A program made the position numbers and the translations under genes. From the IMG/VR virus record IMGVR_UViG_3300036390_000001, positions 1-64,000 of that record: a stretch of 64,000 nucleotides of DNA. One strand, 5' to 3'. Below the pieces are notes generated by a model. That model searched no databases. It was given only the letters and a program-made list of their open reading frames with translations, and was not told the DNA's origin. Of the stretch, positions 1 to 64,000 are shown one piece after another; position 1 is the stretch's first letter; each line of letters begins with the position of its first letter. Source of the stretch: a virus.

Positions 1-52
1 ATAAAAAAAATCCAAGCGACTATGGTTTTGCTCTTGGCAGAAATACAACTGT

Positions 53-469
53 ATGGGAAAGAAGATAGTTGTGAATCAAAAATCCAAGCGCGGAGGCGCC
101 CGCAGAGGCACTGGACCAAAACCCAAGCCAGTTACCAAGCAGAAGGTAACTGTGTCAATCTACGAAGAAACTAAGGAGATTATGAAAAACTTGGGCAATG
201 GCAATGTCTCTGAGGGTGTAGAGATAGGCGCCCGCATCTACGCTGAAATGACTGCTGATAAATTCTTCGCACGGGCGCCAGTATCTGAGCAGTGTCGATT
301 GCTTCTAGAGATGGCGCAAAATGACCCCGACTCTATTAAATCAGAAGAAAGTCAGCGCCGCATTGCTGATGTTCTTGAAAAGATTGAAAGCTTGGGTATT
401 GAGTGCGCGTATGAAGATGCAATGACTGATGGAATTATTGAGTCAAAAAATAATTGTTGCATTATATAG
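53..469 (+). CDS. Hypothetical DNA-binding protein, basic N-terminus
   Basis: A 138-residue protein of no recognised family. Residues 1-30 are basic and Gly/Arg/Pro-rich (GGARRGTGPKPK), resembling an AT-hook-like DNA-contacting tail. They are followed by KVTVSIYEETKEIMK, which could form the strand and first helix of a ribbon-helix-helix fold, and then by an acidic helical region. It is the first complete gene of the morphogenesis operon, three genes upstream of the portal, where phages often carry a small terminase subunit or regulator. I cannot decide between those roles from the sequence. Confidence 0.6.
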   Translation: MGKKIVVNQKSKRGGARRGTGPKPKPVTKQKVTVSIYEETKEIMKNLGNGNVSEGVEIGARIYAEMTADKFFARAPVSEQCRLLLEMAQNDPDSIKSEESQRRIADVLEKIESLGIECAYEDAMTDGIIESKNNCCII

Positions 470-483
470 AAAAAGGAACGAGT

Positions 484-696
484 ATGCTAAAAAAATGCTT
501 TTTAACAGATGACGAATACATCCACAACACAGCGCATTTGTCTACAGAAGAACTGGAGCAGAAGCAAGCAGAGGCGCATGAAATGAGCAATGGCGCATTC
601 AAATGGGTTGACGAAGAGGCAATCGACCTACCCTACTCGCCAACATATCGCCACATATCGCGCGAAGACATGGCTTTAACAAAGCAGGGCAAATAA
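484..696 (+). CDS. Hypothetical small acidic protein
   Basis: A 70-residue protein with no family I recognise. The ATG at 484 is preferred over the upstream in-frame ATG at 454 because AAAGGAA lies just before it and it avoids a long overlap with the preceding gene. The product is charged and helical (STEELEQKQAEAHEM) and lacks membrane segments or cysteine clusters. It sits between a putative DNA-binding gene and the gene upstream of the portal. Confidence 0.55.
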   Translation: MLKKCFLTDDEYIHNTAHLSTEELEQKQAEAHEMSNGAFKWVDEEAIDLPYSPTYRHISREDMALTKQGK

Positions 697-815
697 CCTA
701 TCTCTATATCAATCACAGGCGCCTCCCCAAAAGATGCCTGTCTTGTAAAGTCTCGCTTAGGGTTACCCGGACGCGCGAGCTTTACGCTTTTCCATGTGCA
801 GGAAAAATATCAATC

Positions 816-1808
816 ATGGAAACCTTAACCCTAGACCTAAAATCCCTAGTCCGGCGCCTGCTCAACAAGCAACCAACCCTAGCGGCGTGGGTAGATGTAT
901 GCGATATATATATAGATAAATTCGAGAATCACTTTTCGACTTGCTTAATAATTGATTGTAAATTTGAAGCGCTCGCCAATTTTATACGCGCAAATTTAAG
1001 GGCGTTTCTTGAGCCAATAGCAAATACAAGTCCCATCCCAGTGCGTATTATCTATCAAGATACAGTGCTTGCTGCGTACTTACCTCTGTTAGAATTGTCA
1101 CCAAATGATACGACAATGGGACTAACTATGGTAACGACGACTTTAGCGCCTCAACAAACTGAGACACAACCTTCAATAGCTCTAAACCAAATTCCTAGCT
1201 CAATAAGAGACTTGATTCATGAGCAAGTGGCATCTTTAAAATTACCTGTCCATTTAACCAAAGATGGTTACTCTATCCCACAAACAAGCTTTGATATTGC
1301 GTGGCAACATGTGGGTAATGCTGTATGGCAACAAGAATTCGGCAAAGAAGCACCAACAAACGGCGCCGCACCTTCCTCAGCAACAAAGCCAGCTAAACCC
1401 GCAGCCAATAACAATAATGAGAAGCGCGCTTCTTCCCAAAAAACAGAGGTGCCACGCATATTATTGATGCGCGAAAAACTCAAGCCCGAAGAAGATATTA
1501 TTTTGGGCAGGAATGGCATTAAAGCAACCTTGGATAAGTTTTTAGCAAAGGTATCCTTCAAGCATTTCACGCGCGAGCAAGTCTTAGAAGGTATTGCTAA
1601 TGGCTCCGACCACGGCAATCAACTACTTCAAAAGCTGCATGAGGCTTATGCCAAGAAAGATGGCATATACAAAGTGCGCCCCCAAGAATGGGAGAAAACC
1701 AAAAACAAGATAGTTGACGAGGCGAAAAAGTTATTGGCACCTCCATCACCGGAAACATCAACAGAGCAGTCAGAAGCCAAGCAAGAGGCTGAAACTACCG
1801 CGCAGTAA
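816..1808 (+). CDS. Hypothetical protein with possible DnaA domain I-like N-terminus
   Basis: A 330-residue protein immediately upstream of the portal (15 nt gap). Residues about 15-100 (WVDVCDIYIDKFENHF followed by IIDCKFEALANFIRANLRAFL) have the pattern of the DnaA N-terminal or KH-like domain I. A Pro/Ala/Asn-rich linker (about 185-210) then leads to a basic helical domain (about 215-310). DnaA domain I is a protein-protein interaction module; a role in DNA packaging or replication initiation would be inference only. The domain similarity is weak and was judged by eye. Confidence 0.6.
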   Translation: METLTLDLKSLVRRLLNKQPTLAAWVDVCDIYIDKFENHFSTCLIIDCKFEALANFIRANLRAFLEPIANTSPIPVRIIYQDTVLAAYLPLLELSPNDTTMGLTMVTTTLAPQQTETQPSIALNQIPSSIRDLIHEQVASLKLPVHLTKDGYSIPQTSFDIAWQHVGNAVWQQEFGKEAPTNGAAPSSATKPAKPAANNNNEKRASSQKTEVPRILLMREKLKPEEDIILGRNGIKATLDKFLAKVSFKHFTREQVLEGIANGSDHGNQLLQKLHEAYAKKDGIYKVRPQEWEKTKNKIVDEAKKLLAPPSPETSTEQSEAKQEAETTAQ

Positions 1809-1823
1809 GGGAAACATGGGAGG

Positions 1824-3230
1824 ATGCACCCAACTGACATTGCCTCCCTGCCCTCCTATCTATCCAAAGCTTATTTAAGTAGCTTTGAAGAAATGCAGCT
1901 CGCCCACGACGTTTACCACGACCTAAAGGGCTGCATCAGAAAGTATTTACCAAAGGAATTGAAAGAGCCTCAACAGGCATATGGTGACAGGCTCAAGCGC
2001 ACCCGCTTCGACAATCGCTTCAAGCCTGCCATCGGTGGACTGGCTGGATTACTGGGGGAATTTACGCTTAACGAAGATGTGGCGCCGTCAATACTCGACG
2101 CTAAAAATAATGTCGATGGGCAGGGCAACAGTTTACACGCCTTCTTTTCCGAAGCTGATACTCTAGCGCTGCGCGATGGTTGGTGCGGCATTTACGTGGA
2201 ATATCCACCAGCTAGCAACGAGATTGAATCGCAGGCCGACTTTATAGCTAGCGGCAGGCGCCCATACTTCGTATTAATCGACAGGCGCGACATATTGAAC
2301 TGGCGCTTTATTTGGCAGGGCGATATTCAGTACTTAACTCAAGTCACTATAAGGGAGCGCAGAATCGTACCTGACGGCGCCTTCGGGGAGGCAGAAAAAA
2401 TTTACTACAGAGTGCTAACACCTGGTCAATACCAAGTCTTTGAAATCATTGAAAATAAACAAGACTTTCAATTGTTGCTTATTGAAGAAGGCGCCACGAG
2501 TTTGGATTTTGTACCACTCGTGTATTACTCGGTCAACAAAAGCGCGTTATTTTCAGCCGAGGCGCCGTTACTCAACCTTGCTGAACTAAACATTGAACAC
2601 TTCCAAAAGCGCAGCGAACTTAATGAGGTAATGCGGAAATGCAACCTGCCTGTACCAGTAAGGCAAGGGTTGATACGCAATGCCGAAGATATTAAGAAGG
2701 CGCCACCGATAATCATTGGACCAAATTCAGGCTTAGATATTCCAGCGGATGGCAAGTTTTATTTTGCTGAACCAAGCGGTGCCGCCATAGCATCAACCGA
2801 GCAGCGCATCGACAAACTTGAAGCCGCAATGGATAGACTCTCTCTCGCATTTTTAACAGGTGGCGAGAACAATCGTACTGCGACAGAGGTAATGCTTGAC
2901 TCGGCACAAACCACAGCCAGCCTTAAACAACTAGCCGAACGCAAGGAAAGCAACGTACAGCAATGCTTCCAATTTTGGGCTGCCTACACGGGAGAGGTTG
3001 AAGGCGGAACCATTAGCCAAGACAAGAACTTGCTGCAAATGCCACTGGCGCCTGAAGCTACACAGCGCCTCATCGACCTCGCGCAAACAGGCTTCATTAG
3101 CCACGAAGCTTTATTGCTTTTATTGCGATTAGGGAAAATACTGCCGCGCGAATTCGATATACAGCGCGAACTACAGCTTGTTGGAAATACAAGAGGAGAT
3201 CAATTCAATGAAGACCAAGCCACTAACTGA
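1824..3230 (+). CDS. Phage portal protein (DUF4055-like)
   Basis: A 468-residue protein of about normal portal length. It resembles the DUF4055 portal-like family in its overall course: an N-terminal region with FKPAIGGLAGLLGEF, a central stretch PLVYYSVNKS followed by LLNLAELNIEHFQKRSE, and a C-terminal helical part with TGGENNRTATEVMLDSAQT. Portals form the dodecameric DNA channel at one capsid vertex and dock the terminase and connector. The next gene starts before its stop codon, so the two are translationally coupled. No large terminase is visible upstream in the window. Confidence 0.85.
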   Translation: MHPTDIASLPSYLSKAYLSSFEEMQLAHDVYHDLKGCIRKYLPKELKEPQQAYGDRLKRTRFDNRFKPAIGGLAGLLGEFTLNEDVAPSILDAKNNVDGQGNSLHAFFSEADTLALRDGWCGIYVEYPPASNEIESQADFIASGRRPYFVLIDRRDILNWRFIWQGDIQYLTQVTIRERRIVPDGAFGEAEKIYYRVLTPGQYQVFEIIENKQDFQLLLIEEGATSLDFVPLVYYSVNKSALFSAEAPLLNLAELNIEHFQKRSELNEVMRKCNLPVPVRQGLIRNAEDIKKAPPIIIGPNSGLDIPADGKFYFAEPSGAAIASTEQRIDKLEAAMDRLSLAFLTGGENNRTATEVMLDSAQTTASLKQLAERKESNVQQCFQFWAAYTGEVEGGTISQDKNLLQMPLAPEATQRLIDLAQTGFISHEALLLLLRLGKILPREFDIQRELQLVGNTRGDQFNEDQATN

Positions 3231-3354
3231 TACAGAGATATTTCAACTTGTAACAATCTCCGAGCTTGATATAGAGAGAGCCATAAAAATCGCGCACCCT
3301 ACTCTCAAGCCATTTTTGGAAGCTGGCGCCAAGCAAAATAAACCCGCATCCTGA
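3208..3354 (+). CDS. Small protein overlapping the portal gene
   Basis: A 48-residue reading frame starting inside the 3' end of the portal gene with a good ribosome-binding site (AAGAGGAG) 7 nt upstream. It reads as a helical acidic/hydrophobic peptide (LTDTEIFQLVTISELDIERA). The overlap and ribosome site argue that it is translated. Its stop codon lies in the first of two tandem palindromes that follow. The function is unknown; small proteins at this place are common in siphophage head operons. Confidence 0.5.
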   Translation: MKTKPLTDTEIFQLVTISELDIERAIKIAHPTLKPFLEAGAKQNKPAS

Positions 3355-3414
3355 AGATTCTTCAGGATGTAAGACGTAAGACAAAAACTACATCAGCAAG
3401 AATCTTGCGGATGT
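3347..3414. repeat. Two tandem related palindromes
   Basis: A perfect 23-nt palindrome (arms CATCCTGAAGA and TCTTCAGGATG with one central base) at 3347-3369 is followed at 3390-3414 by a second, related one (ACATCAGCAAGA and TCTTGCGGATGT). The shared ends CATC/GATG with differing cores suggest two diverged copies of one element. There is no T-run, so they are not simple terminators. They lie between the portal-coupled small gene and the minor head gene and may act as an mRNA processing or stability hairpin. Confidence 0.7.
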
Positions 3415-3436
3415 AACATTTAAATACATTAACTAC

Positions 3437-4036
3437 ATGCTGGAATTCGACGCGCGCTCCCACCGGTACAGAAACACGCAGACAGGTCAATTCGTGCGCT
3501 ATGCCGAAGTACTGAAGCTCGCTGACGAAGAAGTAAATCGCCTAGAAGTTCGGTTGCAAGGACACGCGCGCTTGTTGAATTCTGGAAAAATTGGCATTGG
3601 CGATTTTCAAGAACGCATGGCTTCTTCATTGAAAGAGTCGCACCTACGAATGGCAATGCTCGGCGCCGGAGGCAAGAAAGGCATGAACCCGCAGCAGTAT
3701 GGGTACGTGGGGCAGCAGTTACGCAGGCAATACGAATATTTATATAAATTTGGTAAGACATTAGAAGGCGCCACCTTGACCGAAGCTCAGATACTAAGAC
3801 GCGCCAAGAGTTACGCCAAGAGCGCGAATATTGCGTTTAGACAAGCTGAATTTCAAGCGCGCGGCCGTGTTGGATTTTATGCCAAGCGCTTACTTGACCC
3901 ACAAGCTAGGCATTGCACTGAATGTATTAGTTACCAGGTTTTGACATGGACGCTAATTTCTCAGATAGTGGCGCCGGGTGTTAATTGCTCGTGCGGCGGT
4001 CGGTGTAGATGTCGAGTAGTTTTTAGGAAGCTATGA
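3437..4036 (+). CDS. Phage minor head / head morphogenesis protein
   Basis: A 199-residue protein placed right after the portal, the position of SPP1 gp7-type minor head proteins. The C-terminus has the Cys/His pattern HCTECISYQ followed by CSCGGRCRC, close to the HCxxC...CxxxCRC ending common in head morphogenesis proteins. The N-terminal two-thirds is helical. It is shorter than many family members (250-400 residues), so it may be a reduced version. Its stop overlaps the next start (ATGA). Confidence 0.65.
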   Translation: MLEFDARSHRYRNTQTGQFVRYAEVLKLADEEVNRLEVRLQGHARLLNSGKIGIGDFQERMASSLKESHLRMAMLGAGGKKGMNPQQYGYVGQQLRRQYEYLYKFGKTLEGATLTEAQILRRAKSYAKSANIAFRQAEFQARGRVGFYAKRLLDPQARHCTECISYQVLTWTLISQIVAPGVNCSCGGRCRCRVVFRKL

Positions 4037-4167
4037 CCAACGGAAACACGAAGGAGGAAATATACACCAAACGAAAGCGATGTATCAACTGCAATTATCA
4101 TGTCCCTCATGTTTCACCAGGAATTTTGGTAAAAACTCCTGGTGATTTTTTATGCCATTTTCCCTAG
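4033..4167 (+). CDS. Small Cys-containing protein coupled to the minor head gene
   Basis: A 44-residue reading frame whose ATG overlaps the preceding stop (ATGA), typical of translational coupling. It has KRCINCNYH and a later FLCH, which could bind one zinc ion. The last five codons overlap the next gene in another frame, and a hairpin with a T-run lies within its 3' part. Function unknown. The coupling and the paired cysteines make it more credible than a random open frame. Confidence 0.45.
   Translation: MTNGNTKEEIYTKRKRCINCNYHVPHVSPGILVKTPGDFLCHFP
4115..4151 (+). terminator. Hairpin plus T-run within the operon
   Basis: An 8-bp stem (CACCAGGA/TCCTGGTG) with a 14-nt loop is followed by ATTTTTTA directly before the next ATG at 4152. 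It has the form of an intrinsic terminator but lies inside an operon and overlaps coding sequence, so partial read-through or attenuation is likely. Confidence 0.5.
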
Positions 4168-4622
4168 AACAGCGCTACAAAATACTTACGCACCTGAATA
4201 CAGCGTTACTTCGCTCTACAGAGCAGCGCGCTAACTACGAAGATTGGGGCGCCGAACTTTACCATCTTTCTGCCAAGCTTAACCCCACCGAATACCAAGC
4301 CAACCGTCCACGCCCCCTAGTTTTTGAAAAAGATGACATATGGCGGCGCCTTGATAAAATCGAAGCCGAGTCAGAATTTTTAGTCAATCAAGCACTGGAA
4401 GTAGTTAGTGACCTCGATTTAGTTGAGTCAAACCTAAAAAAAGAGCGTAGTAGCGTCAACAGCGCGCTCAAAAAAGCGGATGTACTAGAGTGGGATACAA
4501 GCGCGCGTTCTGATGCGATGCTCGCTCAACGTGACGAACTAATCGAAAGACTTAGATACTTCTTAGAGCTTCCGCCAACTCCCCAACATGGCGGTGGAGG
4601 CGCGAGTTTGTACAGAAGCTAG
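4152..4622 (+). CDS. Hypothetical coiled-coil protein of the head region
   Basis: A 156-residue, mainly helical protein with a charged middle (KIEAESEFLVNQALEVVSDL) and heptad-like spacing suggesting a coiled coil around residues 70-140. No recognised domain. It lies between the minor head gene and a duplicated tail/head structural gene, so a connector or assembly role is plausible but unproven. Confidence 0.55.
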   Translation: MPFSLEQRYKILTHLNTALLRSTEQRANYEDWGAELYHLSAKLNPTEYQANRPRPLVFEKDDIWRRLDKIEAESEFLVNQALEVVSDLDLVESNLKKERSSVNSALKKADVLEWDTSARSDAMLAQRDELIERLRYFLELPPTPQHGGGGASLYRS

Positions 4623-4672
4623 GGACTGTTATCGGGAACTCTGGCATTGCAGATTTTATAACTTTTTACAAA

Positions 4673-5476
4673 ATGGCAGGCTCCTTAACCGACTATTGCG
4701 AAGCGCAATTACTCAATCACTTATTTGGCGGAATTCCCTACAACTTCCCCTCGGTGTTGTACTTCGGGTATATGGTCGGCGTGCCAGGTGAAACTGGACC
4801 AGGCGCCGAGCCAAATTTTGGCAGCTACCAGCGCGTGGCAGTTGATAATAACACCATTAATTTCCCAATCACCACAACCCAAACCAAGAGCAATGCAACA
4901 GAAATACAGTTTGCAGAGGCAACAGCAAATCACGGACTCGTCCAGGCTGTTGGTGTCTGGGACTCTCCTGTTGCTGGTAACTTGTTATGTTATTTTCCTC
5001 TTGCGAATCCTATTAATATATCCGCTAGCGATGCAATGAAAATCCCCCCAGCGTCGCTAACAATAGCGTTTCAGGCTGGCGGTTTTTCTAATTACGTCAA
5101 AAATGCTTTTCTCAATGCTTTGTTTGGAGGCGCCCCCTTCAATTTAATCCCTATCCTTTACGTGGGCTATTCCACCACGGCGCCAACCGACGCAGTTGCT
5201 GGAACTGAACCATCAGTAGGCGGTTACGCGCGCGCTCAAATTGCCAACTCCGCGCAAATGTTTCCAGCGTCTTCGACAGGCGTTAAAACAAACGCACTAG
5301 CCGTTCAATTTCCAGAAGCAACAGCAAGTCAAGGCACTGCGACCCATATTCAATTCTTTGATTCTTTGAGTGGTGGTAACTATTTGGGTAGATACCCACT
5401 GGCGCCCGTACAAGCAATCAGTCAATACACAATCCCAGTAATTGGCGCAAACGGCATCAATATCACTTTGGATTAA
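4673..5476 (+). CDS. Tandemly duplicated Gp80-like phage structural protein
   Basis: A 267-residue protein made of two similar halves (about 1-130 and 131-267). Each has helix-forming NxxLNxLFGG, then ILYVGYST or VLYFGYMV, a sGSYxRV or GGYARA motif, TKTN/TKSN with FPEATA or FAEATA, and a closing GNxLxxxPLA. A single copy of this pattern is the widespread phage structural family often labelled tail fibre protein Gp80. The duplication gives a pseudo-dimer. Head decoration or tail attachment are both possible roles. Confidence is high in the family pattern and lower in the function. Confidence 0.65.
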   Translation: MAGSLTDYCEAQLLNHLFGGIPYNFPSVLYFGYMVGVPGETGPGAEPNFGSYQRVAVDNNTINFPITTTQTKSNATEIQFAEATANHGLVQAVGVWDSPVAGNLLCYFPLANPINISASDAMKIPPASLTIAFQAGGFSNYVKNAFLNALFGGAPFNLIPILYVGYSTTAPTDAVAGTEPSVGGYARAQIANSAQMFPASSTGVKTNALAVQFPEATASQGTATHIQFFDSLSGGNYLGRYPLAPVQAISQYTIPVIGANGINITLD

Positions 5477-5487
5477 TTACCTTCGCA

Positions 5488-5505
5488 ACCTTCGTATCCG
5501 AAGGT
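5488..5505. repeat. 18-bp dispersed palindrome, copy 1
   Basis: ACCTTCGTATCCGAAGGT lies between the duplicated structural gene and the next start. It belongs to a family of about 18 copies in the window with consensus ACCTTCKKATMMGAAGGT. Other clear copies start at 10358, 18864, 22147, 30237, 31369, 31909, 31995, 35877, 40373, 45780, 45954, 49172, 56865, 57236, 60571 and 62237, with a degenerate one at 61742. Confidence 0.9.
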
Positions 5506-5513
5506 AGTTAACT

Positions 5514-6206
5514 ATGTCTACTCAACTTTTAATAGGAAGCGCGCTTGCATCCCTTGCCGAAACCGAGATTGGAGAGCTAAATCTAGTCAAAAATATCGCC
5601 AAGCCAGGGCGCTTTGAAACTAAGACAGTAATGGCGGTTGGTAAAGTTGTTCGCGAGCGCAGCTTAGTAACAAAACCCTGCCTTGTTACCTCGAACATCA
5701 CTGGTACAATGCGCCGGAAGCTGATTTTCCCAATTGGCTCAATGGCTACAAGCTCAAACGGCGCCGTTAAATTCTTCTTGGCGGTCAATCCCGTGGCGCC
5801 TCCCGAAGCCACTATGTACCGCGCTTCCATATCTACGCTTTTATCAGGTGGCAAAACTCCGGCTTGGCGCTCAAGTCAAATTACCAAGGGCGATTTAGTC
5901 CCAGTCACTTTCAAAGTACAAGGTCAAAAGCTCGAAGGGCTGTTTGCCGAATTTACAGCAACTCGCAAGGACGACCCAGATGCGGCGCCAATTGTTAAAA
6001 CTGGCAATGCATTTCATTTGACGGCGCCTGTCGTTGATTCAAAAACCAGAATTGAAACTATGGCTGGCAGCTTCGCAATTGAACCTGCTGATACCCTGAG
6101 CTTTCCTAATCAAGAAGTTGAATTAAGTTACAGACTTAGGTTATTAGATGGAATCGGGCGCGTCTACACAGTTGAATGCGGTTCTTTTACTGTTAAAAAT
6201 TGTTAA
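5514..6206 (+). CDS. Phage structural protein with Ig-like/BppU-N-like C-terminal half
   Basis: A 230-residue protein. The C-terminal half (about 113-230) follows the pattern of a phage beta-sandwich: QITKGDLVPVTFKV, then GLFAEFTATRKDDPDAAPIVKT, an AG-S-FxIxPADTLSF turn, and the ending YRLRLLDGIGRVYTVECG before SFTVK. This resembles the N-terminal fold of baseplate protein BppU and related tail proteins. The N-terminal half is a second beta-rich region without a match I recognise. The location in the head-tail block supports a virion role. Confidence 0.55.
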   Translation: MSTQLLIGSALASLAETEIGELNLVKNIAKPGRFETKTVMAVGKVVRERSLVTKPCLVTSNITGTMRRKLIFPIGSMATSSNGAVKFFLAVNPVAPPEATMYRASISTLLSGGKTPAWRSSQITKGDLVPVTFKVQGQKLEGLFAEFTATRKDDPDAAPIVKTGNAFHLTAPVVDSKTRIETMAGSFAIEPADTLSFPNQEVELSYRLRLLDGIGRVYTVECGSFTVKNC

Positions 6207-6210
6207 AAAC

Positions 6211-6480
6211 ATGATTCACAATACAGTAACTCAAGAGCAAATCGACAAATTGCTCGACGAAAGCGACACCCAAGAACATGTATTTTGGGGTAAAGAGTTA
6301 ATGGTTAGCTATCGCCTTAAATGCGGTTTTACTGTTAGCGGACGCGCGGCATGTGTTGACCCACTAAACTTCAATTTTGAGATTGGTCGAAAAGTGGCGC
6401 GCCAAGATGCTGCAAACCAGCTATGGAAGCTTGAAGGTTATCTTCTACAGTGGCGCTTGTATGTACAAGGATTACTTTAA
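6211..6480 (+). CDS. N4 Gp49 / Sf6 Gp66 family phage protein
   Basis: An 89-residue protein. The core VSYRLKCGFTVSGRAACVDP, then NFNFEIGRKVARQDAANQLW and KLEGYLL, closely follows the Gp49/Gp66 family (FTVxGxSACVDPxNFNxEIGRxxAxxxAxxxIWxLEGYLL). Family members are small phage proteins of unknown function, usually about 90-120 residues. ATG 6211 was chosen because the longer frame overlaps the preceding gene. Its stop overlaps the next start (TAATG). Confidence 0.85.
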   Translation: MIHNTVTQEQIDKLLDESDTQEHVFWGKELMVSYRLKCGFTVSGRAACVDPLNFNFEIGRKVARQDAANQLWKLEGYLLQWRLYVQGLL

Positions 6481-6692
6481 TGTCAGACATTTCTAAGTTT
6501 GTAAAAGTTTACAAAAATAACGATTTGTTCTTATATTTTCAAGTTGACCATCGTCATCCAGAATGGCTGAAACTCTGTCTTAAGACTTGGCTTATTAATG
6601 CCAAAAATGACTGGCATAGCCCAGGTTTTTGGCTTATAGTGACGCCGAGGTATATAGCAAGGTTAATATGGCTGGCAATCAAGAACCCTTAA
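6480..6692 (+). CDS. Hypothetical small basic/aromatic protein
   Basis: A 70-residue protein translated from an ATG sharing one base with the preceding stop (TAATG). It is rich in Trp, Tyr and Lys (WLKLCLKTWLINAKNDW) and its C-terminal end (IARLIWLAIKN) is hydrophobic. No family recognised. It overlaps the start of the nblA-like gene by 25 nt, so these genes are probably co-translated. Confidence 0.5.
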   Translation: MSDISKFVKVYKNNDLFLYFQVDHRHPEWLKLCLKTWLINAKNDWHSPGFWLIVTPRYIARLIWLAIKNP

Positions 6693-6856
6693 AGCCTGAG
6701 CAAGAACTTGGTATCAAAGCTTTTGCGGCAAGCGTAGAGAAAATGAGTCCCGAAGAAGTAAAGCGGCGATTAGCGACTATTCACGAAGCAATGCTTTATA
6801 TGGACAGTTACTACCAACAAAAAATAGCGCGCGCTTGGGGAGTGAAGATTCGATGA
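6668..6856 (+). CDS. nblA: NblA-like phycobilisome degradation protein
   Basis: A 62-residue protein aligning without gaps to the NblA core as I know it: PEQELGIKAFAASVEKMSPE, then EVKRRLATIHEAMLYMDSYY and QQKIARAWG, against LEQEFxIRSFExQVxxMSREQAQEFLVxLYxQMMxREx(M)YRxLLKxxWG. NblA is a small two-helix protein that binds phycobiliproteins and directs the Clp protease to them, dismantling the light-harvesting antenna. ATG 6668 gives the usual NblA length (about 55-65). It sits in a row of overlapping virion genes (next start overlaps its stop), so it is probably expressed late. nblA is known from other cyanophages such as Microcystis phage Ma-LMM01. The alternative is an unrelated helical hairpin. 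Confidence 0.72.
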   Translation: MAGNQEPLKPEQELGIKAFAASVEKMSPEEVKRRLATIHEAMLYMDSYYQQKIARAWGVKIR

Positions 6857-7266
6857 CATCGCCATTTGTTGACTTTAAAAATGCAGCGCTTGTTTTCAAT
6901 GTGCCAGATGGAAGCTATACAGTTAATTCTGCTGGTAATCGCGTTGCCAATTCTCGCGCATTAAAGATTGAAGCACTGCTCAAACTGTCTAAAGACAAAG
7001 GCGATTTAACCAAATACAGCAAAGACGTTGAAGCTTATGCAGGCGCCGATGGTTACGCCTTCTTATTAGAAGGTTATTTGGTTGAGCCACTGACTTATCC
7101 ATCAGAGATAAACTTCTTGATGGAAGGCGATGCTGAAATCACGCTCACTATTGGACAGCCCAAGATAGGGAGATTCAAGCTTCTACCATTAATCGATTCG
7201 CCTTATTTAATAGGCGCCGGAGTTGAAATCGTAACAGCAATAAAAGGTATATTTAGGGTAAATTGA
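6853..7266 (+). CDS. Hypothetical head-tail connector-region protein
   Basis: A 137-residue protein starting at an ATG that overlaps the nblA-like stop (ATGA). It has a beta-rich C-terminal half (GDAEITLTIGQPKIGRFKLL) and a loop with SPYLIGAGVEI. Its place between head genes and an HK97 gp10-like gene suggests a connector or adaptor, but I do not recognise the family. Confidence 0.55.
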   Translation: MTSPFVDFKNAALVFNVPDGSYTVNSAGNRVANSRALKIEALLKLSKDKGDLTKYSKDVEAYAGADGYAFLLEGYLVEPLTYPSEINFLMEGDAEITLTIGQPKIGRFKLLPLIDSPYLIGAGVEIVTAIKGIFRVN

Positions 7267-7661
7267 TGGCTATAATTATCGACGCGAACAAATTAAATAA
7301 CGCTGTAAATAATGCATTTGATGTGGCTATTGAAGAATTGAGCGATGCTTATGACGAGGCGCTTGAAAGCGACATTTGGCAGTGGGATAGAACCACAGTT
7401 AGGCGCAACGGTGAAATTGTAGATTCTCCGCGTAACGCGGTTGATGAAGAAGAATTGATAAACTCAAAAGTGATTCTTCGCAAGGGCAACAAAGCGAGAT
7501 TTGAATGGCAGGCGCCACACGCTGCTATCGTTCATGATGGCGCCACTCGCGCAGATGGCTCAGATTATCCCGCGCGTCCTTGGACAAAATGGGCGCAAGA
7601 AAACAGCGACCCATCTCTAGCAATGCAGCGGAAGTTAAACAAAAACCTTAACCAACGCTAA
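7266..7661 (+). CDS. HK97 gp10-like tail completion protein
   Basis: A 131-residue protein with an N-terminal helix (ANKLNNAVNNAFDVAIEELS) and a later stretch FEWQAPHAAIVHDGATRADG followed by YPARPWTKWA, the Y(A/G)xxVHxG...PARPW pattern of HK97 gp10 and related head-tail joining proteins. These terminate the tail at the head end. ATG 7266 is preferred to the in-frame TTG at 7263; it overlaps the previous stop (TGATG). Confidence 0.65.
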   Translation: MAIIIDANKLNNAVNNAFDVAIEELSDAYDEALESDIWQWDRTTVRRNGEIVDSPRNAVDEEELINSKVILRKGNKARFEWQAPHAAIVHDGATRADGSDYPARPWTKWAQENSDPSLAMQRKLNKNLNQR

Positions 7662-7663
7662 TT

Positions 7664-8083
7664 ATGCTTGACCAACTTGCTTTGAGAAGCGACATATTAA
7701 CAGCAATTGAAAACGAGCTTGGCACCTACAAATTCCCAGACGGCGCCACTGATAAAGCAATATGTATACTCCCAGACCCAGATAGAGGGTTTAATTACCC
7801 CGAACAAGGCACAAAAGTAACTGGTTTGGAATGTGTGATTAAAAAACCTATTCCCGATGTAGCGGCGCTTCTTGGTGGAGGCGCTACTAAAACTTATTGC
7901 TGGGAGATTCACCTCAAGCAGTGGGATGCAAATAAATCTTTAATGGGCGCCTGTGATTTATTAATTAATGGGTTATCTCAAAAATATTTGATAGAGCGCA
8001 CCAGCTACATGCCAATTTATGAGAAGTTGGCAACTATTGAGCAATGCAAGATATTTCTGAAGGATTTTGAAACAAGAATTTAA
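7664..8083 (+). CDS. Tail terminator / tail completion candidate
   Basis: A 139-residue protein. Its pattern of an N-terminal helix (LRSDILTAIENELGTYK), a middle beta region (LECVIKKPIP, TKTYCWEIHLKQWD) and a C-terminal helix is like tail terminator proteins (Gp11/ U family), which always lie between the gp10-like gene and the tail tube gene as here. Assignment rests mostly on gene order. Confidence 0.55.
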   Translation: MLDQLALRSDILTAIENELGTYKFPDGATDKAICILPDPDRGFNYPEQGTKVTGLECVIKKPIPDVAALLGGGATKTYCWEIHLKQWDANKSLMGACDLLINGLSQKYLIERTSYMPIYEKLATIEQCKIFLKDFETRI

Positions 8084-8141
8084 CTAACTCTAATTCCCAC
8101 AGGAATCCTAGTCAAAGATTTGACTCCGGAGTTGGAAATAA

Positions 8142-8852
8142 ATGTCTAGAACTTTTGTAAGCGGCGGTGGCGACAAGGTAAAACTTTTCGTAGCGCTACT
8201 GCCCCTCGGTGATAGAACCGAGCCACAAGACGTAACTATTACCGCAACAAGCGGTATCACGCTAAACGCAACAACAATTACAGTAAACGCGCTAACAGGA
8301 AGCATCGGCGCCGGCACACCCTTAAAATTTGCTGATGCTGATGATGATTTTGTAATCGTTTATCTAAAAGAAGATGCGCTCGCAGGCGCCACAAGCCTAA
8401 AGATTGAAACAGGCGCCACCGCTTTAACTGGTCCACTCACCTGCACATACAAAGCCAAATTGCGCCTACTTGGTGGTACACAGATGTCCGTAAGTACCAA
8501 CGCGCAGCGCACTGAAACAATGGTATTTGAAGACCCATTAGGCTACGGCGATGGCGTTATTACCAAACAAATGTGGCAGATTCCTTGGACTGCTAACTTG
8601 CTTACAGACGACGAAGCTTACCAGCGCATTTACTACGCAAATATTAATGGTGTATCTGGCCGCGAAGTTTACGTTTGGCAACAAGACCCACCTCCAGCAG
8701 GCTTCAATACAGGCGATGGATTGAAGGGTTCAACCGTAGTAACGAACTTTACTAAGCAAATGAACGCGGACGCGATTGTTACCTTTAACTGCGAATTTAT
8801 GGGACAAGGCGCGCCTATCCTTACCCGTTACGGCAATGTAGTTACCCCGTAG
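8142..8852 (+). CDS. Major tail tube protein candidate
   Basis: A 236-residue beta-rich protein directly before the tail chaperone pair, the standard place for the major tail protein. It contains an ITATSGITLNATTITVNALT-like stretch, AGTPLKF, LKIETGATALTG and a final domain with the pattern of a tail tube monomer. It would form hexameric rings stacked around the tape measure. Family is inferred from order and composition. Confidence 0.6.
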   Translation: MSRTFVSGGGDKVKLFVALLPLGDRTEPQDVTITATSGITLNATTITVNALTGSIGAGTPLKFADADDDFVIVYLKEDALAGATSLKIETGATALTGPLTCTYKAKLRLLGGTQMSVSTNAQRTETMVFEDPLGYGDGVITKQMWQIPWTANLLTDDEAYQRIYYANINGVSGREVYVWQQDPPPAGFNTGDGLKGSTVVTNFTKQMNADAIVTFNCEFMGQGAPILTRYGNVVTP

Positions 8853-8947
8853 GAACAATAGACCGGGACTTTGAAGGGAAAACGGCGGGAGTAATTAACC
8901 CGCCTCCCTCAATAAAACAGCCCCATAAACATACACAGAGTAGAAAA

Positions 8948-9580
8948 ATGTTGAAACTTCCCTTCAAGACAACCCCAAGAGAATTTGAAAAAGTAACCGT
9001 CGGCGCCCCAGAAATTGGCGAATTAGAATTTCCCAAGTACGGCGACTTAAGTCCCAATGAGCGCGCTTATTTAAAAACACTATTAAAAGACGCGCCTGAT
9101 TTAAGAGCTTCAGCAGTCAGATTGGCTCGCAAAATTTCCACTAAAAGCGGAACTAAATTAACCGATGTTTATAACGCGCTTGTGAGTGCCGACAGCGAAG
9201 CATTAGGTGAATATTTAGAAGAGTTTGTAGAATTCCAAGCGCTCATGGAAGACAACGCAAAACAGCGCGAGATTGCTCTTGTTACGAGCTTAATTCGTTA
9301 TCGTCTGCACAAAGAATGGACTATCGATGACACTGGCAACCCTGAATTATTGCCACTCAAACTATTAGAAGCAATTGCAGAATTCGCGCGCAACGAAGAA
9401 AATGGCTGGCAAGAAGCGCAGCCTGAACAGCAGGAATTAACAGAGGAAGATTTGGGAAAATCGAGCGAGGAGAACTTGAAGAACCAGACTGGGGAGAAAT
9501 CTTCTGGCGCCTCCGAAAGTATTGGAGCAACGAAACCCGCTTCAACGAAGAAAACTTCGGCAACCAACCAACCTGGTTAA
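8948..9580 (+). CDS. Tail assembly chaperone (lambda gpG-like)
   Basis: A 210-residue, mostly helical protein between the tail tube and tape measure genes, where lambda has G. Residues 1-165 form the folded part; after about 170 the zero frame becomes low-complexity Ser/Thr/Lys/Glu (GEKSSGASESIGATKPASTK). A slippery heptamer GGGAAAA in the correct phase lies at 9454-9460. Part of the ribosomes would shift by -1 there and make a long G-T fusion. Such chaperones coat the tape measure protein during tail assembly. Confidence 0.75.
   Translation: MLKLPFKTTPREFEKVTVGAPEIGELEFPKYGDLSPNERAYLKTLLKDAPDLRASAVRLARKISTKSGTKLTDVYNALVSADSEALGEYLEEFVEFQALMEDNAKQREIALVTSLIRYRLHKEWTIDDTGNPELLPLKLLEAIAEFARNEENGWQEAQPEQQELTEEDLGKSSEENLKNQTGEKSSGASESIGATKPASTKKTSATNQPG
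9454..9460 (+). promoter_or_regulatory. -1 ribosomal frameshift site GGGAAAA
   Basis: The heptamer is read as G GGA AAA in the zero frame (codons ...TTG GGA AAA TCG), the X XXY YYZ arrangement needed for tandem slippage. Lambda G-GT uses the near-identical GGGAAAG. The -1 frame is open from 9427 to the stop at 10134 and is clearly coding before any ATG in that frame. Confidence 0.75.
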
Positions 9581-10134
9581 TACTACAGGCGCTGCACTAC
9601 GGCGCCAAGCTTGCCCAAGAAGAATTACACCTTCAAGAATTGGGCATAGCGACACTAACCGCGTGCTTTGTAAATTCCAACCGCGACCCCAAAAAATCAC
9701 AGCCAGCGAAGCCACAGGAATTTTTCTACTTCTGGAAACAGCCCGAAGACGAAGTTCAAATTCCTCCAATTGTTGCCTCTGTATTTTTTGAAATGCTTGC
9801 GGAGAAACTTGTGCCCGGTTGGGTGGTAGCAATGGCGCCTATTGATAAACTACGCAAAGCCAAACCTCAAAACAGTATTAAGCTTTCAGGAATACGCGCG
9901 CTCAGTGGTGATGGGGCATTTTTACTACTTCCGTCATTTGAAGGCGAGAATATTAAGGCGCGCTTGGCTTTTGTTGAGGATGCTACCTGCACAGAGGTGC
10001 GGGATATTGATAGCGGCGCCGTTTATAAGTTGAAGAGTAAAGAATGTCCGGCGCCTTGCTGGATTATTGATGGTGAGTGGTCTATAGTGGGTAAGGCTTC
10101 CACAGAAGTTGATTTAATGGAAACGAAACAATAG
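9460..10134 (+). CDS. Tail assembly chaperone T-extension, expressed by -1 frameshift
   Basis: About 224 residues fused to the first 171 of the upstream chaperone give a product of about 395 residues, equivalent to lambda gpGT. After the slip the frame reads KIERGELEEPDWGEIFWRLR and then KYWSNETRFN, followed by QPTWLILQALHYGAKLAQEE. This is convincing protein sequence and lies upstream of the first ATG (9640), so independent initiation at that ATG would lose a conserved-looking region. The T part normally recruits tail tube protein to the chaperone-tape measure complex. Confidence 0.7.
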   Translation: MERGELEEPDWGEIFWRLRKYWSNETRFNEENFGNQPTWLILQALHYGAKLAQEELHLQELGIATLTACFVNSNRDPKKSQPAKPQEFFYFWKQPEDEVQIPPIVASVFFEMLAEKLVPGWVVAMAPIDKLRKAKPQNSIKLSGIRALSGDGAFLLLPSFEGENIKARLAFVEDATCTEVRDIDSGAVYKLKSKECPAPCWIIDGEWSIVGKASTEVDLMETKQ

Positions 10135-10144
10135 ATATAACGAC

Positions 10145-10182
10145 AAAAAGGTGCCTAGTAGATGCAGGCACCTTTTTGTTTT
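10145..10182 (+). terminator. Strong intrinsic terminator
   Basis: Twelve-base-pair stem (AAAAAGGTGCCT/AGGCACCTTTTT) with a 9-nt loop, then GTTTTG. It ends the head-tail operon 10 nt after the frameshifted chaperone and separates it from the tape measure gene. Confidence 0.9.
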
Positions 10183-10419
10183 GAACTATTAATCGCCTAC
10201 TGGCATCACAGGTAAATTAAAAGAGCGATTGAAGTCTAAACTTTAAACTTTAAAACTGCTCAACACTTTGCAGCAATCAAAGGTTGTTTTTAAATATATA
10301 TCGGTGCCGCGTCCACTTGTAGGGCGCTTTAAGTTTTCTTCACGAACAGTTAAAACCACCTTCTGATAAGAAGGTATTCGCCATAGGAACTCTAAACCCG
10401 ACGCAAGTAGTGGCTGGGT
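10183..10419 (+). other. Leader of the tape measure gene
   Basis: About 237 nt without a gene. It holds one copy of the dispersed palindrome (10358-10375, ACCTTCTGATAAGAAGGT) and AT-rich stretches that could hold a promoter, but no convincing -35/-10 pair. Because a strong terminator precedes it, the tape measure gene needs either its own promoter here or read-through. Confidence 0.5.
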
Positions 10420-13400
10420 ATGGAAGTCGGGTCAGTTTCAATTCAACTAGATTTAGAGCGCGCGGGATTTGACCGAGACATATCCTCAGTCGAGCGCACA
10501 GCCATTGACCCAATCAAAGCGCCGCTTAAGTTAGAGAAAGGGGAGTTTGATAGACAGGTCAAGGGTATTGGCGATTTAATCAAACCCATAGTAGCCCCCC
10601 TCGATGCTGACACCAAAGGATTGCAGCGTCAGTTATCAGGCTTAAAGCTAGATGCAATGCCCGTCCAGCTAACTCCAGACTTACAAGCTTTTAATCGCCA
10701 AATACAGAGCTACAAGGCGCCAGAAGTAACCGTAAAGCTCAAAACTGACGCTTCAGAGATTAATAAAATATCTGACCAAATCACTACAGAAGTTAAAACC
10801 AAAGTAGAAGCGAAAATCAGCGTTGACGGCGGCACTAGTGGCGGTTTTAGCCCTGCGAGCATGGAAGGCGCCATTGCCAAGGGAATGCAGGGAGCGATGG
10901 AGTCTCAAGGTAGAAGCTCAAAAGCTGATTCAATGGGTCAGCAGTTTACAGACTTCATGCTATCCCCTCTCAATGCTGCCTACAAGGGATTAAAAACTGT
11001 TGTTAGCGGCGCCTTAGAAAATGTTGGTAAATCTTTTAGCGACTCGTTTGGTAAATCATTAGCGCAAGGGCTGGACAAAGATTTTGGCAGCGTGTTACAA
11101 AAAGCAGGTGCCAAGGTCGGAGAATCCTTCGGCTTTTTGGGCAAGGAAATAACCAGCAAAACCAAATACAAAGATTCTTTAAATAACGATACTAAAGGCA
11201 GCTTTACTGAACTACAGCAAGACTTAAAGCCAATTGTTACCGACATCAATCAAGTAGCATCAGCATTTAAAAAAGTTGGCTTAGATATTGGTGGTTTTGC
11301 TTCCCACATTCAAAATGCTTCTAATTCGGCACTGTCTTTAATTTCCGCATTCACTAAATTAGAAACCATTGTTTCTAAATCGTCTCTTCAACAAACGAAG
11401 TCATCAGCTACAACAGCAACACAAGGCTTTTTAACAGGCGACATTAAAAATCTCACTACAATACAAGCGCGCGGACAAGTTGACGGCGCCAGGAAGCAAC
11501 TAGAATCTCAACTTAACGAGTTAAAATCTTTACCTCAAACATCGGAAACTAGAGGCAAAGTAGCAGAGCTAATTAATCAAATATCTGAGCTTGAGCAGAA
11601 AATTGCCAATGATATTAAAAACTCTGCAATCCCTGAATCGGTACGCAGGTCGCTAGGGAAATTAAAAGGCGCCGGAGGTAAGCTCAGTGAACTTAAGACA
11701 GAAGCCGAAAAAATGCGCTTGTCGATGGGTTCACCAACGGCGCAGCGTGATGAGTCGCAAGTTAAAGCTAGACCTAGTACGCAAAATTTAAGCTTGTACA
11801 GAGCGCAAAGTCTGCCACAGGGAGGACTCCCCGTGGCGAGCTTTGCGTCTGGTAATAGTGGCAACCGTGACAGCCTCATGGGTATTGAGCAAGAAGCAAA
11901 ACTTGCTCAAGCTAATTTCAAGCGCATTTTTAAGCAGGTTGCAAAACTCTCAGGAATGCCGTCCGAGCAATCCAAAAATGCAAACCTAGGACTGGAATTT
12001 AAAGATTTAGGCGAAGGCGTTAAAGGTGCCTATAATGCCAGAAACAACAGCGTTAGTTTAGCCAATGGCTTACAAAGTAAGCTTGCACAAGGGATTTTAA
12101 GTAAAGACGAGTTAAATACTTTAATTCATGAAATCCGTCACGCATTACAGATTGATTTTGGGAACACGCGCGTTACAGGAATAGCAACAGGTAATCAGCG
12201 AGCAGGTGTCAAGCTACAAGCCAAGGCGCCTGATAGCGTTAAAAAAGATGTTGATGCTTCGGTCGAAGAGTATCGACAAGCATTTAAGCAAGAGTTTGGC
12301 AAAGAACCACCACAGAAACTATTAGATACAATTCGCAAACTAGAAACTGATGCTTATGCATTTGCAGAAAAAGCGATATTCCAAATATCTCAAAACTTAG
12401 CTAAAACGCTTAAGCTTAATCCTGATAAACCAGCGCAAGCAGTTAGACCATCGCGATTACCAACTCCTCCACCTCCACCGCCAGAACTTGCAATCAATAG
12501 AAGACCTAGGGCGTCCACGTTACCTACTCCCCCTCCCCCTCCAGATTTTAAACTGCCTTTTGAATCTTCATCTAATCCGGCTCGTCGGGAACCAGAGGAA
12601 TTAAAGAAAACCCTCAGATCAAACTTGCTTCGTATGAATGCAATTGCCGAACGCATTCAACAAGAGCAGCAAGAAGAATTTGGGCAATCTTACGGCATAA
12701 AAACAATAAAAGGACTGCTCAACAATGGACAAATTCCCGACGCTGAATACAAAGCTTTAAAACGTAGCCAAGCGCAAGCAGCACAGGAATACAAAGGCGC
12801 AATTCAAGGTGGTTACAAGCCTTTTGTTCGCTCAACGGCGATACCTATACCACCGCCACCACCAGCAATACCGCCACGTGCGCGAGAATCTATTCGACCT
12901 GAACTAGAAATTCAAAATTTACAAAATACTACCAATCAAGCAACAAAGGCATGGTGGAATGGTACTACAAACCAACTTCGCCAAATTGGTAAAGACATTA
13001 ATCAAAGCTTTAATCCTAAAGTTTCTGCAAGCTCTATTAAGCTCGACAACATTAAAGCTGAAATCGAAAAAAATCAACAGTACATGGCGAAAGCCATTTC
13101 TGACCTCCAGCAAAAACTAATAGCTGAAGGTATGAATGTTACACGCGCTAACGTCGCTAAAATGCTGCGTAGTGGACAATATTATGACCCACAATTTAAT
13201 ACTGCACAAGCGCGCACTAAAGAACTTCAATTTACACGCGCGGATATTCAAAAAGGCAATCAACCCAGCATCGTTGATGGTTCTACCGGGCAGAAGCGCC
13301 TAGTAGCAGCAAACGACCCAATATTTAAAAAGCTAGCAGATACTCAGCGCAAGCTTGACGATTCTGCTCGTAAGGCGCAAGCAGAAATACTAAAAGAGAC

Positions 13401-16400
13401 AGGACAGCAATACAAGTTAACAACTGTCAAAAATTTCTTAAGGCAAGGCAAATTTGAAGGCACGTCTGCTGGAAACGAATACTCAAATTTACAACGTCAG
13501 AAACAGCAACAAATTGAAGAGTTAAACAGGCGCCGCACTGCTGCCGTTGCGCCTCCATCCCCAAGACCAGCGAACGACGCTCAAAGATTCGAGAACATGT
13601 TCCGCAGGTTGGAAGTGATGCTTTATCGCTCACCCATGCTTCGTGGAGTGCCTGCTTCATCCCGACGCTCGCTAGTCTCTGAAGCGACGGGTTTTGTGTT
13701 TAGCGGCGCCGCGATGATTAACCCTCTCGCTACTTTTGGCGCTTTGTTGGCGCCGCTAACGCCAGCAATAGCGCCCTTAATTACTACCTTTGGCTTGCTT
13801 GGTAATGCGCTTAAACCTTTAATTGATGTTGTTACAGAAACTATCAAAAAATTAGAGCCAGCAACAAAGCGATTAGAATTTGTTTCTGGCAGTAAAGAAG
13901 CTGCTCAAAAAGACATTAAATTTGTTACAGACACCTCAGATAAATTAGATACTCCTCAGTTAGCTTCAATAGAAGGATTCTCTAAATTATCAGCAGCAGC
14001 CAAAGGGACATCATTAGAAGGTGGGGGAGTAAAAGAACTATTTGAAGGGATATCAACCGCATCTAAAGCGCTTCAGTTGTCGCAAGAAGATTTAAACCTT
14101 GTAATGTTTGGATTTTCGCAAAGTTTAAGTAAACAGCGTTTGACAGCAGAAGAGGTTCGTCTACAAATTGGCGAACGCTTGCCGGGCGCCATTTCTGTCT
14201 TCGCTAAATCTCTTAACATGACAGTTCCAGAATTTAACGAAGCCTTGGAAAGCGGTAAATTAGGAATTGAATCATTAGCTAAACTTGGTAAAGGTTTTCA
14301 ACAGTATTTTCAACAAGGCGCCGAAGCTGCTAGCGGTGGATTACTTGCAGCATTAACGCGCGTTGATAACGCAGTTTTGAAATTACAAAAAGGATTAGCA
14401 GATGCGTTTGGCCCAGCGCTTGCAATGTTTAATAATGGCTTTGCAAGTTTAATCAATTTTATTAGCTCTAATCTAGAAAACATTATTAAAGTCTTTAACG
14501 TTGCAGTGATTGGGATAGCAGCGCAGTTTTTAGTCGGGATGACGGTCATCCTTCAAGGTTCAGGCATACCGCAAAAAATCGCCGCATTTTTAACGCCATT
14601 AGTAGCGCGCGCCGCCTCGACAATGACACCATTTGTCTTGGGTATTGCAGCTGACTTATTAGATGACGTATTCGGCGCCAAAGCTTCGGTCATGGACAAC
14701 ATGATGAAAGGCTTTTACAACATGGTATTGACCGTTATTTTAGCGGTTGACGGCGCCATCAAAAAAGTCAGAGAATTATTCAACGTAGCCGACTCTGGCA
14801 TCAAGAGTCTACCTAAAATCCCAACGCAAGGAGAAAAACCAGAAGGCAACAGAATGCTTGATACTTTGGGTACAACCGTTGTCGCTGGGATATCTGGCGG
14901 TTTAATGGGTGGCGCCAAGGGTGGGGCGGTTGGAGCAGTAGCGGGAGCTATATTCGGCATCGTTGGCGGGATGGATGCACTGCGTAAAATTATGCCTAGT
15001 GTATTTGTTGAATTCGCTTCTTTGATGCTGATTTTAATGCAATCAGTAGTATTGTTGAAAATGTCGCTTGGAGTGCAGATTGCTGCATTCGTTGGCAACT
15101 TAAAAGCGATGGCGTCCGCATTTTTAATTAACGCCAAAAATGGCGGAGTCTTTAGGTCGGGTTTAAATACATTGAGTGCTGGGTTTGACAAAGCGCAATT
15201 GAAGATGGCTGCTTTTTCTGCCGCGTTTATTCTGTTCTTCGCTAAAGCTAACTTCTCTAATGAATTGGGTAGTAGCTTTGACAAATTAGGCGACCAAATG
15301 GCTAGCGCAATGCAGAAAGCTGCTTTATCGACTCAAAAGGTTGTCGATAAACAAAAAGAGCTTAAAAGTAAAACCGAACTAAAGTCTCAAGGCTTTGACC
15401 TTACTTTTGGCTTGGGTGAGTCATTTGGCATGGAGAACGGTTTTAGAACCGATGACATGATTAAAAGGTTTAGACAAAGCACGCTGGATGATATCGACGA
15501 AAGCGAATCGCGTGGACAAATCTCTAAAGAAAGGGCTAGCCAACTTCGCCAAGAAGTTAAAGATAGCTACAGGACTTTTGCTGACAATAATTTCGATAGC
15601 AACTTATTAAAAATAGATGAGCGCAAACAAGAATTAGCTGCAATCACAGATGGTAGCGGATTATTTAGCGGGCAATTCAAAAGCACCAAGGCTGGCGAAT
15701 CATTTGAAAGAGTTAAGCAAATTGACTCAGAAATCAAGAATCTGCAAAATCAAAGATTAGATTTAGTAGAAAAACCAGGCGCAACTAAAGACCCAGCAAT
15801 ATCTAAACAAGTTCAAGAGCTAGAAAAGCAAATAAAGGATAAGGAGAAAGAAAGGGGCGAAGCTGTTAAACCTGTACAACAGCTACGAGATTCTATATTG
15901 TCGAGTGAGAAAGTATTTCAAGATGCGCTCGCTAAAATCAACGAAGACCCCAATCTTCCCGAAGCCAGCAAGCAACAGATGCGGGATAGGTTACAGCCTG
16001 CCATAGCTGAAGTTGACAAGCTCAAAGAAAAACTAAAGGAGTTAGGTTTAATAGATTTATCTCCTTTAGGGAAGCAATTCTCTGAAGTTCAAAGCGCGAT
16101 TGAAAAGTCTAATATTGAGCTTGAAAATGATAAAATGCTGCGGCAAGTTGAGCTTGCCAAAAATCAACAAGTAGACTACGAAGATTACGCAGCAGGTAAA
16201 ATCACTAAAGAGGAACTTGATGTTAACCTCAAAACGAGCGAGAGAAAATCTTTACAAAAAGATGCTGACATACTCAGGGCGACTCTAGACACACGCAAAA
16301 CGCAGGTGCGTGATTTGTTAGCAGTCCCTAACCCCAGCAAAGACCAAAAAGAGGTCATTGAGAAGACACAAAAAGAAATTCGTGATAAAGAGCTAGAATT

Positions 16401-18780
16401 AGCTAAAACTCGCATTCAAATTGCTCAAAATGTCGCAGATGCCAAGCGACAATCAGAGGAAGAAGCATTGCGCGCATTCCAAGAGGCAAACGCTAAAGTT
16501 GCTTCCACTATTCAAAGGCAACAAACCGAGCAGGTTACAGGCATAAAATCTCGCTTGATGCGCGGACAAATTACTCAAGAGGAAGCAGACAAACAATTAG
16601 CGGGCAATAGCTCAAATAGCGCATTGCAAGATATTGAAGAAGCAAAACGTCAGCTTGCTAACTTTGAAGCGAAGCGCAGCACATTCAACTCCAAAGAAGC
16701 AATTAAGCAAGAGTCTGAACTTCAAAGAAATCTTGCTGAAGCTAATTTAAAATATATTGAATCCGAATTATCAAGAATCGACCTGCGTAAAAAACAAATT
16801 ATTGATGATTTAGAGCGCGCTAATCGCAAAGCCGAAGCAACAATTAATTTATCTCAAACCAACCGCACAACGGCAATTAAATCTCAATTATTAGACGGCG
16901 ACATCTCTCCCGAACAAGCGGCGCGACTACAAAACAAAATTGACCAAGACGCAACAGATGAAAGTATTGCTAATATCAAGCGTCGCATAGAAGAAAACAA
17001 GCGCCTACGCAAAGAAGGCACGCGCGACGCTAAAACAGCAGACGACATCGAAATTCAACTCAATCAAGATTTAGCAAAAGCTAACCAACAAGCGATTGAC
17101 CAACAAATACAAGCACAGGAGCAATTGCGCGACGCCATAGACAAAACTTTACAGCGCCGCAAAGCACAACTTGATTTAGAAAAGCTTGGCGCCGATATTG
17201 ATTTTGAATCAACTATTTTAGGTCAAGCGCGCACCAAAACCAATCGACTTAGTAGTAACTCCCCCAGAGATATACGCGCAACTGAATTAAGCGACCGCGC
17301 GCTTGAATTAAATAATAAAGGCGCCGCATTATCAAGCGAGCGCACCAGTATTGAAAAGCAAGCTGCTTTAATTGATGAACAAATAGCTGGACTTGATAAA
17401 CTCAATTTATCAACCGAGCAATACAATGACCGCAGAACCGCGCTAGAAAATGAATACGGTCAACTTGCGCTGCGCTATCTTAAAAACCAACAAGAGCAAG
17501 AGCAAACCAAGCAAGAGAAAATCCTTAATAATAAAGAAGTAGAAATTAATGCTATTGAGCGCGCCAAAGCAGCCGAGCAAAACCGCCATCAATTATTAGT
17601 TTCTCAACTCGACGAACAAAAATCTAAACTTGATTTAATCAATCAAAGTTTAGAGCTAACAGGTAAACTCAATGAATCAAGGCTCAATTTAAGTAAAGCG
17701 CTTTCTGATGCGGCAGTGGCGCCACTCGAAACCAGAAAATCAAACGCTGATAGAGCATTGGAATTATCTAAGCGCCTTGATGACAAAGACTTAGACCCTC
17801 GCGTTAGTCGTGAGATTAAAAATCAGCTTGGCTCGCTTGGTTTTGGTACTAAAGAAATTGACATACTCAATCAGCGCGCGCAGATTGAAGACGAAATCGC
17901 CGCCAAGAAATTAGAGGCATTAAAAACCGAGCAAGCCTTCCAGCGCAAGTCTTTAGAATTAGATTTACAGCGCCAAGCAATTGCTGCTCAAATGGCGATT
18001 TATGATGCGGAAGGCGCCCAGTTAGCAGCAGAAAAATCAAGAATCGAAGCCGAATCAGCGCTGCGTATTGCTCAAGCTAAAGGCGATGACTTAGGTATTA
18101 AATCAGCAGAAATTGGAATTCAATTAGCTGAGAAAGAAGCCTCAATTGCTGAGAGGAAACTAGAGGCAGCACAAAGTAGCGCCAACGCTCAAGGCGAGCT
18201 TGCAAGAAACGCAGTTCTCGCTCAAGAAGTAACCCAGCGCACAGCAATCGACCAACAACTAGCAGCAGACGGCGCCCGTAAACAAGCCAACGCGCTAGAG
18301 AAAGTTGAAACTATAGCTAAAAATAGCGCTTCTAAGAATAGTCCCGGTGCATCGAGTGGTGGAGGCGCCGATAATTGGGAAAATCCCTACATTCAAAAGA
18401 AGGGCGAAGGGATATTTGACTACAACCTGCGCCTTAATAAAATGCGTACATTTGGGCAACTCGTTGAAACCAACAACCGCACAAGCGTAGTTGAAGACAA
18501 TATCTTAGCTAGTCCCAACCCACGCACCCTACCGCCAATTGACCGCACTGCCCAAGTCGCAAACGACGCACGTATACAACCTCTTGAAAGTCCGCTTACT
18601 CAAGCAATAAACGCGCTTGAATATACCTTCTCCGCAAAGATTGATAATTTATCTGCTGCCATTATGCAAGTCGTTAACATGCCGCGCAACCTCACAGTAC
18701 AAACGGCGCAACCAGTTGACGATGCGGCGAGTATTTGGAATGACTTGGCTAATCAGAAGGTTGGCGCCAGTAATTTGTAG
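10420..18780 (+). CDS. Tail tape measure protein with embedded HExxH motif
   Basis: A 2786-residue tape measure protein, the largest gene. A tape-measure N-terminal-type domain is seen around residues 1090-1320, including LSQEDLNLVMFGFSQSLSKQ and EEVRLQIGERLPGAISVFAK. Hydrophobic segments follow (about 1340-1650, including Gly/Ala-rich helices), then a very long Gln/Glu/Lys coiled-coil rod (about 1700-2650). Residues 570-574 are HEIRH, a zinc-metallopeptidase signature, before two poly-Pro segments (about 684-710 and 808-816). At roughly 1.5 angstrom per residue the tail would be about 0.4 micrometre long. The protein is ejected first and may form a DNA channel in the membrane. Confidence 0.92.
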   Translation: MEVGSVSIQLDLERAGFDRDISSVERTAIDPIKAPLKLEKGEFDRQVKGIGDLIKPIVAPLDADTKGLQRQLSGLKLDAMPVQLTPDLQAFNRQIQSYKAPEVTVKLKTDASEINKISDQITTEVKTKVEAKISVDGGTSGGFSPASMEGAIAKGMQGAMESQGRSSKADSMGQQFTDFMLSPLNAAYKGLKTVVSGALENVGKSFSDSFGKSLAQGLDKDFGSVLQKAGAKVGESFGFLGKEITSKTKYKDSLNNDTKGSFTELQQDLKPIVTDINQVASAFKKVGLDIGGFASHIQNASNSALSLISAFTKLETIVSKSSLQQTKSSATTATQGFLTGDIKNLTTIQARGQVDGARKQLESQLNELKSLPQTSETRGKVAELINQISELEQKIANDIKNSAIPESVRRSLGKLKGAGGKLSELKTEAEKMRLSMGSPTAQRDESQVKARPSTQNLSLYRAQSLPQGGLPVASFASGNSGNRDSLMGIEQEAKLAQANFKRIFKQVAKLSGMPSEQSKNANLGLEFKDLGEGVKGAYNARNNSVSLANGLQSKLAQGILSKDELNTLIHEIRHALQIDFGNTRVTGIATGNQRAGVKLQAKAPDSVKKDVDASVEEYRQAFKQEFGKEPPQKLLDTIRKLETDAYAFAEKAIFQISQNLAKTLKLNPDKPAQAVRPSRLPTPPPPPPELAINRRPRASTLPTPPPPPDFKLPFESSSNPARREPEELKKTLRSNLLRMNAIAERIQQEQQEEFGQSYGIKTIKGLLNNGQIPDAEYKALKRSQAQAAQEYKGAIQGGYKPFVRSTAIPIPPPPPAIPPRARESIRPELEIQNLQNTTNQATKAWWNGTTNQLRQIGKDINQSFNPKVSASSIKLDNIKAEIEKNQQYMAKAISDLQQKLIAEGMNVTRANVAKMLRSGQYYDPQFNTAQARTKELQFTRADIQKGNQPSIVDGSTGQKRLVAANDPIFKKLADTQRKLDDSARKAQAEILKETGQQYKLTTVKNFLRQGKFEGTSAGNEYSNLQRQKQQQIEELNRRRTAAVAPPSPRPANDAQRFENMFRRLEVMLYRSPMLRGVPASSRRSLVSEATGFVFSGAAMINPLATFGALLAPLTPAIAPLITTFGLLGNALKPLIDVVTETIKKLEPATKRLEFVSGSKEAAQKDIKFVTDTSDKLDTPQLASIEGFSKLSAAAKGTSLEGGGVKELFEGISTASKALQLSQEDLNLVMFGFSQSLSKQRLTAEEVRLQIGERLPGAISVFAKSLNMTVPEFNEALESGKLGIESLAKLGKGFQQYFQQGAEAASGGLLAALTRVDNAVLKLQKGLADAFGPALAMFNNGFASLINFISSNLENIIKVFNVAVIGIAAQFLVGMTVILQGSGIPQKIAAFLTPLVARAASTMTPFVLGIAADLLDDVFGAKASVMDNMMKGFYNMVLTVILAVDGAIKKVRELFNVADSGIKSLPKIPTQGEKPEGNRMLDTLGTTVVAGISGGLMGGAKGGAVGAVAGAIFGIVGGMDALRKIMPSVFVEFASLMLILMQSVVLLKMSLGVQIAAFVGNLKAMASAFLINAKNGGVFRSGLNTLSAGFDKAQLKMAAFSAAFILFFAKANFSNELGSSFDKLGDQMASAMQKAALSTQKVVDKQKELKSKTELKSQGFDLTFGLGESFGMENGFRTDDMIKRFRQSTLDDIDESESRGQISKERASQLRQEVKDSYRTFADNNFDSNLLKIDERKQELAAITDGSGLFSGQFKSTKAGESFERVKQIDSEIKNLQNQRLDLVEKPGATKDPAISKQVQELEKQIKDKEKERGEAVKPVQQLRDSILSSEKVFQDALAKINEDPNLPEASKQQMRDRLQPAIAEVDKLKEKLKELGLIDLSPLGKQFSEVQSAIEKSNIELENDKMLRQVELAKNQQVDYEDYAAGKITKEELDVNLKTSERKSLQKDADILRATLDTRKTQVRDLLAVPNPSKDQKEVIEKTQKEIRDKELELAKTRIQIAQNVADAKRQSEEEALRAFQEANAKVASTIQRQQTEQVTGIKSRLMRGQITQEEADKQLAGNSSNSALQDIEEAKRQLANFEAKRSTFNSKEAIKQESELQRNLAEANLKYIESELSRIDLRKKQIIDDLERANRKAEATINLSQTNRTTAIKSQLLDGDISPEQAARLQNKIDQDATDESIANIKRRIEENKRLRKEGTRDAKTADDIEIQLNQDLAKANQQAIDQQIQAQEQLRDAIDKTLQRRKAQLDLEKLGADIDFESTILGQARTKTNRLSSNSPRDIRATELSDRALELNNKGAALSSERTSIEKQAALIDEQIAGLDKLNLSTEQYNDRRTALENEYGQLALRYLKNQQEQEQTKQEKILNNKEVEINAIERAKAAEQNRHQLLVSQLDEQKSKLDLINQSLELTGKLNESRLNLSKALSDAAVAPLETRKSNADRALELSKRLDDKDLDPRVSREIKNQLGSLGFGTKEIDILNQRAQIEDEIAAKKLEALKTEQAFQRKSLELDLQRQAIAAQMAIYDAEGAQLAAEKSRIEAESALRIAQAKGDDLGIKSAEIGIQLAEKEASIAERKLEAAQSSANAQGELARNAVLAQEVTQRTAIDQQLAADGARKQANALEKVETIAKNSASKNSPGASSGGGADNWENPYIQKKGEGIFDYNLRLNKMRTFGQLVETNNRTSVVEDNILASPNPRTLPPIDRTAQVANDARIQPLESPLTQAINALEYTFSAKIDNLSAAIMQVVNMPRNLTVQTAQPVDDAASIWNDLANQKVGASNL

Positions 18781-18863
18781 GGTGGTGCGCTAAAGCCCTC
18801 TGAAATCGCTGGAACGTCTATGAGGCAAAGCATTGAGGGTGGTGCCCTGGAATGACAAAAAAT

Positions 18864-18928
18864 ACCTTCGGATGCGAAGGCGTGCTAACTAAAAAGGCGC
18901 CTGTTTTGAGTGGAGGCGCTTTGTTTAG
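18864..18928 (+). terminator. Dispersed palindrome followed by intrinsic terminator
   Basis: A palindrome copy (18864-18881) is followed by a stem AAGGCGCCT/AGGCGCTTT (18894-18902 with 18914-18922, one G-U pair) and TTTAGT. It would end the tape measure transcript and, in the other direction, the convergent repressor gene. Confidence 0.7.
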
Positions 18929-18937
18929 TCTTACAGA

Positions 18938-19150
18938 TTACTCATTAACTCGAACTTCCTTCTCGGCTTCTACTAACTCTTCAAAAGTGCATCTGTAAAC
19001 TTGCATAAGTTTTTTGATACCCATAGGCGTCATCCTGGGGGAGGTTTTGAACTGCTCCCAGTTTCTTATCGTAGAAATAGCCACGCCAAGCTCTACAGCT
19101 ATTTCTTCCGCTCTTTTTCCCGTCCTGAGTCTCAACTCTTTCATGTTCAT
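18938..19150 (-). CDS. XRE-family HTH regulator
   Basis: A 70-residue protein from ATG 19150 (a longer frame starts only at TTG 19174). It has a single helix-turn-helix of the XRE/Cro type: MKELRLRTGKRAEEIAVELG and VAISTIRNWEQFKTSPRMTP. It would bind operators as a dimer. It is divergent from the 19318 gene and the BRO antirepressor operon, the classic layout for a repressor controlling the opposite promoter. Repeated TTAGTAC and CTAGTT motifs in the 19185-19235 intergenic region are candidate operators. Confidence 0.75.
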   Translation of the reverse strand: MNMKELRLRTGKRAEEIAVELGVAISTIRNWEQFKTSPRMTPMGIKKLMQVYRCTFEELVEAEKEVRVNE

Positions 19151-19204
19151 CGCTGCTAAGTACTTTATTCTCAAATATTATCACAACTAGTTAGTACCGT
19201 CTAG

Positions 19205-19233
19205 TTGACTTGATACCATTTATTTAGTACTAT
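19205..19233 (+). promoter_or_regulatory. Sigma-70-type promoter with candidate operators
   Basis: TTGACT (19205-19210), a 17-nt spacer and TACTAT (19228-19233) read toward the 19318 gene. CTAGTT occurs twice and TTAGTAC twice between 19186 and 19233, overlapping the promoter, fitting control by the divergent XRE regulator. The leader (about 19245-19280) holds a GGCGCC hairpin that could attenuate. Confidence 0.55.
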
Positions 19234-19317
19234 AAATGCATAGAAAAGGCGCCCCAGTCTGGACAACGAAAGCGCCTCTTCTATATCCACCAATCTTCAT
19301 AAGAGGACATTTTAATT

Positions 19318-19584
19318 ATGACTCAAGCTGTCCTTGAGGCTCAATTTTTGGCGCAAGAAATTTTCCCGAGCTATGAAATCGACTCAGATATTGACCAAGA
19401 TTTCGGTACTCTTTACCGCGTTTGGAACAGCTACCACTTGTGCGGGACGTTTTATCAAGACGCTGATGGCTACTGGATTCCACAGCCAGTTAAATCAGAC
19501 TTTCGTCCGCGCGTGAGAACCGAGATGCAAGCGCAACTCATCATTATCACGGTGTACGAGAACCCTTGCTTGCAAACTGAGTAA
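19318..19584 (+). CDS. Hypothetical protein
   Basis: An 88-residue protein with a good ribosome site (AAGAGGA) 10 nt before the ATG. It reads SDIDQDFGTLYRVWNSYHLC and GTFYQDADGYWIPQP, which looks like a compact beta-containing fold. I do not recognise the family. It is the first gene of the operon divergent from the XRE regulator. Confidence 0.6.
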   Translation: MTQAVLEAQFLAQEIFPSYEIDSDIDQDFGTLYRVWNSYHLCGTFYQDADGYWIPQPVKSDFRPRVRTEMQAQLIIITVYENPCLQTE

Positions 19585-19652
19585 TTGATTTTCCCATCAC
19601 TTTAGCGAGGCGCATAACTAGCGCCTCTTTCTTTCAAATATAGGACAAAATA

Positions 19653-20456
19653 ATGAGCAGCTTAACGATTTTTAACTTTGAGTCGCACGAGGTTCGCTTT
19701 GTAGGGACGGCAGAAAATCCTTGGTGGGTTGCAGTTGATATTTGCGCTGTACTCGAAATAAAGAACAACAGGGACGCAATTGCTAGGCTCGACAATGATG
19801 AAAAAGATGATGTCGCTATTACCGACACCATCGGTAGGCAACAAACAGTGACTTGCATCAACGAGTCAGGACTATATTCTCTTGTTCTCACTAGCCGCAA
19901 ATCTCAGGCGAAGCGCTTCAAAAAGTGGATAACGTCAGAAGTTATTCCAGCTATACGAAAAACTGGCAAATATGAAGCGCCTCAATCTCAATCTCAACCT
20001 AAAGCGCTTGCGCCAAGCCTTGAGCAAATATCAGATTTGGTTGACTTAACTTTGGGCAAGGCAGGTATTGACCCCAAGTTACTAGCAGGTGTCAAACTCA
20101 ATGCCATAGCTAAAGAATATCCAGCGCTCGCGCAAGCCGCAGAAGAAGCCAAGTCGGTTTTAGTGGTGCCAATAGAAAATCAACTACTTCCTCCCAAGCG
20201 CATTGGTGAAATCATTGGCGAGCGCACTGGCGAGAAGAAGTGGTCAGCACAACAAGTTAATAAGAAGTTGATTGAAAAGGAGCTACAGATTGCCAATCCC
20301 GAAGGCGATAACCCTGATTACTTGCCAACAGAAGAAGGCAAGCAATACGGCGAGATAACGCTTGGCACAGCCAAAGGGCACGGCAAAACAGTGCAGCATT
20401 TACGCTGGTATGAGTCAGTGATTGATTGCCTATTGGAGGTTGACAACAATGCGTAA
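19653..20456 (+). CDS. BRO-N domain antirepressor
   Basis: A 267-residue protein with an N-terminal BRO domain (about 1-105): FNFESHEVRFVGTAENPWWV, AVDICAVLEIKNNRDAIARL, VTCINESGLYSLVLTSRKSQ and FKKWITSEVIPAIRKTG. BRO-N binds DNA and is common in phage antirepressors. The C-terminal half (about 150-260) has a second DNA-binding-like unit, PPKRIGEIIGERTGEKKWSA with QVNKKLIEKELQ. It probably interferes with a phage repressor, perhaps the neighbouring XRE protein. Confidence 0.85.
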   Translation: MSSLTIFNFESHEVRFVGTAENPWWVAVDICAVLEIKNNRDAIARLDNDEKDDVAITDTIGRQQTVTCINESGLYSLVLTSRKSQAKRFKKWITSEVIPAIRKTGKYEAPQSQSQPKALAPSLEQISDLVDLTLGKAGIDPKLLAGVKLNAIAKEYPALAQAAEEAKSVLVVPIENQLLPPKRIGEIIGERTGEKKWSAQQVNKKLIEKELQIANPEGDNPDYLPTEEGKQYGEITLGTAKGHGKTVQHLRWYESVIDCLLEVDNNA

Positions 20457-20868
20457 AATAATTGCTTTAGCGCTTGCTTCATGTTTAGCACTGGCGCCGC
20501 AAAGAACACAAGCGAACGGCGCCGCATTAGCGCCCGCTCTTTGCAGCACTGGCGTTGGCTGTATATTTGTCGGCGTAATCACGGTTGGTGGAATCGCTTA
20601 TTATGTTTGGCAAGCCAACGGCAAACAATACCGAGCAAAGCGCAATGGTACTTTAGTCTATCCCGTGGCGCCTGCCAAGAAACCGAAGCCTTTAAGAAGC
20701 GCAAAAGAGAACCGCCATGCCGCAGCTAGCCCTGAACATTGCAGAAAGATGGCGCGCAAATATGGATGGGAGCTAAAAGATATCGAGTACACAGGTAAAG
20801 GATTGTTACCCTACGAGTGTATTTTCAAAGGAAAACAAACCAGTTTCGAGGATGCGGCTAATGAATAA
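20449..20868 (+). CDS. Small exported or membrane-anchored protein
   Basis: A 139-residue protein starting at ATG 20449, overlapping the BRO gene by 8 nt with GGAGG upstream. Residues 1-22 form a signal peptide (MRKIIALALASCLALAP). A Gly/Val-rich hydrophobic segment follows (about 34-55, GCIFVGVITVGGIAYYVW), then a basic region and two cysteines (EHCRKM, YECIFKG). The hydrophobic part could be a single membrane segment. Function unknown; host-surface modification or superinfection control are possible but unsupported. Confidence 0.55.
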   Translation: MRKIIALALASCLALAPQRTQANGAALAPALCSTGVGCIFVGVITVGGIAYYVWQANGKQYRAKRNGTLVYPVAPAKKPKPLRSAKENRHAAASPEHCRKMARKYGWELKDIEYTGKGLLPYECIFKGKQTSFEDAANE

Positions 20869-21244
20869 TACAGACTATAACAACCAAGGAACGTTAATTA
20901 TTTACATGGCAAAAGACGAAGATGAATGGCTGACAATCGATGGTAATCTGTTAGCAAACGGAAGGTGTACTCAGATACTCAAAGAGTCTTACGATTATCG
21001 CCGCATAGAAAAAAGGGAGGTAGAGATTGGAGAAAGACTTTTAACTGGTATTCGCTGTAAAAATGGTACCAGAACAATCCCAACTGATTGGGTTGTAACA
21101 TCAACCGAAACTTATGCGCCATCCTCCGACATTCCCGGCTTTAGAGAAGTAACAATTGCTTACTGCGAGCGCATTCCACTATCGTTAGAAGAGTTTAGAA
21201 GCGCGATTTACGACAGCGAGGCAACAGAGCATTATGAAGCTTGA
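20861..21244 (+). CDS. Hypothetical protein
   Basis: A 127-residue soluble protein from ATG 20861, overlapping the preceding gene by 8 nt. It has KDEDEWLTIDGNLLANGRCT and ATEHYEA at the end. No recognised domain. Overlapping starts on both sides put it in the same translational unit as the BRO gene. Confidence 0.55.
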   Translation: MNNTDYNNQGTLIIYMAKDEDEWLTIDGNLLANGRCTQILKESYDYRRIEKREVEIGERLLTGIRCKNGTRTIPTDWVVTSTETYAPSSDIPGFREVTIAYCERIPLSLEEFRSAIYDSEATEHYEA

Positions 21245-21485
21245 AACCGCAAAAATCGGCTTTCACGGAACTATTGAGCAAGCCATCGACAGGATTAACG
21301 CAGAAAAGCAGTCCGGTAGATGGGAACTAGCTGGTTACGATATTTTTGAAAAAGCCAAGACTGTGGGAAGTGACAACACCTTCAAAGCCAAAGCGTTTGT
21401 CATGTGTTATTACAAGTCACATGACGGCGCCGCGCTTAATCTCACCTACGAGATTTGCGATTGGGATTTCGATGACGAAAAATAA
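21234..21485 (+). CDS. Hypothetical protein
   Basis: An 83-residue protein overlapping the previous stop by 11 nt. The pattern GFHGTIEQAIDRINAEKQSG, then WELAGYDIFEKA and AFVMCYYKSHDG resembles small alpha/beta proteins with an N-terminal helix and three strands. No specific family recognised. It ends the operon before a structured noncoding region. Confidence 0.5.
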   Translation: MKLETAKIGFHGTIEQAIDRINAEKQSGRWELAGYDIFEKAKTVGSDNTFKAKAFVMCYYKSHDGAALNLTYEICDWDFDDEK

Positions 21486-21561
21486 GGCGCGACCAGCGAG
21501 GAGTAAACAATCTCGTCATTCGCGCCAGACGTATTGCGAGCGCGACTTTTTGAGACTTATA

Positions 21562-21814
21562 TTGATTGCATAAGGCGAAAGAGGACAAGGTTTTAACCTT
21601 GCTTTGAACTGAAAAAGCTGTCCCAATCAAGCAAGTTTAAGTACGTTGACCTTGTTGGAACAAGGCAGCAAGTAAGCGGAGTGCTGAATTAACAGCTAAT
21701 CCCAAGCCCCCTGGTAAGGGTAGCATCCCGCGAACCTGGGCGCGATAGAGAAATTGTACAGAGCCGTTTGCACCACATTGTGGGAGGTGCCGAAGTCCTT
21801 TTCTTCCAGGTTTT
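21562..21814 (+). ncRNA. Candidate structured RNA, unassigned
   Basis: A 355-nt gap between genes folds well. TTGATTG (21562) pairs with CAATCAA (21624) and GGACA with TGTCC, enclosing two hairpins. These are followed by CCTTGTT/AACAAGG, GCTG/CAGC and GCACC/GGTGC, and a closing pair ACCTGG (21736 region) with CCAGGT (21808 region). The Shine-Dalgarno and ATG of the next gene lie just downstream, so it could be a long structured leader as well as a separate RNA. I considered HEARO/omega-RNA and a group II intron remnant, but could not match either. Confidence 0.45.
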
Positions 21815-21840
21815 AATAAACAACTTAAGAGGATTTAATT

Positions 21841-22038
21841 ATGTTAGGCTCTGTTGCTTTTGGCGATAATTTGAACGAGTGGACTAAAGAAGAGCAAATT
21901 AAGTGGTATGACGAGTTGATGGAAGTGTTAGCTAAAAATGAAAACCCTGCGCCACCTTTGACAGATGAGGAATTTTTCGCAAGGCAAGATGCAATAATTG
22001 ATGAGTTAAACGCAGAATGCGGCTTTGACGAAACTTAA
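21841..22038 (+). CDS. Hypothetical small acidic protein
   Basis: A 65-residue acidic helical protein with a ribosome site (AGAGGA) 9 nt upstream. It contains WTKEEQIKWYDELMEVLAKN and PPLTDEEFFARQDAIIDEL. No recognised family. It stands alone between the structured RNA region and a strong terminator. Confidence 0.5.
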   Translation: MLGSVAFGDNLNEWTKEEQIKWYDELMEVLAKNENPAPPLTDEEFFARQDAIIDELNAECGFDET

Positions 22039-22095
22039 TAGCTAGAATAGGATTGCGACGAACTGGAAATTTGCTTCATCCCTCGTGGGATAAGC

Positions 22096-22138
22096 CGAGG
22101 CGCCTGCTGACAACAAAATTAGCAGGCGCCTCGTTTTG
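22096..22138 (+). terminator. Strong intrinsic terminator with GGCGCC stem
   Basis: Thirteen-base-pair perfect stem (CGAGGCGCCTGCT/AGCAGGCGCCTCG) with a 12-nt loop, followed by TTTTGG. It ends the antirepressor/accessory operon. A dispersed palindrome follows at 22147-22164. Confidence 0.9.
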
Positions 22139-22188
22139 GCTTGGACACCTTCGCATCCGAAGGTGGAGGCGCCAGGAATTATGAACAC

Positions 22189-22665
22189 ATGCCAAAAACA
22201 CTCACATTATCTCTTGATGCCTACAATGTACCCATCTCCGTATTCAGCGATGGCAATGGATACGAGCGCACGCTTGCGGATACAGGCGCCACCGAATACT
22301 CAATTTGGGGCACACCTTTAGACTCGGGACCATATTTTGAGCCAAAACACATTTGGACTATTTCGTGTTATTTGACAAAGCAGGAGTGGCTGACGTTGAA
22401 AGCTATTTTCGCGCTTAGTGATAAGAGGCGCCGCGCACAGCAAAATTACCGCATTACACTACACGACTATATTCAAGAATTTTTAGAGGACGGTGTACCA
22501 ACGCGCGGTATTGCGCCTGGTGGAAGCGCTTATACTGTTGGGAGTAGCAGCTATTATCCGGCGTCGTTTTATGCGCGGATGTTTGAGCCAAAATATAATT
22601 TACAAGCGGGACTGCGCCCTTACTTTACAAGTTTTGTATTGAGAGAATTAGATAAATTTGTATAA
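22189..22665 (+). CDS. Phage tail protein candidate
   Basis: A 158-residue protein; ATG 22189 is preferred because the longer frame starts inside the terminator/palindrome. The sequence has a beta-rich pattern (VPISVFSDGNGYERTLADTG, HIWTISCYLTKQEWLTLKAI) with a central segment about an oriented binding loop (YRITLHDYIQEFLEDG). This is reminiscent of distal tail or tail-associated proteins of cyanobacterial siphophages. It lies convergent to the tail-tip block, which supports a tail role. Confidence 0.45.
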   Translation: MPKTLTLSLDAYNVPISVFSDGNGYERTLADTGATEYSIWGTPLDSGPYFEPKHIWTISCYLTKQEWLTLKAIFALSDKRRRAQQNYRITLHDYIQEFLEDGVPTRGIAPGGSAYTVGSSSYYPASFYARMFEPKYNLQAGLRPYFTSFVLRELDKFV

Positions 22666-22680
22666 TACAAGTAGTATATT
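22661..22680 (+). promoter_or_regulatory. -10-like boxes for the first paralogous RNA
   Basis: TATAAT (22661-22666) and TATATT (22675-22680) precede the RNA at 22686. The second box is 5 nt from the first paired base, about where transcription would start. No good -35 is seen. Confidence 0.4.
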
Positions 22681-22685
22681 TAAAC

Positions 22686-22844
22686 GCGCACATGATGGAA
22701 GCTGCCTAGCCCTTAGATGGGTAATCACCTAACATTGTGGCTTCATGCCAGATGTTAGCTCTGTATAGGCAGATAGTAGACAAAGGGTGGAACCGGGAGT
22801 CGTCCGACTAGAACTCCGTCCTCGTGCAAGTCGAGGTGTGCGCT
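22686..22844 (+). ncRNA. Unassigned structured RNA with tRNA-like end, copy 1
   Basis: The ends pair as a perfect 7-bp acceptor-like stem (GCGCACA 22686-22692 with TGTGCGC 22837-22843). Stacked on it without a gap is a T-arm-like hairpin, CCTCG-TGCAAGT-CGAGG, with a 5-bp stem, 7-nt loop and conserved T54, C56, A57, A58. Inside is an H-type pseudoknot: GAAGC (22698) with GCTTC (22740), and CTGCCTA (22702) with TAGGCAG (22766). A GGAGT/ACTCC hairpin has a 12-nt loop. The copy at 62088 keeps every helix with compensating changes. No anticodon arm is present. Confidence 0.7.
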
Positions 22845-23168
22845 TTATCTAACCATCCAATCGACACTAGCACTACTGGCGCCCAGCGGCATTGTACCGC
22901 TAACCCTATCACCAAGCTTGACCAGCCCGTTCGACACAGTACGCGCGCGCACCACACTACCGCTACTTAATTGAATAAGCGCTTCTCCAGTTTTGCTATC
23001 AAATCCCGCATAAGTCCCTGTAAACTCGCGCGATAAATCTGATTTTTCCTGCGCTTCTACAATCCGTTGGGTGTAAATTGCTCGACTAGTAAGCGCGCGT
23101 TTCTCTGCGAGGCAAGAGGCGCCGCGCGGACAATTATTGTCATTACATCGACCAAGTGGACAAATCAC
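22845..23168 (-). CDS. Tail-tip region Cys-rich protein
   Basis: A 107-residue protein that starts at GTG 23168 overlapping the previous stop (GTGA). The N-terminus has a CPLGRCNDNNCPRGASC cluster that could bind a metal. Residues 50-107 look like a small beta-barrel (EFTGTYAGFDSKTGEALIQL, VRARTVSNGLVKLGDRVSG). It is the last gene of the minus-strand tail-tip operon, and its end is adjacent to the 3' end of the convergent structured RNA. Function unknown. Confidence 0.6.
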   Translation of the reverse strand: MICPLGRCNDNNCPRGASCLAEKRALTSRAIYTQRIVEAQEKSDLSREFTGTYAGFDSKTGEALIQLSSGSVVRARTVSNGLVKLGDRVSGTMPLGASSASVDWMVR

Positions 23169-24430
23169 AATATTTCAACCCAATCATATTTATTTATTTC
23201 ATTGGCAAGCTCAATCGAATCTTCATTGGCAAGCAAAAAATTAAATATAAGGTCATTGCGCCTATTTTCATCAAGCTTAAATAATGGCATTGCATAGGAT
23301 TTTCTTACTGAATCAATAAAGCGAAAATTCGCGCAAGCTACTAAAAATATCGGCATGTCTTCCAAAGCCAAATCTGTAAAAAAGCTGGGGCGAAGATGCA
23401 TCAATACCCTATTACTAGAAAAACTCGTAGCTGGAGGTAAGTAAGCGATGTTGCTATTTAGCGAATAGATTTCGTAAGTATTAATACATTGTATTATTCC
23501 ACCATTACTTAAATCAGGCGCGCTTGGAATCAAAAGCTTGCCGTCTTCGCTTATCCTTCCGGCGCCAACTATTTCAACGTTATATTGCCGCTGAAACCCC
23601 GACTCTTTATAAGCTTGAACCGCCATCCATATTAAAGCCGATTTACATTTTTTTATTTGCTCAACATTCTGTTGACTAAACAAATTTTCGCATTTCTCTC
23701 TTTTTAAATCATTAAGAGAAATATTTTTCATAAAATCAGTTACATCTACGGTCGGGCTATTTATCAGCGCGTTATCCACCCCAATGTTATTGTATCTAAA
23801 CACTGGTAAATTCAGCCTTTTAGATAAAAACCTAGGCTGACAAAAGCTGATGTATGGCTTTTTGTTTTCTGAATTCTTAAACTTTATTTCAAATTTATTA
23901 CCACTTTCCTGAATCTCGCCTGATATATTGGTGAAACACGGGATATGATTTTCTGTTTGATATAAAGAGCCAATAATTTCTTCTCTATCCACCAAAAGCG
24001 TAACTTGTCTAGATTTGCTTATTTCTTTAATATATCTCCCTACTCTTGAAAGTGAATATTTTTGACTCGACGCTGATTTTATGAGCAATTGAACCGCATC
24101 AAAATTTTCTTCAAAGCTCAATACTTCTGCTATTATCTTGTCGAATTGTTCAATCTGTTCAATTTGTTCTATCTCCACTCTGGGCATAAAATCTGCCACG
24201 CCACCACTGACAGATATTTCTCGCCCTGGCACAATCAATCCATTGCTAATAGGTTTTAATATCTTTATGCCATTTAGCTGATTAACAATAACTCCGCCAT
24301 CAACTTGAAAGCCTTGATATTGAGCAGCGCGCGGCGCCGTATCAAGCAACTTTTGCTGCTTAACGACGCGCTGAACTTGGCGAAATCTTCCTTCACTAAG
24401 GCGCTTACGGAGTAGCTCTTCGGGCGTCAT
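23165..24430 (-). CDS. Hypothetical tail-region protein
   Basis: A 421-residue protein of no recognised family. Residues 1-70 (RQVQRVVKQQKLLDTAPRAA, then GGVIVNQLNGIKILKPISNG) resemble the small barrel of phage tail proteins. The remainder is more AT-rich, has few GGCGCC sites (two or three in 1.27 kb) and a Lys/Asn-rich composition unlike its neighbours, suggesting recent acquisition. Start and stop overlap adjacent genes, so it is co-translated with the tail block. Confidence 0.55.
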   Translation of the reverse strand: MTPEELLRKRLSEGRFRQVQRVVKQQKLLDTAPRAAQYQGFQVDGGVIVNQLNGIKILKPISNGLIVPGREISVSGGVADFMPRVEIEQIEQIEQFDKIIAEVLSFEENFDAVQLLIKSASSQKYSLSRVGRYIKEISKSRQVTLLVDREEIIGSLYQTENHIPCFTNISGEIQESGNKFEIKFKNSENKKPYISFCQPRFLSKRLNLPVFRYNNIGVDNALINSPTVDVTDFMKNISLNDLKREKCENLFSQQNVEQIKKCKSALIWMAVQAYKESGFQRQYNVEIVGAGRISEDGKLLIPSAPDLSNGGIIQCINTYEIYSLNSNIAYLPPATSFSSNRVLMHLRPSFFTDLALEDMPIFLVACANFRFIDSVRKSYAMPLFKLDENRRNDLIFNFLLANEDSIELANEINKYDWVEIL

Positions 24431-25161
24431 GTTCCGGCGCCGACACCAAAGCCGGCTGCATTGGCAATAAAGAAATTAAAGCTTCTTGGCGCATTTGCGG
24501 CGAGAGTTTCAATGCTGTCCTCTCTTCTATAACCAACGAGGCGCCCACGAGCGTATCTTAGTTGAAGCGATGAGCCTGCTGCGGATAAATCAAGCGCGAC
24601 TCGGTTCGGGTCGCCTGGTGGGAGCGCTGATATTTGAAACTCAGTTGAGCTGAGAGATGCGAACATATAATATATTACGCTTGCATCCAGTCCCGTTGGC
24701 GCTGTACCACTTATGCCAGGGGTAATCATTAGTTCTTCGTCCTGTGATAATCCATGCGCGTCGCTTGTTGTAAAAGTCGCTGGGGTTCCAGGCGTAATTA
24801 CTACAGGTTTGTTACTTTCAGCGCGCGAGTCAGCGATTAAAACTACGGAATTGTACTGTACCGCCTCCGGGTAAGAGACAGTCCAGGTCACAACGGGCAT
24901 TTGCCAGCGCTTGTTGGCGCCGTCGTAGATTGCCTCTGTCGCGAAGGGCGCGTTGAAACGGTTGTAATTATTTGTAGTCGTTTTTTCAATCTCGGCAGCA
25001 ATTACAGACGCTTTGCTGCTGACATCTGTAATGTTGCCGTTACATAACAAGGCATAGAAATTGGCGCGGTCGGGGAGAGTGCGCGGGGCGCTGGAACTAT
25101 TTGTAAAAATCGCTTCGATTTCGTATTCGAGCCAGCTTCTGAATTTTAGATTTGTTGGCAT
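24427..25161 (-). CDS. Tail fibre-like protein
   Basis: A 244-residue protein. Residues about 120-200 (VVITPGTPATFTTSDAHGLS, DEELMITPGISGTAPTGLD, VIYYMFASLSSTEFQISAL) match a repeat-like module common in phage fibres and neck appendages, where a turn of the type HGLxxGdxVxixG.. is followed by YYV and TxFqLs. The N-terminal part would attach to the tail tip. Confidence 0.65.
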   Translation of the reverse strand: MPTNLKFRSWLEYEIEAIFTNSSSAPRTLPDRANFYALLCNGNITDVSSKASVIAAEIEKTTTNNYNRFNAPFATEAIYDGANKRWQMPVVTWTVSYPEAVQYNSVVLIADSRAESNKPVVITPGTPATFTTSDAHGLSQDEELMITPGISGTAPTGLDASVIYYMFASLSSTEFQISALPPGDPNRVALDLSAAGSSLQLRYARGRLVGYRREDSIETLAANAPRSFNFFIANAAGFGVGAGT

Positions 25162-25192
25162 ATTAATTTCAGATAAATTAACAAATTATACA

Positions 25193-25858
25193 TTACTGTG
25201 CGCGTAACCAAATTGCAGGCACGACACCAGCCGTTACAGAAACAAAAGATAGTGAATTTGGCAAAGGAGCATAAGCGACGTTAGCAGAAAAATGCATCCC
25301 AGTATTAGCGGTTAAATTAGAGCCTGCAACCGTCGCATTTCCAAACAGGAAATTCTTTTGTGTAGTGTCAAAAGCGAAAATTGTAGTATTCGCATTAACA
25401 TGTGAAGCTAGCCCATACCAACCAGGTGAAAGCAGAATTCCGCCGAAGAAAGAAAAAGTTTTTGCGCCTGTGGTACTTACGCTTATTTCGCCCTGTGTCA
25501 ATAATGAAAACTGACCAGGTGACCCCATTTTGTAAACACCCAAAGACATCAACGAACCGGCGACAGAAACATTAGCATTTAATTCAGAAAAACCAGAAGC
25601 CCTTGGACACCAAAAAGGGGTAACTGCTAAATTTCGAGTTCCGACAGTAAAGGCATACGTGGAACTCGTATCAGATGCGTAATGCGGTAAGTACAGGCGC
25701 CCGCTTATGAAGCCAGGGTGAGGTATGCCAACCGCTTCAGCAATTGAAGCGACCACAATTTTTTTTTGTTCGCTGACACCGGTATCCCAGACAGGGAAAA
25801 AATCGCTACTATCAACCCTTGATTTAACCAAAGTGTCGTTAATAGTTACATTTGTCAT
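25193..25858 (-). CDS. Tail fibre / receptor-binding protein candidate
   Basis: A 221-residue protein. The first 55 residues (NVTINDTLVKSRVDSSDFFP with VWDTGVSEQKKIVVASIAEA) form an attachment region found in fibres. The rest is Gly/Ser/Thr-rich beta-structure with GLASHVNANTTIFAFDT, suiting a trimeric C-terminal head. It starts one base after the previous stop. Confidence 0.6.
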   Translation of the reverse strand: MTNVTINDTLVKSRVDSSDFFPVWDTGVSEQKKIVVASIAEAVGIPHPGFISGRLYLPHYASDTSSTYAFTVGTRNLAVTPFWCPRASGFSELNANVSVAGSLMSLGVYKMGSPGQFSLLTQGEISVSTTGAKTFSFFGGILLSPGWYGLASHVNANTTIFAFDTTQKNFLFGNATVAGSNLTANTGMHFSANVAYAPLPNSLSFVSVTAGVVPAIWLRAQ

Positions 25859-28800
25859 TTATGTTATCCTCCCTAAATACATTTGAAGCTTAAGTACGAT
25901 GTTTTCAAGTAACCTAATTTCTGAGGCGTTCAATCCTTTGCCAATCGACAAGAAAGAAATTAGTCCAGGTAAATATCTGGTATGTCCATCTAGGAAGCCG
26001 CCCGCAAAAACAGGCATCTCTCGATTAAGAGTTAAGCCTGCTGGCGTAAAATTTTGCGTCCTTTCTATTCCGATAAAACGGGCATATGCAATTCCAGACA
26101 AAGCAGAGCCACAAAGGAACCCAGGCTGCGAATAAAATTTCGCTATCGACACAAGCGCCGAATCCCCAACGGCAAAAGACAAGGAAGAAGAATTGCGAAG
26201 AAAAATCCTCTGTGTTCCTGTACTTGTAAGCCCAGTGTAGTAGCCGTCAACAGTCGAACCTCTTTCTATTTGCGGCGCCCAAGCCGAAATATGGAAATTG
26301 TTATCTGTCAGTCCATTACTAACAGGCAAAAAACCTGTGCCTAACCTTTTGTTTAATCCATTCCCCCTTAACCCAGAAAATCTTGTGTAATCAGATTCTA
26401 CAAAATTAAAATTAGTCAGCAAATTTTGAGAAGTAGAAGTTTTTAGCTTCACCCGCGCGCTTGCCAAATTGTTACCAGCAAAAGGATAAATCTCTAAGCA
26501 TCTATTCCAAAGATTAGCTGCTTTCATTTCTTGAATAAAAGCATTGATTCCAATCAAATCGCCGCGCGCAATACTTCCACCATTGGCAATGATATTTTGC
26601 TGATAAAATATTGACTCCCACTCAAGCGCCAAGTGCTTCATGTCAGGCATGAAAGCCGTCCATCGCGCGCCGTTACTACTTACTAAAAGCGCATCGCCAG
26701 CATGAGTCACTAATTCAGAATTGTATGTTTCGCTATCTATCCCAGACATTGAGCCTAATTCAATATCAATGCGAGGTGCCTGCTCAACGTCGAACCCGGA
26801 GACGGCGCCCAAATCAACCGAAGCATCAAAGCTATCAACATCAATTTTTAATTCTTGGAAAGAACCAAGCTGAACATTGAAGAAACCTGGGATGTCGGCA
26901 TTGAACCCTGAGCTAGATTCAAGCTCAACAACGACATCAAAATTATTAATTCCAATATCAACACTAGAAGCGGACTGTAGGTTTATATAAAATTCCGGCG
27001 CCTGCTCAATTTCAAATCCGGAAACACTACCAAGCTCAACAACAATATCAAAATCATCAACATTAACATCAACACCAGAAGTTGAACCTAATTGGATGCC
27101 TTCTGCCGCTAAAACAAATATCCCAGAGGCGCTGTTAAGCGAAATGTTTATTGGAGTTGTTAATGCAAAGCCGGAAGTTGAGCCAAGTTGAACATCACAA
27201 ATATCGGCATCTGTTAGCATCAAGAAGCTAGAAACAGAGCCTAACTCAATATCAAAAATATCGGCTTCTGTTAATATCCCAAAACCAGACTGACTAAAAA
27301 AACCTGCCTCAACAAAACTCAACTCAATCGAATAAGGAAACGCCTCGGATTCTAGTATCGATAACGAATCAAGTTCGACATCAAACACTTGAGAATAAGG
27401 TGGCACTAAATAATCGTACTGCTGCTCAGGCGCAATCCCCGCAGGCACCGAACCACACCAAATCCCATCAAAAGCCAGTGCCAATCGATTATTTACAAAA
27501 GCAATACTCAACCCATCGACCATAAACAAATACGAGGCACCGCTTAAATCCTTCCACCAACAACCAACCAAAGGCGCCGCATTAAACCACTCATCGCCAA
27601 CTGCGATACTACAACTTTGTCCTTTATGGCGCCCCCACAAAATGGCGCCTTCAATCAGCCCTAACTCGCGCGCTTGTTGTTCGGAAGTTAACAACCCGCC
27701 ATCAATTACTATTTCTTTCTCGCGCGGGCGGAATTGAGGATTGCCAAATAGAGCGGGCAAGCGTACTTCAACTTTTATCTGCTTTTCGATTACTTCATGC
27801 GTTGGTGGGAAGCGCTCAGGCGCCGGAGGGGTCGCTTGTCCGCTGTTGCTAACAATGGTGCGCGCGCTTCGCTCAACTAAAACTAATTTACTCGCCAAAC
27901 TAATAACAACATTAGAATCAGTTGGTTCAACCAAAGAAGGGCTAACTATAGCCAAGCATTCAAAATTCGTTTCTTTGAATTCCCACTCCTCTTTGCGCTT
28001 CTCTCTCCACTGTTGCCGTTGGCGCTTTGCAGGGTAATGCGTCAGCGGGAAATTAGCATAGCTTTCGTTGGGTAAAATCTGCCCAACTGGGCGCGTTGTT
28101 TCGTTTACTATGCGCGGGATAATCGTTATTTTCTTAGTATCTTTATCCTCTTTCTGCTCGTAGCTGTAATCAATAATATTTGCTTCATCCAACCAAAAAA
28201 CAAGCCCGCCACCAATATCTGAAGGTTCAATTCCTTTCTCTTCAAGATAATCTCGAAGCACAACCACGAACGGGCGATAAATCTCAATTCCGTGCCTGCT
28301 CAATTTACCTTCGTCCGGTTCTTGGCAATTGTCCAGGGTGGCGCCTTGCGTTACTGTTCCAGTGTCAGTGGTTCCGGGAAGCTCATAATCTTTAATTTCT
28401 AATTTGTACGAAGAGTCCCAAAGCTGAGTATCTCCCTTCTTTCCTCTAGGGTCAATTATTCCAAGCGGTTCCTCTATAAAAGTTTCTATTTTTATTTGTC
28501 GGCTGAAGCGCTCAATTTTCTCAATAGTCTTAGTCCTGCGAAGTAATATCACGCTTAGACTATTACTTTCAGGATTTACAGCAGAAACCGGGCCATATTC
28601 CTCTTCTATTGTTACGGTTGGCTCAACTTCTTTTTTAGTTGACAATACGCCCGACACTTTTATCAATTCAACCGGAGATTCGGCGCCTGCCAACCGCTCA
28701 TAGCGCGCGTCGTCAATACCAACCTGCAAAGATTTAATTGCAGCAGGCGCCTTGCTGACTTTGCGAGTGCGTATCATCCCTAAATTATCTTGATACGCTA

Positions 28801-29485
28801 CGAAGCAATTCACCCAGCACAACTTACCAAATAGCTGAATGTAGGATTCATTGCTAAGTTTAGGTAACGGCACTCTTAAAGGCGCGCCGTTTAAACTACC
28901 TGCCCATTTACCAGAGGCGCCTGCCTTATTGAGTAACTTGACCGCAATTTCATTTAATCCAACACTTTCACCCAAATCAAAACAGGCGCCATCACCTGCG
29001 GGAGTGCGGAAGTTTAATAAGTTTAAAATGCATCCAGCCTCTATTTTTAGCTGGGATATCCCATCAAATTCTGCTTTCAATATATATAGATATCCGAGAA
29101 CAGGCGCCGATTGAAGAGGGACAAGGGAGGCAGGAAGGTTGGCGGACAAGGAAGAATTTTCTGCCTTGTCTTCTTGTCCTCCTGTCTTCCTAGTCTCTCC
29201 CAATGGCGCCGCCACTAATTCACTCGAAAAATTAGCTATATATAGATTAATTAAATTGCCACGCGCCCACCTAGGGTTACTGCGGTCGTCTAAATTCTCG
29301 GTAAAATCAAGCGCGCGCCCTAGCACAAAAGACGCATTTATTAATATCAACCCTGTGCTGTCGTAGTGAGAAAATCCCCCATCAACGCTTTTTAACGCCT
29401 TGGTACAATCCAAGCCGTTTACCACTAATTGATAATTGCGCGCGCTGATATTTACAGCCATTCGTCCATTGGGAATTACAAACAT
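25859..29485 (-). CDS. Large tail-tip protein with beta-repeat region and lectin-like C-terminus
   Basis: A 1208-residue protein, the first gene of the minus-strand tail block. Residues 1-650 resemble tail hub or tip proteins with multiple beta-domains. Between about 700 and 930 a degenerate unit of about 20-35 residues repeats, centred on (V/I)ELGS(V/T/M)SGF, such as FDIELGSVSSF, CDVQLGSTSGF, VVELGSVSGFE and IDIELGSMSGID. The last 280 residues (DGYYTGLTSTGTQRIFLRNS, AYARFIGIERTQN) look like a concanavalin/LamG-type or related sandwich. It probably contacts the host. Confidence 0.65.
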   Translation of the reverse strand: MFVIPNGRMAVNISARNYQLVVNGLDCTKALKSVDGGFSHYDSTGLILINASFVLGRALDFTENLDDRSNPRWARGNLINLYIANFSSELVAAPLGETRKTGGQEDKAENSSLSANLPASLVPLQSAPVLGYLYILKAEFDGISQLKIEAGCILNLLNFRTPAGDGACFDLGESVGLNEIAVKLLNKAGASGKWAGSLNGAPLRVPLPKLSNESYIQLFGKLCWVNCFVAYQDNLGMIRTRKVSKAPAAIKSLQVGIDDARYERLAGAESPVELIKVSGVLSTKKEVEPTVTIEEEYGPVSAVNPESNSLSVILLRRTKTIEKIERFSRQIKIETFIEEPLGIIDPRGKKGDTQLWDSSYKLEIKDYELPGTTDTGTVTQGATLDNCQEPDEGKLSRHGIEIYRPFVVVLRDYLEEKGIEPSDIGGGLVFWLDEANIIDYSYEQKEDKDTKKITIIPRIVNETTRPVGQILPNESYANFPLTHYPAKRQRQQWREKRKEEWEFKETNFECLAIVSPSLVEPTDSNVVISLASKLVLVERSARTIVSNSGQATPPAPERFPPTHEVIEKQIKVEVRLPALFGNPQFRPREKEIVIDGGLLTSEQQARELGLIEGAILWGRHKGQSCSIAVGDEWFNAAPLVGCWWKDLSGASYLFMVDGLSIAFVNNRLALAFDGIWCGSVPAGIAPEQQYDYLVPPYSQVFDVELDSLSILESEAFPYSIELSFVEAGFFSQSGFGILTEADIFDIELGSVSSFLMLTDADICDVQLGSTSGFALTTPINISLNSASGIFVLAAEGIQLGSTSGVDVNVDDFDIVVELGSVSGFEIEQAPEFYINLQSASSVDIGINNFDVVVELESSSGFNADIPGFFNVQLGSFQELKIDVDSFDASVDLGAVSGFDVEQAPRIDIELGSMSGIDSETYNSELVTHAGDALLVSSNGARWTAFMPDMKHLALEWESIFYQQNIIANGGSIARGDLIGINAFIQEMKAANLWNRCLEIYPFAGNNLASARVKLKTSTSQNLLTNFNFVESDYTRFSGLRGNGLNKRLGTGFLPVSNGLTDNNFHISAWAPQIERGSTVDGYYTGLTSTGTQRIFLRNSSSLSFAVGDSALVSIAKFYSQPGFLCGSALSGIAYARFIGIERTQNFTPAGLTLNREMPVFAGGFLDGHTRYLPGLISFLSIGKGLNASEIRLLENIVLKLQMYLGRIT

Positions 29486-29512
29486 TGTCGTGATGACAAA
29501 TAACTATACCTC

Positions 29513-30235
29513 ATGGATGACATTTTAGATACACCAAAGCAGTATTCCGAAGAAGAAATTCAAAAAATACTAAATACTGCCAAGGCAACGCGCAAGGAAA
29601 GAGACGAAGTAGCAAATAAAGCCAAGGAGCTAGAAAGCAAAGTTTCAGAGCTTTCTAAAAACCTCGAACAAATCAAAGGTATTGACCCAGCAAAATTCAA
29701 AGAATACGAACAGCTTGCTGCTAGCTACGAAGAGCGCAAGCTTGAAGAACAAAGAAACTTTGAAGAATTAAAGCAGCGCTGGACGGGCGAAAGAACTTCG
29801 TTCACTCAACAGATTCAAGAGCTACAATCGCAACTTCAAAATACCCAAGTTGTTAATGCTTTAGAAAAAGCTTTTTATAGCTGTGGTGGACGCGCGGGTA
29901 AAGATGAAGATGGCTATAGCTACTTCGATTTAATTCAAGAGCGCGCTAAAAATTATGTGCAATTAGATGAAAAAGGGCGCCTTGTGGTCTTAGACCCGCG
30001 CGATAAAACACCAATGCGCGACCCCAAAGGCAACCCCTACAGCGTTGAAGACTTGATGCTCAAGCTTCGCGCTGGTGGACCAACCGCTGCATTATTTGAA
30101 AGTGATAAAGGCGCCGGAGGTGGTATGCAGCGAAGCGCTCAGTACAACTCAGTAAATGCGACGCGCGAATCTTTGATGCAAATGGGCAACCGCGCGGAGA
30201 GATTAGCTAAAGCGCGCGAGCTTGGCATTCAATAA
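29513..30235 (+). CDS. Capsid scaffolding protein
   Basis: A 240-residue protein with a long N-terminal coiled coil (about 15-125; ATRKERDEVANKAKELESKV) and a C-terminal domain with basic and Gly-rich end. This form, and the position immediately before the coat gene, are those of scaffolds of the Gp20/DUF4355 type. The scaffold guides procapsid assembly and is then removed. The gene is divergent from the tail-tip gene with a 27-nt gap. Confidence 0.8.
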   Translation: MDDILDTPKQYSEEEIQKILNTAKATRKERDEVANKAKELESKVSELSKNLEQIKGIDPAKFKEYEQLAASYEERKLEEQRNFEELKQRWTGERTSFTQQIQELQSQLQNTQVVNALEKAFYSCGGRAGKDEDGYSYFDLIQERAKNYVQLDEKGRLVVLDPRDKTPMRDPKGNPYSVEDLMLKLRAGGPTAALFESDKGAGGGMQRSAQYNSVNATRESLMQMGNRAERLAKARELGIQ

Positions 30236-30236
30236 A

Positions 30237-30327
30237 ACCTTCGGATACGAAGGTCATGGGAATAAAGAAAAAGAAAGAAGGTAAAGTGTCCAAAAATTAC
30301 TGCACTTTTACCTTCTTTCATTTTTTA
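30237..30327 (+). terminator. Dispersed palindrome plus strong terminator
   Basis: A palindrome copy directly after the scaffold stop (30237-30254) is followed by a long stem, GAAAGAAGGTAAAGTG with CACTTTTACCTTCTTTC (one bulge), then ATTTTTT. Partial termination here would keep scaffold and coat mRNA in different amounts. Confidence 0.85.
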
Positions 30328-30409
30328 AAAATCGCACCAACCAGTGTGACGCTGGTTTGAATAGGCGTGATGCCAGAGCGATGTAAAAACTACAACATCG
30401 TAAACAATC
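30328..30409 (+). promoter_or_regulatory. Structured leader of the major capsid gene
   Basis: Two hairpins, AACCAG/CTGGTT (30339-30357) and CGATGT/ACATCG (30379-30400), lie between the terminator and the coat ATG at 30410. The second ends 9 nt before the start, so it may expose or protect the ribosome site. High coat expression would also need a promoter here, which I cannot place firmly. Confidence 0.45.
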
Positions 30410-31342
30410 ATGGCAATGACTTTATTGGAATCAGCAAAGGTAGCTGATTCGATTGAAAACGCAACAATTATTGAAGAATACGCAGCCCAAAGCGACATCC
30501 TGCGCGTACTTCCTTTTGAGAATCACGACGGTACAGGCATTCACTACAACCGCGAAGATGAACTTCCTGGTGTTGGTTTCCGTGGTATCAACGAGGCTTA
30601 CGAAGAATCGGTAGGTGTCCTCAATCCACAATCAGAATCTTTTAAGATTGCTGGTGGCGACTTAGACGTAGATAAATTTATTTTGGACACCCAGGGAGAG
30701 GGTGTCCGCACGGTTCATGAGCTACAGAAGGTCAAATCTTTGTCTTTAATGTGGACGCGCAACTTTATCAAAGGCGACAGTCGCGTTAACCCTCGCGCAT
30801 TTGATGGCTTACAGGTTCGTCTTACTGGCTCACAACTTCTTGATAACGCACCCGCAGGCGGCGCCTTATCTCTCCTAAAACTTGATGAAACAATTGACCA
30901 AGTTGATCAACCTACTCACGTAATGATGTCGAAGGCTATGCGGCGCCGACTTACACAAGCGGTTCGTAATGGCTTAGGTGGTCAAATCGAGTTTCGCATG
31001 GACGAGTTCGGCAAGCAAGTCATGTTCTACAATGACCTGCCAATTTTGATTGCTGACTACGATAACTTCGGTAACGATATTTTAGGCTTCACCGAAGCTT
31101 CTAGCGACGGCACCAATGTTCAATGCACATCTATATATGTAATGTCTTTGGGTCCAATGAAACTTGTCGGGATTCAAGGGCGCGCTGATGGTCGCTACGG
31201 AATTACTACACGCGACTTAGGAGAATTAGAAACCAAGCCCGTAAAACGCACCCGTGTTGAGTGGTACAACGCTTTGGCTTGTTACCACGGCCGCGCCGCT
31301 GCAAGGCTTCAAGGTGTCACCAACGCTCCAGCAATCGCTTAA
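30410..31342 (+). CDS. Major capsid protein
   Basis: A 310-residue protein of normal coat length, after the scaffold. Features of the phage coat family (HK97-fold) include MTLLESAKVADSIENATIIE, EYAAQSDILRVLPF, a basic E-loop region (YNREDELPGVGFRGINEAYE), THVMMSKAMRRRLTQAVRNG and MFYNDLPILIAD followed by GFTEASSDGTNV. It builds the icosahedral shell. It lies about 28 kb from the portal in this window, an unusual separation. Confidence 0.88.
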   Translation: MAMTLLESAKVADSIENATIIEEYAAQSDILRVLPFENHDGTGIHYNREDELPGVGFRGINEAYEESVGVLNPQSESFKIAGGDLDVDKFILDTQGEGVRTVHELQKVKSLSLMWTRNFIKGDSRVNPRAFDGLQVRLTGSQLLDNAPAGGALSLLKLDETIDQVDQPTHVMMSKAMRRRLTQAVRNGLGGQIEFRMDEFGKQVMFYNDLPILIADYDNFGNDILGFTEASSDGTNVQCTSIYVMSLGPMKLVGIQGRADGRYGITTRDLGELETKPVKRTRVEWYNALACYHGRAAARLQGVTNAPAIA

Positions 31343-31368
31343 TCGCTAATCCCTTAAACCTTCATCAC

Positions 31369-31386
31369 ACCTTCGTATCCGAAGGT
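31369..31386. repeat. 18-bp dispersed palindrome after the capsid gene
   Basis: ACCTTCGTATCCGAAGGT lies in the 55-nt gap between the coat gene and the next start. It could work as a small mRNA hairpin. Confidence 0.9.
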
Positions 31387-31396
31387 AAAAATATAT

Positions 31397-31807
31397 ATGC
31401 CACGCTCAACAATATCAAACCGCCGCGCGGTTCATTTTGATAAGTCATTAGAACTACGTAACGCTTCAAACCCTGCAATCTCTAGTGGAACAGCAGAAAC
31501 AGGGGTGGACTTCCCAGTTCGTAAACAAATGAAATACACAGCTGCGGTACATACCACTGGCTACACTGGCTACGTTGCTACAACCGCTGAATGGCAAGTT
31601 GCCATCGAAGTATCCGCTACTCTCGCTGGAACATATGTACAAGTAGGTATCGCGCCTCTCCCTGGAGCCGGCGGAGATGTGCTGATTCCTCTTGATGGCG
31701 CCTACGTCGAAGATATTTTGGCGACCGCCGAATTCATCCGCGCGCGCTCAATCAAAGTTGGTAGCCCCGGCAATTTAGTCTACGGAGCATACGTTTCGCC
31801 ATGCTAG
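31397..31807 (+). CDS. Head-associated protein candidate
   Basis: A 136-residue beta-rich protein following the major capsid gene. The sequence AVHTTGYTGYVATTAEWQVA, then IEVSATLAGTYVQVGIAPLP and GGDVLIPLDGAYVEDILATA is a compact sandwich of the kind found in head decoration or completion proteins. Its stop overlaps the next start (ATGCTAG). Confidence 0.55.
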   Translation: MPRSTISNRRAVHFDKSLELRNASNPAISSGTAETGVDFPVRKQMKYTAAVHTTGYTGYVATTAEWQVAIEVSATLAGTYVQVGIAPLPGAGGDVLIPLDGAYVEDILATAEFIRARSIKVGSPGNLVYGAYVSPC

Positions 31808-32046
31808 ACCCCGTGACTTTATATAAAGACGGCGCCTGCAAAAAAATTCCAGCAATTGACCATCGCGCTTGGATAAATGCAGGGTGGTCACTGACTGAAA
31901 CTTCACTTACCTTCTTATCAGAAGGTGGTTCGCTAGAAGAAGGCGCCTCTATGACTGAAGGCGAGGAAGTTTTATCAGAAGAAATATCCAACCCACCTTC
32001 TGACAAGAAGGTAGAAACAAATAAGCGCAAATCCCTCAATCAATAA
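31801..32046 (+). CDS. Hypothetical protein carrying two palindrome insertions
   Basis: An 81-residue acidic protein. The first half (LDPVTLYKDGACKKIPAIDH, RAWINAGWSLTE) resembles short phage proteins after capsid genes. The second half includes two copies of the dispersed 18-bp palindrome (31909-31926 and 31995-32012) read in frame, the second as PPSDKKV. These may have been added to a shorter gene. Confidence 0.55.
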   Translation: MLDPVTLYKDGACKKIPAIDHRAWINAGWSLTETSLTFLSEGGSLEEGASMTEGEEVLSEEISNPPSDKKVETNKRKSLNQ

Positions 32047-32051
32047 TAGCT

Positions 32052-33809
32052 ATGGCAGAGCCGCTACAAAGCCCTTACAGCAAAGTCAATATTGTTGACG
32101 CTGAAGGCAATTTAGTTAACCTTGGCGGCGGCAGTGGCGATAGTGGTACTACTATTGGTGGCGCCACTGCCGCAAACCAAGTAACCCAAACTCAAGTACT
32201 CCAAAATATTGATGCCGACTTAGGCACCGACATTACTGGCGCCGTGATGCCTGCTGGTGGCGCCGGAGTTAGAGGCTGGTTGTCGGCAATTTATAATTTC
32301 TTATCATCGAGGCTTCCTGCGCTTGTTAGTGGGCGCGTACCTGTTGATGTTGCTTCGCTATCAGTAACGGTTAATAACGCGCAGTTAGAAATTGCCAATG
32401 ATGCCGGCAATCCGATTCCTGTCGATGGCTCGGTTAGTGTAAGCAATTTTCCAGCCACTCAGCCAGTAAGCGGCGCCGTCAGTATTTCTAATTTTCCAGT
32501 TACTCAGCCAGTAAGCGGTGCCGTAAGTATCTCTAATTTCCCCGTTACTCAGCCAGTAAGTGGGACAATTGCTTTTAGTAATACATCAATTGGTGTATCT
32601 TCATTGCCTGCTTTACCCGCTGGCAATAATGCGATAGGCTCGGTTAGTATTTCTAATTTTCCAGCTACTCAACCAATAAGCGGCGCTGTCAGTATTTCTA
32701 ATTTTCCAGCCACTCAACCAATAAGCGGAACCGTAGCAATAAGCAATTCTTCAATCGAAATTGCTAACGACGTGGGCAGCCCGATTCCTGTTAATGGCAG
32801 TGTAAATATTGGTAACTTTCCTACTACCCAAGTAGTTAGTGGAACTGTCGCTATTAGTAATTCTTCAATTGAAATTGCTAATGATGTTGGCAGCCCTATT
32901 TCAATCGGCGGTGTTTACAATGTGACGTCGCCGACTTTAACCAATGGACAGGGCAGCAATATTCAGCTTAGTGTTCGCGGGAATGTATTAATTGATTGTG
33001 TTGATTATGTTAGCTCGCCAACAAACATTCAAGCCGTTGACACTAATTCCACAACATCAATAGGGCAAGATAATCAAGTAATTATTAGAGGCAATCCTAG
33101 CAATAATAGTTTTGCTTCTTATGCCTCTTCTGGTAACAGCAGCTTTGCAATATTAATTGAAAATCAACCTGCCGCAACTCCTTTTGTTGGAACACTACAA
33201 ATCGAGCGTAGCTTAGACGGAAACATCTGGACTTCTATCGGCGCCTTTGTTGCTGGTTCGCGGTTTGTGCGCTCACAAATTACAGCCGAAGCAGTATTGC
33301 ATGGTAATTGTTCAAGCAGCCAATTTCTAAGAGTTCGTGCTATTGCGTGGACTTCAGGAATCGCGCGAGTTACCTTTTTAGCTGGACAAGGGACAGGCAC
33401 GACAACAGTTGGAAACCCGCTGAGAATATTTGACCAAGTTAGCGGCGCCGAGCTAACGATTAAAGCGGCAAATGTATCTGCTACTTCGGCAGACCCCGCT
33501 GTTGTTGTCACTAGTAGAGATAAACCCTCAACGATTAATACTAATATTCCAAATTCTTTTCCAGTTAGCAGTACCGCCAGTGTGATTGCTTTGAATAACG
33601 ACAGAAAAGGATTAACTATTTCTAACCCCCTAGCCTTTGATATTTTCGTAGGGTTTCAATCAACCGTTTCATCCACTTCTTACGCCGTGAAAATTCCTCC
33701 TTCTGATAGCTATGGCTATTGGGAAGCGCCATACAATTACGTAGGAATTATCTCTATCGCAACCGCCACTGGCAATAGTGGAAATATTTTTGTCAGGGAG
33801 CTAATTTAA
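32052..33809 (+). CDS. Repeat-rich tail fibre protein
   Basis: A 585-residue protein. Residues about 115-290 contain a 13-residue repeat, SISNFPxTQPVSGAV, in at least seven copies, with variants NSSIEIANDVGSPIPVNG. Such short beta-repeats form elongated trimeric shafts in phage fibres. The C-terminal part (about 330-585) is a globular beta domain (QIERSLDGNIWTSIGAFVAG) that could bind the host. Repeats at the DNA level make it prone to length variation. Confidence 0.75.
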   Translation: MAEPLQSPYSKVNIVDAEGNLVNLGGGSGDSGTTIGGATAANQVTQTQVLQNIDADLGTDITGAVMPAGGAGVRGWLSAIYNFLSSRLPALVSGRVPVDVASLSVTVNNAQLEIANDAGNPIPVDGSVSVSNFPATQPVSGAVSISNFPVTQPVSGAVSISNFPVTQPVSGTIAFSNTSIGVSSLPALPAGNNAIGSVSISNFPATQPISGAVSISNFPATQPISGTVAISNSSIEIANDVGSPIPVNGSVNIGNFPTTQVVSGTVAISNSSIEIANDVGSPISIGGVYNVTSPTLTNGQGSNIQLSVRGNVLIDCVDYVSSPTNIQAVDTNSTTSIGQDNQVIIRGNPSNNSFASYASSGNSSFAILIENQPAATPFVGTLQIERSLDGNIWTSIGAFVAGSRFVRSQITAEAVLHGNCSSSQFLRVRAIAWTSGIARVTFLAGQGTGTTTVGNPLRIFDQVSGAELTIKAANVSATSADPAVVVTSRDKPSTINTNIPNSFPVSSTASVIALNNDRKGLTISNPLAFDIFVGFQSTVSSTSYAVKIPPSDSYGYWEAPYNYVGIISIATATGNSGNIFVRELI

Positions 33810-34729
33810 TGCCGTTATATAGATACAATTCAACAGCAGTAAAACCACTTATTTACAGATACACAACAACCGGAACCTTTGTATTAAATTACCCCAAAAC
33901 TTACACTTTTTGCAGGATGATTTTATGCGGTGGTGGCGGTGGCGGTGGGAGCGGAAGGCGCGGCGCCGCAGCTTCTGCTCGTTGGGGTGGTGGCGGTGGT
34001 GGAGGCGCCGGAATCAGCGACTGGATATTTAATTTAGAAAACGTCAATAACACGACTTTTCCAAATTTTAGTATCACTGTTGGCGCAGGTGGAGCGGGTG
34101 GCGCCGTTACAACAACAAACGATACGAATGGTAACAACGGCGTAACAGGGAACGATTCAAGTATTTCGCTTGCAAGCTCCGACGGCACCGCGCAACAAAT
34201 TATTATTTACGCGCCTGGAGGATTACTAGGTCAGAGCGGTAGCGCATCTGCCGGAAACGGTGGGGCAGGTGGTAGCGCTTGTGTTTATCCTGGCGCCTCT
34301 GGAGGAAACAGCGGACTTGCGGCTACAGCAAATAGCGGAGGGTCGGGCAATACAGGGATAGCCGGTGGCGGCGGAGGTGGCGGAATAAGTACAGGTAACG
34401 TCGCTTATACGGGCGGTTCTTGCGGTGTTAGTCAAAGATTTAGACTAAACACTACTGCATTTAATACTGCATCCCAAGCAGGAGGCGCCGCATCTCAAGT
34501 AGCCGACGCATCTAATGGTATATCGGCATCTGTCCCAACAAACTATACAGATTTTATCTTTGGAAATTCTGGCTCTGGTGGCGGCGCGTCAAGCGCTGGG
34601 GCTGGTGGTAGAGGAGGGGATGGAATCTTTGGTAGTGGTGGAGGAGGAGGAGGCGCTAGTCTAAATGGCTTCAATTCTGGCGCTGGGGGTAAGGGTGGGG
34701 ACGGCGCCGTTTATTTAGTTTTTTACTAA
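33809..34729 (+). CDS. Glycine-rich fibre adhesin
   Basis: A 306-residue protein overlapping the previous stop (TAATG). From residue 45 on it is dominated by poly-Gly runs (GGGGGGGS, GGGGGGGAG and GGAGG). This composition matches phage tail adhesins with poly-Gly II cores, such as T-even gp38-like tips, and similar Gly-rich fibre ends. It would sit at the fibre tip and determine host range. Confidence 0.7.
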   Translation: MPLYRYNSTAVKPLIYRYTTTGTFVLNYPKTYTFCRMILCGGGGGGGSGRRGAAASARWGGGGGGGAGISDWIFNLENVNNTTFPNFSITVGAGGAGGAVTTTNDTNGNNGVTGNDSSISLASSDGTAQQIIIYAPGGLLGQSGSASAGNGGAGGSACVYPGASGGNSGLAATANSGGSGNTGIAGGGGGGGISTGNVAYTGGSCGVSQRFRLNTTAFNTASQAGGAASQVADASNGISASVPTNYTDFIFGNSGSGGGASSAGAGGRGGDGIFGSGGGGGGASLNGFNSGAGGKGGDGAVYLVFY

Positions 34730-34741
34730 CTAATTAAGGAA

Positions 34742-34800
34742 GAAGAAAGAAGGCAGAAGGCAGAAGGTAAAATACTTCTTTCTTCTTTCTTCGTTTAGTT
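34742..34800 (+). terminator. Terminator after fibre genes, from a repeat sequence
   Basis: GAAGAAAGAAG (34742) can pair with CTTCTTTCTTC (34775 or 34782), followed by GTTTAGTT. The 5' arm includes a GGCAGAAGGCAGAAGG tandem, typical of purine-rich short repeats in filamentous cyanobacteria. Confidence 0.65.
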
Positions 34801-34905
34801 ACAATTTTAAGCGCGCAAAAACATTTAATCGCTTAAAACTTTACCCTACAGAGCTTTTGTTGCCTGAAAAAAGGTATATTGTACCTATTAGATAAAAGAA
34901 TGAAG

Positions 34906-34942
34906 AAAGCAGAAGCGCTGACATATCTAGCTTCTGCTTTTT
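34906..34942. terminator. Intrinsic terminator upstream of integrase
   Basis: Eleven-base-pair stem AAAGCAGAAGC/GCTTCTGCTTT with a 13-nt loop and a T-run. It isolates the integrase gene from the fibre operon. The intervening 34801-34905 holds nothing recognisable. Confidence 0.85.
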
Positions 34943-34970
34943 CGTTGGCGCATCCTTTTAATCTCTGCGT

Positions 34971-35010
34971 CGTGCCAAATCATGCCAAATGATGCCAAGA
35001 CATGCCAGGA
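34971..35010. repeat. Four 10-bp iterons before the integrase
   Basis: CGTGCCAAAT, CATGCCAAAT, GATGCCAAGA and CATGCCAGGA follow without spacing, sharing TGCCA. They end 9 nt before the integrase ATG. The 10-bp phase puts all copies on one DNA face. They are candidate arm-type integrase sites or an autoregulatory operator, perhaps part of attP. Confidence 0.7.
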
Positions 35011-35019
35011 TAAGGCACA

Positions 35020-36156
35020 ATGTTAGTTACATTATTAGCACGCGGCGCCGACATCATGACTGATTTTGACAAGAAGCTAGAAGAAGTCAACGCTCGATTA
35101 CGAGGCGCCAAGTTAAGAGTTTCTATATTCCAGCGTCAAAACAAACTATGGCTGCGGGCAACTCTCCCACCCAAACCCCACATCAGGCGAGAGGGAAATT
35201 ACCAGCAAGCAGTAAGTATCAACTGTAATGCCACAATTGCTGGATTGAAATACGCCGAGCAAAAAGCCAAGCAGATGGCGGTCGAACTAGATACAGGCGC
35301 ATTTGATTGGGCGCGCTGGATTGAAGTCAAGCCCGACAATGAAGAGCCAAAAATAATTCATGAATGGATAAATAAATTTCATGAGCATAAAGCTTCCACT
35401 TCCGCGCTCGCTTCTTCTACATGGAAGTTTGATTATTTAGGGGTTGGGCGCAAACTGCCTCAACAGGAAGAACTATCAGTAGAAGTGTTAATAAAGTTTA
35501 TTTTTGCTAATAGTAAACCTGACACGCGCACTCGCAAGCGCCTTGTTGGCTACTGCGCGCAGCTGGCAGAGTTTGCACTTCTCCCTTCTAAAGAAATTAG
35601 GACGCTAGAAGGCAGTTACTCAGCTAAATCCGTAAACCCGCGCGCGCTACCAAGTGACGAAGAAATTCAAGATTTTGTAGACAGTATCAAAGAGCCTGGA
35701 TGGAAATGGATTATAGCAGCAATTGCCACTTATGGACTGAGGAGTCATGAGGCATTTTTTACAGATTTAGCGCGCTTCCCCAAAATCCGGGTAACCGAAG
35801 GCAAGACAGGCGCCCGCGTGATACAACCTCTTTATCCAGAGTGGGCGCCACGCTGGAATCTACAAAATAAAATCCTACCTTCATATCAGAAGGTAGATGC
35901 TGCCCACGAAGAATACACTTTGAAAATTAGCGCTTGGATGTGCCGCAACAGTCCATTCAAAGCGCTTGATTTGCGTCATTGCTACGCGCGCCGATGCTTC
36001 CAATTTGGATTTGACCCTACCCAATCAGCCAAGCTAATGGGACACTCGTGGCAAATCCACCTTCAAACCTACCGCGCGTGGATTGATGAAGAAGTTTATG
36101 ATAAGGCTTATCTGGCTAAAATCAGCAACCCAAATCGACCACTACCACCAAACTAA
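35020..36156 (+). CDS. int: Tyrosine recombinase (phage integrase)
   Basis: A 378-residue integrase of the cyanobacterial phage type. The N-terminal region (FDKKLEEVNARLRGAKLRVS, then WLRATLPPKP) matches that family. Catalytic residues visible are R241 (GLRSHE), R319 in LDLRHC, H342 in GHSW and the nucleophile Y351 (QTYRAW); the usual first His of the HxLRH box is Ala. It would integrate and, with an excisionase, excise the phage. A palindrome copy is read in frame as PSYQKV (about residue 287). ATG 35020 has a ribosome site; ATG 35056 is an alternative. Confidence 0.92.
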   Translation: MLVTLLARGADIMTDFDKKLEEVNARLRGAKLRVSIFQRQNKLWLRATLPPKPHIRREGNYQQAVSINCNATIAGLKYAEQKAKQMAVELDTGAFDWARWIEVKPDNEEPKIIHEWINKFHEHKASTSALASSTWKFDYLGVGRKLPQQEELSVEVLIKFIFANSKPDTRTRKRLVGYCAQLAEFALLPSKEIRTLEGSYSAKSVNPRALPSDEEIQDFVDSIKEPGWKWIIAAIATYGLRSHEAFFTDLARFPKIRVTEGKTGARVIQPLYPEWAPRWNLQNKILPSYQKVDAAHEEYTLKISAWMCRNSPFKALDLRHCYARRCFQFGFDPTQSAKLMGHSWQIHLQTYRAWIDEEVYDKAYLAKISNPNRPLPPN

Positions 36157-36228
36157 CAGTTCGCAATTCGCAGTTCGCAGTTCGCAGTTAAATTCAATTG
36201 CGACTTGCGAATTGCGAATTGGTAATTA
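36157..36228. repeat. Heptameric tandem repeat and hairpin between convergent genes
   Basis: CAGTTCG-type heptamers occur about four times (36159-36189), followed by related sequence in the opposite orientation (TTGCGACTTGCGAATTGCG). The two halves can pair imperfectly. Heptameric short tandem repeats of this kind are typical of heterocystous cyanobacteria. The position suggests a bidirectional terminator. Confidence 0.75.
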
Positions 36229-36471
36229 TCTTTGGTGAGTAGGCGTGGCTCTAAGGCGCCGTATCGCTTCTAAATTTATTTTTATATTGCGCTTCTTGCT
36301 GCTGGGCGGCGCGTCGTTTACCCAATGAATGCCTTCGATAAAGTATTCGGCTTCGATGTACCGCAAGATACTGCGGCGACTAAAACCGCGTCCTAATATC
36401 CTGTACGCTTCGTCGATGGGCACACAGTCTTGTTCGTTAATAGTCGCTTTCAGTAAATTAGTTTTGGGCAT
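36226..36471 (-). CDS. Excisionase-like DNA-binding protein
   Basis: An 81-residue protein, convergent to the integrase. It reads VPIDEAYRILGRGFSRRSIL, then YIEAEYFIEGIHWVN and SKKRNIKINLEAIRRLRATP, matching small winged-helix Xis/HTH proteins that recognise DNA and end in an INLEAI helix. Adjacent to int it most likely directs excision. Confidence 0.72.
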   Translation of the reverse strand: MPKTNLLKATINEQDCVPIDEAYRILGRGFSRRSILRYIEAEYFIEGIHWVNDAPPSSKKRNIKINLEAIRRLRATPTHQR

Positions 36472-36483
36472 AATTTTATGTTA

Positions 36484-36702
36484 CTAAAAATCCTCATCGG
36501 CGCCGCTAATTTCGGCGCCATACTCGTTCATCAAGGCGCCCACCCTCTCAAGCAATACTAGAGCTTTGGCGCGCTCATCTTTTAGCTGGCTTTGCTCGTA
36601 AAACTCCTTGTCGTGCGCTTCGATTCCTCCAAGGGCAATGAAGAGAGCGTTTGCGGCGCCGTAGGCTTTAATGAGGTGGTTCCATGTTTTTACGTTTTTC
36701 AT
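36484..36702 (-). CDS. Hypothetical small helical protein
   Basis: A 72-residue helical acidic protein overlapping the replication gene stop (ATGA). It reads AALFIALGGIEAHD-like and ERAKALVLLERVGALMNEYG. No family recognised. Position suggests co-expression with replication. Confidence 0.5.
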   Translation of the reverse strand: MKNVKTWNHLIKAYGAANALFIALGGIEAHDKEFYEQSQLKDERAKALVLLERVGALMNEYGAEISGADEDF

Positions 36703-38168
36703 TCACCCTCCCAAGCATCTTTTTCAAGTTCTTGACACTGTGCTGAGATAGAACCCCAATCAATGTTATTTAAAGCATTGCTAGGCGTTGAATTAGTAGC
36801 TTTTGGTAGCGCATTTTGATTGATAAATACTTTCACAATATCTCCACTGCTATCTCTCTCAAGCCCATATCTTCTGACCATAGCAAGCTTTTGGGCTTCC
36901 TGTTTCAATACATTGCTGGCGCCATTTAACCATTCATTTAGTAATTCAACCTCTTTTTCTGGCTGATTGTAAAAGCTTCTCTGGCGCCTTAATTCAGCCT
37001 CAATATCAACTTCTTCCAATGCAGGCAATGCTTTGATAGTAGCGGCGCATTGCGCTTCTTCAAATGGCAATGCTTGAGAAGTTGGTGTGGCTGATTTAGT
37101 TGGCATCAAGACATCAGCGCCGCGCTCTACTAAGGTTGTAATATTGTTCATGAGCGCTTGAACGTTTTCTTCAGTTGCTTCGGGCAATGGCACAAAGTAA
37201 CTGGGTAAAATCGCCTTTTGCCCATCATTCTGAAGCTGATTACAGGAATCAGTGGTCGTGTTCAAATACGCCAAGAACTCTTTAAAAATTTCGTTAGCGC
37301 CTTTGGGGTCTCTATAAAACTGATTACGAGCATAGATGCGGGCGCCTGTCTCTCGATGTCCGCCTTGAGGCTTGTAATGCCTCTCTGCCCACCAAGTTAA
37401 AAACAACGGGTAAGGCTCGTCCAGCGCTATCTCCCACACATGCAATTCTCGACTATCATTTTGTGTATTCGCTATTGTTCGTTTTTTCGGCATATCCGAA
37501 CAAGCGCGGGAAAGTTGATCTGAATTAGGGACTTCAGTTTTAACAAAAGACTCTTGAATTAGTCCGTTGACTTTAGAGTTTTGGGGCGCCTCTTCTTCTT
37601 GTGTTTTAAAAACCTCTTTCTCTTGCCCTTCCTCATCTGCGAGAGATAGGGTTTTTTTTGTATATATAGTAGAAAATTCACTAGCGCAGGTTGGATTCTG
37701 CATTAGTGAATCTTCCAATCTGCATTTTTGAAGATTGGCGCCCAGCAAGGATTCTGGGTCATAGCCAATCCAATCCGCGAGTTCAGCTAGCTTTGAGATG
37801 CATAGTGTCATCCAGCTGGTTTGGTTATATTCTTGGAATCCAACTGGCTTATTAATCAGGCGCCTTTTCAAGGATGAGAACGTTTCTTTGACAACGATGC
37901 CCAAACCACATAATGACCGAATCATGCGACCAATTTGAGACTCAGACATGCAGGGGAACTGCTGGCGCCAGTGTTCGTAAGTGTTGTAAATGAATTTTTC
38001 GCCATCTTTTGTAAGATGTCCCGACTTGGTGTTTAGCCAAAAAGCCAACTGGTTAACAAATATTGCCGCAGCGGTTGGGTTGGGGACTCCTAAGTCTTTA
38101 AGCGCGGCCGCAAGCATGGGTGTATAGGCTTTAGGGCGGTTATCGATTTCAATCTGTCTATCGCTCAT
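36699..38168 (-). CDS. Replication initiator-like winged-helix protein
   Basis: A 489-residue protein. Residues about 30-100 (TAAAIFVNQLAFWLNTKSGH, YNTYEHWRQQFPCMSESQIG, RMIRSLCGLGIV) have the N-terminal winged-helix pattern of phage replisome organisers and plasmid Rep proteins. A Glu/Ser/Asn linker follows (about 150-240), then a C-terminal domain with WWAERHYKPQGGHRETGARI. It probably binds the phage origin and recruits host helicase. One of only seven GATC sites in the window is in this gene. Confidence 0.65.
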   Translation of the reverse strand: MSDRQIEIDNRPKAYTPMLAAALKDLGVPNPTAAAIFVNQLAFWLNTKSGHLTKDGEKFIYNTYEHWRQQFPCMSESQIGRMIRSLCGLGIVVKETFSSLKRRLINKPVGFQEYNQTSWMTLCISKLAELADWIGYDPESLLGANLQKCRLEDSLMQNPTCASEFSTIYTKKTLSLADEEGQEKEVFKTQEEEAPQNSKVNGLIQESFVKTEVPNSDQLSRACSDMPKKRTIANTQNDSRELHVWEIALDEPYPLFLTWWAERHYKPQGGHRETGARIYARNQFYRDPKGANEIFKEFLAYLNTTTDSCNQLQNDGQKAILPSYFVPLPEATEENVQALMNNITTLVERGADVLMPTKSATPTSQALPFEEAQCAATIKALPALEEVDIEAELRRQRSFYNQPEKEVELLNEWLNGASNVLKQEAQKLAMVRRYGLERDSSGDIVKVFINQNALPKATNSTPSNALNNIDWGSISAQCQELEKDAWEGE

Positions 38169-38830
38169 TCCTCTACCTCCCCATCTAAAAAAAGTTTGTC
38201 TAAATAGCCATCTATAAGTCCATTGATGTAATTTTCTGGGTTAACTATATAACCGTACTGCTCATACGTAAACGCAATTCGCTGAGGAATCTGCTCATAA
38301 ACAAATTTGTGTATTTTTTTTATCTCGCTCAAGCTCTTCGCATTTGCAAAAATTAGAAGCAAGCTAACATTTAAGTCAAAAGACTTATCGTTTTCGCTAT
38401 ATATTTGATGTACTTGGGTGAGAAAATTCTTGGCAGAGCGAGCCATGTACGTAAGAGTATAAGAGCCTTTAAGGATGTAAGGCGGAGTCGCTTTGCGTCC
38501 TAAATGTGACAAAGGTTTTTTCTTCAAAGGGCTGTTTTCAGAGTCTTCTATGTTCTCGTCGAATTCAAAATATTCTCCATGAACGCGACAATGTGAAAAA
38601 AGTTTATGTAAACACTTTTCATCGGTTACGCAATCTGGAGTCCAAAAGCAGTCTTTGACGATTAATGGGTATGGAGATTGTGTTGTTATTTTTTGACTCC
38701 TAACCAAAGGGTTGTTAGATCGACCAATCTTATATCTTGGCGTGCCTTCGGCTTTAAGCAAATAAACATATCCACTTCTACCAGACGGGATATCGTTTAT
38801 TGTTGATGTGCTAAAATTGTATTCAAGCAT
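38165..38830 (-). CDS. GIY-YIG / T5orf172-type nuclease
   Basis: A 221-residue protein whose residues 20-95 form a T5orf172/Mug113 branch of the GIY-YIG fold: GYVYLLKAEGTPRYKIGRSN, then QKITTQSPYPL, DEKCLHKLF and GEYFEFD. A second, diverged copy is at 55327-56013. The gene has no GGCGCC site but has a GATC site, unlike most of the phage, indicating recent transfer. Such nucleases are often mobile or act in defence/antidefence. It overlaps the replication gene (ATGA). Confidence 0.75.
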   Translation of the reverse strand: MLEYNFSTSTINDIPSGRSGYVYLLKAEGTPRYKIGRSNNPLVRSQKITTQSPYPLIVKDCFWTPDCVTDEKCLHKLFSHCRVHGEYFEFDENIEDSENSPLKKKPLSHLGRKATPPYILKGSYTLTYMARSAKNFLTQVHQIYSENDKSFDLNVSLLLIFANAKSLSEIKKIHKFVYEQIPQRIAFTYEQYGYIVNPENYINGLIDGYLDKLFLDGEVEE

Positions 38831-38903
38831 TTGGTCCTTTCTTAATATTTGTTGAGATGGGAATCAATTCTCGCTTCATCTGTGCAATAGATGAGGCGAG
38901 ATT

Positions 38904-39131
38904 TTAATAGCGCCCAAAGAACGGCGCCAACAAAATCTTCTTCTTCAACCTATAACAAAGCGCAGGCGTGGCGCCATCACTCCAGAAAACTTCAACCTCG
39001 CCTTCTGCAATCAATGTACTTATCGGTTGACGTAGCGCGGGATAATCGGTGCCTGTTTCGTCTTTAATCTCCCCCAGTGTTTTATCACCATTAGTAAGCG
39101 CTTGTTTAATCCTGTCCGTAAGGTTGCTCAT
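38904..39131 (-). CDS. Small winged-helix protein 1
   Basis: A 75-residue protein: LTDRIKQALTNGDKTLGEIK, then YPALRQPISTLIAEGEVEVF and CYRLKKK. This is a minimal winged helix, a paralogue of the next gene (MEKLADQIKKTLATGDKTPG). A DNA-binding regulatory role is probable. Three such genes stand in line. Confidence 0.65.
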   Translation of the reverse strand: MSNLTDRIKQALTNGDKTLGEIKDETGTDYPALRQPISTLIAEGEVEVFWSDGATPALCYRLKKKILLAPFFGRY

Positions 39132-39134
39132 TTT

Positions 39135-39326
39135 TTAAACCCTCTTCAGTTTGTAATAAATTTTGCCGCTAACGAGGCGCTGCTCGATTTCACCCGCATC
39201 GACTAAGCGCGATGCCTCTGCGAATATTTCTGGGTAATAGGCGCCTTCGATTGAGTTTCTTATTTCGCCCGGTGTTTTATCACCGGTGGCGAGAGTTTTT
39301 TTAATTTGGTCTGCGAGTTTTTCCAT
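39135..39326 (-). CDS. Small winged-helix protein 2
   Basis: A 63-residue paralogue of its neighbour: ADQIKKTLATGDKTPGEIRN, followed by YYPEIFAEASRLVDAGEIEQ and YYKLKRV, the helix-turn-helix then wing pattern. Tandem duplication is the likely origin. Confidence 0.65.
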   Translation of the reverse strand: MEKLADQIKKTLATGDKTPGEIRNSIEGAYYPEIFAEASRLVDAGEIEQRLVSGKIYYKLKRV

Positions 39327-39349
39327 AAATGTAGATGCCCCTAATGGGC

Positions 39350-39577
39350 TTATAAATTTTCAACTAAGTATCTGTTACGGCGCCTCTTGAGAACGCCCTC
39401 GGAAGCAAGCACTTTCATACAAATAATGACTTTCTCGCGCGTCATGTTTGTTTTAGCCATGACTTCGGACACAGTACAGTCCGAAATCCTTAAGACATCT
39501 CTTACTGACTGCATTTCTAAGTCGCTGCCACTTTTGTAGCCTTTATCGCGCAAAAACATATTCTTTGGTTTATTCAT
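39350..39577 (-). CDS. Small winged-helix protein 3
   Basis: A 75-residue protein: VRDVLRISDCTVSEVMAKTN, MTREKVIICMKVLASEGVLK and RRRNRYLVENL, again a winged helix but distinct in sequence. Its start overlaps the end of the upstream gene (39574-39577). Confidence 0.65.
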   Translation of the reverse strand: MNKPKNMFLRDKGYKSGSDLEMQSVRDVLRISDCTVSEVMAKTNMTREKVIICMKVLASEGVLKRRRNRYLVENL

Positions 39578-40818
39578 GCCGCCTCCTTTTGAAGAAAACT
39601 GATTGCAGCTGCAACGACGCCTGGATTACCAACGCCCAATACCTCGCCCAGCTTGCCAAGCAATCCTTGAATAATTAGCTCTTCCGGCGCCTGTTTACGC
39701 GCTTCCGCTAAGTCAATAATTGTGCGCGCTGTACTGTCGTAAGTGTCGTGAAGGTTAACTTCTTGCCCATGAAGACTAACCTTGTAGTGGCGCGCTGCGT
39801 TTGGACCAGCTACCCATCCACACTTCGTCCTGATTTTCTTAGGTGGTTCAGGAAGTTGGGCAATTTCTCTTACTGCGGCGCCGATATCCGCAGCTTTAAC
39901 CCTACGGTTTTCGGATTCAGCAACTTCGCAAGCCAATTCCCAAGCCTTTTTACAGTCGTGGATATTGTCGCGCAATGGGTAAAGTTCGCGCGCTTGTGTT
40001 TCTGGTAGCGTGCCAATTTTTAATCCCATGCTGTGTTCTAGTTTGCCAGCCTGCCATTCCTTTTGGAGGGAAGAGTAGGCGCGCTTAAATAAGGAGTGGT
40101 GATTCTCTAAAAATGCGCTCATCGAATCACAGCCAAAAGCCTTGTAACCTTCGCGCGCGTCGATTTTTACAAGCGCGTAACGGGTGAAGTTCTTGGCGAA
40201 TAAAGCAAAGTTCTTAAGCGCTTCGCCGTTGTCGATGATGCGCTCGATTAACTCTTCGACTTCTTCTTTAGATAGCGCGGCGCCGTCGATGTCGTTGGGG
40301 ATTTGAAGGGCAACTGGCGCTTTTTCTTCTGGCGCTTTTTCTTCTGGCGCTTCAACTTCCGTTATTTCTTCCACCTTCGTATCCGAAGGTTCAGATTCAA
40401 CCTTAGTTAAATGCCATACAGGAAGCTGGCGTTCGACAGGATTGTTGTCCGGATTGGGAGAGTCCAAGCGCCGTACTTGAGCTTGTCCTTCCTCGACGTG
40501 AATAACCTTATATATGTCGTCGAAGTCATTCGCCTTAACTTCGTCGCCCGCCTTTATGTCTGATTCAAGCGCAGGAAACGCGATTAAGTTCAAAGGGTTT
40601 ATCGGCTCGGTGAGTCCCTTGTCGTCGAACTTTACCCAGGCATCAGGCATGGGTAAATCTTGATAACCGATGTAAGTCCCGCTTCTCATGAGCGGTTCGC
40701 AGAAGACTCTCGTGCCCTCAGAAAAGGAATTTAAAATTTCCAGGCGCCTCTCCCTCGTATCTTCCGGGTTCCTCTCAAACTTCTTGCATTTAGATTTACG
40801 TACAGTTGTCGCGACCAT
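39574..40818 (-). CDS. Hypothetical DNA-binding protein, DUF3102-like region
   Basis: A 414-residue protein, first gene of the minus-strand replication operon. An N-terminal beta region (about 30-140) is followed by an acidic Pro/Glu linker with a repeated APEEK unit and an in-frame palindrome copy (PSDTKVEE). The C-terminal part (about 190-300; YALVKIDAREGYKAFGCDSM, FLENHHSLFKRAYSSLQKEW) resembles the ParB/KorB-like helical region of DUF3102-type proteins found in cyanobacterial plasmids. A regulatory or replication accessory role is likely. Confidence 0.5.
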   Translation of the reverse strand: MVATTVRKSKCKKFERNPEDTRERRLEILNSFSEGTRVFCEPLMRSGTYIGYQDLPMPDAWVKFDDKGLTEPINPLNLIAFPALESDIKAGDEVKANDFDDIYKVIHVEEGQAQVRRLDSPNPDNNPVERQLPVWHLTKVESEPSDTKVEEITEVEAPEEKAPEEKAPVALQIPNDIDGAALSKEEVEELIERIIDNGEALKNFALFAKNFTRYALVKIDAREGYKAFGCDSMSAFLENHHSLFKRAYSSLQKEWQAGKLEHSMGLKIGTLPETQARELYPLRDNIHDCKKAWELACEVAESENRRVKAADIGAAVREIAQLPEPPKKIRTKCGWVAGPNAARHYKVSLHGQEVNLHDTYDSTARTIIDLAEARKQAPEELIIQGLLGKLGEVLGVGNPGVVAAAISFLQKEAA

Positions 40819-41087
40819 AACATCCTCTCATGTGCTAATTTATCCTTCGCAATCTCAAACCAATTGAGCTTTCGTTCGAGATATGTATTCTTTGATTATC
40901 CGTACCAGATTTAATTTTATTTTTGCTACAAACCAACAAAAAAGTAAAGCCTCAGTCGCTAAATATTCACATTGGTTGATGTTAAGTTCCTCCTTTTTTG
41001 TGCAATAATAAACAAACAAGTTTGGGGTAGTGACCATTCCCCACATGTGCTAATTTTGCCGCTTTTGCGGCTTTGTAATTTGAGTAG
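40819..41087. other. Intergenic region upstream of the replication operon
   Basis: About 270 nt, AT-rich, with no convincing gene. The repeated motif CACATGTGCTAATTT (minus-strand leader at 40830 region and again at 41042) is notable: TGTGCTAATTT occurs twice, 210 nt apart. These could be regulatory elements or priming sites. Confidence 0.4.
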
Positions 41088-41135
41088 AGGCGCCACCACG
41101 AGGCTGAGAATCTAGTGGGTGGCGCCTTTGTTTAT
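41088..41135. terminator. Terminator with GGCGCC stem
   Basis: AGGCGCCACC (41088-41097) pairs with GGTGGCGCCT (41118-41127), 20-nt loop, then TTGTTTA. It overlaps the 3' end of the minus-strand RHH-like gene and could work in both directions. Confidence 0.75.
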
Positions 41136-41380
41136 GCGGCTAATGCTCCTTCAATTTCTAGCTGCTTTTCCGTTGATTCAAGAGTTTTTATTCTTTCGCT
41201 TAATTCTAATTTTGCAAGCCTTTCTTGCTTGTGTTTTTTAATAGCTTCATCAATCGCTATTATGCAAAAAGCTGTAACGCTTAAACCTGTCTCTTTGCAG
41301 GCCTTAAGCAACTCGCCTCCCAGTTCTAGCGGCACATTTATGCTTGTTCTGTACAAGTGTTCTTTACTACTAAGCTTCAT
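41132..41380 (-). CDS. RHH-like regulator with coiled coil
   Basis: An 82-residue protein with YRTSINVPLELGGELLKACK and TGLSVTAFCIIAIDEAIKKH, the strand-helix-helix pattern of ribbon-helix-helix proteins, then a Lys/Glu coiled coil. It is divergent from an XRE-type gene across a 178-nt region containing an 8-bp inverted repeat. A genetic-switch role is plausible. Confidence 0.65.
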   Translation of the reverse strand: MKLSSKEHLYRTSINVPLELGGELLKACKETGLSVTAFCIIAIDEAIKKHKQERLAKLELSERIKTLESTEKQLEIEGALAA

Positions 41381-41474
41381 GGCGTTTATTAAATACGTTT
41401 TTACTAAGCCGCAAGCAGCGTCAACACGACATAGCTTGAGTATGTTGTGGTGTTTTAGTTACTGTGGCTACTAT

Positions 41475-41502
41475 ACTATATCAGCAAATCAACAGATATA
41501 GT
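41475..41502. promoter_or_regulatory. Operator-like inverted repeat
   Basis: ACTATATC-N12-GATATAGT in the divergent region between the RHH-like and XRE-like genes. The arm spacing, two helical turns centre to centre, fits a dimeric repressor. Confidence 0.55.
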
Positions 41503-41557
41503 CACACCCATTTGAAAAATTTTTCACAACCGTGAATAATGTATGTTTAAAAATTAA

Positions 41558-41917
41558 GTGAGTACGGTACGGGAAATGGATAAAGATGCCAAGGCGCGCT
41601 TTGTAGAAAAGCTTATGCAAGCGCAAGCGGAACGCTCGCAGCGACGATTCGCTAAAGACTTGGAAGTTCAGCTTGGCACGTTGCAAAATTGGTTACGTGG
41701 CGACAGCTATCCAACTCCTGAGAATTTTAAGAAAATTGCCGCAGCTGCTGGGATGTCCCAGCTTGAATTATTTGCTTACATCTTCGACGAAGACACTAGC
41801 AACTTACCTCCGGCGCCAATTCAAGCAGAGCAGGCGCTTTCTTATTTGGCGCCTCTCTCAAAAAAAGAAAAAGTACGGCTGATAAAGCTATTGTTGGATG
41901 ATGTAGCTGACGATTGA
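41558..41917 (+). CDS. XRE-type repressor
   Basis: A 119-residue protein starting at GTG 41558 or ATG 41576. Residues about 25-60 form the HTH: QRRFAKDLEVQLGTLQNWLR followed by GDSYPTPENFKKIAAAAGMS. The C-terminal region (LSYLAPLSKKEKVRLIKLLL) is helical and could dimerise. Repressors of this type control phage early promoters. Confidence 0.72.
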   Translation: MSTVREMDKDAKARFVEKLMQAQAERSQRRFAKDLEVQLGTLQNWLRGDSYPTPENFKKIAAAAGMSQLELFAYIFDEDTSNLPPAPIQAEQALSYLAPLSKKEKVRLIKLLLDDVADD

Positions 41918-42011
41918 CATAGACAGAACTTTTTAGGTTTATCAGCCCACGGCGCAATCGAAGCGTATGTGTGGCTGAATTAGATGCACGCTACTCATCA
42001 AACCTTAGCTT

Positions 42012-42251
42012 CTAAGACGCATTTTCTTTTTCTTGCGCTTGCGCTTCCATTTCCTCTGCTTTTTTTTGCGCTTTAATTTCAGCCTGAACCAATAAAGCAT
42101 ACCGTACAGAAGCTTCTAAAGCCTTAACAAGTTCGTCTTTGGCTTCAGATTGTAGATTCATGCTTGTCGCTATATCGGCAAGACGGTCAAGCACTTCGCT
42201 GAGTAAGTGTTGGTCAATATGAAATTGTAGCTCTTGTCTAAGTGTTCTCAT
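42012..42251 (-). CDS. Hypothetical helical protein
   Basis: A 79-residue helical protein; ATG 42251 is chosen over an earlier frame start. It reads LRQELQFHIDQHLLSEVLDR and a C-terminal Lys/Glu/Ala coiled coil (EIKAQKKAEEMEAQAQEK). No family recognised. Confidence 0.5.
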   Translation of the reverse strand: MRTLRQELQFHIDQHLLSEVLDRLADIATSMNLQSEAKDELVKALEASVRYALLVQAEIKAQKKAEEMEAQAQEKENAS

Positions 42252-42589
42252 CTTTAAGTGTGTGCAAGTAAAAATCATTTTTGCCTTTACTTAAAAATAG
42301 CGAAATCCCTAAAGGGAGCATTTTTAGCGGCTTTGATTTATTTTTCTATAGTTTTCGTGATGCACTTCTCGTAATCATTATCAATGTCAATGGCGCCAAA
42401 GTATTGCATAATGCGCCTAATTCAAAAGAATTTCTCGGTATTTCCCCGCAGGCGCCTTATCGACTAGTTTGTTAAAATCTGCTGACAAAGACAACAGACA
42501 CAGTTGTAAAAGGGTTTTAAGTCAAGCCTCCGGCGCCGGAGGTTTTTTGCTGCTTAAATTAAGTTGCGCTTTCTTTCGGGTTTAGGTTG
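42252..42589. other. Intergenic region with perfect GGCGCC terminator
   Basis: No gene recognised. CCTCCGGCGCCGGAGG (42527-42542) followed by TTTTTT is a strong terminator read on the plus strand. Because no plus-strand gene precedes it, it may end a small RNA or an extended transcript of the XRE gene. Confidence 0.6.
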
Positions 42590-43129
42590 TCAGTCTATTT
42601 CTAGTCCATATTTTCGGCGCCACTCTTCAGCCCAAAGGAAGTCAATGCCAATTTCGTTAGCACAATCTTTATCTTCGGGGCGGTCGCCAACCATTAGCCT
42701 TCCTGTTACTTCGCGTTCCCCATCTTCTATAAATAGTTTTGCAAGCTCAAGCATCCCGGAATGAGGCTTGCGGTATAGCCCTATTAACTGGGGTTCTCTT
42801 GTTCCTATCTCGTGGAATTCGCTTCTAGTAACGTGCCAGCACTCTTCTCCCGCAAAGTCCGGGCAAAAGTAAATTTCTTGCAATTCAGGAAACAAGCTGA
42901 GTGTATAAAGCATTTCTTGAGACGCCGATGCAAGAGTCTTGTATCCGCTTTTGATGCCTGCTTGATTTGATATTCCTACACAATGAGCGCCGTTATCGGC
43001 AAAGTGTTTTAGCGCTTTGTCTGCACCTTGGATTATCTTGACATCGTGCGGATGCTTCTTAAACGTGGCGCCGCTTATAGTTTCAGTTAGCGTGCCATCA
43101 ATATCAACAAACAAAATTCTGCCTTCCAA
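42590..43129 (-). CDS. HAD-family phosphatase
   Basis: A 179-residue HAD hydrolase. The motifs are in order: I, FVDIDGTLTE (Asp9/Asp11); II, CVGISNQAGI (Ser/Asn); III, YRKPHSGML (Lys); IV, MVGDRPEDKDCA (Asp pair). It is close to the HAD-IIIA group including polynucleotide 3'-phosphatase and histidinol-phosphatase-like enzymes. A DNA or RNA end repair function (3'-phosphate removal) fits a phage, but the substrate cannot be told from sequence. Confidence 0.8.
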   Translation of the reverse strand: MEGRILFVDIDGTLTETISGATFKKHPHDVKIIQGADKALKHFADNGAHCVGISNQAGIKSGYKTLASASQEMLYTLSLFPELQEIYFCPDFAGEECWHVTRSEFHEIGTREPQLIGLYRKPHSGMLELAKLFIEDGEREVTGRLMVGDRPEDKDCANEIGIDFLWAEEWRRKYGLEID

Positions 43130-43143
43130 ATTTAACTTCTCCT

Positions 43144-43332
43144 TTAAGGATAAAATTTATTGTTTTTAATAAGGCGCCATGCATCGCCAATTGTTGAGCC
43201 GTACTGACATGTGTACCTGCCGCGCGAAACAATTTCAATGCTGTATCTATTGCCTCGATGCCAAAAGAAATTGCTTGGTTCAAGGCTTTTCGCGCGAAGA
43301 AAGTAATCGCCAAATCTCTTGTATTGCATCAA
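43144..43332 (-). CDS. Hypothetical small basic protein
   Basis: A 62-residue basic, aromatic-rich protein (KRFGDYFLRAKSLEPSNFFW, YTCQYGSTIGDAWRLIKNNK). It is preferred over a longer overlapping frame (43104-43313) because of its composition and lack of overlap with the HAD gene. A function is not recognised. Confidence 0.4.
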   Translation of the reverse strand: MMQYKRFGDYFLRAKSLEPSNFFWHRGNRYSIEIVSRGRYTCQYGSTIGDAWRLIKNNKFYP

Positions 43333-43463
43333 AAACCTTAATTGTCCGATACTTTTGTAGTTTCATCCTGCTTGATTAAAAATTTACATTAAGTTCAGGA
43401 CTTACACCTATAACTATCTTTAAAAATTTGGGATTCATAAATATAGTTACTTGAAACGTATTT

Positions 43464-43850
43464 ATGAAACTTAATTTATCAATCAAGGGTTTAATTGCTG
43501 TTGTTTTACTTGCTGCTTCCCATGCGCCTGTTATGGCGCAATCCCGCTCGCATTTAGTAAACCTTGGCGCCGATAGTCAAGGTAACAATTACTATCTTGA
43601 CGCGAGGACTGTTCGTTCTTACCAACGGTTTGAGATTCGCAAACTACAAAATCAAACTATGGTGCAACTAACGATGAGCGCTAATTGTCGAGAGCGAAGG
43701 ATTTGGGTTACAAAGGTTGAGCGCTTCTCCATGAATGGTCAAAGACTCGCTCAAGCTACCGACCTCATGGAAGAAATGCCATACGAAGAAGGCGCGCCTG
43801 CCACTAATGCATTGAGATACTACTGCGCTGGTGTAGGTGTTCGTTGGTAA
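43464..43850 (+). CDS. Secreted protein
   Basis: A 128-residue protein with an N-terminal signal peptide (about 1-25; LIAVVLLAASHAPVMAQ, Ala-x-Ala cleavage). The mature part reads LVNLGADSQGNNYYLDARTV, MVQLTMSANCRERRIWVTKV and YYCAGVGVRW. This matches the surface-adhesin/CNP1-like small secreted proteins found in cyanobacteria, with two cysteines probably paired. It may be a lysogenic conversion gene acting in the periplasm. Confidence 0.65.
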   Translation: MKLNLSIKGLIAVVLLAASHAPVMAQSRSHLVNLGADSQGNNYYLDARTVRSYQRFEIRKLQNQTMVQLTMSANCRERRIWVTKVERFSMNGQRLAQATDLMEEMPYEEGAPATNALRYYCAGVGVRW

Positions 43851-43875
43851 TATTTTGTTTTCAAGGTTCAGTGCG

Positions 43876-43909
43876 GGCGCCTTGATTAAGAGGCGCCTGT
43901 TGTTTAAGC
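43876..43909. terminator. Bidirectional GGCGCC hairpin terminator
   Basis: GGCGCCT (43876) pairs with AGGCGCC (43890 region) then TGTTGTTT. It lies between the convergent secreted-protein gene and the next minus-strand gene. Confidence 0.55.
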
Positions 43910-44209
43910 GATTCCTTTGGCAAAAGTTGTGCGATACCAATTGTGGAATCCCGTTACTGCTTCGTCGCAAGAAGTCCATTGCTTAAGCATTGAACCCGAA
44001 CCAGCGTAAGACTCGTAATAATGGTAGAAAAACTCGCCGTTCAGCTTAACGATTAGCCCTATGTATACTTCGGGTTCTTCGTCAAAACTTAAATCCGCGC
44101 GGTACTCTATGTCGTACTCATTTACGGGCTGCTTTTTCACCTCAGAAAGTGAGAATTCGCTGTCTTTAAACAGTAATAAAGTCTCTAGTAGCTTCACTGG
44201 ATAAGCCAT
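43904..44209 (-). CDS. Hypothetical protein
   Basis: A 101-residue acidic alpha/beta protein: AYPVKLLETLLLFKDSEFSL, SFDEEPEVYIGLIVKLNGEF and GFHNWYRTTFAKG. No recognised family. Its mRNA start is near GGAGAAAACC. It is separate from the neighbouring GIY-YIG gene. Confidence 0.55.
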   Translation of the reverse strand: MAYPVKLLETLLLFKDSEFSLSEVKKQPVNEYDIEYRADLSFDEEPEVYIGLIVKLNGEFFYHYYESYAGSGSMLKQWTSCDEAVTGFHNWYRTTFAKGIA

Positions 44210-44329
44210 TGGTTTTCTCCGCGCATGTGTTACTTTTTAGATATCTCATTAATTTCTCTAGACTCAGTTGCAGGCGCCAGTAATTCATTGTGTTGGCCGC
44301 TTGTTGTTTTGGTTCGTGGCAAGTGGCGC

Positions 44330-44932
44330 CTAGTATCTTTTGTTGAGAGATGGCTTAAGCTCATGAATCAGATGTAGTTCTGTGTCTCGCATTGCTTGCT
44401 CTGTTCCTTCCAAAGGGAAAAGGAGGCAATAAAGGAGAAGCTCAACTCCGCTCTTTGTAAAAATTTCTAGTTCTTTGACATGGTGAGTGGTTATTCTTAA
44501 ATGTATGTTCAAACTTGAACCTACATAAGCAATCCTTTTTGAGTTTTTGTTGTTGATAGCTACAATATAGACTCCAGGAGAGTCAGGAATTTTGCTTATG
44601 TCCTGGGGGATTCGGAATGGAGAACAGGAGTTAATAATTGATTGCAAAATGGGATTCTCTTGTCGAGGGACTATCTCCAACCCATCAAAGTTATGTTCTT
44701 TGTTTATGGCAAAGTTGACGATATTGTATCTGCTCGGCGTTTTGGCTTTTAAAGCCCTCCCTAGAATTTCATTGAATCTATCAACGTCGTACTCGTATAG
44801 CCAGCGTATGCAAGTCATGCAGCTTTTTTGGTGGATGATAGCGTGTCCCGTGACACCATCGGTGCAAAGGTGTTTAAGGCGCTCGCAATTTGATATTTTC
44901 TTGCCTATTGCTTCAACAAATTCCATGTACAC
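44330..44932 (-). CDS. GIY-YIG nuclease with Cys/His N-terminal region
   Basis: A 200-residue protein. The second half has the GIY-YIG core: SPGVYIVAINNKNSKRIAYV, GSSLNIHLRITTHHVKEL and a terminal ELHLIHELKPSLN, with the catalytic Tyr, Arg and Glu in usual places. The N-terminal part (CERLKHLC, HQKSCMTCIRWLY) may bind zinc and DNA. Like the other two GIY-YIG genes it lacks GGCGCC sites. It is probably a homing-type or phage-associated nuclease. Confidence 0.75.
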   Translation of the reverse strand: MYMEFVEAIGKKISNCERLKHLCTDGVTGHAIIHQKSCMTCIRWLYEYDVDRFNEILGRALKAKTPSRYNIVNFAINKEHNFDGLEIVPRQENPILQSIINSCSPFRIPQDISKIPDSPGVYIVAINNKNSKRIAYVGSSLNIHLRITTHHVKELEIFTKSGVELLLYCLLFPLEGTEQAMRDTELHLIHELKPSLNKRY

Positions 44933-44956
44933 TTACTAGTAAAGAGTCGGATATAG

Positions 44957-44993
44957 CAGGCGCCAACATCGTAAGTGTTGGCGCTTGTTGTTT
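44957..44993. terminator. GGCGCC hairpin terminator
   Basis: GGCGCCAACA/TGTTGGCGC with a 7-nt loop followed by TTGTTGTTT, in the gap before the next minus gene. The plus-strand reading suggests termination of a plus-strand transcript. Confidence 0.65.
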
Positions 44994-45068
44994 AATTAGC
45001 CCGAAGGCTTAAGTATTACGGTACCATATTCTATCCAAAATGGAATACTTTTTACCCCTAAAATCAAA

Positions 45069-45106
45069 ACCCACCCGGACTACTTGAGTCGGGTGGGTCT
45101 TCTTTG
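45069..45106. terminator. Intrinsic terminator
   Basis: Nine-base-pair stem ACCCACCCG/CGGGTGGGT with a 12-nt loop, then CTTCTTT; AAAA on the opposite flank makes it potentially bidirectional. It would end the minus-strand RHH gene. Confidence 0.8.
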
Positions 45107-45146
45107 GCTATTTGCTGTATTTGTTTCAGCTTGCGCCTCAGCGTAT

Positions 45147-45419
45147 TTATATAGTGGCTGAGGCGACTAGCTCCCCCTTGCGCGCTTCCTCTATTTGCTC
45201 AAGCCTTCTCTTTATTAACTGCAATTCCGTCTCTAACCTCTCTACTCGACTTACTTCATCAGCATTGACAACAATTTCACCACTGAGGAACTTTTCAGCA
45301 AGAGCTGTTAGCACTTTTGCCTCATTCAGCCCTATTTCTTTTGCCTTCTCAGCAAACCTATCCTTGAAAGATTGAGTGACGCGCGTACTGATTCTGACAT
45401 CTTTTACTGCTTTTTCCAT
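45147..45419 (-). CDS. RHH regulator with coiled coil
   Basis: A 90-residue protein from ATG 45419. KDVRISTRVTQSFKDRFAEK followed by AKEIGLNEAKVLTALAEKFL is a ribbon-helix-helix domain, then a Glu/Arg coiled coil (VERLETELQLIKRRLEQI) that could make tetramers. It is divergent from the SAP-like gene and is the natural candidate to bind the GTATCCCAAA/TTTGGGATAC operator between them. Confidence 0.75.
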   Translation of the reverse strand: MEKAVKDVRISTRVTQSFKDRFAEKAKEIGLNEAKVLTALAEKFLSGEIVVNADEVSRVERLETELQLIKRRLEQIEEARKGELVASATI

Positions 45420-45489
45420 TTTGGCTCCCATTTATAAATTTCTTTGGATAAGCAAAGTCTAGCACTCTCACCCTGTAAAGGTAAATGAC

Positions 45490-45531
45490 GTATCCCAAAT
45501 TATTGACATTTTGGGATACTTGGGATACATT
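45490..45531 (+). promoter_or_regulatory. Promoter overlapped by GTATCCCAA operators
   Basis: TTGACA (45503-45508), 17-nt spacer and TACATT (45526-45531) point to the 45622 gene. GTATCCCAAA (45490-45499), TTTGGGATAC (45510-45519) and TTGGGATAC (45520-45528) surround and overlap it: an inverted pair plus a third direct copy. This is a typical repressor-controlled promoter. Confidence 0.75.
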
Positions 45532-45621
45532 TAATTCATAGGCGCCACCAACAACCGCCCAAAGAAAAACCCCTCGGCGCCAACCGAGGGAAACAATAAA
45601 CTTCAACCAGGATTTTAACAA

Positions 45622-46521
45622 ATGCAAACCTATACTCAAGCGCAACTTGAAACAAAAACTCTTAAAGAACTTAAACGGCTAGCGCAAACACTCGGCGCCG
45701 AACCAACCAAAGACGCGCGCTTAAAGCAAAGTTGGGTTACAGCAATACTAGGCGCCATGCCTCAAAAGGTTGAGGAACTACCTTCGGATACGAAGGTAGA
45801 AGCTGAAGCTAAAACTTGCGCGGATTGCCCACTGTTTCAAGCTTTCAATGACGGCAGCGGTCGCGGTTTATGTTGCGGCGCCGACCGAGTAGCGCGCGCT
45901 CATCATCAGCAGACCCAAGATTGTCTTCACTTAATTGAAGCGCACGAGGAACAACCTTCGGATACGAAGGAAGAAGAATATGTCTTGCTACCAGCAGGCG
46001 CCACTCAAATGATGACCGCTTACCACGTAAAACATCAAGGCTTGATTGTCGGCATGATATTTAACGTGCATCGAAATAATTCTTGGCAGTGTGGTGATGG
46101 ACAAAATTATAGGTATCCAGCAGAAGCTAGAGAGGCGCTTGTAAAACTAACCGAGGCGCCGCTTTTAAAGACTCACCCACATAAATACCAGTCACCAGAT
46201 GGCGCGCTAGAAGTAACTCAGATGAGCGAGATTGGTAAACATAAGTTATGGGTGAATAACAAAGATAAATTTTATTACAGCACTTACCGCGACGCCGAAA
46301 AATCTAATCATCCAGTAGCAGTGCGCTGTGATGATGTGAAGGTGGGAGATAAGATATATATTGCTGGTTACTCGCGTATAGTATCGGACATTCTTCAAGT
46401 TCCACACTTAGGAATAAACTGGACGAAGTTTGTGTGCGCTGACGGAATTGAAATAAAGGCGCCGTGGTATTGCCCGGTTCAAATAAGCGCTTTCCCTTCG
46501 CTTGAACTGGAGGCTGCATAA
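45622..46521 (+). CDS. SAP-like protein with Cys cluster and two in-frame palindromes
   Basis: A 299-residue protein. Residues 1-45 (YTQAQLETKTLKELKRLAQT) have the SAP/Rho-N-like helix-loop-helix for nucleic acid binding. A CADCPLFQAF...CCGADRVARA...CLHL Cys/His cluster follows (about 70-105) and may hold zinc or iron-sulfur. Two dispersed palindromes flank this cluster and are read as PSDTKVEAE and PSDTKEEE, so they act as linkers. The C-terminal half is beta-rich with KVGDKIYIAGYSRIV. Function unknown; expression is controlled by the RHH-type operator. Confidence 0.6.
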   Translation: MQTYTQAQLETKTLKELKRLAQTLGAEPTKDARLKQSWVTAILGAMPQKVEELPSDTKVEAEAKTCADCPLFQAFNDGSGRGLCCGADRVARAHHQQTQDCLHLIEAHEEQPSDTKEEEYVLLPAGATQMMTAYHVKHQGLIVGMIFNVHRNNSWQCGDGQNYRYPAEAREALVKLTEAPLLKTHPHKYQSPDGALEVTQMSEIGKHKLWVNNKDKFYYSTYRDAEKSNHPVAVRCDDVKVGDKIYIAGYSRIVSDILQVPHLGINWTKFVCADGIEIKAPWYCPVQISAFPSLELEAA

Positions 46522-46522
46522 A

Positions 46523-46738
46523 ATGCGTATCTTCTTAATCACTGCGCTTTTAGTTTTTCATTTACCAGCAGAGGCAATCACTTTCAAGCCACCTGCGGAA
46601 CCCTCGCCCAAAGATAGCGCTAGTGGCGCCAGTCGATGGGTTGATTCTCCAAGTTTTGAACCGCCCCCAGATAACCCGCGACCTCACTGTAAAAACTTGG
46701 GGTGCAGAAGGGGAGGCGCCGCATCTAGAGGCGCTTGA
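46523..46738 (+). CDS. Small secreted Pro-rich protein
   Basis: A 71-residue protein from ATG 46523 with a short signal peptide (MRIFLITALLVFHLPAEA) and a Pro/Ser/Arg-rich remainder. There are two cysteines near the end. No family recognised; the C-terminus runs into a repeat-rich sequence. Confidence 0.45.
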   Translation: MRIFLITALLVFHLPAEAITFKPPAEPSPKDSASGASRWVDSPSFEPPPDNPRPHCKNLGCRRGGAASRGA

Positions 46739-46825
46739 AGACAGGAGGACAGGAAGACAAGGCAGAAAAATCCCCCTTGTCCACGAATCCTCCTGTCCAC
46801 CTTGTCTCTCCCAAGGAGGCGCTTA
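46735..46825. repeat. GGACAAGG-type repeat
   Basis: Purine-rich units (GACAGGAGGACAGGAAGACA) followed by their inverted counterparts (CTCCTGTCCACCTTGTCTC). A related block lies in the tail-tip gene at about 29113-29205, there read within coding sequence. Such repeats are frequent in Nostoc-type genomes. Confidence 0.65.
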
Positions 46826-46865
46826 ATCAAACTACCGCGCTCGTTTAATGCGGGCGCCTAACAAA

Positions 46866-47066
46866 ATGAAACCAAAACAAGCAAACAAAATCATAAGACA
46901 GTGCATCGAGAAATTAACAAAAGTTCAAGACGGAATAGAAGTTAATTTTCCTGAAGAGTTGGCGCCGAGAACTACTGACGAAAAGTTCTTTAGTCAGCTT
47001 GCAGAAGCCCTTGGTCAACTTGAAAACTGTGAATATGACTTAGACCAACTTGAGGAGGCGCCTTAA
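46866..47066 (+). CDS. Hypothetical protein upstream of ERF
   Basis: A 66-residue helical acidic protein (ATG 46866 or 46848). It reads KPKQANKIIRQCIEKLTKVQ and DEKFFSQLAEALGQLENCEY. Its stop abuts the ERF start. It could be a recombination accessory factor but is not recognised. Confidence 0.5.
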   Translation: MKPKQANKIIRQCIEKLTKVQDGIEVNFPEELAPRTTDEKFFSQLAEALGQLENCEYDLDQLEEAP

Positions 47067-47915
47067 ATGACACCACATCTTAACGCCGCGCTTGCAAAAG
47101 CCAAGCTAGAATTTCCTCAGATATTAGCTAACCGTAGAGTTAAAATACCGACTAAATCAGGTCGAGAAATTTCTTTTACCTATGCTGAATTGGAAGAAAT
47201 AGCAGAAGCAGTAACGCCAGTATTAAGCGCGAATGATTTGTCTTTGTCTTCTCAAATGCGCTATTTAGAGAATGGCAAATTTGTCCTCGCTACTGCGCTT
47301 CGTCATGGGTCGGGAGAGTTTATAGAATCCTTCTTTCCATTGCCTGAATCGGTTGGCGACGCCAAGGAACTAGGGATTCAAATCAGTTATGGGCGCCGTT
47401 ACAACGCATTATGCTTACTAGAGATTAGTGTGGTTGAGCCAAGTAATGAGCAGCAATGGCAAGAAAAGAAGCGCAAGATAGCTGGTGAACTTAGACAGGA
47501 AGTTGAGCAGGCGCCGCAGTTATCCGCGAAGCCCAAGAGAGAAAATGGAGGATTGCTTGAGGCTGTTTCAGGAGTGGCGCCTGTTACCCCAAAGCCCTCG
47601 ACTAAGCAAAATGACCGTGTTAGGGCTGTTTGTGTTCAGATAAACTACCCTATGGAACTCGCGCGCGAGTGGTTGGCTAAATTTAGTCTAAAATCATTTG
47701 ACCAGTTACCGTTGCAGGCTGTTGACGACTATATCAAAAACATATGCGCTGCTTGGGCAAGTCAAAACGGCATGAACGAACACCATGCCAAGCGCAGTTA
47801 TGAAAAGCGCGTGGTTGGTCAACCTGACGAAATCAAGGCAATTGCTAGCTGGATGGAGTACGTAAGCTCTATTAATCTGGATGAGAAAGACTTAGTGGAG
47901 GCGCCTGCATCATGA
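47067..47915 (+). CDS. erf: ERF-family single-strand annealing recombinase
   Basis: A 282-residue protein. The ERF core (about 1-135) is clear: LNAALAKAKLEFPQILANRR, FTYAELEEIAEAVTPVLSAN, LRHGSGEFIESFFPLPE and QISYGRRYNALCLLEISVV. ERF proteins form rings on single-stranded DNA and anneal it during phage recombination and circularisation. A linker leads to a C-terminal DNA-binding helical domain (about 185-275). The next gene overlaps by 4 nt. Confidence 0.88.
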   Translation: MTPHLNAALAKAKLEFPQILANRRVKIPTKSGREISFTYAELEEIAEAVTPVLSANDLSLSSQMRYLENGKFVLATALRHGSGEFIESFFPLPESVGDAKELGIQISYGRRYNALCLLEISVVEPSNEQQWQEKKRKIAGELRQEVEQAPQLSAKPKRENGGLLEAVSGVAPVTPKPSTKQNDRVRAVCVQINYPMELAREWLAKFSLKSFDQLPLQAVDDYIKNICAAWASQNGMNEHHAKRSYEKRVVGQPDEIKAIASWMEYVSSINLDEKDLVEAPAS

Positions 47916-48385
47916 AAATCATCACTCTTCATCAGCCTTGGGCGCATCTCATCGCCATAGGTTACAAACACTACGAAACGCGCTCTTGGCACACCAAATA
48001 TAGAGGTGCCTTGGCTATCCACTCAGCCAAGCGCCCGGTTTCACTTGAAGAGCTAGCGCGTATTTCTAATGAGAGCGCTGGAACTTTAGATTTAAATTTT
48101 CTGACAGCGCTTAACTACGAATACGGAAAGATTGTCGTCGTTGCCGAGTTGACTGATTGTCTTGCAATGGTTGATAAGCATCATCCTGGGCGCCTTGACT
48201 CAACGATTAAAGTCTCCTCTGTTTCAGCGCTAGAAAAAGCCTGTGGAGATTGGCGCGCTGGGCGTTATGCTTGGGAGCTAAAGGATATCAAGAAGCTTGA
48301 TGCGCCGATTCCTTATAAAGGGCGCCAGGGCTTGATGAATGTTGATGGCGCCACTGCTGCATTGCTGTCAAAGTCTTGCGGGTGA
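47912..48385 (+). CDS. ASCH-domain protein
   Basis: A 157-residue protein with an ASCH/PUA-like fold: MKIITLHQPWAHLIAIGYKH, YETRSWHTKYRGALAIHSAK, then VVVAELTDCLAMV. The HQPWA and ETRSW blocks are family signatures. ASCH proteins bind RNA or act as ribonucleases or amidohydrolases; this subgroup is common in phages. It overlaps the erf gene by 4 nt, so the two are co-translated. Confidence 0.85.
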   Translation: MKIITLHQPWAHLIAIGYKHYETRSWHTKYRGALAIHSAKRPVSLEELARISNESAGTLDLNFLTALNYEYGKIVVVAELTDCLAMVDKHHPGRLDSTIKVSSVSALEKACGDWRAGRYAWELKDIKKLDAPIPYKGRQGLMNVDGATAALLSKSCG

Positions 48386-48435
48386 AGCTTTACCCGCAGA
48401 GCTTTGACTGGAAGAAGAGTATTCCAGGCGCCTTG

Positions 48436-48459
48436 TATAATTCAAATTAAATTAAGGAG
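48436..48459 (+). promoter_or_regulatory. -10 box and ribosome site for csx3
   Basis: A perfect TATAAT (48436-48441) and ideal AAGGAG (48454-48459) precede the csx3 ATG at 48468. No convincing -35 lies 17 nt upstream. With the terminator after csx3 this makes a one-gene transcription unit. Confidence 0.5.
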
Positions 48460-48467
48460 CAACAAAG

Positions 48468-48770
48468 ATGACTACTTATAACGTAAATTTTGACGAATCG
48501 ACTTCAGTTTTAACAATAGGCTTTGGCGAACCAGCTAATAACGACCAAATTGTTAAAGATGCCGTTGCAGGAATCAAGCAAATTAAAGAACAGTTGCATG
48601 GCGCGGTTCTTAAAGTCAATGGCGCCGCATCCCTTCCCGTTGGCTTTGCTCTTTCCGCTGAATTGGCGCACGTTGTCAAAGCAATTGCGGTGTTCGACCC
48701 AAAACTAAAGCAGTATGTTGTGGCTGTAACTCATGACCCTAGTTACTCAATTGGCGCCTTGATTGACTAA
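48468..48770 (+). CDS. csx3: Csx3 ring nuclease
   Basis: A 100-residue protein of the Csx3 family, best recognised by AVLKVNGAASLPVGFALSAE, LAHVVKAIAVFDPKLKQYVV and THDPSYSIGALID. Csx3 is reported to degrade cyclic tetra-adenylate, the second messenger of type III CRISPR. His68 and Asp77 are nine residues apart, as are H60 and D69 in Archaeoglobus Csx3 (from memory). No other cas gene is in the window. In a phage it would switch off CRISPR signalling. It stands alone between a -10 box and a strong terminator. Confidence 0.85.
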   Translation: MTTYNVNFDESTSVLTIGFGEPANNDQIVKDAVAGIKQIKEQLHGAVLKVNGAASLPVGFALSAELAHVVKAIAVFDPKLKQYVVAVTHDPSYSIGALID

Positions 48771-48803
48771 GTAAAGCGCCTGTTCAGTTAGTAAAACAAA
48801 TTC

Positions 48804-48846
48804 AAAAGGGATTGAAACCGCATTAAAATACTTTCAATCCCTTTTT
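48804..48846 (+). terminator. Terminator resembling a CRISPR repeat end
   Basis: Fourteen-base-pair perfect stem AAAAGGGATTGAAA/TTTCAATCCCTTTT with a 14-nt loop and T-run. It ends the csx3 transcript. The 5' arm with following base, AGGGATTGAAAC, equals the 3' end of many cyanobacterial CRISPR repeats. Confidence 0.85.
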
Positions 48847-48854
48847 AGTGAACT

Positions 48855-49202
48855 ATGGATAGCAAAATTTTTTATCGTATTGAAGAGTTAGCGCTATTGA
48901 TTGAAAAATTCCGCGCGCTTGATGGCAAAGACCAAGAGTGGTTGCGCGATTTATTCAAAGGCGACCGCACGATTATCTCATGTTTAGAAATTCTTGATTT
49001 AATTGAGAATAAATCTTTGAGTTATTACGAATTAGCGAATATCATGGGATGCTCGCCGGAAACGGTTAAGCAGAAGCTCAATGCCATGATATCTGGGGGA
49101 ATTGCTATAAATCAATCGCGCAGGAAGTACAAGGCGCCGCGCGGTGGCAGACCAAGAAAGCTTTGTAATAAACCTTCGGATACGAAGGTGAGTGTTTTAT
49201 AG
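48855..49202 (+). CDS. HTH protein with palindrome-derived tail
   Basis: A 115-residue protein. Residues about 50-95 (LSYYELANIMGCSPETVKQK) form an HTH, probably winged. The N-terminal part is a charged helix. The last residues (KPSDTKVSVL) come from an in-frame dispersed palindrome (49172-49189) next to the stop. It is a likely transcription regulator of this early region. Confidence 0.6.
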   Translation: MDSKIFYRIEELALLIEKFRALDGKDQEWLRDLFKGDRTIISCLEILDLIENKSLSYYELANIMGCSPETVKQKLNAMISGGIAINQSRRKYKAPRGGRPRKLCNKPSDTKVSVL

Positions 49203-49301
49203 CAAACCTGAATAATATAAGCGCAAGCGCTGAAACCCTTGTAACTGCGTAGTTAAAGTGTTTTAGCACTAATTTTTGTTTGGGATGCGGGCGCCGTTGT
49301 T

Positions 49302-49637
49302 CTAATTTTGATTATTAATACCTTCCCAGTCTTTGCAAAATATTCCAGGCGCGCCTTCTGGGTGTACCGCGCAGTTAATGCCGCATTGTCCGTGGTAAAA
49401 TTTGCAACCAATACAGGCGCGCGGTTTTATCATTGAGCGCGGTGAGTCGAACTCTTCTATCAGTATTTCCAAGAGGGAGAAGCAGCCACCAACGATTAGG
49501 CAGGCGCCTCCAATAGACAGCGTGCTTACAGCGAGGTCGCGCTTAAAGTTGCTGTTTGGTAGTAGTAAGGAGATGGCGCCGATTATTGTAATTGCGGCGC
49601 CGAACCATGTCATTTTTGTAGTGGGTTCTTTGTACAT
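49302..49637 (-). CDS. Small two-TM membrane protein with Cys-rich tail
   Basis: A 111-residue protein with two hydrophobic segments (about 10-28, TWFGAAITIIGAISLLLP; about 38-60, LSIGGACLIVGGCFSLLEIL). A C-terminal domain has ACIGCKFYHGQCGINCAVHP followed by FCKDW, six cysteines. It could be a metal-binding membrane protein. Last gene downstream of the membrane-ATPase operon. Confidence 0.55.
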   Translation of the reverse strand: MYKEPTTKMTWFGAAITIIGAISLLLPNSNFKRDLAVSTLSIGGACLIVGGCFSLLEILIEEFDSPRSMIKPRACIGCKFYHGQCGINCAVHPEGAPGIFCKDWEGINNQN

Positions 49638-49678
49638 TGTTCTGTTTGTCCGGGGATGCGGGCACCGATGTTGTTAAC

Positions 49679-49900
49679 TCACTGATGCATTGCCCATTGT
49701 TGCGCTGCCCATTGTTTTGTTTTCTCGCTAGCATGAGCTAAAGCCTGCCACTGCTCAAGGGTAAATTCCTCTTCGCTGAATATCTTCCGCATCGTGTTGG
49801 CAATGTAGCCCGGATGATTTTCATTGACGCGCGCCACTTCTTTCAAAACAGCGAGAGTTGTTTTAAAGTTCAGTTGCTCAAGCGCTACGATTTCACTCAT
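49679..49900 (-). CDS. Hypothetical helical protein
   Basis: A 73-residue helical protein (LEQLNFKTTLAVLKEVARVN, EEFTLEQWQALAHASEKTKQ). No recognised family. It lies downstream of the operon with the ATPase. Confidence 0.5.
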   Translation of the reverse strand: MSEIVALEQLNFKTTLAVLKEVARVNENHPGYIANTMRKIFSEEEFTLEQWQALAHASEKTKQWAAQQWAMHQ

Positions 49901-49959
49901 ATTTTTCCTTGCGTTACGTGGTGTTTATAACTTTGCTTGGGATACGGGGCGCCTTTGTT

Positions 49960-50250
49960 TTAAGCTGCCTCTTCACGCAGGCGCCGAATTTCCTCTTCTA
50001 GTCGCTCTTGAACTCGGCGCTCTATTATTTCATCTATTTTTTCTACTACATAGTCCGCGCGCGTGAAAGGCTTTGAAAGGAATGTATATTCTTGAAGAAC
50101 ATTTGTGCAATTTTCCATCAACAAGCTGTAATCGTGAAGCTCGCGCGCGACTTTGTCTAATATTAAATTGCCGCCTTCATCGCATACCAAGCGCTTCCAC
50201 TCTTTTTCAAAAACTCCCATATAATCGCTCTCAGCATATTTATTTTGCAT
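49960..50250 (-). CDS. Hypothetical coiled-coil protein
   Basis: A 96-residue protein with a C-terminal coiled coil (VEKIDEIIERRVQERLEEEI). Its ATG overlaps the end of the HNH frame by 11 nt, supporting translation through that frame. Function unknown. Confidence 0.55.
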   Translation of the reverse strand: MQNKYAESDYMGVFEKEWKRLVCDEGGNLILDKVARELHDYSLLMENCTNVLQEYTFLSKPFTRADYVVEKIDEIIERRVQERLEEEIRRLREEAA

Positions 50251-50575
50251 GATTAATTCTCCTTGTCCAACCTTGTTTTAATTTAGATAAATACTCTTGA
50301 TTATTCGCGCTTTCAAGCACGGGATTATTAAAATCGTATTTCCAATTGCGCCTGTGATGGGCGCCTTCTTTGTGCCTGCGTGAATGATGCAATTTACACA
50401 GTGGGAAAATATGTACTCCTGGTATTTCTCGCCCAGCTATGGCGCCGCGCTCATCAGAGTAAAGTGCGTGGTGCGCTTCGATTGCGGGAGAGTGGCAGCC
50501 AGGGTAACAGCATTTATGGTTTGTAAGGCGCCTGCATTCCCTTGAAGTTTCGCTCCAGTTGGGCGCGTATCTTAC
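50240..50575 (-). CDS. HNH endonuclease frame without a standard start
   Basis: An open frame of 111 codons reading RYAPNWSETSRECRRLTNHK, CCYPGCHSPAIEAHHALY and VHIFPLCKLHHSRRHKEG: an HNH domain with C-x4-C, HH and LCxLHH. There is no ATG, GTG or TTG start; the codon expected to start homologues is GTA, overlapping the upstream stop. The upstream ATPase gene has a slippery AAAAAAG in phase for a -1 shift into this frame. Translation by frameshift, a GTA start or a start-loss pseudogene are the options. Confidence 0.65.
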   Translation of the reverse strand, partial: VRYAPNWSETSRECRRLTNHKCCYPGCHSPAIEAHHALYSDERGAIAGREIPGVHIFPLCKLHHSRRHKEGAHHRRNWKYDFNNPVLESANNQEYLSKLKQGWTRRINHAK

Positions 50576-52047
50576 ACTGAAATCCCAAACTTTTTTAGTA
50601 GGTCTTTCCTGCCTCCTTGCTTTAGTGCGGTTATTATGGCGCCTTTAATTTGGTTAAAAATTTCGTCATCAGTAATATTTAAATCTTCTTTAATAAAATT
50701 ATCGAGTGTTTTATTAGAGGCTTCCAACTTTGCTATTACTAGATTTGTTTGCTCATTAGTTCTTGATGTTAATTGCGCCCTTTCCTCGTCTGTAAGCGCA
50801 TCGCTTTGTCCAGGTCGTTGTAAAAATTCGCGCTTATCTCTATTATAGCCAGAGTAATTTTCAAGCTCTGGGACTGGTATCCACTTATTTAATCCCCCAT
50901 GAAACATGCATCTTTTTACGGGAGAGATGGCGCAAAGCTTGAGCATTTCGTTGGTGGATATTTTAGCATCTTGGGGTATTACATTTGCCTGAAGAATCAA
51001 CTCTGTTTCGCTCATTGATTCATCTTTAGCAATTAAGAAGGGAGTAAAAATTGCTTTATCCCCTCCGCTTAATTTAAGGCTATCACCGTGTCCATTTTGT
51101 GAAGCAAGGAATATTTTGATACCTGAACTATCTCCACTTGAACCATATCTTGATAATTTCCCAATCCACCATTGTATTGGCTTTGCTCCTAGTTCTTTAT
51201 CCTTTGGTAACTCTGACAAGCTAGAATTTAGTGCGGCTAATTCATTACATGCAAGGACTTTAAACCCAGTTCCCGCATCAAACTCATCATACTCTTTGAT
51301 GACTTTTTTAAGCCACTCAAAAACGTCTTTAGCGCTAGATTTGAATACTGCTTTGCGGTAGAGCTTGTCAATAACACCTTGAAAGTAACCAGTTTCTTTT
51401 GGTTCATCTTTACAGTCAAGCATGAAGATTGTTGCTTTGTCGCCATGCAATGCTTTAATGTCACGATACAAATGGGATAAGAAAAAATCTTTGCCGCTTC
51501 CAGGAACCCCATAAACTATGATTCTGGGTGAATTTTTAGCCAAATCTTTTGTAAGGTCTGTTGGGAGTTCCTCCTTGAATTCTATTGACTCTGTATCAAC
51601 AACGACTTCTAATTTATTCGTTAATTGATTCGGCTGCTTGCTACCCTCAATTAGTTCCGGCGCCTCTACGTCCAAATAATCAAGCGCGGCATCGCTAAAT
51701 TGATACTCTTCTTCTGCCGCATACTTTAATTCTTCTAGAATTGCCTCGCGCCCAACCTGTCGTGCATAGCTTCTAAAATCAGAGCCTTCCAGTACATGGG
51801 CGAGACAACCTTTGCGAACTGCCTCGAAATTATTCTCTTGGCTTCGCCCTTTCTCAAAAGCCGAAAACAGTACGTAACCAAGCACTAATGCACCAGTCAA
51901 GGGGTTGGACATAACTCCAACCACAAGCGCGACTGCCGCGCCTCCAAAAAAATGCGCCTGTAGTCCGTTGTTGCCAACACGAGCTAAGGCGACTTGCTTC
52001 CATTCCTTTGGGTCTTTATATGTTTCCTCAACATTAAAGCTTGACAT
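50572..52047 (-). CDS. Membrane-anchored P-loop ATPase
   Basis: A 491-residue protein. Residues about 31-62 are hydrophobic (AVALVVGVMSNPLTGALVLG), probably two membrane helices. The P-loop YGVPGSGKDFF is at about 179-189, possible Walker B residues at KVLACNEL (263-270), sensor-like FLASQN at 313-318. The organisation is like DNA-pumping or conjugation coupling ATPases (VirD4/FtsK), but no family assignment is certain. The 3' end has AAAAAAG (50596-50590), six codons before the stop. It is co-expressed with membrane partners upstream. Confidence 0.65.
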   Translation of the reverse strand: MSSFNVEETYKDPKEWKQVALARVGNNGLQAHFFGGAAVALVVGVMSNPLTGALVLGYVLFSAFEKGRSQENNFEAVRKGCLAHVLEGSDFRSYARQVGREAILEELKYAAEEEYQFSDAALDYLDVEAPELIEGSKQPNQLTNKLEVVVDTESIEFKEELPTDLTKDLAKNSPRIIVYGVPGSGKDFFLSHLYRDIKALHGDKATIFMLDCKDEPKETGYFQGVIDKLYRKAVFKSSAKDVFEWLKKVIKEYDEFDAGTGFKVLACNELAALNSSLSELPKDKELGAKPIQWWIGKLSRYGSSGDSSGIKIFLASQNGHGDSLKLSGGDKAIFTPFLIAKDESMSETELILQANVIPQDAKISTNEMLKLCAISPVKRCMFHGGLNKWIPVPELENYSGYNRDKREFLQRPGQSDALTDEERAQLTSRTNEQTNLVIAKLEASNKTLDNFIKEDLNITDDEIFNQIKGAIITALKQGGRKDLLKKFGISV

Positions 52048-52735
52048 TGCTAGAACCCTTCAAAAACTTGTATAACATCCAAACGCTAATCAGTACATGT
52101 ACGACAATCTCTACAGCGAATAGCGTGCTGATTACTCCAAATAAATTTGCAGTGTTGATTCGGCGCCACTGCCCTAATAAAAGTAAACTTACTGCCTTAT
52201 CCCAACTAACGCCAGGAATAAGTGGGTAATACCAACAACAGATAGCTAAATCGATTAAATAGGCGCCAATGCAATACAGCCACATCTGTCTCAAGAATCC
52301 ATCAATAAAATTATTAAGGGTCTTCTTGGCTGATTTTATTGTTACCCCGTCGTTGTCTTTAATAGCTACATATCCATTGCTATCAGACGCGGAAACAACT
52401 GCCTCAAGAAATCCATGATGGCGCCACAATACTCCAGGCAGGACTTCAACTATCTGAACAGGCAGCCAAATCATAAAGGCGCCTATCCACACAGTTGCAT
52501 TGCCCAAAGTTCGGAAAAGGTTTCCAATTAGCGGCAACCACAGAACAAATGCCATGAAGCCATTCTTAACAAACTCGGCACCTGCGTTGTCGAGTAAAGC
52601 TTTGTATGGCGCGATGTTCATTGCTGCGAACCAAACAAGCGCGGCGCCTGCACCCGCATAAAGGCAAAGGATAAAAATATCCAGTAGTCCAAAAGATTTA
52701 CCGCGCTTGCGTTTACTGCCAAATCCAGTTTGCAT
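52034..52735 (-). CDS. Multi-pass membrane protein
   Basis: A 233-residue protein from ATG 52735 (TAATG overlap with upstream stop). At least five hydrophobic segments are visible, including LLDIFILCLYAGAGAALVWF, GFMAFVLWLPLIGNLF, ATVWIGAFMIWLPVQIVEVL and FGVISTLFAVEIVVHVLISV. It overlaps the ATPase start by 14 nt. Probably the channel or anchor for the ATPase. No family recognised. Confidence 0.6.
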   Translation of the reverse strand: MQTGFGSKRKRGKSFGLLDIFILCLYAGAGAALVWFAAMNIAPYKALLDNAGAEFVKNGFMAFVLWLPLIGNLFRTLGNATVWIGAFMIWLPVQIVEVLPGVLWRHHGFLEAVVSASDSNGYVAIKDNDGVTIKSAKKTLNNFIDGFLRQMWLYCIGAYLIDLAICCWYYPLIPGVSWDKAVSLLLLGQWRRINTANLFGVISTLFAVEIVVHVLISVWMLYKFLKGSSNVKL

Positions 52736-53262
52736 TATTGCTCCTTGATGGGTGTATTCCAATAAACGCGCGCTTTTGACCCAGCTATGCGCCGAATATT
52801 TTTATCAACTAATTCCTTTGAACCTCCCGCTGCAATATCCAGCGCCACAGGAGTTCCTTCTTGATTTTCTCTGAGTATTGCGGTTTCGCCGTTGGCACCT
52901 ACTACACAAGTCCCTGCTACCAAGTACGATTTATTCGTGCGGTCACGAACTGGTGCCGCTTTTTGTAAAGGCACGAGGTTGAAGTAAGTAAACTCACCAA
53001 CCTTCTTGGAGTTGGGGTCAACCACTGGAATACAACCGCGCGATAGTCGAGCATCTGCTATTTTTGCTTGCTCGGCAAGGTTATCTTCGCTCATCTCCAA
53101 CATAGTTTGGTAATTGGCTTGCCTCTCTAGCTCAATACGCATGTTCTCCATATTGGTCATGTTCCGCGCAATACCTTTGTGGTTAAGTGCAAGCGAACCA
53201 ACAATTAAGGTGCCGAATATTATCCTTGACTTATTGCGGCGCCAAAATCTATTCCTCATCAC
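52735..53262 (-). CDS. Single-TM periplasm-facing protein
   Basis: A 175-residue protein with a basic start (MMRNRFWRRNKSR), a hydrophobic segment (IIFGTLIVGSLAL), a coiled-coil-like stretch (about 30-65) and a soluble beta domain (VVDPNSKKVGEFTYFNLVPL; YLVAGTCVVGANGETAIL). The topology suggests an N-in anchored protein with its main part outside. It starts within 1 nt of the previous stop. Confidence 0.6.
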   Translation of the reverse strand: MMRNRFWRRNKSRIIFGTLIVGSLALNHKGIARNMTNMENMRIELERQANYQTMLEMSEDNLAEQAKIADARLSRGCIPVVDPNSKKVGEFTYFNLVPLQKAAPVRDRTNKSYLVAGTCVVGANGETAILRENQEGTPVALDIAAGGSKELVDKNIRRIAGSKARVYWNTPIKEQ

Positions 53263-53915
53263 TACCTCCCGCTGTACTTTTGTACCAAAGCCTTTACCAA
53301 CCCCTTTGAGTCTTTCGCGGTAACAGGCGCCTTACTCAATTCCTTACCCGCTGACACTTCTGCTAAAAATGCAGTTGGGTCGAAGTCTGTAATTTCTTCT
53401 TGATATGCCTTGGCGTGGTTAGCCGTTTTAAAATCATCAATACCGTACTCTGTGAGAATTTTATTTAAGGCGCCGTGGTCATTAAGTAACCTAAATAGCG
53501 CCTCTGATTGCTGAGTGTTTAACCCTGCTTGCTGCCGAAGGTAATCAAATTCCAACTGCGCGCGCGTCTTCTCTGTGGCCGCTACTTCCAATTGATGAAG
53601 CGCAACGCCTCTGGTTATGCCGCGCTCTAAAAATACTTGTACTATGTTTTCGACGGCGCCGGGGTTCACAGTAATTCCTCTTTCTTCTGCGATGTCAACT
53701 GCTAATGATGAGGTTAGCGCGCGCTGTTTATCAAACGCTTCTACCACCACCTCGAACACACTTTCTAATTGCTCGGTTATATGGTCGCTAAATTCGGCGC
53801 CTTGCGGGTTTACCGTTGTGTCATATTTAGCCAACTCGGTGAGCGCTTTTTCTACAGTTGGCGCCTCGTATCTATCCGCAAAATATTCAAATAACTCTTG
53901 GCGTGTAAAGCTCAT
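53262..53915 (-). CDS. Hypothetical helical protein of the ATPase operon
   Basis: A 217-residue mainly helical soluble protein (LFEYFADRYEAPTVEKALTE; AEERGITVNPGAVENIVQVF). No family recognised. ATG overlaps the stop of the small upstream gene (ATGA). Confidence 0.55.
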   Translation of the reverse strand: MSFTRQELFEYFADRYEAPTVEKALTELAKYDTTVNPQGAEFSDHITEQLESVFEVVVEAFDKQRALTSSLAVDIAEERGITVNPGAVENIVQVFLERGITRGVALHQLEVAATEKTRAQLEFDYLRQQAGLNTQQSEALFRLLNDHGALNKILTEYGIDDFKTANHAKAYQEEITDFDPTAFLAEVSAGKELSKAPVTAKDSKGLVKALVQKYSGR

Positions 53916-54034
53916 TTGTCCCCCTGACTTGTGCTTGTGTCATCGATTGGCGCCTGTCCCGCTAACTGTTGAATTGCAAGTAGGAATTCTTCGTCGGTCA
54001 TGTCCTGTTGTTGTTGGTTATTCTGATTGCTCAT
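53912..54034 (-). CDS. Small Gln-rich protein
   Basis: A 40-residue frame between two overlapping genes: SNQNNQQQQDMTDEEFLLAI, then QQLAGQAPIDD. Its stop overlaps the downstream ATG (ATGA) and its start lies inside the upstream gene. Such coupling at both ends suggests a real gene, perhaps a small adaptor. Confidence 0.5.
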   Translation of the reverse strand: MSNQNNQQQQDMTDEEFLLAIQQLAGQAPIDDTSTSQGDK

Positions 54035-54383
54035 GGGCGTTAATCCAGTTGTTGAATTTTTCTCTCGTTAGGTTCGGCGCCTGTTTCTTTAACCAGTCCT
54101 TTGTCTCTTGGTTGTCGCGCTTCTTACCATCACACCACCCCTTCTTTAGCGCGTGAATAATCGCCAAGATAAAACGTTGATAATTGTCAAGAAACTTTGA
54201 TTTTTGGTACTCCTTGAGAATTGGGAACACGAGACGAATAATCCCTGACTCCCATCTCCAGATTGAAGTGCGGTCACGACCAAGAACTAATGCCCATTCT
54301 TCGCGCGATTGGTAAAAATCCTTGAAATAGGCGCCGAGACTGCTTTTTGATTCCAATATTTCTAATATTTTTTCATGCTGCAT
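54018..54383 (-). CDS. HTH protein heading the membrane-ATPase operon
   Basis: A 121-residue protein. Residues 25-50 (SREEWALVLGRDRTSIWRWE) form an HTH, with a C-terminal basic helical region (EKFNNWINAHEQSE). It may regulate its own operon or bind DNA for the ATPase. First gene of eight or more overlapping minus-strand genes. Confidence 0.6.
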   Translation of the reverse strand: MQHEKILEILESKSSLGAYFKDFYQSREEWALVLGRDRTSIWRWESGIIRLVFPILKEYQKSKFLDNYQRFILAIIHALKKGWCDGKKRDNQETKDWLKKQAPNLTREKFNNWINAHEQSE

Positions 54384-54510
54384 TTTTGCTCTACTAGTGT
54401 GGAAGTTAATTACAGTGCGCTTGAATCATGTTGCTGTCGCGTTGCAATACATTGATATTAGAAAACCTCCCACTGGGAGGCTATTAACTCTGTTAATTAC
54501 TTTGGAGATG

Positions 54511-54726
54511 CTATTGGTTTGATGCGGGCGGTTCTAAACCTTGCGAGCGGATAAAGTCAAGTAGCTGTACAGTTCGGCAAACAATAGGCGAGGGCTGGCG
54601 CCTGTTCTTAGTCGATAACAAGTACATCCTATAACCCGTCTCGGTAATGCCAATTTCTACAGAAGCAGCAGTGATAGAGAGATTGTATTTGCTGCGATAC
54701 TGTTCAATATCGTCGATTTGGTTCAT
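54511..54726 (-). CDS. HTH regulator
   Basis: A 71-residue protein with SITAASVEIGITETGYRMYL followed by LLDFIRSQGLEPP, an HTH of the XRE/LuxR-like small type. It precedes the ATPase operon and may control it. Confidence 0.55.
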   Translation of the reverse strand: MNQIDDIEQYRSKYNLSITAASVEIGITETGYRMYLLSTKNRRQPSPIVCRTVQLLDFIRSQGLEPPASNQ

Positions 54727-54866
54727 GATGGTAACGTCCTCTAGTAGTGACGGCTACTGGCTGGAAAGTCCCCAATGTTCACAGCATTGGGGGCGCCTCA
54801 ATTAAGACTGATATATTAACCAGACTTACTAAACAATGCTACCATGAGGTTACAGACCAGTAGCAA

Positions 54867-55181
54867 GTGCAGATGTGGAATCTTGATAAATTAATTGAAT
54901 CCCTGAAGTTTAGGGACGCGCTGGACAAAATCATTGATAAGCGTCCTGGTGTTTCCCGTCTGCCGGCACAGCTATACTTACGACTTATTGTCGCGTCAAT
55001 TGCTACCAACAAAGACATTAGTGGAGTCATCTCAACCGCGCTAGAGACTTATGCTATGCGAAATGAGCAAAAGCATTTTGACGAAATAAAGATAAAAGCT
55101 GCCGCCGCAGGAATGGAGTTAGAAGAGTTCTTGGCAGAAGAAGTTGTGCGGCGCATTAAAAAGGGCACCGACACGGATTAA
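54867..55181 (+). CDS. Hypothetical protein
   Basis: A 104-residue helical protein (DKIIDKRPGVSRLPAQLYLR; FDEIKIKAAAAGMELEEFLA). A plasmid-partition or RHH-type accessory role is possible, as DNA-binding regulators of this size share the helical end. It is divergent from the HTH gene at 54726. Not recognised. Confidence 0.5.
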   Translation: MQMWNLDKLIESLKFRDALDKIIDKRPGVSRLPAQLYLRLIVASIATNKDISGVISTALETYAMRNEQKHFDEIKIKAAAAGMELEEFLAEEVVRRIKKGTDTD

Positions 55182-55205
55182 CCGATTCTCCTAGCTAATA
55201 GATAA

Positions 55206-55236
55206 CGCACCTCTCTTAGAAAACAGAGGGGTGCGC
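55206..55236 (+). terminator. Hairpin after the 54867 gene
   Basis: An 11-bp stem CGCACCTCTCT/AGAGGGGTGCG (one wobble pair) with an 8-9 nt loop, no clear T-run. It may be an mRNA-stabilising hairpin. Confidence 0.5.
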
Positions 55237-55326
55237 GGTTGATTTAATGATTAATTTGATTTTAGTTCATGGCTATCTTGCACAGCCGTAAAGTTGTTTG
55301 ATCTGTTTTTGAAATTACACTCAACG

Positions 55327-56013
55327 CTTATGCTATTCAGAGTATCAGAGTTAACAATACACCAAATTGATCAAAATAAAGCTGGATATGTCTACATGTT
55401 AGAAGCCCAAGGAACCAAAAGGCTCAAAATAGGGCGCTCTAGGAATCCGCTAGAAAGGAACCAGCGAATAAACTGTCAATCCCCGTATCCATTAAAAATT
55501 GTTGACTCCTTTTGGACTCCAGACTCTGCCGCAGACGAAAAGTATATACATGAAAAGTTAAGTAAATATAGGGTTTATGGTGAGTACTTTGAATTTGATA
55601 GAACTTTGGAGGATTTAGACGCTGATATTGAACTGTACAAAATCAGAAAATCCAAGCATGACCAAATAGGCTATCTTGAGTTTTTGATTAATTTTGTGTC
55701 TATTGATTGGTATATCGGTGCATCCCATACACTTACTTTTTTACATTTGTACGCAAGGCAGTTCTTGTCAGACGAGTATTGTAAGTATGGCGAAATGTCT
55801 TGCAAGGAAGATTGGGATATATCATCTATATACAAAAATGCCAAAAGCATAAGTGAGCTAAAGAAAGCTCATAAGTTTATATACGAGATATTACCAAAAT
55901 ACATGGAATCACAATGTCCATACACTTGCGACAATAAAACTCGTAAGCTTCTTATTCAGTCGCTGATTTTTGGTTACATAGAGAAACTGTGCCTAGACGT
56001 GACACAAGGATAG
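55327..56013 (+). CDS. GIY-YIG / T5orf172-type nuclease, second copy
   Basis: A 228-residue paralogue of the 38165 gene (ATG 55327, or 55294 with a longer start). It keeps AGYVYMLEAQGTKRLKIGRS, NQRINCQSPYPLKIVDSFWT, DEKYIHEKLSKYRVYGEYFE. The C-terminal parts of both copies also align (ARQFLSDEY and AKSISELKKAHKFIYE). It has no GGCGCC sites and two of the window's seven GATC sites lie at or just before its start. This indicates a foreign mobile gene. Confidence 0.75.
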   Translation, partial: LMLFRVSELTIHQIDQNKAGYVYMLEAQGTKRLKIGRSRNPLERNQRINCQSPYPLKIVDSFWTPDSAADEKYIHEKLSKYRVYGEYFEFDRTLEDLDADIELYKIRKSKHDQIGYLEFLINFVSIDWYIGASHTLTFLHLYARQFLSDEYCKYGEMSCKEDWDISSIYKNAKSISELKKAHKFIYEILPKYMESQCPYTCDNKTRKLLIQSLIFGYIEKLCLDVTQG

Positions 56014-56135
56014 ATGTTAGTGGAAGCTTAGAACCGTGCCATATTCATTCCAAGGTTAACCAAGTGGTTAAGGTTAAATTGCCGGAATCCCGGTGATAAG
56101 ATTATTCAAAGATTGGTACGGCGCCTCAAAAGCTT

Positions 56136-56369
56136 ATGAGTAAAAACATTAACTCCATAGAAGTACACGTAGAATATTTGTTCCACTACAAATGCGGCGC
56201 CTGCAATCAGTGGTGGACGATAGCCGACAAGCTGATAAAACTAGGCGTAGCTTGCCCAGATTGTAAAACGTTGCAAAATGTTGATAAAGTGATTGCCCAT
56301 GCGGAGGCGCCTGTTGTTGATGAAATTGAGGGGGTAAGCAATGAAATTGCAGATAGGAAGCAAAGTTAG
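56136..56369 (+). CDS. Small zinc-ribbon protein
   Basis: A 77-residue protein with YKCGACNQWWTI and ACPDCKTLQNV, two CxxC knuckles 19 residues apart, a classic zinc ribbon. Likely nucleic-acid binding. Overlaps the next gene by 29 nt. Confidence 0.65.
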   Translation: MSKNINSIEVHVEYLFHYKCGACNQWWTIADKLIKLGVACPDCKTLQNVDKVIAHAEAPVVDEIEGVSNEIADRKQS

Positions 56370-56562
56370 GTTTTGTACACATTCTCGCGCACCCAGAGAA
56401 GCGCTGATTATTGGGGAAGTTGATGATGGGCGGGAAGCCCCAAAGTGGATAGTGAATTGCGACAATAAAGACGTAATAGGCGCTGTTTTCTATAAAGAGT
56501 CAGAAGATAACAAACATTATAACTTTGGAAATAGAGCTTTTTGGATTGAGGGTAATGAGTGA
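56341..56562 (+). CDS. Hypothetical protein
   Basis: A 73-residue protein that may have a KOW/SH3-like fold (KLQIGSKVRFCTHSRAPREA, WIVNCDNKDVIGAVFY, FWIEGNE). Overlaps the zinc-ribbon gene. Not recognised. Confidence 0.5.
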   Translation: MKLQIGSKVRFCTHSRAPREALIIGEVDDGREAPKWIVNCDNKDVIGAVFYKESEDNKHYNFGNRAFWIEGNE

Positions 56563-56586
56563 AATTGTATTAGAAGGCTTATACAG

Positions 56587-56811
56587 CTATCCTAAGTCCG
56601 GCGCCACTTCAGGAGACAATAATTTGTTCTCGATTGCCACTTTCCATAGCTTCTTAATAGCGCCTGTTAAAATTGGTTGAAGCTCGTCGGAATTTCTACA
56701 AAACTGATATACGCCCTCTAAGTTTATGTTGTCAATTGCAAATAGCAACTCTTGTAGTTCGTCTCCCGTTAGCTCTATTTTGTACATCTGATTTTCTGGC
56801 GTTGTGGACAT
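56587..56811 (-). CDS. Hypothetical protein
   Basis: A 74-residue protein, YKIELTGDELQELLFAIDNI and KLWKVAIENKLLSPE. Convergent to the 56341 gene. No recognised family. Confidence 0.5.
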   Translation of the reverse strand: MSTTPENQMYKIELTGDELQELLFAIDNINLEGVYQFCRNSDELQPILTGAIKKLWKVAIENKLLSPEVAPDLG

Positions 56812-56881
56812 GGCAAATACAATACTCGGAGTCAGGGCTTGTACAATTTTAGCGGCGCCACCTTACCTTCGTATCAGAAGG

Positions 56882-57121
56882 TTAGTAATTAGAACATGTA
56901 TACCTACATACTCTAAATCCGGCGCCGATTGGCTCAACATAAATAGTGACGCGCTCGAAGAAAGTAATCCCGGCGCCTCTAAATTCAACCTGCCAGCAGT
57001 TAGCAGATTCGTTCCAGGTCGTACTGATTAAGTCAAGGGCGCCTGCGTCGAATTCTTCTATCTTCAGTTTTGCGATTGTTTCAACTGTGGTCAGGTTGGT
57101 TTCGATTGGTGTTTGCAGCAT
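56882..57121 (-). CDS. Hypothetical protein
   Basis: A 79-residue protein from ATG 57121: TVETIAKLKIEEFDAGALDL, NCWQVEFRGAGITFFERVTI, a small alpha/beta fold. Its stop overlaps a dispersed palindrome (56865-56882). Not recognised. Confidence 0.5.
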   Translation of the reverse strand: MLQTPIETNLTTVETIAKLKIEEFDAGALDLISTTWNESANCWQVEFRGAGITFFERVTIYVEPIGAGFRVCRYTCSNY

Positions 57122-57159
57122 ATTGGAAAATCGCCACCTACTCATAAGTAGCGATTAGG

Positions 57160-57643
57160 TATTAAGTATCAGTTATTTCAGGTATTAATATACACCATTT
57201 ATTTGGCGGCGCCAGTTAATAGCTTTATCTGCACGACCTTCTTATCCGAAGGCGATGAACCACCCCACCGCACAGGCGGATAGGGTTTCTTGTTTACTGT
57301 CTGGGTTCAGTCAGACCTAATAGTCGTACTATCAGACAAGCTAACAGTCGTACCTTTACGTGAATCAAGTCGTCAACATTGTACAGTATCCGTTTCCGGG
57401 TTGTTGCTGCTTGTACCGCCTTGGGACTACTTGAATCGGGGTGGTTTTGCATTCCACTCTCAACGGGGCAATTACCGTCTCAAAACTTTCATTCTGTACG
57501 CATACACTAATGTTGACGTATATCCTTGAAGATTTTACGTACCAAAGGAAACAGCTTTTTGCTGTATTTCTTGGTACAACGCCATATCTTCAGTTTTCAA
57601 GGTTCAGATGTTAGTATTGTATCACTTGATGCGGTACAGTACA
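57160..57643. other. Long intergenic control region
   Basis: About 480 nt without a supported gene. It holds a palindrome (57236-57253), a direct repeat AGTCGTAC (57321 and 57346 regions, 25 nt apart), and an imperfect 39-nt hairpin (GTACCAA/TTGGTAC, inner ACAGC/GCTGT, 57538-57576) upstream of the RHH gene. It may contain several operators or a small RNA. Confidence 0.45.
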
Positions 57644-57790
57644 ATGGCGAAACCAAGCATTTTTATTACATTCCGTGTAGTTGAGGAGGAGAAAGAAATC
57701 TTGAAAAAGTACTGTGAGCAAACGGGGCGACAACAAAGTGATGTGCTTAGAGAGTTTATTCGTTCACTTGAAAAGAAGTTACAAAAGTAA
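57644..57790 (+). CDS. Small RHH (CopG-like) protein
   Basis: A 48-residue protein from ATG 57644: SIFITFRVVEEEKEILKKYC followed by QTGRQQSDVLREFIRSLEK, a minimal ribbon-helix-helix. Such proteins repress by binding short palindromes; the GTAC-rich leader is a likely target. Confidence 0.75.
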   Translation: MAKPSIFITFRVVEEEKEILKKYCEQTGRQQSDVLREFIRSLEKKLQK

Positions 57791-57822
57791 GAGGCATTGA
57801 ACCTCTGACTTTTGTGTGCTAT

Positions 57823-57910
57823 CCATCCCCACCGTATGACGGATGGGGAATTCCGCAAGTCAGTTAAAAAATAAAAACGCTGCTATAGGTGAACAGCGCT
57901 CTTTTTTCAT
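57823..57910. terminator. Hairpins between convergent genes
   Basis: CCATCC/GGATGG (57823-57846) and CGCTG/CAGCG (57878-57898 region) followed by CTCTTTTTT. The second could end the RHH transcript. Confidence 0.6.
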
Positions 57911-57974
57911 CAGGGTGCATCTATCCAGTTGATTATAAGCGCGCTTTTTCAAAATGCCAACTCGCGTCATGTGC

Positions 57975-58493
57975 CTAAGCAGCAAGCAAATTGCCTTTAT
58001 CAAGTAGAGTCAAAACCTTCCCTTTTCTGATGCGTCCTTGGCTTTCAAGTAATTGGAATGAGCGCGTAACTGTAACGCGCGTTGCGCCAATACAAGAAGC
58101 GTACAAATCGTGAGGGGCTTTAGTAATTTCAATGCCTTCGCTGGTTACTTTGCCAATTTTTCGAGCTAAATATGTCAGCAAATTAAATAATCGCTCTTCA
58201 ACTCTTGTGCCAGTTATGCACGTAGCAAAATCAAGTGTGTCGCTAACTTGAAGTATAGGCACTGAATCAAACGAGGCGCTTTTTAACCTCACGTTATCCA
58301 GGCAAAGTAACTCAAACTCCATGCTCGCAATAGATTTTGAAATAAAATCACCTTTGCTTAAAAAGCCGATGCATTTAAACGAATCTTTGTAGGGCGCCTC
58401 AATAGCTAAGGTGCCTTCAGTTACTTGCCAACTGCGTACTTGATGATATTGAATTAAATCTCTCTTCCGAAAACAGATTTCTAGCATAGCCAT
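57975..58493 (-). CDS. CRP/FNR-family regulator, NtcA-like HTH
   Basis: A 172-residue regulator (ATG 58493). The C-terminal HTH, PHDLYASCIGATRVTVTRSF and QLLESQGRIRKGKVLTL, is close to cyanobacterial NtcA (AIAEAIGSTRVTVTRLLG). The N-terminal sensory domain is short (about 100 residues, normal about 140), with FLSKGDFISK as a beta-roll remnant. NtcA activates nitrogen-stress genes, including nblA in the host. A phage version may take over that regulon or control phage genes. Confidence 0.8.
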   Translation of the reverse strand: MAMLEICFRKRDLIQYHQVRSWQVTEGTLAIEAPYKDSFKCIGFLSKGDFISKSIASMEFELLCLDNVRLKSASFDSVPILQVSDTLDFATCITGTRVEERLFNLLTYLARKIGKVTSEGIEITKAPHDLYASCIGATRVTVTRSFQLLESQGRIRKGKVLTLLDKGNLLAA

Positions 58494-58664
58494 CACGGAG
58501 ACACGTGAAATAAAGATATGCGCTCTATGTAAATGTGTCGAGCGTATATTTACCGACGTACTAAAAAAAACGTACATAACCAGTCTCGCGTTAGGTACGT
58601 TTGGCGCGCGAAGCTCGCCGGGTGGAAGATTCCGTCCGGCAGACTTCGCCTCAATCCGAAGCTA

Positions 58665-59144
58665 TCAAGTCGCCGTAAAGTATTTCAAAAATATCTTAAC
58701 ATCTGGCGCCTCAAAGACAAAGCATGGCATGTCCGGCGCCGTGTCAACAATATGCACATCCTGAGCCCAGTTTTTGGTTCGTAGAAAGTTTAAGCAATCA
58801 AGCGCGCTCGCGAAGCCATTGTCTTTAATATATTTGACTGTCAGATGAGTCTTGCACCCAATTATTTTAGCAATTTCTTGACGGCGCCTTAACTCTAATT
58901 GCGTGTGACTATTTGTGCTAAGAAGCGCTTCACCTTTCTCTTTAAAAATATTGGATAACTGAACGTTGTTTTCTGCCTTTAATTTGTTACGCGCGCCGTA
59001 TAGAAAACTATCTAAAGTCCTTAAAGTTATATGCATTTTCTTTGCGATTTGAAACGGGAAAAGCCCTTCTGAAATTAGCTTCGTTGCTTCAAATTCGCGC
59101 GGTGTTAAAGTTCCTAGCTCTAGCTTATGTTTGGCGATTTCCAT
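58665..59144 (-). CDS. LuxR-type HTH protein
   Basis: A 159-residue protein. Residues 10-65 form a LuxR/GerE HTH: LGTLTPREFEATKLISEGLF, PFQIAKKMHITLRTLDSFLY, GARNKLKAENNVQL. The remaining 90 residues are not recognised and no receiver domain is present. It is next to the CRP-type regulator in the same orientation, so the two may form one regulatory unit. Confidence 0.75.
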   Translation of the reverse strand: MEIAKHKLELGTLTPREFEATKLISEGLFPFQIAKKMHITLRTLDSFLYGARNKLKAENNVQLSNIFKEKGEALLSTNSHTQLELRRRQEIAKIIGCKTHLTVKYIKDNGFASALDCLNFLRTKNWAQDVHIVDTAPDMPCFVFEAPDVKIFLKYFTAT

Positions 59145-59262
59145 ATGTCGATAAAATCGCCCCTACAAGGGTAAAAGTAGTAGCGGCGAATTGTGTGTAA
59201 TAAATATGAGTACAGGACGCACCTGTTTACACAAATGCGATTGTGTCAATATATCCTCAATT

Positions 59263-59778
59263 TCAAAGAGGCGCCACTTTTTTGACAACCCACCCAACCT
59301 GGCGCCCAACCTTACCGCAGCGCTCAATCCTAAAACTCCCATACCTACATCCCAAGAGGCGCGGCTTGAATCCAATCAATACTTCTATCTCTGATGTGGT
59401 TATTATCCAGCTCTTTGCTGCTATCTCTTCCAGTTGTTCGTATTTTTGAATGATTGAAGGCGCCTGTTGTTGCGCCATGAACAACCTTTCTAGTAAACCT
59501 AGAAGCGCTTCAAATGGTGGAGCCTCTTGTCTATCTATAACTGAACTAGACAAAGTAATCTTGTCTGGCTGGACAACTTGAGGACCATGAACAAAGTTAT
59601 CAATTGTCCCCCCTCCCTTGATATGTTTGTCCAGTTGGTCCATCAGCGCTAAATCAGCGAAACTTATCTTTCCTCTCTCTGTCTGTCTGATTCTTAAGTC
59701 TTTTAGCCTGTCATATATAGTTTGGCGCGAATTTAAGCCATAGCGCGCGCATAGCTCAGATATATTGAAGTTGTCCAT
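59263..59778 (-). CDS. DNA-binding regulator with autoregulatory operator
   Basis: A 171-residue protein. The N-terminal HTH (NISELCARYGLNSRQTIYDR, KDLRIRQTERGKISFADLAL) and C-terminal unit (IIQKYEQLEEIAAKSWIITT, SEIEVLIGFKP) match a group of cyanobacterial phage and plasmid proteins with two DNA-binding ends. An inverted repeat TTGTCCAGTT/AACTAGACAA lies 4-26 nt upstream of its start. Confidence 0.6.
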   Translation of the reverse strand: MDNFNISELCARYGLNSRQTIYDRLKDLRIRQTERGKISFADLALMDQLDKHIKGGGTIDNFVHGPQVVQPDKITLSSSVIDRQEAPPFEALLGLLERLFMAQQQAPSIIQKYEQLEEIAAKSWIITTSEIEVLIGFKPRLLGCRYGSFRIERCGKVGRQVGWVVKKVAPL

Positions 59779-59781
59779 CGC

Positions 59782-59804
59782 TTGTCCAGTTGTTAACTAG
59801 ACAA
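59782..59804. promoter_or_regulatory. Inverted-repeat operator
   Basis: TTGTCCAGTT-GTT-AACTAGACAA: 9 of 10 arm bases complementary. It lies directly upstream of the minus-strand regulator and 105 nt before the plus-strand gene at 59910. Confidence 0.65.
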
Positions 59805-59909
59805 ATTCTACAATGACTACGCGCGCTATAAAAATTGGGTGAAGTTTTAATTAGTTGCCTCTATCTAAAGGTAGAATTGTTGAATAACTATTAAGCGTTA
59901 AACGATGAT

Positions 59910-60164
59910 ATGGCGCCGATTACAAGCGAAGAGTTATTCTGGTTGGCGCAATCTAACGAGTGCGTCAACAGCAGCGACCTTGCTGCTTTGGTTAGATTGT
60001 TGCGCCAAGTTCGTGGCGCCGCAAAATTTGCATCCTCGCTGGATACCATCATTGTTTTGAGAAATGTTGATTTTGACGTAAGCTCTGCGATTCGTGAAAA
60101 ACTCTGTTGTAGAATGCCGCTAATTTTAAATAGCGAGTGCGTGGCGGCGCTTCCCACAAAATAA
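59910..60164 (+). CDS. Hypothetical helical protein
   Basis: An 84-residue protein: ITSEELFWLAQSNECVNSSD, LAALVRLLRQVRGAAKFASS. Cys-containing, no recognised family. It ends before a bidirectional terminator. Confidence 0.5.
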   Translation: MAPITSEELFWLAQSNECVNSSDLAALVRLLRQVRGAAKFASSLDTIIVLRNVDFDVSSAIREKLCCRMPLILNSECVAALPTK

Positions 60165-60195
60165 GCGCACGTTTTTGAGGCGCGCGCTTATTTTT
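60159..60195. terminator. Bidirectional terminator
   Basis: AAATAAGCGC/GCGCTTATTT stem with inner CG/CG pair and T-runs on either strand, between the convergent 59910 and 60212 genes. Confidence 0.85.
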
Positions 60196-60211
60196 GGTTT
60201 GTGGATAGTAA

Positions 60212-60478
60212 TTACACAGGAGCTTCTTCAGTAGGTGGCTCAACAGGAACAGGAAGAGATGCAGCCGCTAATTCGATTAACTGCTGAATTTTTGCGGTTG
60301 CCTCACCAACAACAGATGCGTTTGAAGCATCTTTTGCTACCAAATCAGTCGCTTCTTGTTTGGCTGCAACTAATTCGCTTTCGGTAACTTGCTTTGACTG
60401 AATCAGCTTAGTAACAATGTCAACTAGCTTAACAATAGCTTCAGCTTGTAAAACATTAGCTTGTTCTGTTTGAGACAT
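60212..60478 (-). CDS. Small coiled-coil phage protein
   Basis: An 88-residue protein made of one helix (AEAIVKLVDIVTKLIQSKQV, TDLVAKDASNASVVGEATAK) and a Pro/Glu-rich tail. In the lysis region it could be a tail or lysis accessory. Not recognised. Confidence 0.5.
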   Translation of the reverse strand: MSQTEQANVLQAEAIVKLVDIVTKLIQSKQVTESELVAAKQEATDLVAKDASNASVVGEATAKIQQLIELAAASLPVPVEPPTEEAPV

Positions 60479-60587
60479 AAAACCTCTGTGTTTATCGGGA
60501 TATCACTAGCCAGTCTATGCGACTAAACCCTTGGTGACAAGAATCTAGTCCTTTTTAGTAATTCCCAGAAACCTTCTTATCCGAAGG

Positions 60588-61055
60588 TCAATACGCCTTC
60601 AGAAATAATTCAGCTTCAGCGAGTCGGCGCCTCCTTAGTCCAGCTTCAACGCGCGTGCCAGGATTGCGATACAAAACAAACACATTCTTGGCTCTATCCC
60701 AGGCTTTTTCATCAAGCATTTTCCGCATTGAATCAAAATTTCCAGTGAAATAGAATGAGGCGCCGAGATTAAAACAGAAACTAAGCAAGGCGCCTTGTTG
60801 ATTGATGTTTAATTCATTCCACACTGGTATTTTTTGTAGTTGCGGCAAGTAGTCGCTCGTTAATTGGAAAATCAACAAATCATCAGCTTCTCGTCGAGTG
60901 ATTTTATCTCCGAGCTTCCATTTACTGCCATCACGCTTTTTAGTTAAGCCCCAACCAATAGTAATCGGCTCGGCACCTGTTAATGGGTCGGGATAAGCTT
61001 CAAGATAACAACCTTCAAATTGTTTAATTAATTCTATTCCTGGTGATGGCAGCAT
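60588..61055 (-). CDS. Phage lysozyme (GH24)
   Basis: A 155-residue muramidase: LIKQFEGCYLEAYPDP (catalytic Glu14), ITIGWGLTKKRDGSKWKLG, ITRREADDLL, then NINQQGALLSFCFNLGASFY and RRRRLAEAELFL. Typical length and motif order of the lambdoid/T4-type family; it cleaves murein at lysis. Stop abuts a dispersed palindrome (60571-60588). The gene follows another murein-targeting protein without gap. Confidence 0.9.
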   Translation of the reverse strand: MLPSPGIELIKQFEGCYLEAYPDPLTGAEPITIGWGLTKKRDGSKWKLGDKITRREADDLLIFQLTSDYLPQLQKIPVWNELNINQQGALLSFCFNLGASFYFTGNFDSMRKMLDEKAWDRAKNVFVLYRNPGTRVEAGLRRRRLAEAELFLKAY

Positions 61056-61706
61056 TCAATTCTCCAACTTCGAGCCGTTAAGAATCGAAGTCCAAAAAAC
61101 ATAATTTTTGTTTTTTTGATAGCGCGCGTCGCTTTTAACAATGCTCATGAATTCTCTATGCCCAGAGCGCGATTGACCAACTAAGCAACCAGCAGAGGCG
61201 CCTTCAACAGTCTTCCAGTCGTAACCCCAGTGTTGGTTGACACCAATGCCAGTTTGAATAACAACTGGGTCATCGGTTCTCAATCCGTCTTTGTTTATAT
61301 CACGATGACCGCGCAATTGACCAACGCGCAAGCCATTGTCAAGCTCCTCGCCAGCTTCCCAAAGTTGGACAAGCGCTTCATGGTCTTTATGTTTACCAAC
61401 TACCCAAGCTTTGTACTGACCAAATGCAATACGAAAGGCGCCTTGTGCATTAAGTGGCTTAAGCGTGTACTTCCAGCCCGGTTCAGTTGTAGCTTTCCAT
61501 GCGCCGAGTAATCTTGGTTTATCGTCGGTCACGTCATAAACTAACCGCACATCGTTCCATTCGTTCATGCGGTCGCCGTTGGCTTTGCCGTTTAAATCCA
61601 CGCCTTCAATGTAGACAATATTAACTTCGCCTTCGGTGAAAACTTTATGGTTAAGTTTCTGCTGAGTCTTGATAATTCTGCTTAAGAAGTCTGTTCCAAG
61701 TTGCAT
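61056..61706 (-). CDS. Peptidoglycan hydrolase-like protein
   Basis: A 216-residue protein: FTEGEVNIVYIEGVDLNGKA, RLLGAWKATTEPGWKYTLKP, GQLRGHRDINKDGLRTDD, GVNQHWGYDW and ASAGCLVGQSRSGHREFMSI. The last motif (SAGCLVG) with HRD and HWG resembles a cyanobacterial/phage murein hydrolase family with a catalytic Cys or metal-binding His. It adjoins the lysozyme. The enzyme class is not certain. Confidence 0.65.
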   Translation of the reverse strand: MQLGTDFLSRIIKTQQKLNHKVFTEGEVNIVYIEGVDLNGKANGDRMNEWNDVRLVYDVTDDKPRLLGAWKATTEPGWKYTLKPLNAQGAFRIAFGQYKAWVVGKHKDHEALVQLWEAGEELDNGLRVGQLRGHRDINKDGLRTDDPVVIQTGIGVNQHWGYDWKTVEGASAGCLVGQSRSGHREFMSIVKSDARYQKNKNYVFWTSILNGSKLEN

Positions 61707-61794
61707 GTTTGTACCTGTGCTTTATAACTCAGGATTCCATCAACTTCGTATCCGAAGCTAAAATAGATGCGCCAGCAACTATAGCAATGATAAA

Positions 61795-62067
61795 ATGCCT
61801 AAATTTAGAAAGAAGCCTGTAGTAATCGAAGCTATGCAGTTTAGTGACTTAGATAGCTATTTAGAAATCCTGAAATGGATGAAAATTTGCGGCGACACTG
61901 TTGCTTTAGCGAACGAGGTTAAATACGTCACGCCTCTTATGTTAATCCCAACGCCTGAAGGTGTTATGGCGGCTAACCCTACTGATTGGATTATTAGGGG
62001 AGTAAAGAATGAATTCTATCCATGTAAGAATGACATTTTTCTTGCCACTTACGAGAAGTGCGATTAG
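61795..62067 (+). CDS. PGDYG-like phage protein
   Basis: A 90-residue protein with FRKKPVVIEAMQF at the N-terminus and IPTPEGVMAANPTDWIIRGV then NEFYPCKNDIFLATYEKC. This matches a very common phage family (YRKKPVVIEAxQ...IxTLEGxMxAxPGDWIIxGVxGExYPCKPDIFxxTYE) of unknown function. The lone plus-strand gene in this part, just upstream of the second structured RNA. Confidence 0.85.
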   Translation: MPKFRKKPVVIEAMQFSDLDSYLEILKWMKICGDTVALANEVKYVTPLMLIPTPEGVMAANPTDWIIRGVKNEFYPCKNDIFLATYEKCD

Positions 62068-62073
62068 AGCCGT

Positions 62074-62079
62074 GTATAA
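62074..62079 (+). promoter_or_regulatory. -10 box for the second paralogous RNA
   Basis: A perfect TATAAT ends 8 nt before the first paired base of the RNA at 62088. No clear -35 box lies 17 nt upstream. Confidence 0.5.
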
Positions 62080-62087
62080 TAATACTT

Positions 62088-62230
62088 ACGCGCATGATGG
62101 AAGTTGTACAGCCTTTATAATTGTGGCTTCATGCCAAATTGTTGCTCTGATAGTACAGATAGCAGACAAAGGGTGGAACCGGAAGCCGTCCGATTAGAGC
62201 TTCGTCCAAGTGCAAGTCTTGGTGCGCGTT
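62088..62230 (+). ncRNA. Unassigned structured RNA with tRNA-like end, copy 2
   Basis: A second copy of the RNA at 22686. Acceptor-like stem ACGCGCA (62088-62094) with TGCGCGT (62223-62229), 7 bp. T-arm CCAAG-TGCAAGT-CTTGG: stem wholly different from copy 1, loop identical. Pseudoknot GAAGT/GCTTC and TTGTAC/GTACAG. Hairpin GAAGC/GCTTC with loop CGTCCGATTAGA. The unpaired block GACAAAGGGTGGAACCGG is shared with copy 1. A TATAAT precedes and a palindrome plus GTTTTGTTTT follows, making a complete small-RNA unit. Confidence 0.75.
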
Positions 62231-62234
62231 TTAT

Positions 62235-62519
62235 TTACCTTCGGATAAGAAGGTGTTTTGTTTTCCTCAGTTTTTTATCCCGTAGATAAAGCAACCAAGT
62301 AATAAGCGCAGGCGCCGTGAACAGCAACAAAATTGCTGATGCTGATATATTGATTATCACTTGCTCACCTCCAATAACCTTCTGTTCACGTAGTGTCTCC
62401 AAAGGAGAATACGAAGGTGGTCTATGTTCATAAGAAGTCGGGCACACAGAAGTATCTTCTGATACCTCTATGGCACCTCGACATAGCTCGCGCTCAAAGT
62501 AATCACGGCGCCGCATCAC
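62235..62519 (-). CDS. Small membrane protein, spanin or holin-partner candidate
   Basis: A 94-residue protein with one hydrophobic segment near the C-terminal end (about 55-75, ISASAILLLFTAPALITWLL) followed by a basic tail. ATG overlaps the previous stop (ATGA). In the lysis block it may be a holin partner. Confidence 0.5.
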   Translation of the reverse strand: MMRRRDYFERELCRGAIEVSEDTSVCPTSYEHRPPSYSPLETLREQKVIGGEQVIINISASAILLLFTAPALITWLLYLRDKKLRKTKHLLIRR

Positions 62520-62827
62520 TCTTCCTCCTCTCGTTCGTTGGTTTCTCGGCTAGTTTCTCGTCCAAAAAGCCTGCCCACAGCGGCAGTGATAGCATCAGTA
62601 TTTAGTCCCAAGATTGAGGCGATAAAAACAACCGAGGGGATGAAAACATGCGCTGGCACTTCGCGCGTCGCAATTTTTATTTGCGGGTTCTTGTCGGCAC
62701 CTACATATTCAACCTGTAAGTCGAGCGCTTGAAGACTAACAAGCGCAGTCAAAAAAATTGCAAAAAGATATGAATAACCTTTGCCAATGGTTACTATTTT
62801 TTTCTCACTTTTTTCATTCTCTTCCAT
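62516..62827 (-). CDS. Holin candidate
   Basis: A 103-residue protein with two hydrophobic segments (about 18-33, YSYLFAIFLTALVSLQAL; about 57-75, VFIPSVVFIASILGLNTDA) and charged ends (EENEKSEKK; RETNEREEEE). Size, membrane pattern and closeness to lysozyme suit a holin. Confidence 0.5.
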   Translation of the reverse strand: MEENEKSEKKIVTIGKGYSYLFAIFLTALVSLQALDLQVEYVGADKNPQIKIATREVPAHVFIPSVVFIASILGLNTDAITAAVGRLFGRETSRETNEREEEE

Positions 62828-62828
62828 C

Positions 62829-63707
62829 TCAAATGCCGATTGGTTCTGTTGTTAAAAATTCCCCAAATTCCTTGATAAGTAATTCTTCGGCTTTCTTCAA
62901 TTGGCTTTCAGGCAAGCGCAACACAATGCTAATTAAGCGCTGCCTATTATTTCCATCGCTTGTGATTGGCGTAACAGGTGCCTCAGTGCGCTCGTATGTG
63001 ACTTCACTTATAGGCGCCTTCACATCACCTAATTCCGACTTTGCAAAAGGATAATAACTACCATCGGGCAATTTACACTGATACAAGTCGCCTGATTTGA
63101 TTTCGACTAGCTCTACTTCTTGACCGTAATATTCAGGAATGTCGGGAGAAATTACCTTGAATTTTTGCTCTGTGGTTGAGGCGCCGCCAGAACCTCTATA
63201 AGAATAGCTTTGCCCACCGCGCGTAACTTCCTTGACTTCAGACTTCTCAATCTCGCCGCTCTGTTCAAGTTTACGGCGCCAGTCGGTAATAGTTATATCA
63301 GCCACTCCGCAGTGACGAGCGATTTCTTTATTGCTTTTCAAATGCCCGTAAGGATGTTTTAATGCGCCTATTATCGCGCGTTGTTTATCCGCATTTGAGC
63401 GCTTTAATGCGTGGTGTTGGTTGACTGCAAAGCTGTGCCAAATGGCATCTTGTTGCGTACCTTGACGAATTTCAGCTTTGATTTTATCTAATCCGCGCCT
63501 GGTTGTGGCCGCTAATCGATGAAAGCCATCAGTTAACCAATAATTGCTTCCATCGAAATATAAAAGTATTGGGTCAAATGAGGCGCCGTCACCAAGAGCA
63601 AGCACTAAATCTTCAATGTGGTTTTCGTCTAATTCGGCGCGCGGTTGGGTACCACCATCGCGGCGGATATGGTGAATAGAAATTTCTATATAAGCTTCAG
63701 TGTTCAT
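62829..63707 (-). CDS. ParB-like nuclease domain protein
   Basis: A 292-residue protein with a ParB/Srx domain (about 5-105): TQPRAELDENHIEDLVLALG, LTDGFHRLAATTRRGLDKIK, then SFAVNQHHALKRSNADKQRA and an HTH (SNKEIARHCGVADITITDWR). The C-terminus has a small beta domain. Proteins like this are found near phage packaging genes and in plasmid partition; in phages often with the terminase. Confidence 0.8.
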   Translation of the reverse strand: MNTEAYIEISIHHIRRDGGTQPRAELDENHIEDLVLALGDGASFDPILLYFDGSNYWLTDGFHRLAATTRRGLDKIKAEIRQGTQQDAIWHSFAVNQHHALKRSNADKQRAIIGALKHPYGHLKSNKEIARHCGVADITITDWRRKLEQSGEIEKSEVKEVTRGGQSYSYRGSGGASTTEQKFKVISPDIPEYYGQEVELVEIKSGDLYQCKLPDGSYYPFAKSELGDVKAPISEVTYERTEAPVTPITSDGNNRQRLISIVLRLPESQLKKAEELLIKEFGEFLTTEPIGI

Positions 63708-64000
63708 AATTACTTGATAAATAAGAATTTAATAAATATAGCGCCTCGGCTATAGTTGCCTCTATTGTTATAGTCGAGGTTTTTAGATTGTTAGCAATAT
63801 ATTGAATTGATTTGCCTTGGAAAAAGCGCTGTGTAATACAATATCTTTGTCTTGAGTCTAGCTTTGCTAAAGCTTCATAAACAGGCGAATTATCTTCAGT
63901 ACGCGCCTCGTCAATCATTGGCTCATAAGGCAATTCATCCCAAGATACTTTAGCAGGCGCCGAATTTAGCGCCGTAATTTCCTTCCACTGCTCTTCATTA
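63697..64000 (-). CDS. Sigma-70 region 4-like protein, N-terminus beyond window
   Basis: Partial. ALAKLDSRQRYCITQRFFQG, then SIQYIANNLKTSTITIEATI and AEALYLL form the HTH of sigma region 4. The frame is open to the end of the window (EEQWKEITALNSAPAKVSWD), so the start lies further right; the TTG at 63933 is internal. Overlaps the parB-like gene by 11 nt. It may be a regulator or small terminase-like DNA-binding protein. Confidence 0.6.
   Translation of the reverse strand, partial: NEEQWKEITALNSAPAKVSWDELPYEPMIDEARTEDNSPVYEALAKLDSRQRYCITQRFFQGKSIQYIANNLKTSTITIEATIAEALYLLNSYLSSNYEH

Follow-up and report, generated by a model that had tools for sequence, protein, structure and literature searches.

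Bacteria normally use Csx3 to break down the alarm molecule through which type III CRISPR immunity signals, and the locus described here raises the question of what such a gene does by itself on a phage. The window, that is, the whole 64,000-nucleotide stretch of DNA analyzed, corresponds to positions 1-64000 of a 74,115-bp contig, C13, from a genome of 91 contigs and 8.66 Mb. The two ends of C13 have 127 identical bases in common, which closes the contig into a 73,988-bp circle. It encodes a portal, a scaffold, a major head protein and a tape measure together with an antirepressor, an integrase-like protein, a replication initiator, Erf, lysozyme and ParB; judged by its sequence, the element is a complete circular temperate tailed phage or phage-plasmid, with a G+C content of 44% versus ~38% in sampled host stretches. 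The host is probably a filamentous Nostocaceae-type cyanobacterium, an assignment based in part on relatives of the window Csx3 that are encoded on named Nostoc plasmids. Among the PADLOC matches listed for the 97 ORFs of the 74-kb contig (25 of the 57 matched families), Csx3 is the only cas family, the remainder being methyltransferases. The original description of a stand-alone phage csx3, located outside a CRISPR locus and with no other cas genes on the element, therefore agrees with the listed matches. The gene, its signals and its neighbors are as follows:

47067..47915, + strand: Erf-like single-strand annealing protein, also in the G002 prophage (57%)
47912..48385, + strand: ASCH-domain gene, left neighbor of csx3, also in the G002 prophage (64%)
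48386..49301, no strand: segment with csx3 and the HTH gene, absent from the G002 prophage (comparison with L105)
48436..48441, + strand: TATAAT, a -10-like box 5′ of csx3 (sequence)
48454..48459, + strand: ribosome-binding site AAGGAG 5′ of csx3 (sequence)
48468..48770, + strand: csx3, an ORF of 100 aa with an ATG start (ORF listing and sequence)
48804..48850, + strand: 14-bp perfect hairpin and T-run, a probable terminator (sequence folding)
48855..49202, + strand: HTH protein of 115 aa, 3′ of the hairpin (HTH models, below cut-offs)
49302..49637, - strand: small membrane-protein gene, right neighbor of the csx3 and HTH segment, also in the G002 prophage

The first-pass annotation had given the exact coordinates of csx3, and its family call lies far above chance. 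It had also credited the gene with a -10 box and a terminator of its own. The TATAAT is indeed present, but a promoter-pair scan found no -35 partner at 16-18 nt spacing; the terminator is a probable one, a hairpin (48804-48845, -15.0 kcal/mol, with a 14-nt loop) whose perfect 14-bp stem runs into TTTTT. In G002, a genome from the same genus, the flanking genes recur in a prophage-like region (locus L105), with identities to the element of 56% for the integrase, 57% for Erf, 64% for the ASCH protein, 70% for the lysozyme and 80% for one further gene. There, a gap of 114 bp separates the ASCH and membrane-protein genes, whereas csx3 and the HTH gene stand between them in the window, and csx3 is therefore accessory cargo. 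On this comparison it would either have been gained on the element at 48386-49301 or lost in the G002 prophage. The 115-aa HTH protein is a possible regulator, aca-like in position only; relatives were found in only three of the other 99 genomes searched and in none of the INPHARED records, and an acr-aca pair of csx3 and the HTH gene was rejected on that account.

Membership in the Csx3 sequence family is indicated by several comparisons. The window protein scores 24.6 bits against the PF09620 profile (cut-off 21), 61.8 and 45.4 bits against the PADLOC models for Csx3-AAA and Csx3, respectively, and, aligned over its full length, shares 45-54% identity with the short Csx3s of cyanobacteria (27 proteins) and with one Csx3 from Entotheonella. 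It falls below the cut-off of the narrow Crn3 equivalog model NCBIfam TIGR02579 (18.8 versus 55.4 bits). When its AlphaFold model (pLDDT 80) was compared with known structures by VIA-align, five entries for AfCsx3, the Crn3/Csx3 ring nuclease of A. fulgidus (AF1864; PDB 3WZG, 6YUD), came out on top (Z 7.5-8.2, rmsd 2.9, 88-91 residues), ahead of cA4-bound Cat1 (Z 6.9); Foldseek alone returned nothing at E<0.001 for the same model, with AfCsx3 absent from the top rows. The fold is thus held in common with AfCsx3 (Z 8.2 over 90 residues), although the two proteins are only 18% identical and AfCsx3 belongs to a CRISPR locus, whereas the window protein is phage-borne.

The essential residues of AfCsx3 are H60 and D69; R71 and H80 are important, and H57 and H60 are likely Mn ligands that have been described as absolutely conserved (PMC7371418). 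Alignment places H68, D77, K79 and H89 of the window Csx3 opposite H60, D69, R71 and H80, and the lysine, a conservative replacement for Arg71, occurs in all 28 cellular short relatives. The first-pass annotation had pointed to His68 and Asp77 as having the AfCsx3 spacing; both are present nine residues apart, exactly as in AfCsx3, but the loss of the companion histidine was overlooked. Residue 64, in the place of AfCsx3 H57, is alanine, whereas both histidine places are occupied by His in 28/28 cellular short relatives, so that AELAH stands where the cyanobacterial proteins have an H(K/R)xxH motif; the loop following the first long helix is also shorter than theirs. Because of a one-residue length difference between the helix and D69, the second histidine could correspond to either H60 or H61 of AfCsx3; under either register, the first is absent. 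Most family-invariant positions (G52, S55, H68, D77, K79 and H89) are nevertheless kept. With A64 at the presumed metal site, fast catalysis is less certain, and since one conserved metal-site histidine is missing and cA4 cleavage is only predicted, to call the protein a proven Crn3 ring nuclease would go too far, as would calling it a proven anti-CRISPR.

In cyanobacterial CRISPR neighborhoods, the short Csx3 is often located upstream of a Csx3-AAA gene (L007, L010, L013, L016, L023, L030 and others), a setting that differs from that of the window gene, with neither Csx3-AAA nor Cas10 as a neighbor. Among AAA-fused copies, the second histidine is lost in 6/11 while the aspartate is kept in all. 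The pairing of short Csx3 with Csx3-AAA, along with this loss, suggests hetero-filaments with split half-sites.

The window gene is not the only viral csx3. Relatives are encoded by 11 IMG/VR records, ten found in a scan with an alignment as the query and one added by a second scan; a scan with the single window protein returned none. They comprise nine intact lone copies, one divergent copy (L089) and one truncated remnant (L088). Of the intact copies, three (L080, L081 and L082) belong to one type and are nearly alike, while L083-L087 and L091 represent further types, and these six keep both metal-site histidines. The flanking genes encode portal proteins, DNA primases, DnaB-type helicases and DarB-like antirestriction proteins. 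No type III RAMP genes were found in the nine records searched whole, which may themselves be fragments, and ARAGORN found no tRNA genes next to the viral csx3 genes. The 50,697 INPHARED records yielded no relatives with the window, L083 and L086 proteins as queries, which agrees with a published survey of 28,114 phages that lists AcrIII-1, Csx20 and Csx16 but no Crn3 (PMC12409355). No report of a phage Csx3 was found in a literature search that covered few subscription papers; as far as that literature goes, Csx3 has so far been described only with CRISPR loci.

Several of these viral loci have features of their own. The csx3 frame of L084 continues into an ORF of 226 aa (10001-10681), possibly a fusion of Csx3 with a further domain. 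On the 155-kb viral contig L091, the gene for a transmembrane-type SAVED-domain protein (8251-8742, + strand) lies 1.3 kb upstream of csx3 (10001-10285, + strand), placing two cyclic-oligonucleotide-binding folds close together on one virus. L080 and L081 carry a second, AfCsx3-like gene (9484-9897, - strand, in L080) back to back with csx3, scoring 25 bits to Csx3-AAA and 23 to Csx3, and the two proteins might have a shared active site.

Phylogeny, proposed by the first-pass annotation as a check, gave a mixed answer. In a tree of 48 rows, with cellular Csx3s almost all from Cyanobacteria and support read against a 95/80 level (UFB/aLRT), nine phage copies fell on one side of a branch with 92/87, below that level. 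The window copy stood next to L084 (92/90), both on long branches, and the viral group was lost when L084, L085 and L087 were left out. A constrained grouping of the window copy with short Csx3 of hosts was not rejected (p-AU 0.23). The viral group thus appears with weak support and dissolves without its long-branch rows; a robust viral csx3 clade was rejected, and the origin of the window gene is compatible with either a single capture or repeated ones.

Whether a viral Csx3 would have anything to act upon depends on the host, and here the check for a type III system with an effector came out positive. The one type III locus found in the host genome (G000), on contig C80, is of type III-D. 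It encodes a Cas10d (PADLOC, 508 bits) with an intact cyclase motif, YGGDD being visible in the sequence, as well as Csx10, Csx19, a two-part Csx7-like RAMP protein, TIGR03986 and TIGR03985. Adjoining Cas10 is a 430-aa CARF-PDDEXK protein (CARF4-PDDEXK, 444 bits) of the Card1/Can2 type, related to DUF1887 structures and to Can2 (7bdv), and by analogy with those relatives the host's messenger would be cA4. A search of the genome's contigs found no second Csx3, and a weak match on C65 was rejected because it looks like an alcohol dehydrogenase.

Taken with these host genes, the window Csx3 is plausibly an anti-type-III ring nuclease, a reading that now has more behind it than the sequence by itself could give. 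Once the host III-D complex finds phage RNA, its Cas10 would make cyclic oligoadenylate, the signal that activates the CARF-PDDEXK nuclease. Dimers of Csx3 would then enclose cA4 between their D77 and H68 faces, taking it away by both cleavage and binding; with A64 in the place of a metal-site histidine, the cleavage may be slow. With cA4 gone, the nuclease would stay off. A probability of roughly 60% is assigned to such removal of cA4 during infection or lysogeny, with cA4 binding, cleavage, expression and a benefit to the phage all predicted. Since similar lone copies occur in other viral genomes, viruses probably use lone csx3 to silence the type III alarm. The cA4 cleavage rate of AfCsx3 is nearer that of AcrIII-1 than that of Crn1 (PMC7371418). 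Against the reading stand A64, the missed TIGR02579 cut-off, a report in PMC9676260 that deleting csx3 left the plasmid defence of Synechocystis unchanged, and a published dispute over whether native AcrIII-1 works as an anti-CRISPR at all (Nature 640 E8, ref. 35 of PMC12751052). A further adverse point is the lack of a spacer match: for the 62 spacers of four host arrays, no match to the element was longer than chance would give (best 17 nt), and there is therefore no sign that the host targets it; self-targeting was rejected on the same result.

The alternative that survives best, though it seems unlikely, is that the protein sequesters cA4 in a filament of dimers while hardly cleaving it, the metal site being incomplete. 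Besides A64 in the place of H57, this would fit the L080/L081-type Csx3, in which neither metal-site histidine is present yet the equivalents of D77, K79 and H89 are kept, and the H60A variant of AfCsx3, which retains cA4 binding and seems to assemble into fibres (PMC7371418). On the other hand, H68 is retained in the window Csx3, and the H57A change only reduced RNA cleavage by AfCsx3 (PMC7371418, citing Yan 2015). Type III systems also produce much messenger (PMC13148439), and sponging may therefore be fruitless.

It is less probable still that the gene serves the carrier cell and is no weapon of attack, acting during lysogeny as an off-switch that limits chronic or accidental III-D activation. 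The host III-D locus lacks a Csx3, and the cell has no copy but the element's; circular and equipped with ParB and an integrase, the element looks stably maintained, and the absence of matching host spacers would suit such an arrangement. Lone csx3 genes, however, also occur on large viral contigs that may not be lysogenic. That csx3 is a functionless passenger or a decaying gene is very improbable, given an intact ORF with a good ribosome site and most family-invariant positions kept, despite the lost histidine, the long branch of the window copy and the truncated remnant in another cyanophage-like contig, L088. The remnant itself (~10001-10093) lies behind a methyltransferase gene in a 74-kb contig.

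If cA4 removal is the correct reading, two known viral systems invite comparison. AcrIII-1 (DUF1874) would have the same role, viral removal of cA4, with an unrelated fold and no homology to Csx3. AcrIII-2, a viral SAVED ring nuclease, is likewise a host cOA-handling domain turned stand-alone viral protein, but one of a different fold and with activity demonstrated in vitro, whereas that of the window Csx3 is predicted. It is tentatively suggested, at somewhat less than even odds, that Csx3 forms a further recurring viral anti-type-III class beside these two, found in otherwise different phages and ranging from complete enzymes to His-less sponges or half-site partners. A metal-dependent, filament-forming enzyme family would thereby join the phage arsenal against cOA signalling, and the His-altered viral copies would constitute natural separation-of-function variants. 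The element and a host III-D locus with a Card1/Can2-like nuclease, together in one cell, offer a defined test system.

The hairpin downstream of csx3 has a further property, noticed post hoc. Its 5′ arm plus the next base reads AAGGGATTGAAAC, exactly the sequence with which the host CRISPR repeats finish at their 3′ side, the ATTGAAAC tag included; the arrays with these repeats are on contigs other than C80, and elsewhere in the host genome AAGGGATTGAAAC was seen only in CRISPR arrays or repeat-like sequences. For its first 12 bases, ~0.5 matches with at most one mismatch are expected in the window, and the two exact matches found are the two arms of the hairpin. The likeness may have arisen by chance within a terminator, be left over from a CRISPR locus or serve to mimic the repeat. 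The hairpin is missing beside other viral csx3 genes and was rejected as a conserved companion. Two identical solitary CRISPR-repeat-like sequences ending AATCCCTGTAAGGGATTGAAAC lie outside arrays on host contig C10 (~39983 and 55376).

Lastly, GCGATCGC and CTGCAG are absent and GATC is nearly absent from both the element and the host contigs, while GGCGCC is very frequent, with 3.7 copies per kb on the element and, over most host stretches, about 2. The element (42590-43129, - strand) and the L084 viral contig (8634-9293) also have in common a HAD/polynucleotide-phosphatase-like gene, at 38% identity.
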